Shown: positions 1-64,000 of the stretch, one piece after another
Layout of the letters: every line of letters starts with the position of its first letter
Numbering within the stretch: position 1 is the first letter of the stretch
Assembly (NCBI RefSeq): GCF_965363235.1
Contig: NC_134843.1
Location: 49,037,535 to 49,101,534, forward strand
Source: Mytilus galloprovincialis
Taxonomy: Eukaryota > Mollusca > Bivalvia > Mytilida > Mytilidae
DNA length: 64,000 bases
Direction: 5' to 3'
Program-made: the position numbers and the translations under genes
The notes under the pieces: model-generated
Told to the model about the DNA's origin: nothing
The model's database searches: none
What the model saw: the letters and a program-made list of their open reading frames with translations, nothing else

Positions 1-333
1 GATTCATAGGTCAAGTGACACTATAGTATAAGACTATATATAATGACCTTGCTGTTTTTCCCTTAATTCAAATATTATTCTTTCATACATTTCTGGTGTT
101 TTCTATGGTGGTGTTGGATTGCTGTGTCTTTAATATACACCCCTCATTAATGTTATACCTTTCCTCTAGTGGAACAGTATTCTGGTATACTGGTTTAACT
201 TTTTATCCGTCTGTCTTTAACACATTTCTGAGGCATTTTTCATGGAATCTACAGTTCTTAGCTTCTTGATATCTACAACATACAATACAATGTGAAATTA
301 CTGTTCCTTGCATGTTTTTATTTCCTCTTTTTT

Positions 334-2473
334 AGCTCACCTGGCCCAAAGTGCCAAGTGAGCTTTTCCCATCACTTTGCCTCCGTCGTCGTTAACTTTT
401 ACAAAAATCTTCTTCTCTGAAACTACTGGGCCAAATTTAACCAAACTTGGCCACAATCATCATTGGGGTATCTAGTTTAAAAAATGTGTCCGGTGACCAG
501 GCCAACCAACCAAGATGGCCGCCATGGCTAAAAATAGAACATAGGGGTAAAATGCAGTTTTTGGCTTATAACTCAAAAACCAAAGCATTTAGAGCAAATC
601 TGACAGGGCAAAATTGTTTATCAGGTCAAGATCTATCTGTCCTGAAATTTTCAGATGAATTGGGCAACCCGTTGTTGGGTTGCTGCCCCTGAATTGGTAA
701 TTTTAAGTAAATTTTGCTGTTTTTGGTTGTTATCTTGATTATTATTATAGATAGAGATAAACTGTAAACAGCAATAATGTTCAGCAAAGTAAGATTTACA
801 AATAAGTCAACATGACCGAAATATTTACAAATAAGTCAACATGACCGAAATGGTCAGTTGACCCCTTTAGGAGTTATTGCCCTTTATAGTCAATTTTTAA
901 CCATTTTTCGTAAATCTTGATAATCTTTTAGAAAAATCTTCTCCTCTGAAACTACTGGGCCAAATTAAACCAAACTTGGCCGTAATAATCATTGGGGTAT
1001 CTAGTTTTAAAAATGTGTCCAGTAACTTGGCCAACCAACAAAGATGGCCACCATGGCTAAAAATAGAACATAGGGGTAAAATGCAGTTTTTATACGCCCG
1101 TCGTCTTTTAGACGGGACGTATTATGGTATACCGTTGTCCGTCTGTCCGTCCGTCCGTCGTCCACACTTCGGACAATAACTCAAAAACACTTTCACCAAT
1201 TTCCATGAAACTTAAGTGAATTGTTTATATCTATTGACGTAAGCTCCCTTTCTTTTTTTTTTTTAATTTCAGATTTTAAGTTTTGGATTTATGGGGCTTT
1301 ATTCATAAAAAAGGGGGGATTTTCAACACTTCGGACAATAACTCAAAAAGGGTTTCACCAATGTCCATTAAACTTTGGTGAATTGTTTATATCTATTGAT
1401 GTAAGCTCCCTTTCAATTTTTATAAATTTCAGATTTTAAGTTTTGGATTTATGGGGCTTTATTCATAAAAAAAGGGGGATTTTCAACACTTCGGACAATA
1501 ACTCAAAAAGGCTTTCACCAATGTCCATGAAACTTTGGTGAATTGTTTATATATATTGATGTAAGCTCCCTTTCAATTTTTATAAATTTAAGATTTTACA
1601 TTTCCGTGTTATGAATTTTTATGCTTAAAAAAGGGGGGATTTTCCAATTTTGGGACAATAACTAACACTTTCACAAAATTTTATGCAACTTTGATAAATT
1701 GTTTATATCTATTGACATAGCTCCCTTTCCATTTTTTATAAATTTTAGATTTTACGTTGTCTTAAGTAATGAATTTTTATACTTAAAAAAGGGGGATTTT
1801 ATGAAACTTTGGTGAATATATTAATGTAACATCCCTTTTGATTTGTATATTATTTCTAGTTGATCATATAAATTCATTTAAAGCATAAAAGACAAGTTAA
1901 AAGAGCAACGGGCGTATCATGGGCTAAAGCGCAGCCCTTTATTGGCTTATAACTCAAAAACCAAAGCATTTAGAGCAAATCTGATCGGGGTAAAATTGTT
2001 TATCAGGTCAAGATCTATCTGCCCTGAAATTTTCAGATGAATCGGACAACCTGTTGTTAGGTTGCTGCCCCTGAATTGGTAATTTTAAGGAAATTTTGCT
2101 GTTTTTGGTTAATACCTCGAATACTATAATAGATTGAGATAAACTGTAAACAGCAATAATGTTCAGCAAAGTAAGACCTAAAAATAAGTCAACACGACAA
2201 AAATGGTCAATTGACCCCCTAAGGAGTTATTGCCCTTCATAGTCAATTTTTAACAATTTTCTTAAAATTTGTAGATTTTCACAAACATTTTCCACTGAAA
2301 CTAATTACTGGGCCAAGTTCATTATAGATAGAGATAATTGTAAGCAGCAAGAATGTTAAGTAAAGTAAAATCTAAAAACTCATCACCATTACCAAAACAC
2401 AATTTTGTCATGAATCCATCTGTGTCCTTTGTTGACCAAGGTGAGCGACACAGGCTCTTTAGAGCCTCTAGTT
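334..2473 (+). mobile_element. Helentron-like tandem-repeat element, family A
   Basis: The left end pairs GCTCACCTGGC with GCCAAGTGAGC and is followed by a short CGTCGTCG stretch. The right end carries GGTGAGC and then a perfect hairpin, GGCTCT-TT-AGAGCC (2453-2466), followed by TCTAGTT. Between them lie two copies of a roughly 527-bp monomer, starting near 402 and 930, each with CTGAAACTACTGGGCCAAAT. The second monomer is split by family B (1091-1943). There is no coding capacity: the short frames at 447 and 976 are the same repeat read twice. Classification as a Helentron-type non-autonomous element is inference from the end structure. Confidence 0.6.
1091..1943 (+). mobile_element. Helentron-like element, family B, nested in family A
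   Basis: It begins ATACGCCCGTCGTCTTTTAG, which folds with GACGGGACGTAT, followed by CCGTCCGTCCGTCG. It ends with the inverted partner ACGGGCGTAT and a hairpin GGGCT-loop-AGCCC (1921-1937). Inside are four to five monomers of about 162 bp, with CACTTCGGACAATAACTC at about 1163, 1327 and 1488 and a diverged copy near 1651. It splits the family A phrase GCAGTTTTT/GGCTTATAAC, intact at 555-575, so the insertion point is inside a T run. Confidence 0.7.
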
Positions 2474-2869
2474 GATAATTTGCATATTTTTAAAATCATA
2501 AGACAAACAACAATATGCAAAACACAACTTGGACTTATCAACACAAACCCTACAAAAAACCTAGAATGATTTTAGGTGCTGATGAAGGTTTAAAAGCAGT
2601 GTGTTACTAGTTCTGTTCCTCAACTTTTTCAGTAGAAAACATTTTTGGTACAACTGCAATGTTCAATATGAAAAAAGGAAATGTGGCGTAAACATAAAAA
2701 ATTATTTCCGCTTGCTTGACTACATTGTCTTTCGACAAAGCTGAAGACCAGTTAAATAAAATTAGATCTAAACATGTGTACTTTTTTAACAATCCTTTAT
2801 GGAGAGAATAGTAGAGATAAATTACTTTGTACATATAACCTTATTTTCATACATTTTGTGATATTTCAG

Positions 2870-4061
2870 GATCTGTTAAAGTTGTGAAAGGTGAAGGCAT
2901 GTCTGTGTATAGAAATCCATTTGAGAAGGGAGATTTAATTGTGAAATTTGATATCACTTTCCCACCCAAAAACTTTGCTGACCCAGAACAGTTAAAAGTA
3001 AGTAATTTTAACATTTAGATTTAAAAATCAAAATATATAAAATTGATATTCAGCCATTGATATTAGTATCCAGAAAAAAATGAAAGTTTACTCTCTACAT
3101 ATATTGTTGAATAGACCACTTTCGAGTTCATCCGTCACCGGCAACAACTCGTCAATTATGCGGCCCTTTATGACGTCATTTACCAGATAGAGGGGGTCGC
3201 CTGTATCCCTGCACTATTTACATTCATCAAGCGTTTTAGTGATCGTCATTGTGCAGGATAAACTAGAAATAATGGTTGTTCTGTAGGTACTTAATGACAA
3301 TTCCCTAATGACAGCAGTGCTGATTGTCAATTTTGAGAATTAAATTTGCCGAATAATTCGTACAATATAGAATTATAGTTTTCCAACCACTCGCTCAACA
3401 TTGGAATGGAAGTGACGACGCCCTAAACGCACAAATGACGTTCACTAAATCCAGAGTTTTTGACGGAAATGCATCGAACTCGAAAGTTGTCTATTGTTTG
3501 GCTAAATTAGTCATTGATATTTGGTATAAAAGTAAAACAGGTAATTTGGATCATTATGATAAAATTTTGTTGATATTTAACAGTTCTGGTGGACTTGTAA
3601 ACATCTTCATTCAAAACATTTTGATATAGTCATCAAGTTGTAAGCAGTTTGAATAAAAAATGTCTTAAGAATTCTCTTGACATTACAATATTTTTATGAA
3701 AAAAAAATTGATTTGAAAGCAATAAAATTTGGTCAACAAATTCATATACATGCTATGAGTTTAGCAGAATTTCTGCAAAGTTGTATCAAATTAATACTGG
3801 TAAATTTTCTTGAAGTAATTTTGAAGAAGCTATTTAATCTGCTATTTAAACCCTTTGTTCCTGTTTTTACAGAAACTAGAAAGCCTGTTACCTAGCAGAC
3901 CAGAACGTGAGATTCCGACAGGTGAAGATGTAGAAGAAGTGGACTTAGTAGAATTTGATGAAAGTCGTGGAGGTCGTAGGAGGAATAGAGACGCTTACAA
4001 TGAGGATGATGACGATGAAGAAGGAGGACATGGACCTAGGGTGCAATGTGCACATCAATAA
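2870..4061 (+). CDS. DNAJA2: DNAJA2-type Hsp40 co-chaperone, last two coding exons
   Basis: Type I (class A) DnaJ proteins bring unfolded clients to Hsp70 in the cytosol and stimulate its ATPase. Two exons are visible: 2870-2997, acceptor TTTCAG and donor GTAAGT, encoding SVKVVKGEGMSVYRNPFEKG and on to PEQLK; and 3873-4061, acceptor TTTACAG, encoding KLESLLPSRPE through to GPRVQCAHQ and a TAA stop. The first exon starts in phase, needing one base from the previous exon. YRNPFEKGDL belongs to the second C-terminal substrate-binding domain, and LLPSRPE is the linker to the tail. The final CAHQ matches the DNAJA2 branch; DNAJA1 ends CQTS. The acidic stretch EDDDDEEGG before the tail is also typical. 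J domain and zinc finger are outside the window. The intron between the exons carries a MITE. Confidence 0.93.
3109..3498. mobile_element. TIR element (MITE) in the DNAJA2 intron
   Basis: The left end AATAGACCACTTTCGAGTTC is matched by an inverted right end (about 3472-3498) reading AATAGACAACTTTCGAGTTC on the minus strand. The element is about 390 bp and has no credible protein. The short frame at 3435-3629 begins inside it and runs out past its edge, so it is not a gene. A target duplication could not be fixed by eye. Confidence 0.65.
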
Positions 4062-4900
4062 CGATATTTAGTGTTAGGTTCAAATTAGGATGGAGTGTGA
4101 AAGAGAAGGAACGTATGTGGGTGTGCTTTTAGATTCTGACGAACAACTTTTTTTTTACAAGTGAAATTACAGCAAAAAAAATTCTGTATCACAGACATTT
4201 TATGTGATGTCTAGGTTATATTATGATTTTATATTTTGTTTAGTTAGGATCTGCACTATCTACATTATGTAAGAACAGATATTTTAGCCAACACATTCTC
4301 TTAATGACTTGCACATTTTATATTTTTTATGAAAAAGTGTATAAGTGTTCTAAAATCAAGTCAACAGAATATTTTTATAGCTGTTATATGTTGTTTGTAG
4401 AAAATTTTCTACACATTTATACTTTTTATCCGGTGATAAATTTCTGAATGCTGGATTTTATGTATTCTACCAGAATGAAAAATCAAACTTCTGAATTTTG
4501 TTATACATGTATAAAGTTTAAATGAAGAATGACTAATATCAAATATAAATGTTTAAATTGACATATAGATAATAGCGTTTATTGAAACCCCAAACTTATA
4601 TTAAAAGAGACTCTTAATATTCTTTTTATTGTTATATTACCTTTGCAGATATAAACACAAGCCAATATACAGCTGGTATCTATAAGGTGTATAATATGAC
4701 AGATACTTGTATATTAATTTTATTTATTATGTAGTTAGCTCATGGTTATGTTAACAGCTTTCCTCATTTTATTTGTGATGTAGCTCATTTATTAAAGTAC
4801 AGAGCATTGTTTTCATAAGCATTTGTCTAGCTTAAACTAAAAAATGTTGAAATAAATGATCATATTTATAAACTGAACAATAAAAAGTTTTCTGTGTTTT
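4062..4900 (+). other. DNAJA2-like 3' UTR with polyadenylation signals
   Basis: AT-rich sequence after the TAA stop, with AATAAA at 4851-4856 and again at 4879-4884. Cleavage just after one of these would give a UTR of about 0.8 kb. The true end could be later: another AATAAA lies near 5323. Confidence 0.5.
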
Positions 4901-4935
4901 CTTATGTACTGTCCAATGTTTTCCTTGTCAGAAAG

Positions 4936-5225
4936 GCAGACTGTTCAATGAAAACTTGTTAAGTACTTGTGGTAAGCAGACTGTTCAATGAAAACTTGTT
5001 AGGTACTTGTGGTAAGCAGACTGTTCAATGAAAACTTGTTAGGTACTTGTGGTAAGCAGACTGTTCAATGAAAACTTGTTAGGTACTTGTGGTAAGCAGA
5101 CTGTTCAATGAAAACTTGTTAGGTACTTGTGGTAAGCAGACTGTTCAATGAAAACTTGTTAAGTACCTGTGGTAGGCACTTGAAAAATGTCAAAATTGTA
5201 AACTTATTGAAGTTTTCATTGAACA
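4936..5225. repeat. 40-bp tandem repeat, six copies, with an inverted tail copy
   Basis: Six head-to-tail units of exactly 40 bp start GCAGACTGTTCAATGAAAAC at 4936, 4976, 5016, 5056, 5096 and 5136. The inner four are almost identical; the first and last differ slightly. At 5212-5225 the phrase GTTTTCATTGAACA is the reverse complement of the core of the unit, so the last unit can fold back on it. It lies just after the DNAJA2 poly(A) signals. Confidence 0.9.
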
Positions 5226-7900
5226 AGTATAATTAATCATCAGAAGTAGAACAATTGTCAAATTCAAGAGTTTCATTTCTGGAACAATGTATGTAACAGA
5301 TATCTTTTTTTAATCCTTGTAAATAAAAAGGAGTCTTTATGTTTTGTGTTGTATGTGACATTGAGTTAGGTTAAGATTTAAAAGAAATGCCTTCTGGAAA
5401 ATCATACACGATGCCTTATTTAGACAGATTTTCCAGGCATTTAATGACATTTTTTTTAAAAGACTGAATTTAGTGTTTGTATTTTGATTCAGATGCATCT
5501 GAAATTTAGCTGTCTCATTGACATTAACTATATGTCACAGTATGCGTTTCATCACAGAATGACCTAATAATAAAAACACTAATATTTTTTGGAATGAGGA
5601 GGAAAAAGTGTGAAATTTCAATTTCTGTTCAAAAAAAGTTTGATAGCATTTCTCTTTTCATCTGTTGTAAATATGAAGTCTTAAGATATTTAAAGGAATT
5701 TTGATACATTTTCACCACATGTCATTTTGAAAAAGCATACAGTTTATCATTGCTTGTTTAGAGATCAGTATGGGTAAACATTACTGTTAAATTTTGTCAA
5801 CTTTTTGTTCTCATACACTACCAAAAGTTTTTTAAAAATTGATATTTTTTTTTGGTAAAAGCAGATAAGCCTTTCTTTTTCCACCTGTCTAAAATATTGC
5901 TACAAAAATCTATTGGAGGCCCTATCATTTACATATATTGACATATCATTCAGTGGGATATTCCTATTTAAATGAATGCGACTGTTACAATTTCTGGATA
6001 AATGTGAAGCATTTCAAATTCCCTTAGATTGGTGATTTTTCTAATGGAATTATAGTGATCCTTGATAATTCACCCAGTTTTATCTCGTGCAAAGTAAATG
6101 TTCCTCTAAGAATAACATTTTGTTGGTATATTCATACTGCTTCTGGTTGAAGTTTCATGACTGGGTTTAATTATTTATTCTACAATAATGTCAACATACA
6201 ATCTGATGAATGACCTTTAGGATCATTATATGGATTTAACCACCAGTTCCCATTTCTTGCTCTACTTTATATTCCTATTGCTTTACATTTCCTAAAACAA
6301 AAGAGTTTGATAGTCACACTTGTCAAGTGGTTTTATTCCAGTGGAGTGAACAAAATGTCTGGAGGAATTTTTCAGTAAAAGATCAAAATTAAAATTTTAT
6401 AACATTGTTCCTTATTATTGTGTAGGGTGTTCGTCAACAAAATATTTTTTGGAAGCCATGTTCAAATTTTATAAGGACATTTGGATTGATTAGAAATTTT
6501 CAACATTATACGTTTTACTTCTCAATATATTGGTTCTTATTTTATTGTGTCCAATGTGCAACTTGTATGCTGTAGGTTCATTGGCACTGATTTTGTTTTG
6601 CCAAATTGTTACACGTTATCATTAAAACTTGTAGTTGAAATATTCTTTTTATTTTATGAAGCATTTAGATTCAATACATTATTCAGCTACTTTTCTTTCG
6701 TGTCATATATTTGTGTTTATGTTTTATCTATAGAAAAAGGCTCTACATTTTAAACAATTTTCTGGAGATACTTATTAAGGGGGAAATTTAAACATTTAAT
6801 AAATAAGTTTCTTCAGTATTTTACATTCATATACTATGCATATGACTACTGTAAACCTAAAACCTTCTATGATTTTCAACATTGGAAATAATATTGTGTA
6901 TGTTTATTTTACATATTTAATGTATTAAAATTTTGAGTGATCCAATGGTTTATAATTTTGACAGATTGAAAAAAAAAAAAATGGTGCTGAAAGATAAAAA
7001 TATTGGAGAAGCTGTCACTTCTTAGAACAAACATTTTATGGATGGAAAGTATACTCCATAGACATAATTTCCCAAATTGATTCAACTTCGAGATTTGATA
7101 TACCGGTACATGGAATAATGTCTATTTGTGTATTATTATTTCTGTCAGTCATAAATTAACAAAATGGAACCCATAAAGTTGCAACAAGAAGTAAATTTTC
7201 AAAATGTGCATCTTATGCATTTACTAGATACAGTAAAATTTATTTTGTATTAATAATACTAACAACTATTTTTCAAAATGTGAATCCGGTAAATTTCCTA
7301 AAAACAGATTGCCATTAACAATACATTATGATGAAAAGGTGTTGTATCAAAAATACCTTGTAATTGAATGTTTTATATTATAAAGGTAAAAATCATCTTT
7401 TTATTCAAAGTTTAAAATGAGCTTGTATAGTTCTAGAGTATAGCCATATTACTTTAATTTGTTATCCTGTTTGGTTGTCAACCTATAATAATAATAACCA
7501 TAAAACACCATTTGAAAAACACAAAATTTACAGATAGATTCACCAACTTCATTGTAAATTTAGCATGTTATTTTTAAGTGAAATACTTGATGTGATAATT
7601 TTACAAATAAAGTAAGATAACTTGCTATTTGTCATCTAAAGTTATTTTTTTTTTTGCTTACAGTTTCCTTGAATCCGAGTTCTTTTAAACTAGTGTTTGA
7701 CATTTTAGGGCCTTTTTTAGTAAGTCTATCTCCCATGTATGTACTGGTCAACAAAAAAGGCTTTCCAAACTTTTTGTTTGAGCATTCCTTGTGGGAGGTT
7801 TATGCAACCAAATGCTTGGGTGGCAGCAGGTTCATATGTTACTTTGTTTTTTGTCTCGCCTTGATGGAGACAAAAAGCCAAAGAAATGTCTGCTGTTTCC
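5226..7900. other. AT-rich intergenic sequence, nothing recognised
   Basis: No exon-like reading frame with family similarity, no clear inverted repeat and no tandem array. Short frames at 6547 and 7654 look like chance openings in AT-rich DNA. Near 7855-7880 TTTTTGTCTC and GGAGACAAAAA form a hairpin that resembles the 5' end of a Helentron-like family. Confidence 0.5.
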
Positions 7901-8720
7901 ATCGGCAGCCCTGTCAATAATGTATTAATTTGTGATTAGGTCAATGATATTTGGTATGCAGTTGTATTAGCATTGTCACATCTCATTTCCATGGAGATAA
8001 TTTTCCCCTGCCCCTTAGTCATAGTCTATTAAAAGACTGAAACTATTTATTTTACATGTATTATTTTGTGCTTAGGTTAGATATGGGCAATCACAAGTGG
8101 TAGGTCCATGGTATTTGGACAGCTTATTTCCTTGAATATTCTTTGGCCTCGCCCCTTCAGTCAAACTTGAGCTTTAAATCTTTACATCATCTCCAACAGG
8201 GGCTAGAACATTTTCTCATATCTAGGACAACGCACCGCCTAGCATTGAGCAGACATCTTATCCTCTCCTTTAACTATAGCCTTGCTTTACTCTGGCGCCT
8301 ATCCCCTCCCCTTACTATAGCTATTAATAGACACATGCTAATCTGGTGGTGGAGCTAAATTGGTGTTTATTTAGAATATCAAAAGATAGATGTAACTGTT
8401 GCATGCCTCATCTTGTGAAGTGTGTGTCTTTTATAATGTCTATTGTCCTTGTCAATTGCTTGATTTTTCACTAATGAGTATTAGGGTAATGATGTTTGGG
8501 CATATATTCATCAGACCAGTTTATCTGACCTAAACCTCAGTTTATGGATCAGTGATTAAGTTTAAAGTTATGTGATTAGTAAGAAATATAAAGATGTGAT
8601 ATGATTGCTAATGAGACAACTTACCACAAGAGGCAGTTTAAGTTTAATTGTCTTTGTTTTCACCTTTTCCATTTAAGATTTATGGTTCTTGATTGCTGGA
8701 CACATTAATTATTGTTGAAT
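7900..8720. repeat. Decayed dispersed repeats
   Basis: Two diverged monomers with TTAGGTCAATGATATTTGG-like phrases (about 7938 and 8075) suggest an old tandem-repeat element of about 140-160 bp period. At 8590-8640 there is a truncated copy of a family head, GATGTGATATGATTGCTAAT-GAGACAACTT, seen better at 8962, 26762 and, inverted, near 43640. No gene is seen. Confidence 0.35.
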
Positions 8721-8959
8721 TCCAGATAATAAATTGGGAACCTTTGTTTTGAAATAGATTGAAGTTATGGACCACTAAAGTGACTTAACAAATTAATGGT
8801 CTTTCATTTGCTTTAGGTCAGGTATCTGTGCCCACTAAATCATCTCTCTAGTTGATTTATTTTTGGAATGATTATAGAGTGTATATGTCTTTCTGGCAGG
8901 GTTCATTTGATCCTGGTCCGTACCTCAGATACTTGCACAGTAGGTCAACTATATTAATA

Positions 8960-10145
8960 GATGTAAGATGTGGTATGAGTGCCAATGAGACAACTCTCCA
9001 TCCAAGTCACAATTTATATAAGTAAAGCATTATAGGTCATAACACCGTTTTCAATACGGAGTCAACTTACACCGAACAGTAAGCTATAAATGGCACCAAC
9101 AATGAGTAGCGTAAAACCATTCAAACAGGAAAACTAATCTATATAAAAACAAAAGCACACACTGAAATGTCTCACCTTCTTCAATAACCATTGATATTAT
9201 GTTGAAACTAAACATTAACCAATTAACCATAAAAATGAGGTCAAGGTCAGATATACCAAGCCAAGCAGACATGTACAGTTTACGATCCTTCCATACAACA
9301 AATATCGTTGACCTATTGCTTATAGTTTAAGAAAAACAGACCAAAATACAAAAACTTTACACAGAGCAATGAACTTTGAAAATGAGGTCAAGGTCAAATA
9401 AAACCTGTGAGACTGACATGTAAATCATAAAATATTTCTGTACACCAAATATAATTGACCTATTACATTTAGTGTTAGAAAAAAAAGACAAAACTCAAAA
9501 ACTTAACTTTGACCACTGAACCATGAAAATGAGGTCAAGGTCAGATGACACCTGGCAGATAGACATGTACACCTTACAATCATCATATACACCAAATATA
9601 GTAGACCTTTTGCATACAGTATAAGAAAAAAATCAGACAAAAAAATCGCCGAACCATGAAAATGAGGTTAAGGTAAAATGACACCTGCCAGTTGGACATG
9701 TGCACCTCACAATCCTTCCATACAACAAATATACTAGACCTATTGCTTATAGTATCTGAGATTTGGACTTAACCACCAAAATTTTACCTTGTTCACAGTA
9801 TCCATAAAATAAGGTCAAGGTCAAGTGAAACTGTCTGACGGCATGAAGACCTTGCAAGGTACGCACATACCAAATATAGTTGTCCTATTACTCATAATAA
9901 GAAATTAACATAACGAAAACTCTTAAATTCTTTACAAGTAGTCACTGAACCATGAAAATGACTGGGTGTCAAGGACAATGGTCATATGACAGACAGAAAC
10001 TTCGTAACATTGGGCATCTATATGCAAAGTATGAAACATCCAGGTCTTCCACCTTCTAAAATATAAAGTAAGTTAACGACGCCGCCGCCGCCGGATAACT
10101 ATTCCTATGTCGAGCTTTCTGCAACTGAAGTCGCAAGCTCGACAA
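8960..10145 (+). mobile_element. Tandem-repeat element, family C
   Basis: The head is GATGTGGTATGAGTGCCAAT-GAGACAACTCTCCA (about 8962). It is followed by about six monomers of 132-149 bp, each with AATGAGGTCAAGGTCAGAT or close to it, at about 9236, 9381, 9529, 9661, 9810 and 9955. The 3' end has GCC trinucleotides and a hairpin whose 9-bp stems GTCGAGCTT (10109-10117) and AAGCTCGAC (10135-10143) match perfectly. The plan is the same as the other Helentron-like families; whether head and array are one element is inference. Confidence 0.5.
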
Positions 10146-10164
10146 AAACGAGAAACCCTTACAA

Positions 10165-10345
10165 TAACATTAACGGTACCAATTTTTCTGCACCAGATGC
10201 GCATTTCGACAAATAATGTCTCTTCAGTGATGCTCGTGGCCAAAATATGTAAAATCCAAAGCTTATATAAAAGATGTAGAGCTATAATCCAAAAGTTCCA
10301 ACAAAGTATAGCCAAATCCATGAAAGGAATTAGAGCTTTGCATGA
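10165..10345 (+). repeat. Dispersed repeat, copy 1 (GGTACCAATTTTTCTGCACC family)
   Basis: This begins GGTACCAATTTTTCTGCACC and ends around GCTTTGCATGAGGGAGA. A second copy lies at 52124-52305. Both are about 180 bp and share long stretches such as AAATCCAAAGCTTATATAAA. They are probably a SINE-like or MITE family. The 114-residue frame running through it (10107-10451) has no recognisable domain and is not called as a gene. Confidence 0.55.
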
Positions 10346-10479
10346 GGGAGACGATGCATTCAACATCAGGTTCCTGACTTGGGTACATCAGTCTTTCACC
10401 TCATCTGAATTGAGCATTGATAATGTTGATTTAATAAGATATTTGCAGTAAATTAGTAATCTTAAGGAATTTCAACATA

Positions 10480-10700
10480 AATAAAATTGAGAATGGAAAT
10501 GGGTAATTGTCAAAGAGACAACAACCCGACCATAGAACAAACAACAGCAACAGGTCACCAACAGGTCTTCAATGCGGCGAGAAATTTCCGCACCCGGAGC
10601 CGTCCTTCAGCTGGCCCCCAAACAAATACATATATACTAGTTCAGTGATAATGAACGCCATACTAAACTCCAAACTGTACACAAGAAACTAAAATTAAAA
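10480..10700 (+). repeat. SINE-like dispersed repeat (AATTGAGAATGGAAATGGG family)
   Basis: The head AATTGAGAATGGAAATGGG is followed by AAAGAGACAACAACCCGACC and CTTCAGCTGGCCCCCAAAC. A longer copy sits inverted at about 54506-54778, and a bare head at 36223-36242 inside the foldback element. No coding capacity. I cannot identify a tRNA-like promoter with certainty, so SINE is only a working label. Confidence 0.6.
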
Positions 10701-10839
10701 ATAATACACAAATAAAATCTATCATGATCAGTAATATTACAGACATTAAAGGTGGTCATAAAATCATCGTCATATTTGTCTTGTTTATTAAAAATAATTA
10801 TGCATTTGTTTGAGATCTTTCTGTCAGTATGATTTTTGT

Positions 10840-11505
10840 TGAGCCTGCGAAAAAAGTCTCAAAAGCACAGGAGACAGCGATCCTACATTCCGTCGTCGTC
10901 GTCCACAATTATTCACTCTGTGGTAAAAGTTTTTGAAATTTTAATAACTAACTCAAACATTTGTTAAACTATCCTGGAATTTACCAAACTTGGACAGAAG
11001 CTTGTCTATAAAGATAGTATCCAGAAGTAATATTTGTAAAAAAATAACTTGAATCCTGTTATCCATATTTTACTTATAAATGGACTTAGTCTTTCTGCCA
11101 GTTAACAATACATTCACTCGGTGATTAAACTCGGTTTCTAAATTTTTAATAACTTTCTTAAACTATCCTGGATGTGTACCAAACTTGGACAGAAGATTGT
11201 TTATGATCAAAAGCTAATATCTAGAAGGAAATTTTGTTTAAAACTTGTACCTGTTTATTCCTATTTTACTTATAAATGGACTCCGGTTAATATAAACATT
11301 ACATACAGCCTGCAGTTAAAGTTTTTTTTTAAACATTTATTAGATTCATAAACTATCCTGCATTTTTACCAGACTTAGACAGAAACTTCTTACGATCAAA
11401 AGATAGTATCGAGAGGAATATTTTTATTGATATTTTTACTCATTTTTGTAGATCATGCGATTAACAGCAAAAGTAGGCGAGACACTGGGTTCCGCGGAAC
11501 CCTTA
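10840..11505 (+). mobile_element. Helentron-like element, family D
   Basis: It starts TGAGCCTGCGAAAAAAGTCT and has CGTCGTCGTCGTCC at about 10891. Three monomers of about 190 bp carry ACTATCCTGGATTTTACCAA-like phrases near 10965, 11158 and 11348. The end, GGCGAGACACT, is followed by a perfect 16-bp palindrome GGGTTCCGCGGAACCC (11487-11502). GTCTC near the start and GAGAC near the end are a short inverted pair. Confidence 0.65.
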
Positions 11506-12930
11506 CGAATTTTTACATATACTAGTAACTTGCAATATGTGGTTGTTGTTTTGGTGATGATTTCACGAAAGACACTAATTTCATGGTCACTTTCTCCTAT
11601 AGGTGGGATATTTACAAAGGATGGAATAGTCATGCACATGGTCCGAGTACACAGTTATCGTCCCCCACGAATATAGTCCCTATAGTGTGGATAGTGTGTT
11701 ACAAATGTACTTGCCAATTTTTTATACCCTTCCAAATTTATTTCTTCATGTCTAATAGAAAGTATGGGGATAAAATTACAGTGTGAAAAAAAAATGATTT
11801 TTGAATTTTAAAGTAAAGTAGTGATTTGGTCCAGCTGAAAAAGGTTAAACATGTGACACGAGTTGTTAAAGAGGGTTTGGATGGGGTTAAATGATTAAAG
11901 AATTAAACTGAATGAAGATTAGAGAATAACAGGCAAAAAAATGAAGATTAGAAAAAAAAAGGTTATTTTTTTGAAGATTTTGAAGAGTTAGAGAACAAAG
12001 GGGTTATTTTTTAGAATATTAGAGAAAAAAGGGGTGAAAATTAAATGTTTACAGAATAATAGACCCCTCCTCCTCCCCCTCCCCCATCCAGACCCTCTTT
12101 CAACGAACGAGAAAATGTACGAACTTAGTTTGCGGAAAGTCTTCAACAAGTCACAACCAGGGAAAAACTGTTCGTCTCCAGACAAAAATCTTACTGGTTA
12201 GTTTAGAAAAAATATAAGACATTAAATTTCTCCTTTCATATTATATTTCCCGCAAAATTTTAGTCGATTATGATTGCATGGGCGCAATTTGCTTGTAGTC
12301 GGCCTTCTCTACCTATAACTGAGCCTGGGGTCTTGGCTCACTAATTGCTAACGCTCCCAGTACCCTATTGATGAAGTATAAAGATTAGACCAGGATGCTA
12401 GGCTACATCATATCAATCAATCGATTGGCGTATTTGGATTTTAATCATCTTCTGACTATGTAACTCGGTGGCTGGTCATACTGGATTCGACATGACTTCA
12501 TTTTACAACGATTACCAAAATTTATTTTGGAAAAATATGAAATAAGATACGTTATTCTCCCAATTTTCCATATATCTCAAAACTGTCAGACACCTTCTTC
12601 TAGAAGTTATTGCTCTTTTAAAAAAGACAAATTTTACCATTATTCTTCATTTTAGCCTATTACCTTGAAAACTATGATAGATGGAGAAATTCAAAATGCA
12701 AAAATGATCAGCAAGCCACAGCATCTGCAATCACTGCACAACCTATTTGCTACAGTTATCATATACCAAAAGGCAGAAGACCCCTATATTACTACATGTA
12801 CTAGTATATTGGATATATATTTGTTCCTTGCAACGTATACACGAAGATACTTTATACATCATCGGAATATTTAACAAAAATAATTTTATAATAAAATGTC
12901 ACGCGGTATCTCAATCTGTACCCATAAGTA
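11506..12930. other. Intergenic, nothing recognised
   Basis: AT-rich with purine runs (about 11930-12060) and a CT-rich patch near 12065-12090. Short frames on both strands have no family likeness. No RNA gene was recognised. Confidence 0.45.
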
Positions 12931-12932
12931 CT

Positions 12933-13030
12933 ATATATACCATGGTTATTACGAGTTAACATATTTAAACAAACGAATCCGAAGGATGAGTTTGTTTAAA
13001 TATGTTAATGAGTAAGACACATGGTATATA
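12933..13030. repeat. Near-perfect hairpin repeat
   Basis: Stems TTAACATATTTAAACAAAC (12956-12974) and its exact inverse (12990-13008) enclose a 15-base loop that itself contains ATCC-GAA-GGAT. Outside them ATATACCATG and CATGGTATAT extend the symmetry imperfectly to about 98 bp. It looks like a tiny palindromic MITE or a stem-loop terminus of one. Confidence 0.75.
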
Positions 13031-13456
13031 AAATGTGTAATATAAATAAAATGATTGACAGCTTCAAGACCTTCAACTAATATTGGAAATTGATCACGTT
13101 ACAGTTTTATCCAATGAAATGGAAGCTCGCGCAAGTCAGTCACTTTTGCGCTTCATGTATGAATTTGCAGAAAGTAAAGAAAATGTCGGATTTTAGTTTT
13201 GCGCCCCGTGTATGATTGAAGGCGCAGGTAATTTCATAATGTCATCAGACTGAGGTAAACAAAAATGGCGAATTCCACGACAAGGATTAAATAATTATTC
13301 TAATGACGGTAAGAATTGTTTTTTTTTGTTTTCAATGTATCATACAAATTAATCATATTTTACAGAATTTTCATCTAATTGAAAAATGCTTTTCTTCCGT
13401 TATTTTATTAGATTATTTATTAAAACACAATTTTAATGATACAACAATATTTTAAC

Positions 13457-13500
13457 AGTGGCGGATCCAGGGGCGTAGATAGTGTACGTCCCCTTATCAT
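13457..13500 (+). repeat. Fragment of a CAGTGGCGGATCCAG-type repeat
   Basis: ACAGTGGCGGATCCAGGGG at about 13457 matches the ends of an element seen better at 27150-27298, with other pieces at 47763, 49986 and perhaps 41100. The end motif CAGTGGCGG resembles hAT-type termini. Only the end is present here. Confidence 0.45.
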
Positions 13501-13832
13501 GTTTTTTTTTCACAGATATTTGTAGCCGATATTTATTCCTTTTTGTATAGATATCCCCCTTTTTAAATCGAAATTTAATTGCATTTTCGCAAAGGAAATG
13601 ATAGTTTTACATTTTATTTTTTTCAAAACTGAAAGAAGAAACATTTAGTAATTGTTTCCAAAATTAAGGAAATTCGTAACAATCCTATATAGTTTGAAAA
13701 GGGTTTCTTGAAATGTGGTACACATATTAATTTATTGCCTTTTCTTATAAAATGAAAACAAATGAAGATCTTGACCTTTTAGTATGTTTTACAGCTTCCT
13801 AAATATTTTAGAGGCGGATACATTTAAAAAAA

Positions 13833-13942
13833 AAGGTGGAGCTTCAGCCATGGAATAACATGAAAATGAATATGTTATACCAGAGACATATAATACATTG
13901 TATTATATGTCTCTGGTTATACCATGGCTGAAGCTCCGCCTT
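13833..13942. repeat. Long two-step hairpin repeat
   Basis: An inner perfect stem CCAGAGACATATAATAC (13880-13896), loop ATT, then its inverse (13900-13916). An outer stem GGAGCTTCAGCCATGG and its inverse CCATGGCTGAAGCTCC sit at about 13837-13852 and 13923-13938, separated from the inner stem by an asymmetric bulge on the left side. The whole is about 110 bp. Confidence 0.75.
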
Positions 13943-14044
13943 TTTTCCTTTGGATTCTAGTCGAGTTGCATATTTAATTAGCAAAGTATGGTACAACATA
14001 AATTTGCATATAATATACCATGGTTTTCCCTCACCACACTTTTT

Positions 14045-14410
14045 AAGCAAATTATTTCATAAAAACATCAAAGGAAAAAAATCCAATTTATGTTACAAAA
14101 GTTTGTTATTCCAATTACTAAGAGAATACTTTACCACCAGTCTTTATTAATGTATAAAACAAAACATGTACTGGCACCAAAATATTTATCCAATGTTATT
14201 GTACAAATAGTAAATCGTACAATACTCGACTTTCATCATCGGATAATTTCATTGTCTCTAAATCAAATACAGAATTATACAAATTAAGTTTTTCTTTTAG
14301 TGGTCCAAAAGTGTGGAATTCATTATCGACCCATTATCCAGTGAAATTAAAAAATCAAAAAGTATATCTGCTTTCAAATACTCTTACAAGTCATTATATT
14401 TTTAAAAGTG
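14045..14410 (+). mobile_element. LINE fragment, C-terminal end of a reverse transcriptase ORF
   Basis: Translated pieces read LLMYKTKHVLAPKYLSN, then SSSDNFIVSKSNTELYKLSF and SFSGPKVWNSL, the usual C-terminal tail of jockey/CR1-like non-LTR retrotransposon ORF2 (SFSGPxxWNSLP). The pieces are spread over more than one frame, so it is a dead 5'-truncated copy. It lies about 430 bp upstream of the RRM gene start. Confidence 0.65.
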
Positions 14411-14842
14411 TTAAATTTATAAGGTAAGCCACAATGTCATGAATGTATTATACTGTAGGTGGTTTTTGTTCAGGGGATGTGTACTGGAATCAGGTTTATT
14501 ATTACTGAGTTGAATTGGATTTGAAGTAGAAAGTAAAATCACAAAAATAGGCTGAACTCAGAGGAAAATCAATTCGGAAAGTTCATAATCACATGGCAAA
14601 ATCAAATAACAAAACGCATCAAAAACGAATGGACAAGAACTGTCATTTCAAACAGTAGATTTCAGTAATTGTGATTCTTTGCATGTTTGGGTCGAGACAT
14701 AATTAAGTGTCGAATCTATCTTTTATTCAGAGAAAAATCCAACGGAATTAACCGAAGCCCTCCGAACTTTCTTTTAACACGCACTTGCACAAGGAGAAGG
14801 AGCGTTTTTTTGCAGCACAAACAAAAAGACCTAAAATACACA

Positions 14843-17800
14843 ATGGGAGACCGAAGAGATGACCCTGGGTAAGAACAGTTAAATATTATCAACCATTTTA
14901 TTTTATAACGTACGGTTATAACAATTATTACATTTTTAATTCAGCATTTAAACGTGAAATTAAAACTAAAGGATAAACCACGTGCTCATCCGGGATCTCC
15001 ATGGATTGAAATTTAAAGATGGAGGAACTCTCACCATGATAAAAACCCGCGTCTACGGCGTGGCGTGTTTTTTTCATTCCATCATTTTGAAAGGAAGTTT
15101 AAATCAACTAATTTTGAGTTTTTGTAGACGTGAATGTATATTATGTCTTATCTATATATGGAACGGGTCCTTTGCAAAAATTTAAGCTGTAAATTAGTAT
15201 CAAGATGTCGCAAATCGTAACACATCAAAGAGAAGGGTAGACTCCCGAATGTGTAACATAGTCGTATAGCTAATTTCTTGCAATAATTATGTATCAAAAT
15301 TTTGATATTCTCTTTTCTTTTCAGCAAATTTTTTGTTGGAAACCTTAGCTGGGATACAGATAATGGTAAGATAAAATAACCAAACTAAACATTTATGAGG
15401 GGGGTTAGGAGGGGTCCTGATCCCGAAATCCCGGGCTTAAAAACACGATATCCCGAAATCCCGGGCTAAAAAACACGAAATCCTGAGGTCCCGAAATTCG
15501 AAAAATAGAATTCCCGGATCCCGAAAGTGTGAATCCCGAAATCACGAGCTTAAAAATACCCGATCCCGGAGTCCCGATAAAGGTCCTATCCTCCCTCATT
15601 GATGAAATGTTACTGTAGCTTCAATGTACATATCTTTAAAATTGTTTGAAGTCTGAACTGCATTTTCAAGAGAAACCTTTGTCCAAATAGTATTTGTAAT
15701 GGGATGGGGAGAGAAACCTATAAATTAATCGATGATATTGTAACAAATACAACAAAAATGGCTGTATTTAAAGCTCAAAACCTAGATTGGAGTACAGACA
15801 GTCCTGTCCAATTGGAAAGTTTAAAAATAAAAGGCTTGGCCTCCATTTAAAAGTTGGATAGCGAAAAAAAAGTAGACAGACCTGTGCAATTGAAAAGTTT
15901 TGAAAAGGCTTGGCATCCATGTAAAAGTTGACTGCAAAAAAACAGTTGATGAGCATTTATTCGTTCCAGCAGGTGTACAATATAATAACTTTGGTGTTGG
16001 ATTTATTAGAAAGAGTAAAAATGCTGAACACTATCTGACATGCATTACTGACTTTAAATATTTATTATTTTAATAACCTTATTTGCTACAAAAAAAAATC
16101 AGCTCAAAATTTTATTGAAACACTAAATAGCCAAATATATATTGACTAAATAATTTGTGTTATGTTGTTTAATCGAGACGGGTTACAGATAAAGTTTGAT
16201 TTTTTTTCTATTATTATTTTGTGCCGAGTACCTTGAATTTAAATGAAAACTGAAATAATTGGTTTTCTACACTTTTGTCATGCTTGAAGATAATGACTTG
16301 ATATTTGTTATAAAGTTTACAGGAAGTAATTTGATCAAGTACAATAAGGAAGGGAATTATGTGTTGCCATGCAAAACTCGGAACACTTGTTAATGTTTAG
16401 TTCACAAGATGCATCAGCTGACGCATGTATTATAACATAATTTTGCAAATTATTTTTTGTTTTATGCAGACAGCTTATGGAACTACTTCAGTCAGTATGG
16501 ACAGCTCTCAGATGCTGTTGTTATCATGGACAGAGAAACTGGAAGGTCCAGAGGTTTTGGTTTTGTGACATTCAGAGATCCAAAATGTGTGGATGAAGTA
16601 TTACACCAACAACAACACGAGATTGATGGCAGACAGGTAAAAAATTAGTTTCTTTTCCCAACATTAACATTCTGCCAATTACTTAAAATCCAGAAATGAT
16701 TTAAGCAAATTCTCCTCGTTATATTCATACTAAGAATCTTAAAATAATTTAAAAAAATACATTTGAACCATGTTTTCTTATGAAACACAAATGTTTGGGT
16801 TTAATATTTGTTCCATCGTCCTAGTTAAATGTGTTAATTAATTATGCATTTGCATATGTTTTGATATTTGGTCACCATAATTAGTTTTCATTTGAGATTT
16901 TTTGCGACATACAGTTAAATTGTATTGAAAAAAAATCCCAAATGCAAACTAGTAATTGGTGAAAAAATGTAACATAAAAGCAAAAGAATATAATTGACTT
17001 GGCAGCTTGTGAATGGATTTGATAGCAGACAAAATAAACGATAAATTCCTATTATTTAGGTGCTCTCCTAAAGGAGTAAATGCCTGTTGCAGAGGACAGA
17101 GCAAGAACAGGGCATGAGGTGGAAAGCTTTCTTTATGTATAAGCTTAACAGCAACACCTCAATAAATGTACAGAGTGATGGGTAAAGGTTATGTTAATTT
17201 AGATGTGTGGACTTGACTGAATAAAACTTGGCTGTTTACACTTCAGAAATTCTATCGCATTAAAGTTAACTCCCAGCTCCTGTTCATTTGGTTTAATTGG
17301 GTAAAAGTCTGTTGTGATGATACACAAGAAGTTTGACAAATAATGTAAACATTTTATAGATCAGTTTTATTCTTGGATAATTATAAATAAGTGAAACTAA
17401 TTCTCCCACCATAATACAATAATTTTTGTAAGTTTGCACATAATTAAGGTTATGACTTGCTTCTCTGACAATTAAGTAGGAGAAATTAACATTTTACAGT
17501 GAAACCTCGTATGTATAAGGATGAAATTAATTATCAAAGGAAGTGTGATTGAAATGTCTTGCTGCTCTAAAATGGTAAGAAGTTTTAACTGGCGCAAGAT
17601 CCTGAATTTTTTCTCTGCTCATTTTGGGTGAGCACACTCTATTGAATACATTTTCTTTTTGAAAAAGCTTTGATGTTTGTCTGGCATTGGCCATCTTTTG
17701 TACTTTATTTTTGGAAATGAAATCAGTTTAACAAGCAAGGGTGATTTTTATTTGATACATTTAGCACCAAGCTTTGATAGCTATATATATAGTCTGAAAC

Positions 17801-18228
17801 CTTGACTATTCTCATTGTTTAAAACTTTCAAGGACCAGAATTCAAATTCTTCAAGAAATTGTTTGAAATTATTGCGAAGTTGCTATAGTATCATTGAATC
17901 GATGAACTCTTTCGGCAAAGATGATATTGGAAATTTTCTGTTCCCAAGATACATGTAGGATTAAAGCAAAATTTCATCAAATGCAAAAAATAATTTTTGT
18001 GAGGGTGAACTAATGATAAGATAATAAGGTTTCATTGTGTATTTTTCAGTCAGACAATCAAGATATAATTTATGAAGTTTCTATCAACATCACTTCAAGC
18101 AAAAGTTCCAAGTGTAGAGAAATAGAGTTATTCATATCAAGTCCGAAATTTTCATTGTTTTGACATTATTTAATTTGTTTTTTTTTCCTTTCTTGCAGAT
18201 CAGTGCCAAACCTTGCAACAGCCGATAG
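14843..18228 (+). CDS. Single-RRM RNA-binding protein, DAZAP1/Musashi-like (87 aa, four exons)
   Basis: Exons: 14843-14868, 15325-15365, 16470-16636 and 18199-18228, all with GT-AG borders and matching phases; total 264 nt including TAG. The protein is one RRM: RNP2 FFVGNL at residues 11-16, RNP1 RGFGFVTF at 50-57, and a C-terminal IDGRQISAKPCNSR. The ETGRSRGFGFVTF-DPKCVDEVL pattern and the KPCNSR end resemble the first RRM of DAZAP1 (KPCTPR) and Musashi, which bind mRNA and affect splicing and translation. Those proteins have two RRMs and a long tail; this one stops right after the first. It may be a genuine mini-RBP or a short isoform whose other exons I did not find. The start is the only in-frame ATG near the exon and has an A at -3. 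Confidence 0.82.
15405..15600. repeat. Degenerate short tandem repeat (TCCCGAAATCCCGGGCTTAA units)
   Basis: About five to six imperfect units of roughly 25-35 bp built on ATCCCGAAATCCCGGG and AAAAACACGA, in intron 2 of the RRM gene. The 64-residue minus frame with SPGFRD repeats is just this array translated. Confidence 0.75.
15780..15955. repeat. Two-copy direct repeat of about 85 bp
   Basis: GTCCTGTCCAATTGGAAAGT (about 15801) and GACCTGTGCAATTGAAAAGT (about 15879) start two diverged copies that both run through AAGGCTTGGC and TCCAT-TAAAAGTTG. They lie in intron 2 of the RRM gene. Confidence 0.6.
16637..18198 (+). other. Third intron of the RRM gene
   Basis: Donor GTAAAA at 16637 and acceptor TTCTTGCAG at 18190-18198. 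No element ends, tandem arrays or exon-like frames were recognised, so I see no sign of a skipped exon for a second RRM. Confidence 0.6.
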
Positions 18229-18690
18229 ACTGTTTATGGAAGTGGAAAAAACAAACTTAAAATCATGTGTATTGACACCAAACTTGTGGTGTATATAAAT
18301 CTCTATGATTTGTAACTATGTGTCATTTGTTGTCTTGAAAATTCCATTTGTTTTTAAATATGAAAACTTCTCATTTTATACCATTGCATTGTGCACTTTG
18401 TAACAGAAAAAAAGTTACAACAATTATTGTTTGAACATTGGAGCAAAGTAAATCGTGTATCCAATCATAAAATTTATTAAAAATGTTAAAAAAACAGCAT
18501 TAATTTCATGTATTTAAATTGATAGCAGTCTTCAGAAGAAGTAAATTATATAAAGTCTTTAAAAAACTATTGTTATTTGTATTGCCAGGTGTAAGGCATG
18601 GGACTCTACCGTTTTATCTGATTTTGTCTTTGAGGTGGAATCAGAAACCGAAGTATTGCTTTTCTTTTGGTGAACGATCTTGTATAACAT
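18229..18690 (+). other. Probable 3' UTR of the RRM gene
   Basis: AT-rich sequence after the TAG stop. No canonical AATAAA is present before 18690; weaker variants such as CATAAA near 18468 could serve. The end is not resolved. Confidence 0.4.
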
Positions 18691-18699
18691 TGCAGTACT

Positions 18700-18840
18700 A
18701 ACATGTTTATGGGCATTGTTTTCTGGTCTGTGCTTCAGGGTAAAGGTTTTGGTCAAGACAGTTTTCCATGAAGTCCAATCAACCTGAAACTTAGTACACA
18801 CGTTCTTTATGATATAATCTTTCTAATTTTAATGCCATGA
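18700..18840 (+). repeat. Fragment of family E repeat
   Basis: TGGGCATTGTTTTCTGGTCT and AAGTCCAATCAACCTGAAAC-TTAGTACACA match the 5' region and first monomer of the family seen at 20220 and 30401. Another monomer fragment is at about 26065-26190. Confidence 0.55.
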
Positions 18841-18950
18841 CATTGTGGATATGGCATCCGTGTTCTTAAGACAATATTTTGAGGCCAAGGTCCATTCACT
18901 TGCCATGTCTAAAATAAATATTTCAAGGTTTATCACTAGTCTACTTTTAA

Positions 18951-19158
18951 GATGCATAAAAAAAGTTTATTTAATCATCAATATAGACAAAATCCTATCC
19001 ATAATTGTCCCAGAAATTTACCAGTGAAATGTATAAAGGAAGATGTGGTAGAGGGCCACTGATATAGAAATTTGCAAGGTGCAAGAATTGAATGTGTGGA
19101 CAATTCATGGATAGGATTTAGCATATATTGATGATTAAATAAACTTTTTTATGCATTT
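18951..19158. repeat. Foldback repeat, about 63-bp arms
   Basis: The left arm, from ATGCATAAAAAAAGTTTATT through ATCCTATCCATAATTGTCC (18952-19010), is repeated inverted at about 19095-19158. Arms are about 90% alike by eye and the loop is about 85 bp. No coding capacity. The matching dispersed copy at 29250 lacks this right arm, so the foldback is specific to this site. Confidence 0.75.
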
Positions 19159-20370
19159 CGATTTTATGATGCCATTGTTAAATTAATCTTGTAAAATGTG
19201 GAGTTGTCATCCTTTTCTTGCAAAGTCTGTTTTATAGGAACATCTAACAAAAGATTGGTTGCTATCAAGTTTACTTTTTCATGACCTTTTTGGTAAATTT
19301 CCTTTCTATGATTCGACTGTAGCGGATGGGGCATTTAGTTTTATTCTCGTCTATGTCTCAAATGTGGTGAAACTTATTAACAAAATGCTTATAACCCCTT
19401 GACATGGATCAAGTTAAATTTTTGTTTTATCACATCTATATGCTAGCAGGAGCATAATTTTTGTCGCATGGACCGCCTTGACGCTTAAAGCTCAATTATT
19501 TTTACATTTCAGTTTGATTCTGTGAGTTTGTAGAGAAAAACATTGTAAGCTGTAAAGCAATTAAACAAGCTTAATTGCTAAGAATTGCGGTTAAACGTGA
19601 AAAGACATTCCAGTTTTTTTTATGTTTGATTGCCAATGAGAACCCTCTACAAGAGATTGAATGACACAAAAATCATAAATGGTCACCGTTTGACCTTCAA
19701 CAATGAGCAAAGCCCATATATCATAGTCATAGACCAGAACTAGGTCTAATTTGTGAATGGAAAAAAGGCAAGATTTATCAGATGGATACAACAAAACAAT
19801 TTAAATTGGGTGGCGTTACTTGTTTACAAATGGCAAAGATGTTGAATCATTCATTGCTTTTCTCCAACTTTAGTTGACCTAAATGCTTGTGCATCTGCAA
19901 ATTAGAATTAAGTTTTACTAGCATCATTGACTGATTTTGAGTTCTGCCTCCTTATATTGGTATATTAAGGGGACCCGTTCCCCATTTACTTTATTTGCTG
20001 CTTACGTGCAAGCAATTTCTTTCTAATAGTTGTGAATTATATCTTGTCATTGGCCAATCTTGGAAAAAGAATGAATGGTGTATGGTTCAACGAGACCAAG
20101 TCTGTACATTTACACTACAAAATAGGGACACTATTGCTATACTATATCTGAAAGTCAGTCAGCAATACAAGACGAGTTCTTAAAATAAGATTTAGCCCCT
20201 ATTACAGCCTTTATTTTTATGCCCCACCTACGATAGTAGAGGGGCATTATGTTTTCTGGTCTGTACTTCGTCTATGCGTCCGTTCAGGTTAAAGTTTTTG
20301 GTAAAGGTAGTTTTTGATGAAGCTGAAGTCCAATCAACTTGAAACTTCGTACACTTGTTGCTTATGATAT
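19060..20370 (+). repeat. 1.3-kb dispersed duplication, copy 1
   Basis: Begins at GATATAGAAATTTGCAAGGT and matches 29245-30562 almost base for base, with small indels, up to ATCATCTTTCTAATTTT. It includes a repeat head TGTTTGATTGCCAATGAGAA (about 19622) and, near its right end, the 5' end of family E (20220). The short frames inside appear in both copies and carry no known domain. Confidence 0.8.
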
Positions 20371-20560
20371 CATCTTTCTAATTTTAAAGCCAAATTAGAC
20401 TTTTGACCCCAATTTTACGGTCCACTGAACATAGAAAATGAAAGTGGGAGTTTCAGGATAAACAGTCGGAAACCAGGTTGAAATGGAACAAAAAAAATCG
20501 AAGCTCTCTATTAGAGAAGGCGATAAATGAGGTTGGGGCAAGGGGTTTAGCTGTTATGCT
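20220..20560 (+). mobile_element. Helentron-like element, family E, 5' part
   Basis: GCCCCACCTACGATAGTAGA-GGGGCATTATG forms the terminal hairpin (CCCC/GGGG flanks), followed by TTTTCTGGTCTGTACTTCGT and a monomer with AAGTCCAATCAACTTGAAAC. No 3' hairpin was recognised, so it is truncated or runs into other repeats. The same start occurs at 30401. Confidence 0.5.
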
Positions 20561-21169
20561 GTTATGGGGCATTTTAATTCTTTGTTATCTGTTATTTTGA
20601 AAATATATTTGCTTTTAGCTGTTATTGTCTTATTCTTTGTTAGCTGTTATTGGGCTTTTAGTTTTTTTGTTATCAGTTATTTTGATAATGTATTTGCTGT
20701 TAACTATTATTGAAAATTGGAATGTTAGCATTTTTTTGACAGTCAAAATTCGGTAGAAATTGAAGATCATTGGACATTGGAGTCTACCACTACTAATATG
20801 TTTGTCCCGTATTCGGAGAAGGATTCCATTAACATATACCCATCACAGAAGTAAGGTCCAGGACAATATTCCAGTATATCTTATGATTATCCTTTGTAAT
20901 ACATTCCATTTTTTTTGGAACATTTATTTGGAATATCTTATTCTTTTTTATGAGGATAATGTTCTGGTTTCCCGTACGAACGTATTAAATTAGAACAATG
21001 CTTAATAAGACAAAAAGGAAAACATGGCCAAGGATATCTGACAAGGATCTCAATTAAGGACTAGGTCCTGCCAACCAGTTAACCTTTTATATTATATTGT
21101 ATAGACTCAGCCCCTTTCAAAGCAGAACCAAATACATTGTACAATGAAAGTTCCCACCATGTACTGGGT

Positions 21170-21810
21170 TCCGAAGCTGCACATAACTGTATATAAACAA
21201 TACATCAAAGTTTCATGAGAACTGCTGAAAACATGTTTTGAGTTATTGTCCTAAAACTGGAAAATACCATCTTTTTATGGCCCCGCAACGAAGTTGTCGG
21301 TGCCATATAGTTTTACCCATGTTTCATGAATAAACCCCTTAACTGAATAACATAAAATCGAAAATTAATAAAAATCGAAAGGGCGCTTACAACAATAGAT
21401 ATAAACAATTCAGCAGAGTTTCATGATAACTGCTGAAAACGTTTTTGTGTTAATGTCCGAAAACTAGAAAATCCCCCCTTTTTAATTAATAAAACAACTT
21501 AACTCGGAAACGTAAACTCTAAAATTTATAAAAATTGAAAGGGAGTTCATGTCAATAGATATAAACAATTCATCAAAATTCCTTGAAAATTTGTGAAAGG
21601 ATTTTTGAGATATCAGAAAACTGAAGAAGAAAAAACCCACCATTTTTATTGAATAAAACCCCATTACTCAGAAACTTAAAATCTAAAATTTTAAAAAACG
21701 ATAGGGAGCTCACGTCAATAGATATAAACAATTTCCCAAAGTTTTATGTAAAATGGTTAAAGAGTGTTTGAGTTAATGTCCGACATGTTGACGACGGACG
21801 GACACGAATA
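21170..21810 (-). mobile_element. Family B-related element, reverse orientation, with a small nested piece
   Basis: About four monomers read on the minus strand as AATTGTTTATATCTATTGAC and so on. The + strand right end GACGACGGACGGACACG (about 21790) is the inverse of the family B 5' CCGTCC stretch. At about 21278-21322 the phrase ATGGCCCCGCAACGAAGTTG-TCGGTGCCATAT, a hairpin start of another family, interrupts one monomer. The left border is unclear. Confidence 0.5.
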
Positions 21811-22173
21811 TACCAAATACATAATTCTAAAAAAACATTTTCATAGAAAATGGAATTCATTACAAAGGATTATACACGTAATAAGAAATACTGGATTTGT
21901 CAAGGATCCGACTTATTTCATTTACTGTTATCTGTTTTTGTCCATTTTAATTCCTTGTTATCTGTTATAAGCCAAATCAATTTGCTGTTTTGCTGTTATT
22001 GGGACCCCCCTTGCCCCCCCCTCATAAATGTTTACTGTATTGTTTACTATAGTGACACATTTTTAAAAAGTTAATAGAAACAAACAAAACTGCAATTTTC
22101 TTCTCAATTACGAGGTGTTTTATTTCAAAAACACCATTTGCATAAGTTTTCAATTTATCTAGTACATAGTTAA

Positions 22174-22912
22174 GGTTTATGTACCCTTCTGTAGCCATTT
22201 TTGTACGAACTTTTCAAACTTCAATTGTATCAAAACTACAGATATTATGAATAATAGAGATAGGCCATTTTGTACATATTCCAAGGGGAAACTTGATGCA
22301 AAGCATTATTTTTTACTGTTCCATTGCATTTAATAGAAAAAGAGGACTTTGTGGCAAATAAATCAACATTTTTATAGAAAATCAACAGCTTTTATCCTTG
22401 TACTCTCATATTTGGTAATTTGATGACTGATAGATATAGGATTATTGCATGCAGTGCTAGCATTGATTTCCTTAAAACAAGTTTATAAATGTAGTTATTG
22501 GTTAAGACAAGTATAAATATGGCCAAAATCAAGTACACCTTTTAGGGTGTGCTCGACTTTAGTGACTCAGCACGAGGTGTTTTGGAATTTACAGGTTACT
22601 TAGAACTTTTTGTAAAAAATAAACACTAGCACATCATAGAAAATCAAGTGAGTAATTTATGTTTCAAATTTTATAACAAAAATCTCTGTATTAAAGGCTG
22701 TGGATTTTCTATAAAAATCTTGATTTATTTGCCACAAAGTCCTCTTTTCCTATCAAATGCAATGAAACTGTAAAAAATAATGCTTTGCATCAAGTTTCCC
22801 CTTGGAACATGTACTAAATGGCCTATCTTTATTATTTATTATATCTTTAGTTTTGATACTATTGAAGTTTGAAAAGTTCGTACAAAAATGGCTACAGAAG
22901 GGTACATAAACC
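22174..22912. mobile_element. TTAA-flanked foldback MITE, about 210-bp TIRs
   Basis: Flanked on both sides by TTAA (22170-22173 and 22913-22916). The ends are inverted: GGTTTATGTACCCTTCTGTA at the left and its complement at the right, with symmetry continuing about 210 bp inward to GATTTTCTATAAAAATCTTG. The middle (about 22390-22690) is unique and non-coding. TTAA duplications are used by piggyBac and Kolobok transposons; the family is not decided here. Confidence 0.8.
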
Positions 22913-23179
22913 TTAAGCAGAACAATTAGATATCAAGTCGACGACATGGGTATCTTTCAAGTTGGATGACAAAAATGCATAACCTCCGATTTTTTTGAAA
23001 AAATTACCACGGACGGAAAAGATATCAATCTATTAGTTCAGTAATTTTCGTGTCTGCCCTTCCATTATGTGACTGAATAAAAAATTCCAAAAAATAGGTA
23101 ACAATTGTTTCGAAAAGAGAAAATCGAGTGCACCTTTATATGTTAGGGCGTGTTTGAGTTGAGTATTTTGTCTTGATAT

Positions 23180-23394
23180 CGTTCAAAGTAAGAATATTTC
23201 ATACATCTTCTCGCTTCAGATTCTATTGATTTTGGGAGTTTTGGTTCCAACAGTTTAGGAATTAAGGGCCAAAAAAGGGCCCAAATAAGCATTATTCTTG
23301 GTTTTCGCACAATAACTTTAGTATAAGTAAATAGAAATCAATGAAATTTTAACACAAGGTTTATGACCACAAAAGGAAGGTTGGGATTGATTTT
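23180..23394 (+). mobile_element. Older family G monomers, interrupted by a second family G element
   Basis: A monomer with GATTTTGGGAGTTTTGGTTC and GGGCCAAAAAAGGGCCCAAA ends abruptly at GTTGGGATTGATT, where a new family G 5' end begins. Flanking sequence at 22935-23080 resembles 25625-25770 (AAGTTGGATGA-AAAATGCATA, TCTGCCCTTCCA), which suggests a larger duplicated context. Confidence 0.5.
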
Positions 23395-25482
23395 TATACG
23401 ACCGCAAAAATTTTAATTTTTTGGTCGTATATTGCTATCACGTTGGCGTCGTCGTCTGCGTCGTCGTCGTCCGAATACTTTTAGTTTTCGCACTCTAACT
23501 TTAGTAAAAGTGAATAGAAATCAATGAAATTTTAACACAAGGTATATGACCACAAAAGGAAGGTTGGGATTGATTTTGGGAGTTTTGGTCCCAACATTTT
23601 AGGAATTAGGGGCCAAAAAGGGCCCAAATAAGCATTTTCTTGGTTTTCGCACTATAACTTTAGTTTAAGTGAATAGAAATCTATGAAATTTTGACACAAG
23701 GTTTATGACCACAAAAGGAAGGTTGGGATTGATTTTGGGAGTTTTGGTTCCAACAGTTTAGGAATTAAGGGCCAAAAAAGGGCCCAAATAAGCATTATTC
23801 TTGGGTTTCGCGCAATAACTTTGGTATAAGTAAATAGAAATCTATGAAATTTAAACACAAGGTTTATGACCATAAAAGGAAGGTTGGGTTTGATTTTGGG
23901 AGTTTTGGTCCTAACAGTTTAGGAATAAAGGGCCCAAAGGATCCAAAATTGAACTCTGTGATTTCATCAAAAATTGAATAATTGGGGTTCTTTGATATGC
24001 CGAATCTAACTATGTATGTAGATTCTTAATTTTTGGTCCCGTTTTCAAATTGGTCTACATTAAGGTCCAAAGGGTCCAAAATTAAACTTAGTTTGATTTT
24101 AACAAAAATTGAATCCTTGGGGTTCTTTGATATGCTGAATTTAAAAATGTACTTAGATTTTTAATTATTGGCCTAGTTTTCAAGTTGGTCCAAATGGGGG
24201 TCCAAAATTAAACTTTGTTTGATTTCATCAAAAATTGAATAAATGGGTTCTTTCAACTTCTTTGATATTCCAAATCTAACTGTGTATGTAGATTCTTAAT
24301 TTTTGGTCCAGTTTTCAAATTGGTCTACATTAAGGTCCAAAGGGTCCAAAATTAAACTAAGTTTGATTTTAACAAAAATTAAATTCTTGGGCTTATTTGA
24401 TATGCTTTATCTAAATATGTACTTTGATTTTTGATTATGGGCCCAGTTTTCAAGTTGGTCCAAATCAGGATTCCATATCAAGTATTGTGCAATAGCAAGA
24501 AATTTTCAATTGCACAGTATTGCACAATAGCAAGAAATATCTAATTGCGCAATTAATTTTCAATTGGAGTTATCTTTCTTTGTATAGAATAGTAGTTGAT
24601 AATATATGTTGGAAATTTGCCAGACATGACTATGGTGTCATTTTCTATTTTTATTTGCCAATAACTTTATGTAAATAACTTCATTGGAAATTTGCCAATA
24701 TAAAATGTTGCTGATGAAGCTTTTTTTCCTTATCTTATCTAAAATGTTTTTAGATAATGTATGTTGGACATTTGCCAGACATGACTATGATGTCATTTTC
24801 TCTTTTTATTTGCCAATAACTTTATGTAAATAACTTCATTGGAAATTTGCCAATATAAAATGTTGCTGATGAAGTTTTTTTTATTGTTTTATACAATAAA
24901 CAATGTATATTCACTTTTACTACCAACCAATCTTTACCATTCAGTGATAACAAGCACTTTATTTTACATTTTAATATTTTATGATGTATTAAAAAGAGTA
25001 GTTATTGTTGCAAACTCCATTAGAAATTTGAATTGATATCAGTTTTGGAAAAAGGGAAACGGGGATGTGAAAAAAAGGGGGGGGGGGTTAAATTTTTCTC
25101 ATTTCAGATTTCATAAATAAAAAGAAAATTTCTTCAAACATTTTTTTGAGAGGATTAATATTCAACAGCATAGTGAATTGTTCAAAGGCAAAAAAAAACT
25201 TTTAAGTTCATTAGACCACATTCATTCTGTGTCAGAAACCTATGCTGTGTCAACTATTTACTTTTAGATTTAAAAAGTTTGAAGAAGAAATCTTTAATTG
25301 ATTTGTAAAATCTTGACATTTGTTTTGTGTAAAAAAAAACCATGTAATGTCAAAAATTTGATCACAATCCAAATTCAGAGCTGTATCACGCTTGAATGTT
25401 TTGTCCATACTTGCCCCAGTTGTTCAGGGTTCGACCTCTGCGGTCGTATAAAGCTGCGCCCTGCGGAGCACCTGGTTATATA
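23395..25482 (+). mobile_element. Helentron-like element, family G
   Basis: Starts ATACGACCGCAAAAATTTT, folding with TTTTTTGGTCGTAT, followed by GTCGTCGTCTGCGTCGTCG. About three monomers of roughly 155-165 bp (GAATAGAAATCAATGAAATT, AAAGGAAGGTTGGGATTGAT) are followed by a second set with TAAGGTCCAAAGGGTCCAAA (about 24060 and 24330). The end is CGGTCGTATAAAG, the inverted partner of the start, then a hairpin TGCGCC-CTGC-GGAGCA (25455-25470). No transposase or helicase frame. Confidence 0.65.
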
Positions 25483-26666
<1,184 letters not shown>

Positions 26667-26754
26667 AAAGATATATTCCATTACATTGTGTAGATAAAGT
26701 TGTTGACATTTGATAGATAAGTCAGTTGTGACAAATGAAAATATTTGCAAATAT

Positions 26755-27055
26755 AAAAAAAAAAGATGTGGTATGATTGCCAATTAGACAACTGACTACA
26801 AGAGACCAAAATGACACAAACATTAGCAACTACAGGTCGATGAACGGCCTTCAACAATGAGCAAAGCCTATATCGCATAGATAAGACAATGTAAAACAAT
26901 TCAAACGAGAAAACTAACGGCCTTATATATATAAAAAAATTGAACGAAAAACAAATATGTAACACGTACATAAACAAACGACAACCACTGAATTAGGCTC
27001 CTGACTTGTGACATACATAAATAATGTGGCGGGGTTAAATATAATATCAATAATA
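26755..27055 (+). repeat. SINE-like dispersed repeat (GATGTGGTATGATTGCCAAT head)
   Basis: The head AAGATGTGGTATGATTGCCA is followed by GACTACAAGAGACC, GGCCTTCAACAATGAGCAAA and a tail GGCTCCTGACTTGTGACAT. The same head is at 8590, 8962, 19622, 29787 and inverted near 43640. The tail phrase is shared with the family at 54506-54778. Confidence 0.6.
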
Positions 27056-27149
27056 TTTGATTATAATTTGAAAATCGATATAGATAAAGATAAATAATAG
27101 TGTATTAAAGTGTCACATATTAATCTACATTGTGTAATAGTGGTTAATA

Positions 27150-27298
27150 AAGAGGCGGATTTAGGGGGGCCGGGTCCCCCCTTTTGAGAAAAAAAAATTG
27201 GTTGGTTATACAGGGAGTCACTGAAGCGAGACGGGCGCGGCCCCTCCTAGGCAGCCAGTGTGCCCCAACTTATGAAAATTTATAGATCCGCCACTGTA
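27150..27298. mobile_element. Short TIR element with CAGTGGCGGAT-type ends
   Basis: The left end AGGCGGATTTAGGGGGG is inverted at the right as ATAGATCCGCCACTG. It is about 148 bp and non-coding. The end motif is hAT-like; an 8-bp target duplication is not visible because the left edge has decayed. Confidence 0.5.
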
Positions 27299-27385
27299 AT
27301 AGTCATGATAGTGCGGTGACAGAAGTGTAAAAAGTCGTCTAGATCGCGAGTTTAATCTCCCCAAATAACACGGCTAAAAATAGTC

Positions 27386-27650
27386 TTACAGCAAATTCAA
27401 TTGAATGTGTATGCAAAGGTAATATCTTTGGTTAGCTGGCTTGCGAGCTAAACCGCGAAGGTTAGCGGGTAAACTACCCACCTTTTAGAGTAGACTAGTC
27501 CGAGAGATAACCAATCTATCTGTCTGTATATAGGGCTAATTAAGCTACTTCGAAAGGAGGATAGTAAACCTTACCTTATAATCACTTCACGGTTAAACTA
27601 GCAAGCAAAGAAATTATCTTTGCCTACACAATCAATGAAATCTGCTGTAA
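27386..27650. mobile_element. TIR MITE with TA flanks
   Basis: TACAGCAAATTCAATTGAAT at the left is matched inverted at the right (TACAGCAGATTTCATTGATT on the minus strand). The symmetry continues through GGCAAAG-TAAT-TCTTTG and the AGC(A)AGC-TAAACCG-GAAG core, about 80 bp per arm. Ends in TA, as Tc1/mariner-type MITEs do. Non-coding. Confidence 0.7.
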
Positions 27651-28700
27651 ATTAAAGACAACTGCATAGATCTTATTTATATTCTGCCCTGTTGTAAGAA
27701 TTTCGTATAGTCACATTTTATAAAAAGTCGTTTTTATGATTAGTAGTATATTGGAAAGCTTTAACCCCCCATTATCAAAATGATAACATCTTTTTTTTTA
27801 TATATATATGGAATACCTTTGAAGTTTGTGGCAATTTGCAAGGGGCCGGAAGGAGGGGGTTATAGGCACACAAACGATCATGTAATAGACATTAACCAGA
27901 GTAAAATATATAACAACAGATAATACTATGGAAGCAGCAATTATTGTGAAAAATACAGAAGCAACGTGTAGTCTATAAAAAAAAACCACCAAGAAGTATC
28001 CACAAATTCAATTTGAGGTCATTTTTTATTGTATTGTACGAAGTATTGCTTTCCGCAATTCGTTTGATACCTCACCAAATATGATAGTTTATAAAAAAAT
28101 AATTTTGAAGTATTGTCCTTCATGACACTTGATTTTTCACCTAAAATTGAAATATTGAAATTATTTTATATAAGGTTAAGTTGCTCTACATATTTTATGG
28201 GTTGAACACTGGATTTTTAATATATATTTTTTTTATATATAAAACGTCGTTATAGGAAATTTTTGGAGAAACAAATCTAAATGATTAAGGTTTATATTTA
28301 ATAAAATCATTATTTAAGCCAAAATAGTATCGTTTGTATTGAGGTAGAGATTAGAAATAGAAAAAAAAATGTTAAAATTGAAACCCTTCAAAACTTTAGA
28401 TGACCTCAATTTAAGAATGATATCAAGTGCTTACGACAGGCATATTATTATAGTACAAGGTTACCTCTTTCAATGATATGTTATATAAATAGGTGTGTTA
28501 ATCGGGGAGATTGAATAATAAAAAAAAACTGCATTCAGTCACCGCACTATAGGAATCATTTATGATTTTAAAACTAGGTGTTTATACTTTATTCAGATTG
28601 AGTTATTTCCCTTTGAACAGAAAATTATATGGATAAAATTAAACTGATTCATTTCAACATAAATTAAATATATGTAGGGTTCTTTCAAATGTTATATGTA
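27651..28700. other. AT-rich intergenic sequence, nothing recognised
   Basis: No element ends, arrays or coding likeness seen. A 64-residue minus frame at 27798-27992 is hydrophobic by chance and has no support. Confidence 0.45.
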
Positions 28701-28709
28701 TAAACCTGC

Positions 28710-29075
28710 ATTTTTTCAAAAATATTAAAAAATTGGACTTAGTTTTCAAGTAGGTCCAAAAATTAAACTTTTAATTCAATAAAAATTGAATTTATGGGGT
28801 TCTTCGAAATGCTAAATCTAACCATGTATTTATATAGACATTTTGTATAGTGCACTCCTTTATCAAAATAGTCCACATTAAGGTTCAATTTTAAATTAAT
28901 TCCTGGAGTTCTTTGATATGCTGATTCTTACAATAAATGTAATTTTTTTCTCAAATTCTTTGACCACATTTATGATGTGTCAAATATTCAATCACAATCC
29001 AAATTCAGAGTTTTTTTAAAGCTTAAATGTTGTGTCTATACTTGTTCAACTGTTCATGGTTCGACCTCTGCAGGA
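28710..29075 (+). repeat. Family G 3' fragment
   Basis: Phrases such as TTTTCAAGTAGGTCCAAAAA, TTCTTTGATATGCTGATTC and ATCACAATCCAAATTCAGAG follow the order of the 3' half of the element at 23395-25482. The copy ends at GGTTCGACCTCTGCAG, short of the terminal hairpin. Confidence 0.6.
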
Positions 29076-29203
29076 AATCCGGTTTGCTGTCACTCTGATA
29101 GCATCATATTTGTAGTCTATAATACAAAATTTTAGTTGGGTGCTTTTCGTAATCTGATTTTTAGTACAAGTGTACTCTGTTGTCACGATCCATCATAATA
29201 AAA

Positions 29204-30611
29204 AAATAGGGTTTAGTATACAGTTTGTGAGTATAATTCGAATGATATAGAAATTTGCAAGGTGCAAGAATTGAATATGTTAAAAAAAATCTTATCAATT
29301 TTATGTTGCCATTGTTAAATTAATCTGGTAAAAAATGGAGTTATCATCCTTTTCTTGCAAAGTCTGTTTTATAGGAACATCTAACAAAAGATGGGTTGCT
29401 ATCAAGTTTACTTTTTCAGGGCCTTTTTGGTAAATTTCCTTTCTATGATTCGACTGTAGCGGATGGGGCATTTAGTTTTATTCTTGCCTACGTCTCAAAT
29501 TGGTGAAACTTAGAACAAAATGCTTATAACCCCTTAACATGGATCAAGTTAAAATTTTGGTTGTGATTCTTGTTCAGTTTGAGTTGTCTTCCTTTATCAC
29601 ATATATATGCTAGCAGGAGCATAATTTTTGTCGAATGGACCGCCTTCACGCTTAAAGCTCAATTATTTTTACATTTCAGTTCGATTCTGTGAGTTTGTAG
29701 AGAAAAACATTATAAGCTGTAAAGCAATTAAACAAGCTTAATTGCTAAAGAATTGCGGTTAAACGTGAAAAGACATTCCAGTTTTTTATGTTTGATTGCC
29801 AATGAGAACCCTCTACAAGAGATTGAATGACACAAAAATCACAAATGATCACCGTTTGAACTTCAACAATGAGCAAAGCCCATATATCATAGTCATAGGC
29901 CAGAACTAGGTCTAATTTGTGAATGGAAAAAAAGGCAGGATTTATCAGATGGATACAACAAAACAATTTAAATTGGGTGGCGTTACTTGTTTACAAATGG
30001 CAAAGATGTTGAATCATTCATTGCTTTTCTCCAACTTAAGTTGACCTAAATGCTTGTGCATCTGAAAATTAGAATTGAGTTTTACTAGCATCATTGACTG
30101 ATTTTTAGTTCTGCCTCCTTATATTGGTATATTAAGGGACCCGTTCCCCATTTACTTTATTTGCTGCTGACGTGCAAGCAATTGCTTTCTAATAGTTGTA
30201 AATTATATCTTGTCATTGCCCAATTTGGCCAATCTTAGAAAACGAATGAATGATGTATCGTTCAACGAGACCAAGTCTGTACATTTACACTACAAAATAG
30301 GGACACACTTTATTGCTATACTTCATCTGAAAGTCAGTCAGCAATACAAGACTTGAGTTCTTAAAATTAGATTTAGCCCCTATTACAGCCTTTATTTTTA
30401 TGCCCCACCTACGATAGTAGAGGGGCATTATGTTTTCTGGTCTGTGCTTCGTCTATGCGTCCGTTCAGGTTAAAGTTTTTGATGAAGGTAGTTTTTGATG
30501 AAGCTGAAGTCCAATCAACTTGAAACTTGGTACACTTATTGCTTATGATATCATCTTTCTAATTTTCATAAAATAGGGTTTAGTATACAGTTTGTGAATA
30601 TAATTCGAATG
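29204..30611 (+). repeat. 1.3-kb dispersed duplication, copy 2, between 42-bp direct repeats
   Basis: The segment 29245-30570 matches 19060-20370. It is bracketed by AAAATAGGGTTTAGTATACA-GTTTGTGA-TATAATTCGAATG at 29204-29245 and 30571-30611, differing at one base. The insert ends with the 5' part of family E (30401-30562). No poly(A) tail separates insert from flank. The 73-residue minus frame at 29745 has its counterpart in copy 1 and no domain. Confidence 0.8.
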
Positions 30612-30728
30612 TAGAACCCCTAGATAACCTTCGGTATATAAATTTGTTCCAGTTTATCCATCTGAGGGATCCGTACACCTCGATACATTCGATGTAGACT
30701 GAATTGGTCCCAGTTTATCCATCTGGGG

Positions 30729-31290
30729 GATAAGATAAGATGTTTATTCCAATTAAAGGGCCTATGAAGAGCAAAGTAATTTATTACAATGATTTTTATA
30801 ATTTTAATGTGTTGACATAAATCATAAATATGAATTTAACTATTTCAATTCTTAGATGTTAAACAACAGCCAGATCAGAGCACGGCATACACATAAAGAA
30901 GGCATAACAATATATCTATTATTAACAGGCAAATATTCTCAACGTCATAAATAAAAGTTATCTATACTAAATTGATAGTTTTCTCAGTTCCAAACATTTA
31001 TTTATATAAATAGCAATCTTTTTCAATACTTCTAGGTTTTCTTGAATAAAAAGCCAATTTTATTTGGCATTTGTGCGGCTTAACTTTTCAAAATTTTTAC
31101 AACCTATTAAAATATTATCATAAAATTCTCTTCTTAAAAAGTTACAAAGGAGACACTGACATATAAAATGTTCTTCGTCTTCAACTTTATCTAAGGTGCA
31201 TTTTTTACATATATATAAACAGGATTGTTTTTTGTATGTCTTTTGTGATGAATCGCAATACAAACCCAACTGTGTACTTTATTTGGTCTT
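30729..31290 (-). mobile_element. LINE 3' fragment, ORF2 C-terminal zinc knuckle
   Basis: On the minus strand 31269-31060 reads CKKCTLDKVEDEEHFICQC and ends near LSRTNAK. The C-x2-C then VEDEEHF then C pattern is the C-terminal motif of many non-LTR retrotransposon ORF2 proteins. The 3' UTR continues to about 30729 and ends in a short TTATC repeat (ATAAACATCTTATCTTATC on the minus strand), like CR1-type tails. 5'-truncated. Confidence 0.65.
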
Positions 31291-31860
31291 TAAAACTTTT
31301 GAGATTCGAGGGTCACATTCGATGATGGACGCGCTTCTGTCGTTCAAAAAATCCTAATGGTTTCTAAGATGAAAATATTCACATCACAGCGATCAGAATT
31401 AGAAAGTCGAACACAGATACTTGGTTCAGGGAAAGTACCTTATGATAGTTTTAGAGGATATGAAAGTGGTCTGTCTATGACAAAACTACTGCCTCTATCC
31501 AACATGTCCCAATTATCTTTAAATAAGTTTGGTTGTTTTTCCCCCCCAATCGTTCACCCCAAATGACCCGCTTGCAAGAAACCACATATTTGATTTATTG
31601 CCATTTTTAACTCTTCTTGCATATGATTGAAATATTTGCCATCGGACGTTAAGCAACCTACAATGAACAAGTCAGTCAATGTAGAAAATTTACTTTACTC
31701 TCCATAATTCCCATACGTTAGATGTATATTTCAATTATAAAATAGTAGATTGTTGTTGTGTGCGTCATGCATAGTTCTGTAGGTAGAACTGTTTCAGCTG
31801 TAATTTTTTTTTCTGTAAAAGAGAACTGTTTTAGCTAGAAATACATGTATTTCTATAGTA
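31291..31860. other. Intergenic, nothing recognised
   Basis: A 69-residue plus frame at 31357-31566 has no family likeness I can name. The rest is AT-rich with no arrays. Confidence 0.4.
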
Positions 31861-31883
31861 AAAATTAAGGCTATTGGTACTTT

Positions 31884-31929
31884 ACGGAACGGAACGGAAC
31901 GGAACGGAACGGAACGGAACGGAACGGAA
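31884..31929 (+). repeat. GGAAC pentamer array at the left end
   Basis: About nine head-to-tail CGGAA/GGAAC units follow the terminal motif. The right end (39930-39955) has about four, and each 328-bp unit has three, so the pentamer number varies between copies. Confidence 0.9.
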
Positions 31930-32201
31930 TTTCATTTAAGGTATCCAAAGGGGGCATTTATCAAAATTTCGAAAAATCTTTAAAACAAAACAAACTTTAA
32001 AATTTCTGTGTTTTACGGTTTTCCATATACAAATAACACAAATGTATACTTAATCTCATCTTCACAGGTGAAATGTGTAATAATGTATAACATCGGGAAA
32101 TATTCTGTAGATGAATATGTCGGATTGTCCTGATAAATTATCATGAAATTAACGCATTTGCAAGTCATGCATTATGATATCTAGACTGACCTCACGTCGT
32201 C

Positions 32202-33431
32202 CTTGATTAGAGACAGTGATCAAGTTGAATCTGATTTAAACTTTTTAATTTATTTTTCCGTTCCGTTCCGTTCCGCAAAGTACCAATTGCTCTGAGGAAT
32301 TGGTATTTAACGGAAAAAACGGAAACAGACATCTTTAATGTAATTAAAGCAGTATGATAACAAAAATTGTCTGACACCTCTTTTTGCATGAGTGGTATGT
32401 GTTTTAGATAGCATTTTCGACTTGATCAATAATAAAAAATTTAACACAAAGGCAGGTTACACAAAAAGTCTTTCTCCTTCCATCGGTAATTATATTTTGA
32501 AAAAGAGGCCTTCAACAGCCCGTTCCGACGATGATTAGAGACAGTGATCAAGTTGAATCTGATTTAAACTTTTTAATTTATTTTTCCGTTCCGTTCCGTT
32601 CCGCAAAGTACCAATTGCTCTGAGGAATTGGTATTTAACGGAAAAAACGGAAACAGACATCTTTAATGTAATAAAAGCAGTATGATAACAAAAATTGTCT
32701 GACACCTCTTTTTGCATGAGTGGTATGTGTTTTAGATAGCATTTTCGACTTGATCAATAATAAAAAATTTAACACAAAGGCAGGTTACACAAAAAGTCTT
32801 TCTCCTTCCATCGGTAATTATATTTTAAAAAAAGAGGCCTTTAACAGCCCGTTCCGACGATGATTAGAGACAGTGATCAAGTTGAATCTGATTTAAACTT
32901 TTAAATTTATTTTTCCGTTCCGTTCCGTTCCGCAAAGTACCAATTGCTCTGAGGAATTGGTATTTAACGGAAAAAACGGAAACAGACATCTTTAATGTAA
33001 TTAAAGCAGTATGATAACAAAAATTGTCTGACACCTCTTTTTGCACCTCTTTTTGCATGAGTGGTATGTGTTTTAGATAGCATTTTCGACTTGATCAATA
33101 ATAAAAAATTTAACACAAAGGCAGGTTACACAAAAAGTCTTTCTCCTTCCATCGGTAATTATATTTTAAAAAAGAGGCCTTCAACAGCCCGTTCCGACGA
33201 TGATTAGAGACAGTGATCAAGTTGAATCTGATTTAAACTTTTTAATTTATTTTTCCGTTCCGTTCCGTTCCGCAAAGTACCAATTGCTCTGAGGAATTGG
33301 TATTTAACGGAATCAACGGAAACAGACATCTATAATGTAATAAAAGCAGTATGATAAAAACAAGTCAGACCCTTCTTTTTTGAATGAGTGGTAAGTGTTT
33401 TAGATAGCATTTCGACTGGATCAATATTTAA
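32202..33431. repeat. Left-arm array of the 328-bp unit, four copies
   Basis: GATTAGAGACAGTGATCAAG recurs at about 32205, 32532, 32862 and 33202. The third-to-fourth step is longer (about 340) because GCACCTCTTTTT is duplicated near 33043-33055. The fourth, innermost unit is more diverged and stops at the family B-type end (33432). Confidence 0.9.
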
Positions 33432-33489
33432 ATAAACAGCTGCGCCATGAGCGCATGATACGCCCGTCGTCTTGTGAAAAAACATTTTA
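33432..33489 (-). repeat. 3' end of a family B-type element at the inner edge of the left arm
   Basis: AATAAACAGCTGCGCCATGA-GCGCATGATACGCCCGTCGTC is the inverse of 37080-37130, the 3' hairpin end of the element at 36344. Only the last 55 or so bases are here; left and right arms stop matching inside it, at ATGTTTTTTCACAAG. Confidence 0.8.
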
Positions 33490-36240
33490 ATGTAAGTGCG
33501 GTTCTACCCACACATCAACCTATCTTAGAATGAAAATGACCTTTATTTTACACATGAGGAATGTCAGGGAATGAAACTGTACGTGTATTGCTTGGCCGCT
33601 CAAGTCCTCTTGATTTATAACGGATTAAGAAACAAATTGAAAACATGTAAGATTATTTGCAAAAGTAATTGCATACATTTAATTCACTGTCCGTGTCACT
33701 GCTAGTCATGATAGCCCTACGATACAAACATTTCACTAGATTTTTTCGGGACAAACTAACATGTAAATCAAAGAATTTCAAAGAAAACGTTGTCGGATAA
33801 GTCCGAAAATTAATAAGTGCGCTTAGACTAAGAATGTTTTAAGGGTTTTATCAAACGAAGTTATGGGAAAGAAAAGAACGAAAATAGAATGCTTTTTGAT
33901 ACACTCTTAAAAGGACCCTTAATGCATTCTTTGTGTAATCGTAAACTATGACTTACGAAGACTTTAAGAGAAGTTTCTTGTTACCGCGGGCCCCTGTATC
34001 ATGAAAACCTATCTTAAGTTTCATTTAAGAGAAAACGCTTTACAAGAAGATTACGATGGTGATAAGAGAGTATCTGCAATCCCCTCGTGGGTTATCTTAA
34101 CAATTTAACGGCTATCTTAGTATACACTTACGATAACTAGTTAAGATAGCCCTATTATCGACTTCGAAGTAACCGTCTTTGATTTCTAAGAGAATATTAG
34201 TATTTGCGGCAAAATCGGTATTAAAACTAAAGTCGTCTACTGTATGTGTTTAAAAGAATGCTAAAAATATACTATGATTCGTTTTTTGTTGCAGACTCTA
34301 CATCGACTGTCAAGTAAAGCCCTGTTTAATGCTCCTTTCTGGCATAGATAATAAACGAATATTCAAGTTAATAAATTCTATTCTTCAAAAACACATCTAC
34401 ATGGAATGGTAACAATAAATCAAGAGAACAAATCAACTAACATATCATACAAATACGGAATGCAATCCGCAATACGAAAAACCCCATAACTGGTTAAGGC
34501 GAGATAACTCTCTTAAAAGGATGTTATCTTTACCAAACGTCTTGACCATACCAAACTGACATATAACACCTGTTCATTGATAATTTGTATTATTCTATGT
34601 ATTTTTTGTGATTTTGTCCCATGTACATTTTACTTCATAACTCTTTATTAACATACTGTTTGTAGATTTTGTTTACTGATATGTAATAATACGTATCAGT
34701 ATTACCACCGTAGGTATAGTGTCCGGTTGAGATCGTGTTTTTTCGAGTGATTTGATCGGGTTTTTTCGAGAGCGTCCAGTTTTTTTCGAGAGATTATGAC
34801 TAAAAATGTAAACAAACATACATGTTTTCCTTTAACACGTAAAATAAATGCTTAAACTAAATTTACAAGATCAAACAAGTTAAGTAAGTATTTGTGATGA
34901 AAGGATGTTGCCAACCATACATACTTTGCAGTTAAAAAAGTTTGATTTGGCCTAATAATGCTTTTATGCCAAAATATAGAAAAAAGCAATTTCTATACAC
35001 ATACCAATGCAAATTTCAAAGAGCATGCACACATGATGTCTTTATATCCTTACATTTACATATGCTATAACAAAAGTTTTAGTTATTGTAATTAAAAGGC
35101 AATTTTAAGGGTATATTCATTTCCATCTGTCCAAGTTTTTTCGAGACCAGTTCGGGTTTTTTCGAGAACAGTTCAGGTTTTTTCGAGAGATAAACCAATT
35201 TCTTACGGTTTAAAATGTGCTATTTAAGTACATTTGAGTTTAAAAACGAATGAAAAGTCATCGGTTCTTTCAAAGTTTATAACTAATGCATTACAGCAGT
35301 TTGATAATGTTGCATAAGCACATACATTTCATAAAAAAAAAACATAATTTATTTCTATATATTGTTGTTTTGCATTATGAATTGCATGGACACCGGTATG
35401 CTTTATACCTATATTATTTGGATTAATCAAATCTACCTATGTCTATAGAAAAAAATGTTCACATCATGCATGATCACTGTATTCAAAGGACACTGGTTAA
35501 CGTATGGTTAGATCAATCAAACATATTGCCATCCATGTTATTGAAATGACGGAACTAAGCTAGCATGCTGATGTCCAGATAAACATATTGCATAGATCCA
35601 AATATACGTATATCGATATGGAATTTATGTGATTTAAAAAATCTACATTTTAGAGTGCCATGGATTTTAAGCTGAAACTATTCGTAATTTGAACAATCGT
35701 TTTGTGGGCACGGTCAAGTTTGATTGATATTTAAGTACGCATTGCTTTTGCGCCAATTCTTAAAAGTTGTAGTTTTTCATTTGCGCCAAAAAATAAATAT
35801 TGCTTCTGCTCCATTGTGCAGGTAAACTAATTAAAAAGTGAAAATATAGAAAATTTAAACAATATCTACGGACACACCAGCTGTCGTCAGGAGATAGGAG
35901 AAAAAAAACAGATTAAATACGGAATGCACCTCTAGAACCGAAATTTCCCGCTGATATTATAGTAAGACCTTTGCCTATAGGTTTTGTAACAGAACAGACT
36001 TTTAGTTTTTATAAATACTTTGATTAACAGCAGTTATTATTGTGGTTTTATGACTTTTAAGGAGTTACCATTTTTTATAGTGCTTTGATAAATCCGAAAA
36101 TGTTTTAACAATTTGCAAACATTTTTTTATTATAGTGTAAACCAGTGTTTAGTGCTCATATTTTTATGAAGATATATTTTAAACATATGTTTTAATATTT
36201 ATGAGACCTTGTTTCTAATATAAAATTGAGAATGGAAATG
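33490..36240. other. Single-copy spacer of the foldback element
   Basis: No transposase-like or other recognisable frame on either strand. GGCTATCTTA (34108) and TAAGATAGCC (34143) form a small inverted pair. Two clusters of a TTTTTTCGAG motif lie at 34736-34795 and 35133-35190. A truncated head of the AATTGAGAATGGAAATGGG repeat ends the spacer (36223-36242). Confidence 0.6.
34736..35190 (+). repeat. Two clusters of a TTTTTTCGAG motif, three copies each
   Basis: First cluster: GTTTTTTCGAGTG, GGGTTTTTTCGAGAG and a third copy with one extra T, at about 22-bp steps (34736-34795). Second cluster: AAGTTTTTTCGAGACCAGTT, CGGGTTTTTTCGAGAACAGT and CAGGTTTTTTCGAGAG at about 20-bp steps (35133-35190). 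All six are on the same strand, about 400 bp between clusters. Confidence 0.85.
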
Positions 36241-36242
36241 GG

Positions 36243-36343
36243 GATCACTGTTTCTTATCATCTTCGGAAGGCCCCTTTTTTAATTTATAATTACCAATGG
36301 AAGTAGAAAGACCTTTTGTCTAACCTGTCTTTGTGTTATTTTT
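36243..36343 (+). repeat. Diverged partial 328-bp unit
   Basis: GATCACTGTTTCTTATCATC followed by TATAATTACCAATGGAAGTA and GTCTTTGTGTTA matches the unit (GATCACTGTCTCTAATCATC and so on) with more changes than units in the array. It is the left half of the innermost right-arm unit, split by the element that follows; its right half resumes at 37130. Confidence 0.75.
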
Positions 36344-37129
36344 TATACGTCCGTCAATTTTGACGGGACGTATTATGGTATACAAATGTCCAGTGTCCGT
36401 CCGTCCGTCCGTCCGTCTGTCCGGTGTAAACATGTCGCACCGTAACTTGAGAACGACTTATCCAAATTTCATGAAACTTAACATAGTTGTTTCTTATGAT
36501 GGTCAAATGATCTGTATACTTTTTTGTGAAAATAAGATTACAACTTTTTGAGTTATGGCACTTTGTAACTAAAACAGGGGTGTGTTTTTTTCACATGTCG
36601 CACCGTATCTCAAAAACGATTCTTGATTATGGCTTAAAACTTTAAATTCTTCTTAGTTATATTAATCTTAATATCTGTATACTTTTTGGTGATGATTCAA
36701 AATTTCATTTTTGAGTTATTGAGTATTTTGTAAAAAAAAAGGGGGGGGGGTACATGTCGCACCATATCTCAAAAACGATTTATGATTATTGCTTAAAACT
36801 TTACACACTTCTTTGTTATATTAATCTAAAGATCTGTATACTTTTTGGTGATGATTCATTTTTATATTTTCGAGTTATTGAGTTTTTTGTAAAAAAAGAG
36901 GTTTTTTTTTCACATGTTGCGCTGTATCTCTATTGCTTAAAACTTAACAGGCTAATGTTGCGTCGGGTTTCCAAATACATCTTGTACAATCTTCCTATTG
37001 AGCGGGAATAAGGAATGAGTCAGGATATACTAAGCATGACATCCTGTACAACCCTGTGTTATTCAAAAAAGATTTATGTTTTTTCACAAGACGACGGGCG
37101 TATCATGCGCTCATGGCGCAGCTGTTTAT
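36344..37129 (+). mobile_element. Helentron-like element of family B type, inside the foldback right arm
   Basis: Starts ATACGTCCGTC-ATTTTGACGGGACGTAT (terminal hairpin) with CCGTCCGTCCGTCCGTC. Monomers of about 160-170 bp start at CATGTCGCACCGTA (about 36431, 36594, 36753). The end is ACGACGGGCGTATCA followed by TGCGC-TCATG-GCGCA (37106-37120) and GCTGTTTATT. The short frames at 36333 and 36754 are this repeat. Confidence 0.7.
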
Positions 37130-39658
37130 TTAAATATTGATCCAGTCGAAATGCTATCTAAAACACTTACCACTCATTCAAAAAAGAAGGGTCTGACTTG
37201 TTTTTATCATACTGCTTTTATTACATTATAGATGTCTGTTTCCGTTGATTCCGTTAAATACCAATTCCTCAGAACAATTGGTACTTTGCGGAACGGAACG
37301 GAACGGAAAAATAAATTAAAAAGTTTAAATCAGATTCAACTTGATCACTGTCTCTAATCATCGTCGGAACGGGCTGTTGAAGGCCTCTTTTTTAAAATAT
37401 AATTACCGATGGAAGGAGAAAGACTTTTTGTGTAACCTGCCTTTGTGTTAAATTTTTTATTATTGATCAAGTCGAAAATGCTATCTAAAACACACACCAC
37501 TCATGCAAAAAGAGGTGTCAGACATTTTTTTTTATCATACTGCTTTAATTACATTAAAGATGTCTGTTTCCGTTTTTTCCGTTAAATACCAATTCCTCAG
37601 AGCAATTGGTACTTTGCGGAACGGAACGGAACGGAAAAATAAATTAAAAAGTTTAAATCAGATTCAACTTGATCACTGTCTCTAATCATCGTCGGAACGG
37701 GCTGTTGAAGGCCTCTTTTTTAAAATATAATTACCGATGGAAGGAGAAAGACTTTTTGTGTAACCTGCCTTTGTGTTAAATTTTTTATTATTGATCAAGT
37801 CGAAAATGCTATCTAAAACACATACCACTCATGCAAAAAGAGGTGTCAGACAATTTTTGTTATCATACTGCTTTAATTACATTAAAGATGTCTGTTTCCG
37901 TTTTTTCCGTTAAATACCAATTCCTCAGAGCAATTGGTACTTTGCGGAACGGAACGGAACGGAAAAATAAATTAAAAAGTTTAAATCAGATTCAACTTGA
38001 TCACTGTCTCTAATCATCGGCGGAACGGGCTGTTGAAGGCCTCTTTTTTAAAATATAATTACCGATGGAAGGAGAAAGACTTTTTGTGTAACCTGCCTTT
38101 GTGTTAAATTTTTTATTATTGATCAAGTCGAAAATGCTATCTAAAACACATACCACTCATGCAAAAAGAGGTGTCAGACAATTTTTGTTATCATACTGCT
38201 TTTATTACATTAAAGATGTCTGTTTCCGTTTTTTCCGTTAAATACCAATTCCTCAGAGCAATTGGTACTTTGCGGAACGGAACGGAACGGAAAAATAAAT
38301 TAAAAAGTTTAAATCAGATTCAACTTGATCACTGTCTCTAATCATCGTCGGAATGGGCTGTTGAAGGCCTCTTTTTTAAAATATAATTACCGATGGAAGG
38401 AGAAAGACTTTTTGTGTAACCTGCCTTTGTGTTAAATTTTTTAGTATTGATCAAGTCGAAAATGCTATCTAAAACACATACCACTCATGCAAAAAGAGGT
38501 GTCAGACAATTTTTGTTATCATACTGCTTTAATTACATTAAAGATGTCTGTTTCCGTTTTTTCCGTTAAATACCAATTCCTCAGAGCAATTGGTACTTTG
38601 CGGAACGGAACGGAACGGAAAAATAAATTAAAAAGTTTAAATCAGATTCAACTTGATCACTGTCTCTAATCATCGTCGGAACGGGCTGTTGAAGGCCTCT
38701 TTTTTAAAATATAATTACCGATGGAAGGAGAAAGACTTTTTGTGTAACCTGCCTTTGTGTTAAATTTTTTATTATTGATCAAGTCGAAAATGCTATCTAA
38801 AACACATACCACTCATGCAAAAAGAGGTGTCAGACAATTTTTGTTATCATACTGCTTTAATTACATTAAAGATGTCTGTTTCCGTTTTTTCCGTTAAATA
38901 CCAATTCCTCAGAGCAATTGGTACTTTGCGGAACGGAACGGAACGGAAAAATAAATTAAAAAGTTTAAATCAGATTCAACTTGATCACTGTCTCTAATCA
39001 TCGGCGGAACGGGCTGTTGAAGGCCTCTTTTTTAAAATATAATTACCGATGGAAGGAGAAAGACTTTTTGTGTAACCTGCCTTTGTGTTAAATTTTTTAT
39101 TATTGATCAAGTCGAAAATGCTATCTAAAACACATACCACTCATGCAAAAAGAGGTGTCAGACAATTTTTGTTATCATACTGCTTTTATTACATTAAAGA
39201 TGTCTGTTTCCGTTTTTTCCGTTAAATACCAATTCCTCAGAGCAATTGGTACTTTGCGGAACGGAACGGAACGGAAAAATAAATTAAAAAGTTTAAATCA
39301 GATTCAACTTGATCACTGTCTCTAATCATCGTCGGAACGGGCTGTTGAAGGCCTCTTTTTTAAAATATAATTACCGATGGAAGGAGAAAGACTTTTTGTG
39401 TAACCTGCCTTTGTGTTAAATTTTTTAGTATTGATCAAGTCGAAAATGCTATCTAAAACACATACCACTCATGCAAAAAGAGGTGTCAGACAATTTTTGT
39501 TATCATACTGCTTTAATTACATTAAAGATGTCTGTTTCCGTTTTTTCCGTTAAATACCAATTCCTCAGAGCAATTGGTACTTTGCGGAACGGAACGGAAC
39601 GGAAAAATAAATTAAAAAGTTTAAATCAGATTCAACTTGATCACTGTCTCTAATCAAG
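37130..39658. repeat. Right-arm array of the 328-bp unit, eight copies
   Basis: Seven copies keep an exact 328-bp step (37503, 37831, 38159, 38487, 38815, 39143 and 39471 mark the same point), plus a diverged innermost one from 37130. Linked variants (TTTTATTAC, CATCGGCGG, TTAGTATTG) recur every third unit, giving a 984-bp higher-order repeat. Each unit carries inverted ATTGGTA motifs around the linker CCTCAGAGC. Confidence 0.92.
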
Positions 39659-39979
39659 GACGACGTGAGGTCAGTCTAGATATCATAATGCATGACTTGC
39701 AAATGCGTTAATTTCATGATAATTTATCAGGACAATCCGACATATTCATCTACAGAATATTTCCCGATGTTATACATTATTACACATTTCACCTGTGAAG
39801 ATGAGATTAAGTATACATTTGTGTTATTTGTATATGGAAAACCGTAAAACACAGAAATTTTAAAGTTTGTTTTGTTTTAAAGATTTTTCGAAATTTTGAT
39901 AAATGCCCCCTTTGGATACCTTAAATGAAATTCCGTTCCGTTCCGTTCCGTTCCGTAAAGTACCAATAGCCAAAATTAA

Positions 39980-42400
39980 TACAAATTTGTAGAGATCTAT
40001 GCAGATGTTATAAAAAGCATATATGGACAACATTCCATTATATATAAACTGAAACATGCAATGAAGGCCGTACCAGTGGGATTTCCAGTGACACTAGAAC
40101 AATAGAAAAGTCACTCTTCTTATGAAAGAGATAGAAAAGGTCTAAGAACAGGAGAGACAATTTACGCATAAAACCCGATATGCATAGGGATGAATATCTC
40201 TCAAAACACAAAACCATTATATAACTTTTATACAACCACTATAAATAAAGTATATGTTAAAGCTAAATGTGTTAATATATGATTTTTAAATTGCCAAACA
40301 TGCTGTTAATTGAACAACCTATTGTTCAACATAGGGGTGTGTAAAAAACTGCCACATTTGACTGCATATTTTGCTTTTTTTTTGAAAAAAATATATATCA
40401 AACCTTAATAATGTAGCTTTCTGGGTATCCAATTTTTAACGTGTTCCGAAATGTAGTTTCGTCACAAGAATTTTTCAAAGTTGTGTCATTTTGTCTATAT
40501 GAATGTCGGTAAATTCGTATGATCGAGCACACCGACAAGTATATCGTTGGGACAACTCGATATAATGTAATCAATATACGTGAAAGATTACCTAATGTGA
40601 AGTTTATCAAAATCATCATAACATAATTGATCAACACATTATGTTTGAACAACATGAGTCCTACAATATAAGATTTAAAGGTGCATATCATTTACATTCA
40701 ACGTTTTTATTGGATTTTTTTTACTACAATGTAACCTCGAGGTTCAACGTTGATAGTAAAAAAAAATCCCAGAAATTTTTTGAATGATATTGTAAATGAT
40801 ATTAACCTTCGAATTCTTATAACATCGGAATAGAAAATATGTGATCCAAATTAACCATGCACGTGTGCTACAGAAGATTATGAACTTTTATGATGTACAG
40901 GGGGTAAGGGTTTTTCTTAAACAATATTATGATCCCAAATTTGATGAATTTTGTTGGCAATACTTTAATATACACACTACATACAGCAAAGTATATATTA
41001 AATCTCAATGTATTATAATTAGGAAAAATGTTTGACTCGGTAAAAAAAATCTTCCCCCTCCCCCCGTATTGCATGTAATGGTTTAAACCTAAAGGATTCG
41101 CACTAACTGCCTAAAAGGGGTCCGCTCCAGTCTTGAATCAGTGATTTTTTTTATCATAAACAAAATATTCTCACACTGAAAGGGTCAGCCGGGCAACATG
41201 CACAGCCCGGATTGTCAAAACAACTAAGATTTACAAAAACGATTACAAACAAAAACCATCAGTTGGACAATCTTACTGGAATCTGATTATCTCTACTGAT
41301 AAATAATGCAACACTAATGACACATTTAAGTTTTGGAATGATTTTATTCACAAAGAATGTTTCTCATTGGTATACATTTCTATGCTCTTGTCTTTTCAGA
41401 GTTTATATTGGAAATTAAAAATTGCTGCATGAAAGACAGTCACACTAGCTCCACATTCCTATGCATATGATTTTATATGTACGAGAATCATTCCATAAAA
41501 TATCCGTTTGATATCCTTTCAATGCATGACACTGTCTAGTGGTTTTTCTGCCACAATTACAAGGAAAACCTGGCTAAACTTGTGCTAAATCAAACACTTG
41601 AATCTTACATCGCTATTGATGTTAAGCAATTATTTACAGGGCCATCCGGAACTGTTGGGTTTTATGACAGTCTTCCTTCCATACACACCATCGCTGCAAA
41701 ATAATTTGAACATTCAATTAGATGATTATAATATTATTTGGCAATCCAAAGAGAACCTGAAAACATCAGACCACAATAAACAGAGACCCTAAAAAAAGCC
41801 AATTTTACTTTAAAATGAAATTGAAGAAGTAGTTAGTTACATGTCAAATCATCTTTTGGCTGTCGACAAAAAATAAATAAAATCTAAATTTCGTAGCATT
41901 TTACCACCCCCCCCCCTTTTTTTAACTGAATTTGTTCAAGGTATGGTGGTTTTACCCCTTTTCAGATTTCAGTATGTCATGTTGTATATCTTTTATAAAT
42001 TAGATGAATTTCTAGCAAGTTTCTACGATATTCTTTATCATTTGACAAAATACTATGCATCTGAATTAAATTGTTTACTATTTGAAAAAGCGCGACTTCT
42101 TTTACTTTTGTAACGTGTTTGGCTTATGAACTATATGTTCGTATCCGTTTTCACAGAATCTGAGACACTCCAATATCAATCTTTTAATTAACTCAAAAAC
42201 CCAACTACAACTTGGAGGCTTTACTTAAAACTACAAGACCAACTTTGAAACTTAATAAAGAAATAACACTATTTACACAAATAACTTTGTATCAAAAAGT
42301 AGTCTGAAAACTAGAACCTCAATTTATCCTTGATCCTTTCACTGACTCCGAGGTCCCAACTGATTTGACAAACAATTATATTAAACTTAAGAATAAGCTT
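39980..42400. other. Intergenic, mostly unrecognised
   Basis: Holds a hairpin at 40687-40800 and a phrase ACTGCCACATTTGACTGCAT (about 40350) repeated at 43142. A fragment GGTCCGCTCCAG-AATCAGTGATTT (41117-41150) belongs to the repeat seen at 50040. Frames at 40398-40691 and 41598 have no family likeness. Confidence 0.4.
40687..40800. repeat. Palindromic hairpin centred on ACCTCGAGGT
   Basis: Around the centre (about 40738) the halves match imperfectly outward: AACCTCGAGGTT, CAATGT against ACGTTG, GGATTTTTTTTACTA against TAGTAAAAAAAAATCC, and at the edges ATCATTTACA against TGTAAATGAT. Total about 114 bp, probably a small palindromic MITE. Confidence 0.7.
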
Positions 42401-42750
42401 CAAAAATCCTAGGTTCCTGAAACACCTAGTTCTGAGACACCCAGTCTCTGAGACAACTAGTCTCTGAAGCACCTAGTTCCTGAGACAACTAGTTTTGAAG
42501 CACCTAGTCCCCGGAGCACCTAAGTCACCAGATTATTACAAGCTATCTGTTCGAGGGACTGCGACCATTCCCGAGAGAAATTACAGTTTCGGAACAACGC
42601 GGTAGCTTGCAATAATTGTAATACTTATTCTCCGAAGCACCAAAGTCACCAGACTTTTACAAACCACCTGTTCGAGGGACTGCGACCATTCCCGGGGGAA
42701 ATTACAGTATCGGAACAACCCGGTAGCTTGCAACAATCGTAAAGACTTCA
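42400..42750. repeat. Two-copy 121-bp direct repeat next to CACCTAGT-type short repeats
   Basis: CCGGAGCACCTAAGTCACCA (42511) and CCGAAGCACCAAAGTCACCA (42632) start two copies that share CTGTTCGAGGGACTGCGACC and CGGTAGCTTGCAA. Just upstream (42415-42510) GAGACAACTAGT and GAAGCACCTAGT alternate every 15-20 bp. The wider block (42170-42960) ends in a TATATA-containing stretch and looks like a non-coding repeat of unknown class. Confidence 0.6.
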
Positions 42751-43559
42751 AAAACCGCTTGCTTCAAAACCACAAGCTTTCAACTCAAACTAGGTTTACA
42801 AACTTTCCTTTTAAACTACTTTATTGTCTGGTATTCACTTTCCGATGTTCATCCGTCGACGGCCAATTAAAAAATGAGCGACTTGCAATGAATCGGTGTC
42901 TTTATATACCAAGAGCGCGGACCTCGAAGAGAGCACCCTAGCAACAATTAACGCGTCTCATAACAACCCAGGATAAAAGACTGATTTTATATGTATTATT
43001 CGTTAACGCATTGTTCAAACGGGTAATTTATTATGGATAACAATTCAACGATAAATTACAAATATTGTCTTATGCCTAAACTGCATTTTTGTCACACTTT
43101 AATTTACTTCCCTTTATTTCACATAGCAACAAATATTAAAAACTGCCACATTTGACTGCATATCAATTTTTTTTCCCCAAAAAAAATATATGTCAAGCAG
43201 CATAATTAACTTTACAAATTGGGAGAAAATCAAGATGTTCCGACTATAGGTTAGTATTAAAAAAAAATAATGAAAGGTTGGCATGATTCCAGGTTTGAAC
43301 CCTGACGACACTTAAAATCGAAAATTCACTTATTTACCTATCATATGAAGATACGATGATGTGATAAACTTAACAATTAATAATTTACCTGGTGCATTAT
43401 CATATTCATATTACGTTGACACGTCTCAGTTCGTCTGTGTTAGCTCATTTCAAGCTCGTAAACAATGTACACCACTTTCCGCTGTTCTTTACCGATTACC
43501 TCTAGTCAGAAGAGCCCACTGTTTACAGGGGCGATAATATTTTGTCACCGGTTCACGCA

Positions 43560-43660
43560 CTGGTACGGTGAACTATAGCTAATTTCTGTATCATTTGGTC
43601 TCTTGTGGAGAGTTGTCTTGTTGGCAATCATACCACATCTTCTTTTTTATATCATGCTTA
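43560..43660 (-). repeat. Truncated GATGTGGTATGATTGCCAAC-type repeat, reverse
   Basis: On the minus strand GAAGATGTGGTATGATTGCC then GACAACTCTCCACAAGAGAC, the head of the family at 26755. It extends only about 80 bp before similarity stops. Confidence 0.6.
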
Positions 43661-44411
43661 TGCAATATTTTTTTTTTCATTTTATTTCTTATCAAAGCAA
43701 TAAATGGAAAGTATATGAAAGATGCAGCTTTTTATCCTGTATTGTTCTATTTCTTTGTCTAGACCAATGAAGTTTTATCAGTTCTAATGCATTATTGTAA
43801 AATTATTAGGAAAGAATCAGTTTACGCTTTTTTTTCTATTGATTTTTAAGACAAAAAGGCTGACAAAATATCTAATAAAATTAATGAAGGTTTTTTTTCC
43901 CTGGCATCTGTCGAACAAAGGCGCACGTGCACTAAGGAGTAATGGTTACAAAATTATTGAGAGAAAGAAACGAACTCGCTCAGTGCATAATTTTTGATTA
44001 CACAACTGAGGAAACGGCCTGTGTGAAAATACATTAAACTTTTCACAGTGAAAGTAATTAGACATGCATTTGTTTATTTGCGTTTAGGCTTGGGAAATCT
44101 TTATATTACATAATTTCTTACCAGTTTAACCGGTGTAAAATTTCAAGTACAAGTGATTAATATTTCCTGATTCTCAAAAGCCAAACAGCTTTTACTTTTA
44201 GATGGCAACACCATAAGTATCCAATTAATACAGATCTTTGTTTTACCGCGGTTAACCCAGCTGAGAGGGGTCAAATTTCAAATCACTTTCAATCCGGCTT
44301 CTGTGTATAGATCACAAATACACACATTTTACAATTAGAGAAATTGTAACATTTCAGAAGTTGTATCTTTGTTTATAGATTTCATGTGAGAGGTGCTGTA
44401 TTTGTTAAACA
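43661..44411. other. Intergenic; possible 5' region of the Rab-like gene
   Basis: No repeat ends were recognised. If the exon at 44412 is real, the promoter should lie here. I see no clear TATA box at a convincing distance. Confidence 0.35.
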
Positions 44412-44470
44412 ATGGCTGGACGTGCTTTAATGGCATATGGATTAAATTTTATGGATAACAATAACACAAT
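44412..44470 (+). CDS. Candidate first coding exon of the Rab-like gene
   Basis: An ATG at 44412 opens 59 nt, MAGRALMAYGLNFMDNNNT plus two bases, ending at a strong donor GTAAGTAT (44471). The next exon has an acceptor at 50413-50414 and starts AGACACAATGG. Joining the two keeps frame: ...NNNTIDT then MATGTP, adding 22 residues before the Rab start. The match of frame has a one-in-three chance of being accidental, so this exon is tentative; it could instead be 5' UTR or not used. Confidence 0.4.
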
Positions 44471-47400
44471 GTAAGTATATTTTGTGATGATATATAGATG
44501 TGATTAATTGGAGATAATGATTAAATCTGCTTAATCATTGACATATGCAAATTATCTAAGGCACGTCATATATCCTTTGTTTTAGCCTTGTTTAAGCTGT
44601 TTATGTTAGTTTGAATATTGTTATTTATTTCACTCAGAGTTATTTCATAATTTGCACTGACAGTGTTTTGTTATGTGTTTTTTTTTCCAGTTTCATTATT
44701 CGATGATTAAGTAATTATTAATTCGATTCTGAATCATTACTGACTTTTGACACTTGCTTTAGGAAAACTGTTCAACTTTTGAGATATATGGCAAATCGTT
44801 ACAAGCTATTAAAAGATCATCGTTTTTTATAACACTGTTTGGTCATCTGTGTGTTGTTTTGTTTGCCTGTTTTTTGTTTGTTAATTTTTTATTATTGAAA
44901 AAAAAATATTCCTCTATGTTATATTTTTTAGTTTCGCCTTTTCTTTCGAAATTCGCGAAGGCGAGACACAGCAACCCTAAATCATGTTTAGACTGAGGTT
45001 AGAATATACTGTTTTTGTTAATGAGACAGAAGCACATGGTTTCGCGAAGCGCTTTTAGCGTTTTGTTTTTGTTATGACTGTAAAAAAAGAGAATGCGGAA
45101 AAATCTAAATAAAAACACATCATCACCGGATTTTATTTCAGTAGCTGCATGGGAATAAATATTTGCCAACTATGACAAACAAAACAGGCTACTGTTACAC
45201 TGACTCCGACATTAATCATGTTAATCTCAGATAATTTAGGAGGCTATTCCCAGACTTGGGCTGTAAATAAATTCGATTCTAAACTGACAACGTTATCGTT
45301 TTAACAGTAATGGATACAGATGTTTATCGAGAAATAATTTAACAGATGGTGCACTTCTCTTGTTTGATCTATTAAAACAAGTGTAAGCTCTGGAGGAATC
45401 TGCTCAATTCAGGTGTTACATTTTTATGTTGGACCTGGCGCTGTGATATTTTGTGGTTGATTTGCCATTTGTTCCGTATGTCTTCTATTAAAACCATCAA
45501 TTGAGATGTGGGTTCTGTTGGTGGTTGCATTTTTCATTTTTAACTTGAAATTTGATTTTTTAGACTGATAAATTTAACTATTACGGTCACTTCGAAGGAG
45601 TTAATTGGTTTATGTTTTTCGCGAATTAGTGACAACGTAAGCCTTTTTGACAACACTTATAAACCAGATAACACAGATGAAGTTTGAATGTAGATTTTTG
45701 TTGGTGTCATTTTTACAGTTCTAGAGTTATGACCCATTAAAAATAAAACAAAATACTGAATTTTTCGTTTCCGTTCTCTAATTTTAGTTTGCCTTAACCA
45801 AATGTTGTGAAACTTATGCACAATACTTATTACAACAAACTAAAATCAGGAAACCTTTGGGTTGCGTCACTTTTACTGTTCTTGATTTGTGTTCCTTCAT
45901 AACATTTGATGTACACGGGGGCATCATTCAAAACTATTCCTATAATTCCCATTAAACTATACTGTCATTGTATGATTTCATGCAGGAAATTTTAATCTGA
46001 GATGGAAAACATAGTAGGTCAAATCCCTCCCCCTCCCCCCAAAAAAAATCCAACAAAACAAAAAAAAAACAAACAAACCCAACTTCCAAAACACAACTAA
46101 GAAACCGAATAGTTCCTTGCTTGTTTGCTTATATCAATGAAAAAAAATATATATTATCTTAGTAATCAATAAGTGTCATTCAAAATTCACTCTAAATATA
46201 CAAAAAAAAAATGGTTTATTTTTTTTCTATGTAATGTAAATCGTTTTCATCCGTTTGTAATGCTTCGTGTTTCGGTAATGACTATTGTCATAATTAACAC
46301 AGATGTATGTTATCTGTTTAATTATCTGTATAATTGGCAAGTGTGGCATGTCAGTCAACAGATGCTTTTAAGACAATGATTCCTGTACTCAATCATCGCA
46401 ACAGGTTCTCTGCATTTACAATCGCCCTTAGACTTTTCTCGTCTTTTTGAGGGATTCAGGTGTCCTTAATATGTTTTAAAGGCACAATTAAGCACGACTT
46501 TTAAATATCTGTATTTTAATTTTTGCTCGTGTCCAGTTAGTCTTGCAGGAAACATATGTGTTGTGCATGAATCTGAGGCATGAATACCCTAGAAAGATTG
46601 TACATGTATATTCTGTTGAGCATATTGAGACCATTTTGATTTGATGTCCTCAATTTTATATCTTCAGTTGTTTTTCTTGTATTTTTTTTGTTGTTCGTAC
46701 GAAATCAGAACTCATTTTGGTTCCTTTTTGTCCCTTTTCTATACTTAATCTATTTTTCACAAATCACCCACTCTACCACACCATAGTTTACAGTATGCCT
46801 TCAAGGATAAATACACACAAAGACCTAGATATTGACATTGCGTCGTAACGTAAATAAAAACTGAAAATATGGAATGATTCATGCATCTGAAAGTGGAAAA
46901 TGATAATATTTAGTGATTCTATGTAGTTTTAAGATTGGTGTAAATAATGTCTAAAGGTAAGTTTGTTAAACTATCAGTTTTACTCGTTAATTATGAAATT
47001 ATGTAATATAGACTAGTTTTTCATAGCAGTTTCTAGACAGGAAATTGACATTATGACTTTGTTGGAATAACTGTATAAAATAGACATAACACCTTAAAAT
47101 AAATCAAAATCTTGCATTATTCGTCTTTCTATTATGTAGTTGTACCCAATTGTGTGTAAATCACAGTCAATTATACGCACACGTATACTTGTACATTAAC
47201 AAAGAATTTACTATTCAGTAAACACCTTTTATTGATTTCAGTAATTTCAAGCTGTTACTGTCTTTGTCAATATACATTTTAAAAGAAGGAGGAAAAATTT
47301 GTATTATTTCTTCTAAGGTCAAGGAATTGATTTTATCCTACATGTACGCTCTGCTATTACAACAAAAACTAGGCCTACAGGTAAATAAATCCAAACACTA

Positions 47401-47759
47401 TAAGTAGGTTAAAATAAAAGTCCTTTCAGTTTTATCCACCCTCGAGTATCCACCTTAAACTTAACAATGCACATCGAATATTTCCCTATTTTACAGTATA
47501 AAAAAAACATGAATGAATTTTGCCATGTAGACCGAGAATAACCTTGTATGTCTACAGTTTTGTCTTATAGTTTTATTTCAAAGAATTTCAGTGCTTAAAA
47601 GTAAAATTTACAACATTTGGATACTTTCTAATAATTAGTTCAAATTTGGTTCAATAAAGAGGATTTGACAAATGATAATATTACTGAAATAATAGTTATG
47701 ATTTTTGTTGTTGCAAGTTGTGTGATTGGGATTTAGAAGAGGTAAAAAGAAGAAATATT

Positions 47760-47910
47760 AACCTCAGGGGCAGATCCAGCCATTTTAAAAGTGTTGTGTT
47801 TCAACCCAGGATAAAAAGGGGGGCATATCTCTCTATTCAAAACCATTGCATGCAAAACAGGGGGTTCCAAACCCCAGACCCCCTCCTTGATCTGTCACTG
47901 AACATAATTA
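47760..47910. repeat. CAGTGGCGGAT-type repeat fragment
   Basis: GGGGCAGATCCAGCCATTTT at the left and TTGATCTGTCACTGA at the right are inverted and decayed, about 140 bp apart. The 100-residue frame crossing it has no domain. Confidence 0.4.
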
Positions 47911-49985
47911 TGTTTTGCATATACCCTTTTTTCAAGGAGCAACCACTGCGAATAAAATCGATAGAAAAAAATCGAGAACCTCATCCTCACTCATATCTAG
48001 TTAATTGTTTTTGTTCTTAAGAAAATTATATTAAAACATTGTTAGGATTTTATTTTTATTTTGATATTATTACTTTATAGAACTTTCCTATTATTCCAGT
48101 CTGTTAGTATGTCTGTTGTTGTGTTTAATTGAGTTGCTGTCTCATTGACAACGCAATGCATTCGCATAAGCACCTTAAATTAATGATTTATTCGAATGAT
48201 TATTATCCATTCGTTTGATGTGTTATAGCTTTTGGTTTTGTCTTTTGATTACGGACTCTCCGTTTTGAATTATACTCATTATTCAGTTTGGTATTAAACT
48301 TTTCACATGTCAGTCAAGACAGGTCTGGTCCTACATATGGTAATAAACTTGTGTATGCTAAGTAACCAATAATCAATTAATCAATATAACCCTTGCCTTG
48401 ACCTTGTCCATTCCATATACTTGAAACTAAACCGTACAATAACTTTCCTCAATTCTAACCGTACAAGAAAGCCATACCCTTGTTTATTTTAACAGCATCC
48501 AAAACACATAATGCATAATTGAAATACCGGTATTTAACCGTCGACCACATTTGTGAGTAATCATGCAATGGATTGTAGGTTTTGCTGGTTTTATACCATG
48601 CACTATTTTATATAATTACCCGCAATTTCTAGTAATAAAACCCATATGACATTTGTTAAACGTTCAACATTTCCTATCAGAAGAATGTTAATTGCAGCAA
48701 ATGCACACGTTTATTTCTTGCCCTGTACTTTTTGTGATATTAAATTTATTAAAAAAAAAGTGTTACGTTGTTGAAAAGTTTTAAGTCAACGTTTAAAAAA
48801 ATCTACTGTTTACGCATGTATACCATTTCTCGATTCTCATATCCTGGATATATATGTTTATATAGCTGTTTGGAATTTGAAAATTGAGTTGTGATTTTAT
48901 AAACATAAAAACGGCCATTATAATATAAACCATCTCCCTTTTTGATACAACTTCTAACGTTCAAAATGTTGTTGCGAATCAATTGATGTACACTATGACC
49001 TTTTTATTCCAAAAAGCTAGTTGTACACTGTACCGACCGTGAGAGGACAGTTTACGCGGCCAGTCAAGGTCGTTATAAACTTCCATCATCCATCATACAC
49101 TAAAAGTATATTTGTTTTCGTTTAAATTTGTACTACTTAATATTAAGCTATGGCTACAACATCTGGGTATCCTTCTGGAAACTTAATCCATGCATACAAA
49201 ATGAATTTCCGATTATTTCTTCTCAAAAGATGAACGAATTCAATTATTCCAGAATTAGAAAACAAAATGAATATGGATGACGACACGCATATGTATATAA
49301 GAACTGGCCATGACTGTTAAGTACTTCTTGTGTGGGGGCTGTTGAAATATTAAAACATGCATCATTCTGTTGTCACTTCAGCATACAGTCATACCCGAAT
49401 TAAGGATAATCCTTTCGCTGAGTACTGTACATGAATTATAAGTTCACTGTACACCTAATTACCAAAATTCCTCGTTAAGATTAACCTGTATCACGCAAAG
49501 AATTTTACCTTCATTAAATGTAACAATTTTGACCTACAAATGACACGGATTTCTTTTTATTATAGATATATAAGTATGTATACTTTAACAATAAAGGCCA
49601 GGGACATACCTTTCATTTAATAAGAAAAATATGTAGGTTTACCCATCCTTTTAAATGCAATTGTGTTATGGATATTTAATACCATTTATAAATTTAGACA
49701 CTCATATCTTGTGTACAAATAACCTTATTTGAAATCAACTAACGTGCAAGTATTTATGGTTATGGTAAAGTGAACTTACAATTTCTACAAAATGGAAGAC
49801 TATAACTACCCATTTCTTTCGGAAAACAGGTAGGATATTTAACATGTTTAGGAAGACTAAAGGCGGTGTTAGTTATACTATTAGAAGAAATTTCAGGGTA
49901 TATTATTGAACTACAAGAATTTGGGTATAAGGGTATCCTCATCGAGACATTAATGTATTAAATGTTTTTGCTATAACTTTGATAA

Positions 49986-50107
49986 ACCCACTGGCGGATC
50001 TAGAAATTTTCATAAGTGGTGGCCCACTGACTGCCTTAGAGGGGGCCCGCTCCAGTCACGCTTCAGTGATTCCCTATATAAGCAACCAAATTTTTTCCCA
50101 AAAAAAA
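49986..50107. repeat. CAGTGGCGGAT-type repeat, 5' part
   Basis: CACTGGCGGATCTAGAAATT, then GGGGGCCCGCTCCAGTCACG and CTTCAGTGATTCCCTATATA. These are shared in inverted or shortened form with 27150-27298 and 41117-41150. The other end was not found. Confidence 0.5.
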
Positions 50108-50414
50108 TATTGCTGTTGCCTTTTCGAGACGGTTTCGTGTTGATTTAAAGCATTGCAGGCACGTGGTAAAAGAATTTCAAAAGGGGACATCAAAATATGA
50201 CATCGGTTATTTTTTTTTTATAGAAACCATCTGAAAAAATATGAAATAGTAATATATTGTGTCAATATTGGAAACCCTTATATAATTGTAGATTGTCAGT
50301 TACTTAGTAATTATATTACTGTCGTCAATGTTGTCAAATTTGTACTGATCACTTTTTAAGTATATACGGGTATACGAATCTCAACATCTCACGCTCAATA
50401 TAATTTATTTCCAG

Positions 50415-53400
50415 AGACACAATGGCAACAGGCACGCCGACGTATAAGATAATTCTGTTAGGAGAATACGGTGTTGGGAAAAGTTCTATATTTAGAAGAT
50501 TTCTCAATGGGACTTTTATTGAAGAACCGGGCAAGAAATCGACCATTGGATTGGACCAGTGTTCACAGACTTTTGGTGTCCATGGAATGAACGTAAAAGT
50601 AAGTGAAACCAGCGACTTGTATATTGATGTCTGGAAATTAGGTATGTGAACTGAAACATAAAATGGAAGGAACAAAATAAATTGTTGGGATGTGTGGAGT
50701 TGCTTAACGTCCAACGTTTATACACCACACATATCCTTACAAGTAGACTACCCTCAGAATGGGTCTAATTACCGTTCATCTTGTTTTGGGTACAAAATCA
50801 AAGATAACCCTCATATTTATACCACGAAGAGATCAAGATTACGTAGCATTTTGAATGTGGGTCAAATATGGTTGACTGGAAAAAAGGATAGATAATATTG
50901 ATTGCTATCTAGAAAACAAGATTTGATTCGGTACGTATTCCACCGAATAATTTGTTGTTCATATAAAGAATTCATTATTGACTGTAAACCAATTAAAATA
51001 TGGCATATCCTTCAAACTGCAAGACTGACCTTGACCTTTGGCCATGTTACATGGAAACCATGTGTTTTAAACATAGACGAAACATACGGACGGACGAACA
51101 AAGCAATTATATTATCATGATTATATGCTTCCGAAATGTTTTCGGAGAGACATATTACGGTATCACGGGTCAAAGCACTACAAATTGGCTGTCAAAAGCT
51201 AGGAAGAATATGAGCATCATCGTCCAAATGTTGACACAAGACGATTTAACTTCATTTAGTTTTAATGCTCAAGGACCTTATTGCATTCCTTTTCCCCCCA
51301 ACTCCGTTCTCGGTCATGTTTGATGATGGTACCAAAGAAGATTGTGTAATTATGTCTTCAGTAATCGTATTTTCTAACTCCATACATGCTGCATACTCTT
51401 CCTGTGAGATTTTTTAAATGGTTATGAAGGAAATTTTAGTAAATAGATTTCGGAAATGAAGAGTGAAATCTAGTTCAAAAACGGAAATGCAGATTATTTA
51501 TGATGTTTATTTTAAGTGTTTACTCAAGATGCTCGTAGATAATGTAGATAATCTAGTCCTTATCTGTACATTATATAGACTTATATCTGAATACTGACAA
51601 CTCAAATCAGATTTAGTATCGATCTCCTTTATGTTATAATCTGATATCTAAGTAATGATCAGAATAAGTGATAAAAGCGCAAAAATGCACGGCTTAAATT
51701 TTATGCATGCAACCTTTAAAGTTCATCACCAGATACGAGATATTCGAAACTACTCTTGTTTGATTGTAATAAACAAATTAAATGTCAATGAATGTTAAGC
51801 GTGTGCTAAGATCGATGCATGGTCATTTGAAAATTTTTAAAGTTGAAAATATGCTTTTGAAATAATTATCTTTATTTCCGTATATATATTTATCCTCACA
51901 TCAAAGGCTGAGTAAATAATGTCATTTAAATGGTGCATGGTATTAAATTTTATAAACAAATTATATTTGATATTAAGGTCAAGTACTGTCAAAGTATTTT
52001 AAAAAGTTTATAGTAGTTATTAAGTTGTGTGGTTCCACGTGGACGACAGAAATTGTTAAGGTTTGTTTTTAAGTGTAAAACTAGAAGTCCTCAATTTGAC
52101 AGACATGCAATAATTGATATAAACGGTACCAATTTTTCTGCACCAGATGCGTATTTCGACAATCAATGGCTCTACAGTGATTCTCGACAACTAATTAATT
52201 GAAAATCCAAAGCTTATATAAATGATGATTAGCTATAAACTAAAATACAACAAAAATTACAGCCAATTATGAATCATAGCTTTGCATGAGGGAGATAAAT
52301 TCCTTAATACAAAATAATTTCAAAACTTTTGCAAAGCATAAAATCCGCAAAGTCATAAGGTTTACATTTGTACATTAAATGAAAAGAATGTCTGCATTGT
52401 CGCGTTCTTTTCAGTGGTGGCTATGCAAAACACCCTGAACTGATATTATATCAAATCTTTAGTATGTGCAAAAAGTATATTTCATACAGTTGAGACATGG
52501 TTTAGAAGCCAAAAAGTCTGTATTTAAGATAAACGCTTTATCATAATATGATATCAAGAGATATAATTTACTATTGAACAACGTTAACCATGTAATAATT
52601 CAGCATAATATTATTCAATAAATCATCACTAATAGGTTAAGAAGTAGAAATATGAATAGGATAAACATTGATAAAGTATCTTTACTCTGGAGAGTACTGT
52701 AAGGCCTAACGGTAATTGTGGAGTGTATTTCATCATTTTGCTATAATTGCTGCCCCATTTTACAGGAATTCGTTTTGATTGTTATTGATTCGTAGTTGAT
52801 AAGTGTTGATTACCATTCTGAAGCAACGAGTGACATGGATTGATTGCGCATTTAAGCTGCTGTCAATTAGAAGTAGGCATCTTTAAGTCAGACGTGACAA
52901 AACACAGCATAAAAAAACCAATCTCAGAGATCTTTAAGCATATTTACAACACAATTTAACTTCTTATGTGCAAGTAAAAAACGAAAATCTGGCTTCAAAT
53001 ACATTATCAGTTTACCAGGTGTCCATATTGCATGATCACCGGAGTGCTGCTACATTAAATTTCGGGTGGGGCTCAGGCTCATGACGGTTATTCCGGAGAC
53101 AAGTTTTGTGGCTCTGCAATCTTAATGATAAGGTTATGTTCTCCATAGCTGATATGTTTTTGTCAGTTCTTTTTTTATTTTTGAAATATATACTCGTTAT
53201 GCAACTTATGATATAACGGTTTTCAAAATGAGAATTGCTATCTAACATCCGTCTCGCGTCTATTTTCAGAAAAAAATCAAATAGGATACACAAGCTGTTG
53301 ATTTTGTTATGGATGCTTTTGAAAGGCTCGCAATATCAAAACAATATTTGGTGTACTATGAAATGGTGTTCCGAATAGCATACTGTATATCTTTTAGTAC

Positions 53401-55818
53401 CCCATGAAAAGACCACGATCGTTATTTTCGTTGTCCGTAGTTTGGTATTTTGAACATGTCCCTTTATTTATGCTATTGTTGAACTGATTGTAACTATGAT
53501 TCAAGTTTTTTGCCCAGGCATCAACTACCAAACTTACTGCCGTGTGGGCCATGGCATTTGATTACACTGAGGTTTAGTGTAGAACTAAATAAGTCTCGTA
53601 TCTGTAAATATGCACAGAATTCAAACTCTTGTTATAGTAATTTCCTTGCTAGTCTACTCATTGTTAACTGATACAAAACCAGTAAAAATGACATCTGTCA
53701 AAATCAACAAACAATGAAAGACTACCACTGGACCTTTATGGAAACTCCTTCTTTTTCATGCCAATCTTTCTCAACTAAATAATCTTTTTTTTTACTTACA
53801 CATTTTAGCAGACACTTATTACACAACTGTTGACCTCAATAGTATAAGTATTATTTTAGAAATGATAGATCTACACTACAAACATTAAACTAAACATTAT
53901 TCTGTAAATAATACTTAAAAGATGAACGATTACGCATTAATAAGGTATTTTTTTTAGAAGAAAGCAGACATGAATTAATCTTGTCCTATACCTGCACATT
54001 TATTCAACAGTGCACGTAAAGCAACCTCAAAGTCAAGCTGCTTTACGCGATAGAATTTATGATTGGTGCTTTTATATCATGTACATTTTGTATCAGTAAT
54101 ATTTGAGACAAATATTATTTCTAAGACGTGCACATTTTATTAATTGTTTATACAACATGCGTGTACTGTTTCACAAGCAATTTATCATACAAATCCTCAA
54201 ATCAGTTAAATCGATAGTTAATAATTTCCTATGTCTATAATATTGAACATGTGGCGTGGTTCAAGTAGGGTTTTTGGTGTCTCAAATGTTTTGAAAATTA
54301 TACTCCGTCTCCATACTTATTTTCGAATTTTGGTGGCTTCACTTACAACTTTCTTAAGTTATGTCCCTTTATAATGGAAAAATGCTAAATTTGTCATTTC
54401 CGCACTCTTAACTTGTGTTTGCCTCAACCAAATGGTATAAAACAAGTTAGACACAATGATTATTTACACCAAACACAGATTAAGTTGGAAATTGGATGGC
54501 GCCACATTTTTGCGCCTGTCCCAAGTCAGGAGCCTCTGGCCTTTGTTAGTCTTGTATGATTTTAAATTTTAGTTTCTTGTGTATAATTCAGAGTTTAGTA
54601 TGACGTCCATTATAACTGAACTAGTATAGATATTTGTTTAGGGGCCAGCTGAAGGACGTCTCTGGGTGCGGGAGTTTCTCTCGCTACACTGAAGACCTAT
54701 AGGTGACCTTCTGCTGTTGTCTGTTCTATGGTCGGGTTGTCTCTTTGACACATTCCCCATTTCCATTCTCAATTTCACTTTCACCGTTCTCGAGTTATGT
54801 CCCTTTATAAATAGAAAAAATGCTAAATTTTTCACACACAATCTTGCTTTACTTTGCCTCAACCAAACGTAATGAAGCTTATACTCTATGCTTATTACCA
54901 CCAAGCACATACCAAGTTCGATTTTGGGAGACGTGACCACTTTCACCGTTCTCGAGTTTTGTCCTATTTTAAATTGAAAAAATACTGAATTTGCATTATA
55001 TTTACAAGCGAGGAATTAACTTGTGTCCCATGGAAAAATTCCTCTATCATCCTCGATCTCAACTCTTCCTCTAAAAAGATTAAATTGATGTGTTTAAAAA
55101 AAATATCAAAATATCAACCGGTTTCATTTTATAAAATAAGAAATGGTAGCTTTAGAACTAAATGCTCGCATATGCTTACAAGACATCATATATGAACAGC
55201 AACACACGATTCTTCGAAACACGCTTTCATAACGGAATTATATAATACATGCATAACGTGACCTTAGTCTTAATACTAAGAACTTGATGATGGCAGATGA
55301 AATCAATCAACCACGAAAGATTGTTGTCAGGAATCATAATCAAATGTATTTTCTGATTTCAGGTAACGTTATGGGATACAGGTGGAATGGAGAGAATGAG
55401 TTTCATTGGTTCCAGCTTTTACAGAGGTGCACATGCTGCATTGTTGTGTTATAGTGTGAAAAACAAGGAAACATTCACAGTTCTGTCTCAATATATCCTC
55501 GACATTGTGATAAATGCGGAAGGCGCGAAAATATTTTTGTGCGGCAATATGGCGGACGGCGAAGGAGAGGACCAAGTCGATAAAGCAGACATTGAAAATT
55601 TTGAACGAGAATGTGGGAACGTTTTGTCAGGTGTTTATCAGATTTCATGTAAAGACAATATGGGCATTTATGAAATGTTCAAAGACATTGCCCGGGTGCT
55701 TCACCAAGAATCAGTGGGTAGAATGACATTAAGGCGGGAAATAGGAAATGTTATACGACCAGGTATCACACCGGAAGGTGAAGAACCATCTAAAAAACGG
55801 TGTTGCAGTAGTAGTTAG
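50415..55818 (+). CDS. Atypical Rab-family small GTPase, Rab24-like (210 aa from the ATG at 50422)
   Basis: Exons 50415-50598 (ATG at 50422) and 55363-55818, joined across a 4,764-bp GT-AG intron with frame kept. Seen: P-loop GEYGVGKS (14-21), a switch I Thr in KKSTIG, G3 as WDTGGMER (63-70), YRGAHAALLCY, G4 as NMAD (121-124), G5 as SCK (154-156), and a C-terminal CCSSS that could be geranylgeranylated. Rabs recruit effectors to membranes when GTP-bound. Here the catalytic Gln is Met (68), the Ala before it is Gly, and the NKxD Lys is Met (122). Rab24 is the closest by eye: it also lacks the Gln, has CGTKSD at G4 and a CC-plus-residues tail. Slow or absent GTP hydrolysis is inference. The C-terminal exon has no further intron. 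Confidence 0.85.
52124..52305 (+). repeat. Dispersed repeat, copy 2 (GGTACCAATTTTTCTGCACC family)
   Basis: Matches 10165-10345 from GGTACCAATTTTTCTGCACC to GCTTTGCATGAGGGAGAT with a few small deletions. Confidence 0.65.
54290..54990 (+). repeat. Family H monomers split by a reverse SINE-like element
   Basis: Monomers share GTTATGTCCCTTTATAA, GCTAAATTTTTC and GTTTGCCTCAACCAAA, at about 54358 and 54795, with a third beginning near 54953. Between GGCGCCAC (54505) and CACTTTCACCG (54775) sits the inverted AATTGAGAATGGAAATGGGG repeat (about 54512-54774). Other family H monomers are at 26230-26425 and 45560-45935. Confidence 0.65.
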
Positions 55819-58255
55819 TCATTTTCATTATCATTTTTGAAATCCTTTACTTTAAAATGTACGATCATATACTACATGTGTGTTAATTCATGCTTATCGT
55901 GCTTATCCAGCTTACGAGTTTATTATTGTATATAGAAACAAAATGACTGAGTTTTCTTGACGGGACTTATAAATAACCAACCTGGATACATATTTTTAAA
56001 TGTTTTAATATACACGTTTTGAAATGCTCTCGCCAAATATTGCACGAACTAAAAACACAGTATACTGTTGCTTTAAATATCCAGCTGGTTTTATTAAGTT
56101 TAATATGTTAAATTATTTTGTAAACTGGTCCGCCGTTCTATCTATAGCTTCGCACCGAATGTAGCGATAAGTGAACACAACAGGGGTCCAGTTTAATTAT
56201 TTTGCAGCATTGTGTCAAAACAAACGATCTTCTTACTCTCCCAGGCATCCCATACTGAGAGACTGAAATGAATACGTGCAAATTATAATTAAACTATTGA
56301 ACTTAGATTGTATATTTTACGAATGATGTTATTGAATTTTAAGAAAGTTGCTTTTAATTCCAAAGAAGTTATTTTTAACAAATTGGTCTAAAGGACATCG
56401 TAGGTTTTTACAAGAAATTCACAGATGATACACTCATATATATATGTCATCGGTATACTGTTCATCATTTTTTTCTTCTCTCTCTCTCAATTATATATTT
56501 AGACAATTTAGCACTTTGTATATTGCATTCAGATATAAAAAAAATTACATGTTGCATATTTCAGTGCACATACCAGTGTAAATGAGTTACCACTTATCAG
56601 GTACGATAAAACATAACAAAAACGAATACATAAAAAGTAAAGACGTATCAAAACTTTAAGGCAACAAAATGAACAGCCTATACTACCTCCAGTCAATTTG
56701 AATGAGGAAGTTGCAAACTGACTTCCATTACACTATGATTTAGACAATTAATGCAATATGATTATCAGATTGATTTAGTTGATGCTAACGTGACGGTACC
56801 CAAATTGCACCTATTTTGAAAGTTTTTTTCACCTACGTTTTCTTATGATCAAGGACAAAAATAACCATTCTGTGTTTATTTTGTAGCCGTATTCTTCTTT
56901 ATTATAAAGGTACACAAATTTGATTTTTAATCCATATGGAGTCATAGAAAAATGGGTTTGAATCGACCTCCAAACTATCCATGATTCCGTAATGAGGTGT
57001 TCCCAAATTGCATCCATGTTTAAATTCACATCATTAAAAATCGAATAACAGAGGTTTTGTTTTATTTTACAAATATTTAGAAAAATTTGACATTAGTACA
57101 AGCTCACTTTTTATTTTTTTTAAAATAGATTTTTGTAACTTATTTTTTTGTTCATCTTTAAAAGATGACTTTTTGTGAACGTCGCATGGCGGCGTTTTCG
57201 TACATTTTTCTTTTACAGTGAAGGCTTCAACTATTGATTAAAATTGAACGTTAAGTGTATAAATTTCTCAGCTGTTTATGTTGAATAGGTGCAATTTTGG
57301 TGGGTACTCGATGCAATTTGGGTACCATGAGACTAAGTCACTTAAGATCTTAAAATCGGTATGATGTCTACAAAAAATAAAAGAGAAACAAACAACAAAA
57401 TGAAAAATGGAAAAGAAGATGATCATTTGAAACAGGCCAGCAAACAGGCGACTCTGAAAACATACGATGTAGTGACCTTAGCCCGGTCCTAACTCAGTAG
57501 CGCTCAATCGGCAAACAGACCAGTTTCATTGGTGGCAAATACATAAATCGTGGTAACGACATGATTTTCTCGATGTGTATCTTATGCACAGTCGAAATAT
57601 ATATGTTTATTAAAGAAAATGGAGGATATTTCATTGAGTGTGATATGGTAACGAGTAGTTGTTCCTTTTTGATTGCATCGTTTTTGGTATATTACTGTCT
57701 CACCTAGATTTGCCTTTAAATCTTATTATTGATATTTTTACCTCGTAATGAAAGTTTCTAGATCCTTCATTCTATAAATTATTTTAGTGTCACCGACGAG
57801 TTATATTAAATTGATAGCCTTGTATATTTGGTGACTTTTTAGTGTAAATACATTGATCTGTTGTTTTTTATTTTATTAAGACTTTAATGAATAAAACATG
57901 TCTTCCGCCATCCTATTTCTTTTTTTTTTTAAATTTGTATACTAGTGTGACAGTATTTTTGGAACAGTTTTAATTATATTATTAATTATTGTACCATTGA
58001 TACTTAATAAAATGCATTTTAAATTCATTTTAAATCATGTATGCATATTTATTTTGCATCACTTTTACAATCAGATGACAATAGTGAGTTAAGCTATTGT
58101 ATTACATGTTTTAAACGTTGGCATAATCTGTTTATTTTAAATACATTTTACAAGTATTGAAATTTATATTATGAAAACAAAATAAATTGTATTTGTGAAC
58201 TTAATACTGTTTTTGTTTTATTGTTTGCTCCATCAGTATTTATGATACTAGTATA
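55819..58255. other. 3' flank of the Rab-like gene and intergenic DNA
   Basis: AT-rich. Poly(A) signals are not decisive. A CTCTCTCTC run lies at about 56478-56488. A GTACCCAAATTGCACCTATTTTG phrase near 56797 is echoed inverted near 57285-57325 (ATAGGTGCAATTTTGG, GCAATTTGGGTACC), so a roughly 530-bp inverted-end element is possible. Confidence 0.4.
56790..57330. mobile_element. Possible TIR element of about 530 bp
   Basis: GGTACCCAAATTGCACCTAT at 56796-56815 has an inverted counterpart at 57287-57325, in two pieces: ATAGGTGCAATTTTGG and GATGCAATTTGGGTACC. The repeated GCAATTT suggests a duplicated sub-end. Interior non-coding. Confidence 0.45.
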
Positions 58256-58258
58256 ACT

Positions 58259-59530
58259 TTTAATTGTAAGCATGCTTCATATCTTGACTTTCATCTGGAA
58301 AGTGACCATGAGGATCGGAAGAAAACAAAACTTTACAACACAAGAGATGATTTCAGCTTCCCAATTGTGAACTGTTCTTTTCTATGTAGCAACATTCCGA
58401 CTGTGCCTGCATACGGAGTGTATATTTCCCAATTGCTATGATATAACCGGGCTTCCATGCCCTATCATGATTTCCTTGATAGAGGGTTGATGGTCTAAAA
58501 TAAAGCTCAAGTTTCCTGTTAGTTGTTGGGAAGGTACTCAATTTTTTCCAATATCTTTTAAACAATTTGTATTGAGTCGAGAGAAGAATATCTGATTCGA
58601 TTTATATACCCAAATCTAATTAAAATAGGTCTTTGTTGGATTTCAAAGCCTCTGTAATCAACCAACTGTTGTATTATCCAATCCAGCGATAAAAATTATA
58701 AAGATTTAGAAAAGAAAGCAACTCATAGCGGTTCTAAGGGTCATCTTGAACTTTAAACGGGACCAAAGCTATACTTCGTGTTCAGAAATCGTCTACTCTG
58801 TTGACACACTCGGTCTCGCTCCTCTTTGAAGAACATGCGCATTCACGAAGTATTTGTTTGTTACCTTGATTCTTCTCTTCCTAATCGACTATCGAGACTT
58901 GACCAATTGTAAACCACTGTCGTCATTATTCAAGAATTAAGTCAATACACATACCAATTCATTTTATGACGAATTGATAAGGCATATCTTTTTTATTTAC
59001 TATTACAATAGTATTCCCCTGCAGAACCCAGTTGATACAATACCCCAGAGCTTGTTTATTTTATTATTATGATTTTCTTGATAGAGGATTGCTGCTCACA
59101 AGGAAGCTATTAAACTAGATTCCCAAGTGATGAAGTTGAAATCATCCCTTGTAAATTGTATGGACGTCATCACTAGTTGGTTGACAAGTTATTGAATACC
59201 CGCTCGCAGTTGATAGCGGATATGTTCCTTATTTCATAACTACTGAATGTGACCTACCATCTAAGACTTATCAGATTTGCACTAACATTAGCAACACGAC
59301 GAGTGCCACATGTGGAGCAGGATCTGAATAACCTTCCGGTAGCACCTGAGATCACCCCTTTTTGGCGGGGTTCGTGTTTTTCATTCTTCAGTTTTTAATG
59401 TTGTGTTTTGTTAACTATTGTTTGTCTTTTTCTTTTTAGCCATGGCGTTGACAGTTTATTTTCGGTCTATGAGTTTGCATGTCTCTTTGTTACCTTTCTT
59501 TTGTAATTTACCGTCCATTAAATTTAGGGG
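58259..59530 (+). mobile_element. Retroelement fragment: reverse transcriptase C-terminus plus 3' tail
   Basis: One frame reads YLDFHLESDHEDRKKTKLYN, DDFSFPIVNCSFLCSNIPTV and PAYGVYISQLL, a tail region found in a family of molluscan reverse transcriptases; another continues RASMPYHDFLDRGLM. It is followed by a non-coding tail with GCACCTGAGATCACCCC, GGCGGGGTTCGTGTTTTTC and TTTTAGCCATGGCGTTG. The copy is broken and 5'-truncated. The family is not decided. Confidence 0.55.
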
Positions 59531-60223
59531 CATACGTTATACATTTCTATATCTAAATTCACCGTTGATAAATTAAGAAATGCCTAAGAATTTACTCTTT
59601 TATCCGTGGATTTTTTTTACATACTTGATTTGCATAGGATTTTTTAATATAAAAAATCATCAAGTTTAAAGTATCAATGCATTGCAAAAACAAATATTTC
59701 ATCAATGAAATTCCGGTCAGATATTCTCATGAATATCCGTTTTATAATAGATACAAATTTTATCAAATCTGAAATAGATTTTTCATAGACAAGACTGTTC
59801 AACTGAGGCACTACATAGGCGGCAAAAGGCGTCATTATGGAGTAAAGGGGGTGGCGTTAAAAGGCGACATTATGGAGGAAAGGGACCCAACCCTCTCGGA
59901 TAAAGTTGGCCCTAGACGAATTTGGCTATTTTATTTCGGTCCATTCTGGACATATAGCTCCACAATGTTTTACGTATTAATCCATCCCCGTCTTTCAAAT
60001 GTTTGGGTTTGAGCGATGTACAGTAATACAGGAAAGCACTTTGATCGTGTGAAATTTAAAAAAAAAATTCAACAGTGACAAATGTATAATAACTTGCATT
60101 TTTATACAAAAACAAATTTAATTTGCAGCTGACATTTTAGATTAGATATGCTAACATATATTACTGTTTTAAACAAAATATTTTGTAGAACATGCATGTA
60201 CGCTCCCTTCAACACGGTTTGAA
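59531..60223. other. 3' flank of the KY-like gene (minus strand), nothing else seen
   Basis: AT-rich, with a diverged direct repeat AGGCG-AAAGGCGTCATTATGGAG and AAAGGCGACATTATGGAGGA at about 59816 and 59856. On the minus strand an AATAAA-like signal was not pinned down. Confidence 0.4.
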
Positions 60224-63200
60224 TCATCGGATATCGTATCTAAACAGTACCAAATAATCAGTCCTATCTAATAAGTTTCCAGCAATATCAAATGCTTCCC
60301 CCGTGTTTGGTGTAGTAGTTGTTAAAATCCACTCACTTCCCTCCTTTGTCATCACTTGTCCATTAGCTGTCGCTGATACAACTATCGATGATCTCAATCT
60401 ACATGTTACGCTAGAATTTGCAGGAAGTATACCGTCTAAAGGCCCTATAAGAACACAATTGTAATCTTGTGTTGCTTCGAAAGTTGTTGGGAATGGTAGG
60501 CATGGATTTGCTGGCGCAGTGCAATCTATGAGAAATGTTCCTGTCTTGTGATGCTTGGAATCTGTTTCGGAGAATATCGTTAGTTTATAATATCCCATAA
60601 AAGGCAATCTCAAAGTTACATTGAACGAATGATTATCACTGTTAACAAGTGTACATTTCGCTTCGTCTGGCATATTATCTTCAGAAGTTAATTTCACGGA
60701 CCGCTTATGAATTTTGTATGTTGGGAAGCAAAGTGTTGCCTCGCCCTTTACTTTATACATTACCGGCACCAATTCAGCACCATTGTTTTGAAATCCATAA
60801 TTGTTGGCGTCGGAAACAAATCCCCATAAACCATCGGTCTTTGGAAATGGTTTAATATCGCCGATGCAATCTGACTTTATAGTGTACTGAAGTAAAAGAG
60901 GAAGATCTTTTGCCTTGCTATTGTCATGTCCGTATATATTCAAGTGATAGAGTCCTGGTGGAGGTGGACTTATTGTAACTGTTATTTCTTCGGTCTTTTC
61001 TTTGCGAATAAAAATATATTCTAATCCACCATCCGTTCTATTTGAAAGCCTGTTCATTGTAGCTTTACAACTTACAATGCAATTTTTCATGTTTGAAATC
61101 TTGATATCAACAAGTTCATGAACGATGATTACCTCTCCTTTGTGGGATAAAGGCTGTATCCCTAGTTGTTTTGCAATTTCTGTTATCGGCACCTCTTTTT
61201 GTTGATAATTACACACCAAATCCCATTCTTTGCTTTCCTGAATGATATTTGAAATATCAGTCCCATCAATCCGTTTGCCACTTTTAGATAAAATTTCGTA
61301 TTGGTATACAGCCCAATATTTGGCTTCATCCTCTGTTTTTCCACTTATACGAAATTCATCACCTGGACATGGTGTAGTAACAATAGCAATGTATTCGTCG
61401 TCCATCCTCTCCATCTTTTCACCACCCAATTGAAATGTTTTCCCAATTGACGATTTAAGTCTAAAAGTTATAGTTGATTGTGCAGGTAAAAATCTCGAAG
61501 TAGGCTCAATTAAGCTACATGACAATGTTTGAGTGGATTCAAATGTCATAGGAAATGGCATGCATGGTTTACTTGGTTCACGGCTGTCTATTAGAAAATT
61601 AGCCATTTCAAAATACCGCCCATCATCAGTTTCCTTCGTAAACTTTTTAAACAATAAAGTAAGTTTGTAGTAGTCCTGAAAGGGAAATTTTATTTTCACT
61701 TTCAAACAGTCTTCTGTGCTTTCAAAAATACTATAGTCTTGTCCATTTAGTAATGTATTATTGGCCGGTTCTAGTTTAGATAACGAGTAGACTTTTTGTT
61801 CAGTGCGAAAACAAATCTCTAAATTTCTGTTACATGTATGAAATGAAGAAATAGTATATGCATTGTCGTTGTGAAGTCCAAGAATAAATGCTTCAGGCAG
61901 TATACCCCAAACACCGTTGTGAGAGGGATATGGATTTACCACAAGTCCCCCTTTCATTGTAGATACAATGGTGTAATCTAGTAAAAGTTTGTATGTTTTA
62001 CTCTCTTTGTCAATATGCCCAAATAGTTGCACTGTATATGTTCCAGCTGAAGGTGGACGAATTGTTATTCTAACTTCATCGGGATGTTCTTTTCGTAGAA
62101 ATATATATTCGTTCAGTTTAATAAATTCCCTTGATTCATGGAAAAAATCGACGGCGTAAACTAATCTGTCCATACTTTCTATTGCTATGATTTCAACTTC
62201 ATCATCAATTCTTATCTTGAAACTTGTATGTGATTTTGGTATTAATCCCCATTGCTTGGCATATTTTGTCCTTGGATCATTAACATTTGGTGTATTTGTT
62301 GTAAGTCCACTTCTCTCTAATGAATCATTATTGTTTAAATTATTCAAATCTCCCGTCTGTTCGATGCATTGCTCAATCGAATGTTTCATGTTTTCACAAG
62401 GTATCATGAAGCGACCTAGCAAATTTTTCATTATTCCTTTCGAACTTTCCACGGTTTCATAACCGAACAAGCTACACCAGTTTCCATCTTGACAACCATT
62501 CCCCATGATGTTGACCGCTTCACCAGGATTAGGTGATGTTATGTCTACAATCCATTCATCGCCCACTTTTTCCATCCTTTTCCCGGAAATATTAGCCATT
62601 TGCAGAATGTTAGATTTCATCCTAAATCTAATTTTTGTACCAGCAGGTATTTGTCTGTAGACAGGTTCGATTATGGTACAGTTAAATTCATTTGTATCCA
62701 AAAATGTCTTTGGAAACGGAATGCACGGTACTGCAGGTTCGGTGCAATCGAGCATGAAAATGGCCATGGCGTGGAACTTATCGTTTACATTCACTACTGG
62801 CTTCAGATATAATGTAAGTTTATAATAGTCAGTGAACGGAAAGCGAACCTTAATAATCAAAACATCATTTTTGCTTTCTGCAAATGCATATCCTTCATCG
62901 CCATTTAAATTATTTTGAGCAGAATGAAGTTTCACTATTGCGGGAGTTCTTTTTGTAGTCTGCAAACGAATTTCCGTTTCCTTCTTGACACTTTGCAAGA
63001 CTGGAACACTATTCCCCTTGCATAATCCGCAGTCATAAGCCTCTAGTTTGATTCCCCATAACCCATTTTCTTGTGGAAATGGTTTCAGGTCAGAAATACA
63101 TAAGGATTTTATAATATATTCCATCATCATAATAACCGTGTCTGTATTTTTATCAGTTTGCCCATACAGTTTTAGTACATATTTCCCATACGACTTAGGT

Positions 63201-63744
63201 CGTACTTTTATATTAATTTCTGATGTGTTTTCTTTATGAACGAAAACACTGCCACCTTCTTCGCGGTTTCCGTTATTCGTATTCAGAAAAACTGCTTTGA
63301 TTATTGACAGTGTTTCATCAGTATCCAGTAAGATTAGATCTAATGGTTCTGTCATGCCAATAATTCCATGCTTATGAGATTTAGGATAAATCTTCCATTT
63401 CATTGCTTGAGGTGTTAGTTTTATATTCTTACTAAATTCATTTATTGATACTGGTGTTGGAAGCAGTTGCCATTCACTGCTTGTTTTTGGATTATCAGTC
63501 ATATATGGAAAGTGTGTGTTTATCAGGTGATATGGGTTCTGTAAGGAAATAAAAATCAGTTTGACTTTCTTCGACATGGATCCCTTGAACTCCCCATGTA
63601 CAGTCAATGAGAAACCACTTTTCATTAATTTTCACGGCGTTCCAAGAGTGATCTCCTTTTGTGTCCAAAGTAAATGTTTTCTCAGCTGAACATTTGGAAT
63701 TTTTTGTAAATCCGTGTAAACATTTTACTTCCACATGTACATAA
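60224..63744 (-). CDS. Kyphoscoliosis-peptidase/hillarin-like protein, 3' exon (5' end outside window)
   Basis: The last exon begins at 63744 after acceptor CTTTCAG and ends at TGA 60224-60226. It opens with the end of a transglutaminase-like fold: GDHSWNAV (catalytic His) and WFLIDCTWG (catalytic Asp), then DFYFLTEP. The catalytic Cys must be in an upstream exon. About 1,110 residues follow as three tandem modules of about 330-380 residues (roughly 63430-62390, 62270-61280 and 61180-60230). Each has Ig-like blocks with WGL-P-SH, YIFLRKE--DE--ITIRPP-G, PFP--NGLWG, FPF-DYYKLT, PCxPFP-TF and FRLKSS. KY and hillarin act at muscle Z-discs or the cytokinetic cytoskeleton; whether this one is catalytic is unknown. 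Between FLTEP and YHLINTHFP the frame changes by one base at the CCC on the minus strand (63534-63536), either a sequence error or a real break. After it, 1,100 codons stay open. Confidence 0.85.
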
Positions 63745-64000
63745 CTGAAAGTGGATAAATACTAAGGAATTAAATTTTGTGTTACATTTGAACACACTTG
63801 CATATTAAGGTAAAGAAGTGAATCGTAAATTTGATCTATTTTCACAATCTTAAGTTTTGTGCTTGTAAAATATAAGGCATATCAGATATATCACTCGAAG
63901 TTATGACCCAAATTGACAGTGGTACAATACTGCGGTATAAGGCGGTATAACTTCTAACATGAATCATGATTTTTACGGTAATTTCTGTAATTCTACTGTT
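63745..64000 (-). other. Intron upstream of the KY-like 3' exon
   Basis: No exon-like frame. The catalytic-Cys exon is expected further to the right, outside the window. Confidence 0.6.

Follow-up and report, generated by a model that had tools for sequence, protein, structure and literature searches.

A recently mobile family of foldback transposons with tandem-array arms in a mussel genome

The window, i.e., the whole 64,000-nucleotide stretch of mussel DNA analyzed here, contains one 8.1-kb transposable element (31869-39971) with ends GGCTATTGGTACTTTACGG, a sequence found there once in each orientation, at 31869 (+) and at 39953-39971 (-). It is flanked on both sides by an exact 8-bp target duplication, AAAATTAA (31861-31868 and 39972-39979); at the given base composition, an exact 8-bp match would arise by chance with a probability of ~4e-5. 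Two inverted arms, 31869-33485 on the left (1617 bp) and 37076-39971 on the right (2896 bp), follow one plan: an outer domain, an array of 328-bp units (3 full units on the left, 7 on the right), and a shorter inner unit. Both the foldback structure, with tandem-array arms of 1.6 and 2.9 kb, and the exact 8-bp duplication had been proposed in a preliminary description of this DNA, and both were borne out. The features are as follows.

31861..31868, no strand: left copy of the target-site duplication AAAATTAA, 8 bp
31869..32203, + strand: left outer domain, 335 bp, with the 19-bp terminus, 9 ACGGA pentamers, and ~275 bp with no difference from the right outer domain
32204..33200, + strand: left array of 3 full units (328, 329, and 340 bp), each with two back-to-back terminus-like sites
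33201..33485, + strand: left inner unit, 285 bp, its end diverged
33486..36242, no strand: unique part of core A, 2757 bp, without a credible coding frame
36243..36345, - strand: diverged fragment of a 328-bp unit within the core, in right-arm orientation
36430..36930, no strand: ~160-bp tandem repeats within the core
37076..37360, - strand: right inner unit, 285 bp, with one mismatch to the left inner unit
37361..39656, - strand: right array of 7 units, 328 bp each
39657..39971, - strand: right outer domain, 315 bp, with the terminus and 5 pentamers
39972..39979, no strand: right copy of the target-site duplication, 8 bp

The element thus has the long inverted arms with internal tandem repeats that characterize foldback transposons. 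The two outer domains differ in pentamer number alone, and each 328-bp unit carries two terminus-like sites placed back to back with a 5-bp gap (3 bp at full end length). Overall, 14 terminus-type and 12 second-type sites lie inside the element and 0 elsewhere in the window, and the stretch that the unit shares with the outer domain (33/35 identical) sits at the terminus itself. The “2.75-kb unique spacer” described earlier holds for the unique part of the core, whereas the arms themselves lie 3590 bp apart: after 36242, the core continues with the diverged unit fragment and the ~160-bp repeats (36243-36930), and this fragment (spacer positions 2757-2862) matches units of other copies at 77-90%.

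We then looked beyond the window, searching the 1.385-Gb genome for the end sequence with ≤1 mismatch. This yielded 186 ends (93 + 93, with 0 for the control), therefore roughly 90 copies. Listings of ends covered ~100 places each, with C7-C14 poorly represented, and the 100 ends listed comprised 44 convergent pairs and 12 singles. For 47 end pairs with both flanks read, we found 26 exact 8-bp and 18 exact 9-bp target duplications, 3 pairs without one, and 0 duplications of 10 bp, while 0 of 2070 mismatched flank combinations gave a duplication match. This flank test omitted one of the 44 listed pairs (C5:62.14 Mb), the length of which equals that of its neighbor at C5:61.37 Mb. As expected for foldback elements, the copies are discrete insertions at unrelated sites with their own target-site duplications (44/47 pairs), so that the family predicted in the preliminary description, with the same constant ends and flanking duplications at other places in the genome, does exist. 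Two of the refuting conditions named there, differing ends and flanks lacking duplications, were checked and did not overturn this reading, the 3/47 pairs without a duplication notwithstanding.

Copies range from 0.8 to 52.8 kb in length and contain several kinds of core. The arm tip, used as a query, gave at least 41 genome matches (best 40 of 196 candidates scored), and most or part of core A recurred at at least 30 places including the window (best 40 of 775 candidates scored), with 96-100% identity, in agreement with the recent activity suggested before. Relaxed end patterns, with 100 places listed by each, added one extra foldback copy, plus a 15-bp match that had no pairing end (C6:33468354). 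Five stretches with ends but without a perfect outer domain were also read: four were foldback arms, one with its outer domain partly deleted, and the fifth was a diverged relative, read over 2.1 kb. No empty site of the window copy was found, its left flank matching itself alone (best 40 of 266 candidates scored). The right flank of the window copy runs into another young repeat. Taken together, these data establish a foldback family that is real and recently mobile.

None of the copies read contained a recognizable transposase, consistent with the non-autonomous nature proposed at the outset. The window element has no stop-to-stop frame longer than 98 aa, and a Pfam scan of 28 of its 59 frames of ≥45 aa (all 18 within the core, most of the repeated array frames being omitted) returned two weak matches, the best with an E of 0.056 and neither meaningful. 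The shortest copies (5.4, 1.4, and 0.8 kb) had no noteworthy frame, although a fragment of a reverse-transcriptase-like frame was present in the longest of these (5.4 kb), and the 2.1 kb read from the diverged relative likewise held no recognizable transposase. The 52.8-kb pair was considered as an autonomous copy and rejected: the 47 kb fetched represent a core-A element that contains a frame judged by eye to be reverse-transcriptase-like, together with a tandem array of ~1291 bp. Two further copies on different chromosomes, E1 (C2) and E11 (C1), have 5.67 kb of core in common (99.3% identity), mostly a nested LTR-retroelement-like insert; their flanks do not match each other and their duplications are different. 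Most likely, composite copies of this sort, larger than 15 kb and carrying a retroelement-like insert nested inside, moved as a whole.

Across copies, the number of units per arm varies from 0 to 19. Among 195 full units, as counted with BLAST, the nearest neighbor lay in the same element at a frequency of 0.452, compared to 0.078 on average when the labels were shuffled, and units at mirror positions were closer to each other than to other opposite-arm units in 11/14 elements, the exceptions being E9, E13, and E14. In the diverged relative, the outer domain is 73-76% identical, the outermost 31 bp are unchanged, and the 2.1 kb read contains a single back-to-back terminus joint. The diverged cluster includes three more members with a match that extends over the end (best 40 of 4842 candidates scored); these are absent from the ends with ≤1 mismatch, so that one of the four such members retains the exact end.

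We interpret the family, with a probability of roughly 0.92, as a non-autonomous cut-and-paste DNA transposon of the foldback type, new as a family though not as a kind. The GGCTATTGGTAC...CGGAACGG ends would be bound by a transposase that a different element supplies and, since we found no partner that shares them, mobilization by a transposase encoded elsewhere is what we infer. The back-to-back pair in each unit would provide extra putative binding sites that gather transposase and pair the arms. With two terminus-like sites per unit, the arms may raise the number of transposase-binding sites, by analogy with Galileo, in which EMSA identified extra sites in the arm repeats (PMC3688188). The arrays would expand and contract through unequal exchange, and gene conversion, acting in part from one arm of an element to the other, would keep them alike. 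Back-to-back termini also have the look of the joint of an excised, circularized element, and arrays may have begun so. We regard it as a long shot that the transposase itself made this joint, with the family as the first Merlin-superfamily foldback and the single-joint relative as the pre-amplification state; if true, the transposase would build its own binding platform.

As for the partner of this foldback transposon, a Merlin (IS1016-like) transposase, which would make the family a Merlin foldback, is our tentative first candidate at just under even odds; a transposase of the Mutator-like (MULE/Phantom) type, which has been proposed to move most foldback families, comes a close second, and the remainder falls to others. 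Merlin ends are all described as beginning with GG, with duplications of 8 or 9 bp (PMC8101967), a pattern matched by the GG foldback ends and by the duplication lengths reported above. Merlin transposase domains gave 48 genome matches (63/63 candidates scored), and one of eight Merlin places fetched, L102, combines an open 359-aa frame with a Merlin domain, GG/CC ends (12/20 positions match), and an exact 8-bp duplication, these ends coming from a search over GG/CC pairs with a duplication in all eight. Its left end shares TACTTTA-CGGA with the foldback end at nearly the same position; however, the likeness is not significant (shuffles reaching it: 0.064 for the left end, 0.70 for the right), and the other seven places had no such ends. 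Tandem repeats of 8 bp accompany the frame in two of the Merlin loci: L099 has them on either side, oppositely oriented, and L098 on one side. A Mutator-like partner has its precedent in Tm1, a Phantom-type foldback of root-knot nematodes described with composite tandem-repeat arms and 8-10-bp duplications, mostly of 9 bp (PMC3169594). MULEs are numerous in the mussel genome (at least 140 matches, best 150 of 324 candidates scored), and the foldback duplications lie within the 8-10-bp range, but 8-bp duplications are commoner here than 9-bp ones and 10-bp ones are absent. One MULE, L107, has an open 441-aa frame with a MULE domain, ends that begin with GG (21/25 positions match), and an exact 8-bp duplication, so that GG together with 8 bp cannot separate Merlin from MULE in this genome. 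Neither transposase was found between the foldback ends: on C1-C6, 0/23 Merlin (DDE_Tnp_IS1595) hits and 0/61 MULE hits (best 150 of 324 scored) lay inside the 44 paired copies. In the four MULE places retrieved, no sequence came closer to the 19-bp end than 5 mismatches, and comparison of Merlin and MULE termini with the foldback end gave no significant match. We found no description of a Merlin foldback in the literature.

Near-perfect inverted arms are a known product of chimeric long reads, and an assembly artefact, i.e., a palindrome falsely created by a foldback read or a collapse of repeats, could in principle imitate this architecture. We give it next to no weight: it is contradicted by exact duplications belonging to the individual copies at 44/47 different places, and the arms are unequal in unit and pentamer number around an asymmetric core. 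Array lengths may still be inexact, most of all in the ~1291-bp tandem array that the 52.8-kb copy carries. hAT and P elements make duplications of 8 bp or fewer (7-8 bp in the P superfamily, including Galileo), and their ends begin with CA. By these family rules, the hAT- or P-type mover hinted at in the preliminary description, although compatible with the 8-bp duplications of 26/47 pairs, is disfavored by the 9-bp duplications of 18/47 pairs and by the GG ends, which fit Merlin or Mutator-like transposases better. The long arms of Galileo and its internal repeats with transposase-binding sites (PMC3688188) speak for such a mover, which we nevertheless consider very improbable.

A foldback family on a chromosome-scale assembly makes the role and growth of long repeat arms testable: copies with 0-19 units per arm can be ranked by recency to ask if transposition increases with arm length, and the constant end gives a lead to the recognition sequence. 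With so many nearly identical inverted arms, the family is also likely to give rise to inversions. Sea urchin TU elements offer a first comparison, with long terminal inverted repeats, a tandem-repeat outer part, and 8-bp duplications, their repeats being ~15 bp versus 328-bp units in the mussel family. Tm1 (Meloidogyne), as described, shares the composite tandem-repeat arms, several element classes with common ends, and 8-10-bp duplications, but its repeats are 13-15 bp and it includes a transposase-bearing member with the same ends (PMC3169594), for which no counterpart was found in the mussel copies. The Merlin superfamily shares GG termini, 8- or 9-bp duplications, and, in some members, tandem repeats; its reported inverted repeats span 24-462 bp (PMC8101967), compared to foldback arms of up to several kb with no Merlin gene found between their ends. 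Galileo, a Drosophila element of the P superfamily, shares long arms with internal tandem repeats (PMC3688188), whereas the mussel family has 9-bp as well as 8-bp duplications, GG ends, and binding sites that are predicted.

A close parallel in arm plan is described for Tetris, a Drosophila virilis foldback with a flanking domain, tandem units (~220 bp versus 328 bp here), and an inner domain (PMC4079207). According to the same account, Tetris also has a variable unit number, a non-coding middle, 8-10-bp duplications, and a ~37-bp stretch common to the unit and the outer domain, and its autonomous partner was not found (PMC4079207). Three structurally complete Tetris copies are reported (PMC4079207), versus 186 ends and 44/47 exact-duplication pairs in the mussel, where the shared stretch lies at the terminus itself, as a back-to-back pair. 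Tetris units also form free satellite arrays (PMC4079207), whereas the 88 mussel unit places listed on C1-C6 (best 40 of 232 candidates scored) all lie in or beside foldback copies.

The element lies where the preliminary description placed it, and its termini, which at 31869 and 39971 form perfect inverted repeats of 19 bp, are immediately flanked on both sides by the target duplication AAAATTAA. Its arms, previously put at 1.6 and 2.9 kb and mostly made of a 328-bp unit, measure 1617 bp (left) and 2896 bp (right), with a longest ungapped complementary pair of 929 bp at 100% identity. Each arm runs from an outer domain (335 bp left, 315 bp right, differing solely by four ACGGA pentamers) through an array of three full units on the left (328, 329, and 340 bp) or seven on the right (each exactly 328 bp) to an inner unit of 285 bp, which has a diverged end of its own and shows one mismatch between arms. 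The described 2.75-kb unique spacer does exist (33486–36242), but the whole core between the arms spans 3590 bp, the remainder being a diverged fragment of the 328-bp unit and ~160-bp repeats. The spacer had been said to lack a credible frame, and this was borne out: the longest frame inside the element is ≤98 aa, and a Pfam scan of 28 of the 59 listed frames, including all 18 within the core, gave a best E of 0.056. Tandem repeats of ~160 bp occur both at 1164–1758 and at 36430–36930 of the window and, since 36340–36616 matches 1087–1349 at 68%, the core may contain a repeat related to a dispersed one of ~160 bp.

We searched the 1.385-Gb assembly, in which the window lies on contig C6, for the family. 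The first 300 bp of the arm, the query proposed in the preliminary description, recovered other copies, with at least 41 matches (40 of 196 candidates scored), and family matches were spread over contigs C1–C14. With ≤1 mismatch, the 19-bp end was found 93 times per strand genome-wide, and its reversed control not once. Among the end places listed, the 100 on C1–C6 comprised 44 pairs in convergent orientation plus 12 unpaired ends, one of which gained a partner with one mismatch in a later search. Copy length ranged from 803 to 52,820 bp. Two copies on C5 (61368737–61379873 and 62139179–62150315), 770 kb apart, have the same length of 11,137 bp, and may represent a segmental duplication or two haplotypes that were not merged.

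Both flanks were read for 47 pairs. Exact direct repeats were 8 bp long in 26 of these, 9 bp in 18, and absent in 3, including one near miss (2 mismatches in 8). Of 2070 pairings of a left flank with the right flank of another copy, 0 matched. Hence, the family inserts with 8- or 9-bp duplications: the 8-bp duplication first noted is exact at the window copy and holds for 26 of the 47 pairs, but not for the other 21. The 25 tabulated 8-bp targets have an AT-rich middle and otherwise no fixed sequence.

Copies proved modular. In a BLAST comparison of 17 copies (units ≥150 bp; E11 counted without its right arm, which lies beyond the stretch read, and E13 with a cut right arm), arms held 0 to 19 units, mostly unequal between the two arms, and three kinds of core were recognized among the copies read.

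Core kinds among the foldback copies read (E1–E16, copies other than that in the window)
Core A: window copy, E3, E10, E13, 52.8-kb copy
Core B: E2, E4, E9
Core C: E1, E5–E8, E12; E11 by its match to E1

A ~830-bp segment adjoining one arm is present over ≥730 bp in 13 of the 17 copies and absent from E1, E15, and E16, the read of E11 being too short to include it. Core A occurs at no fewer than 30 genome places including the window (96–100% identity; 40 of 775 candidates scored), and the 16 on C1–C6 all lie between or beside listed foldback ends or outer domains. When copies are oriented by this core, short and long arms fall on constant sides, with 4/8, 4/8, and 3/7 units, and at least 5/10 in E13. 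A 5.67-kb stretch of core is common to E1 (on C2) and E11 (on C1) at 99.3% identity, and the bulk of it is an insert resembling an LTR retroelement (frames judged by eye) that E8 lacks at the corresponding place. Since E1 and E11 have non-matching flanks and distinct 8-bp duplications, they are most simply explained by transposition of a copy in which the insert was already present. The 52.8-kb copy is a core-A element that houses a ~1291-bp tandem array and a frame resembling reverse transcriptase (by eye). This array (C4:92.14–92.18 Mb) adjoins the frame within the foldback copy and covers ~40 kb of the stretch read in pieces >99.7% identical; its length may be an assembly matter.

Arm units are homogenized within elements. 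For 195 full units, the nearest neighbor belonged to the same element at a frequency of 0.452, against a mean of 0.078 and a maximum of 0.137 with shuffled labels. Units differed at 8.13 columns from those of the opposite arm, 8.18 from those of the same arm, and 9.46 from those of other elements, and this equal closeness across arms points to exchange between the two arms of an element. In 11 of 14 elements, all but E9, E13, and E14, units at mirror positions resembled each other more closely than other pairs from opposite arms, and left and right outer domains differed at a mean of 1.5 positions within elements versus 2.25 between them, a small contrast (14 elements). Each 328-bp unit contains two terminus-like sequences facing away from each other, 5 bp apart, the first sharing 33 of 35 positions with the terminus and the second being weaker; the window holds 14 motifs of the terminus type and 12 of the second type, all within the element. 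Unit places listed on C1–C6 (at least 88) were all in or beside foldback copies.

A cluster of diverged relatives at C2:64.27–64.33 Mb (74–87%, with two matches repeating at 11,757-bp spacing) is an old nest of this family. A single end there, at 64.33 Mb, keeps the first 31 bp unchanged beside an outer domain matching at 73–76%, and the 2.1 kb read there contain one back-to-back joint and no array, which favors an end that has been conserved and a unit amplified later. However, three other members with a match covering the end were not among the ends with ≤1 mismatch, and an end exact in only 1 of 4 members counts against end conservation.

No transposase was recognized in stop-to-stop frames of ≥120 aa (window copy, E1–E13), ≥80 aa (three short copies), or ≥130 aa (47 kb of the 52.8-kb copy); these frames were either short and uncharacterized or, by eye, resembled reverse transcriptase or LTR elements. 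The 72 frames scanned from four cores gave two RVT_1 and zero transposase matches. Two superfamilies were weighed as partner, Merlin (48 transposase-domain matches in the genome) and Mutator-like elements (MULE; at least 140), and on C1–C6 none of 23 Merlin and 61 MULE matches fell inside the 44 paired copies. A Merlin (L102) and a MULE (L107) locus each combine an open frame with a transposase domain, GG-starting ends, and their own exact 8-bp duplication, so that end type and duplication length leave the choice between the two undecided. The L102 end resembles the foldback end in a TACTTTA-CGGA core, a likeness that is not significant (fraction of shuffles reaching it, 0.064 at the left end and 0.70 at the right). 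At two further Merlin loci, transposase frames adjoin arrays built from an 8-bp repeat of the GACAGGTC type, on one side (L098) or on both sides in opposite orientation (L099), possibly another repeat-armed element.

We propose that a transposase acting in trans would recognize the foldback ends and would also bind the terminus-like sites in the units, and that arrays may change through unequal exchange and conversion. The Galileo transposase domain binds sites within its tandem-repeat arms (PMC3688188), and the Tetris authors suggest a comparable scenario for that element (PMC4079207). As described there, Tetris also has an outer domain, tandem units sharing a stretch with it, an inner domain, a variable core, and 8–10-bp duplications, and a partner was found for neither element. 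The architecture is that of Tetris, and we thus count the family as a new member within a known foldback type. Among the papers listed on foldback transposons (also with molluscs or Merlin) and on bivalves or Mytilus, none describes this family in its title or abstract. A bivalve transposon survey lists three Merlin and 39 MULE curated consensus elements, all autonomous (PMC10294476), so a non-autonomous family would not be expected in that library.

Just right of the insertion, 40074–40279 and beyond is the start of another young dispersed repeat, whose first ~206 bp recur at ≥38 other places at 99–100% (40 of 266 candidates scored). The window also contains:

26530–26661, perfect (AT)66 microsatellite
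55357–55818, + strand, exon-like frame encoding a Ras-family GTPase domain (PF00071, E 2e-18)
60224–63631, − strand, one open frame, 1135 aa long, that contains KY-like immunoglobulin-like domains (PF23265, E 7e-57, six stretches)
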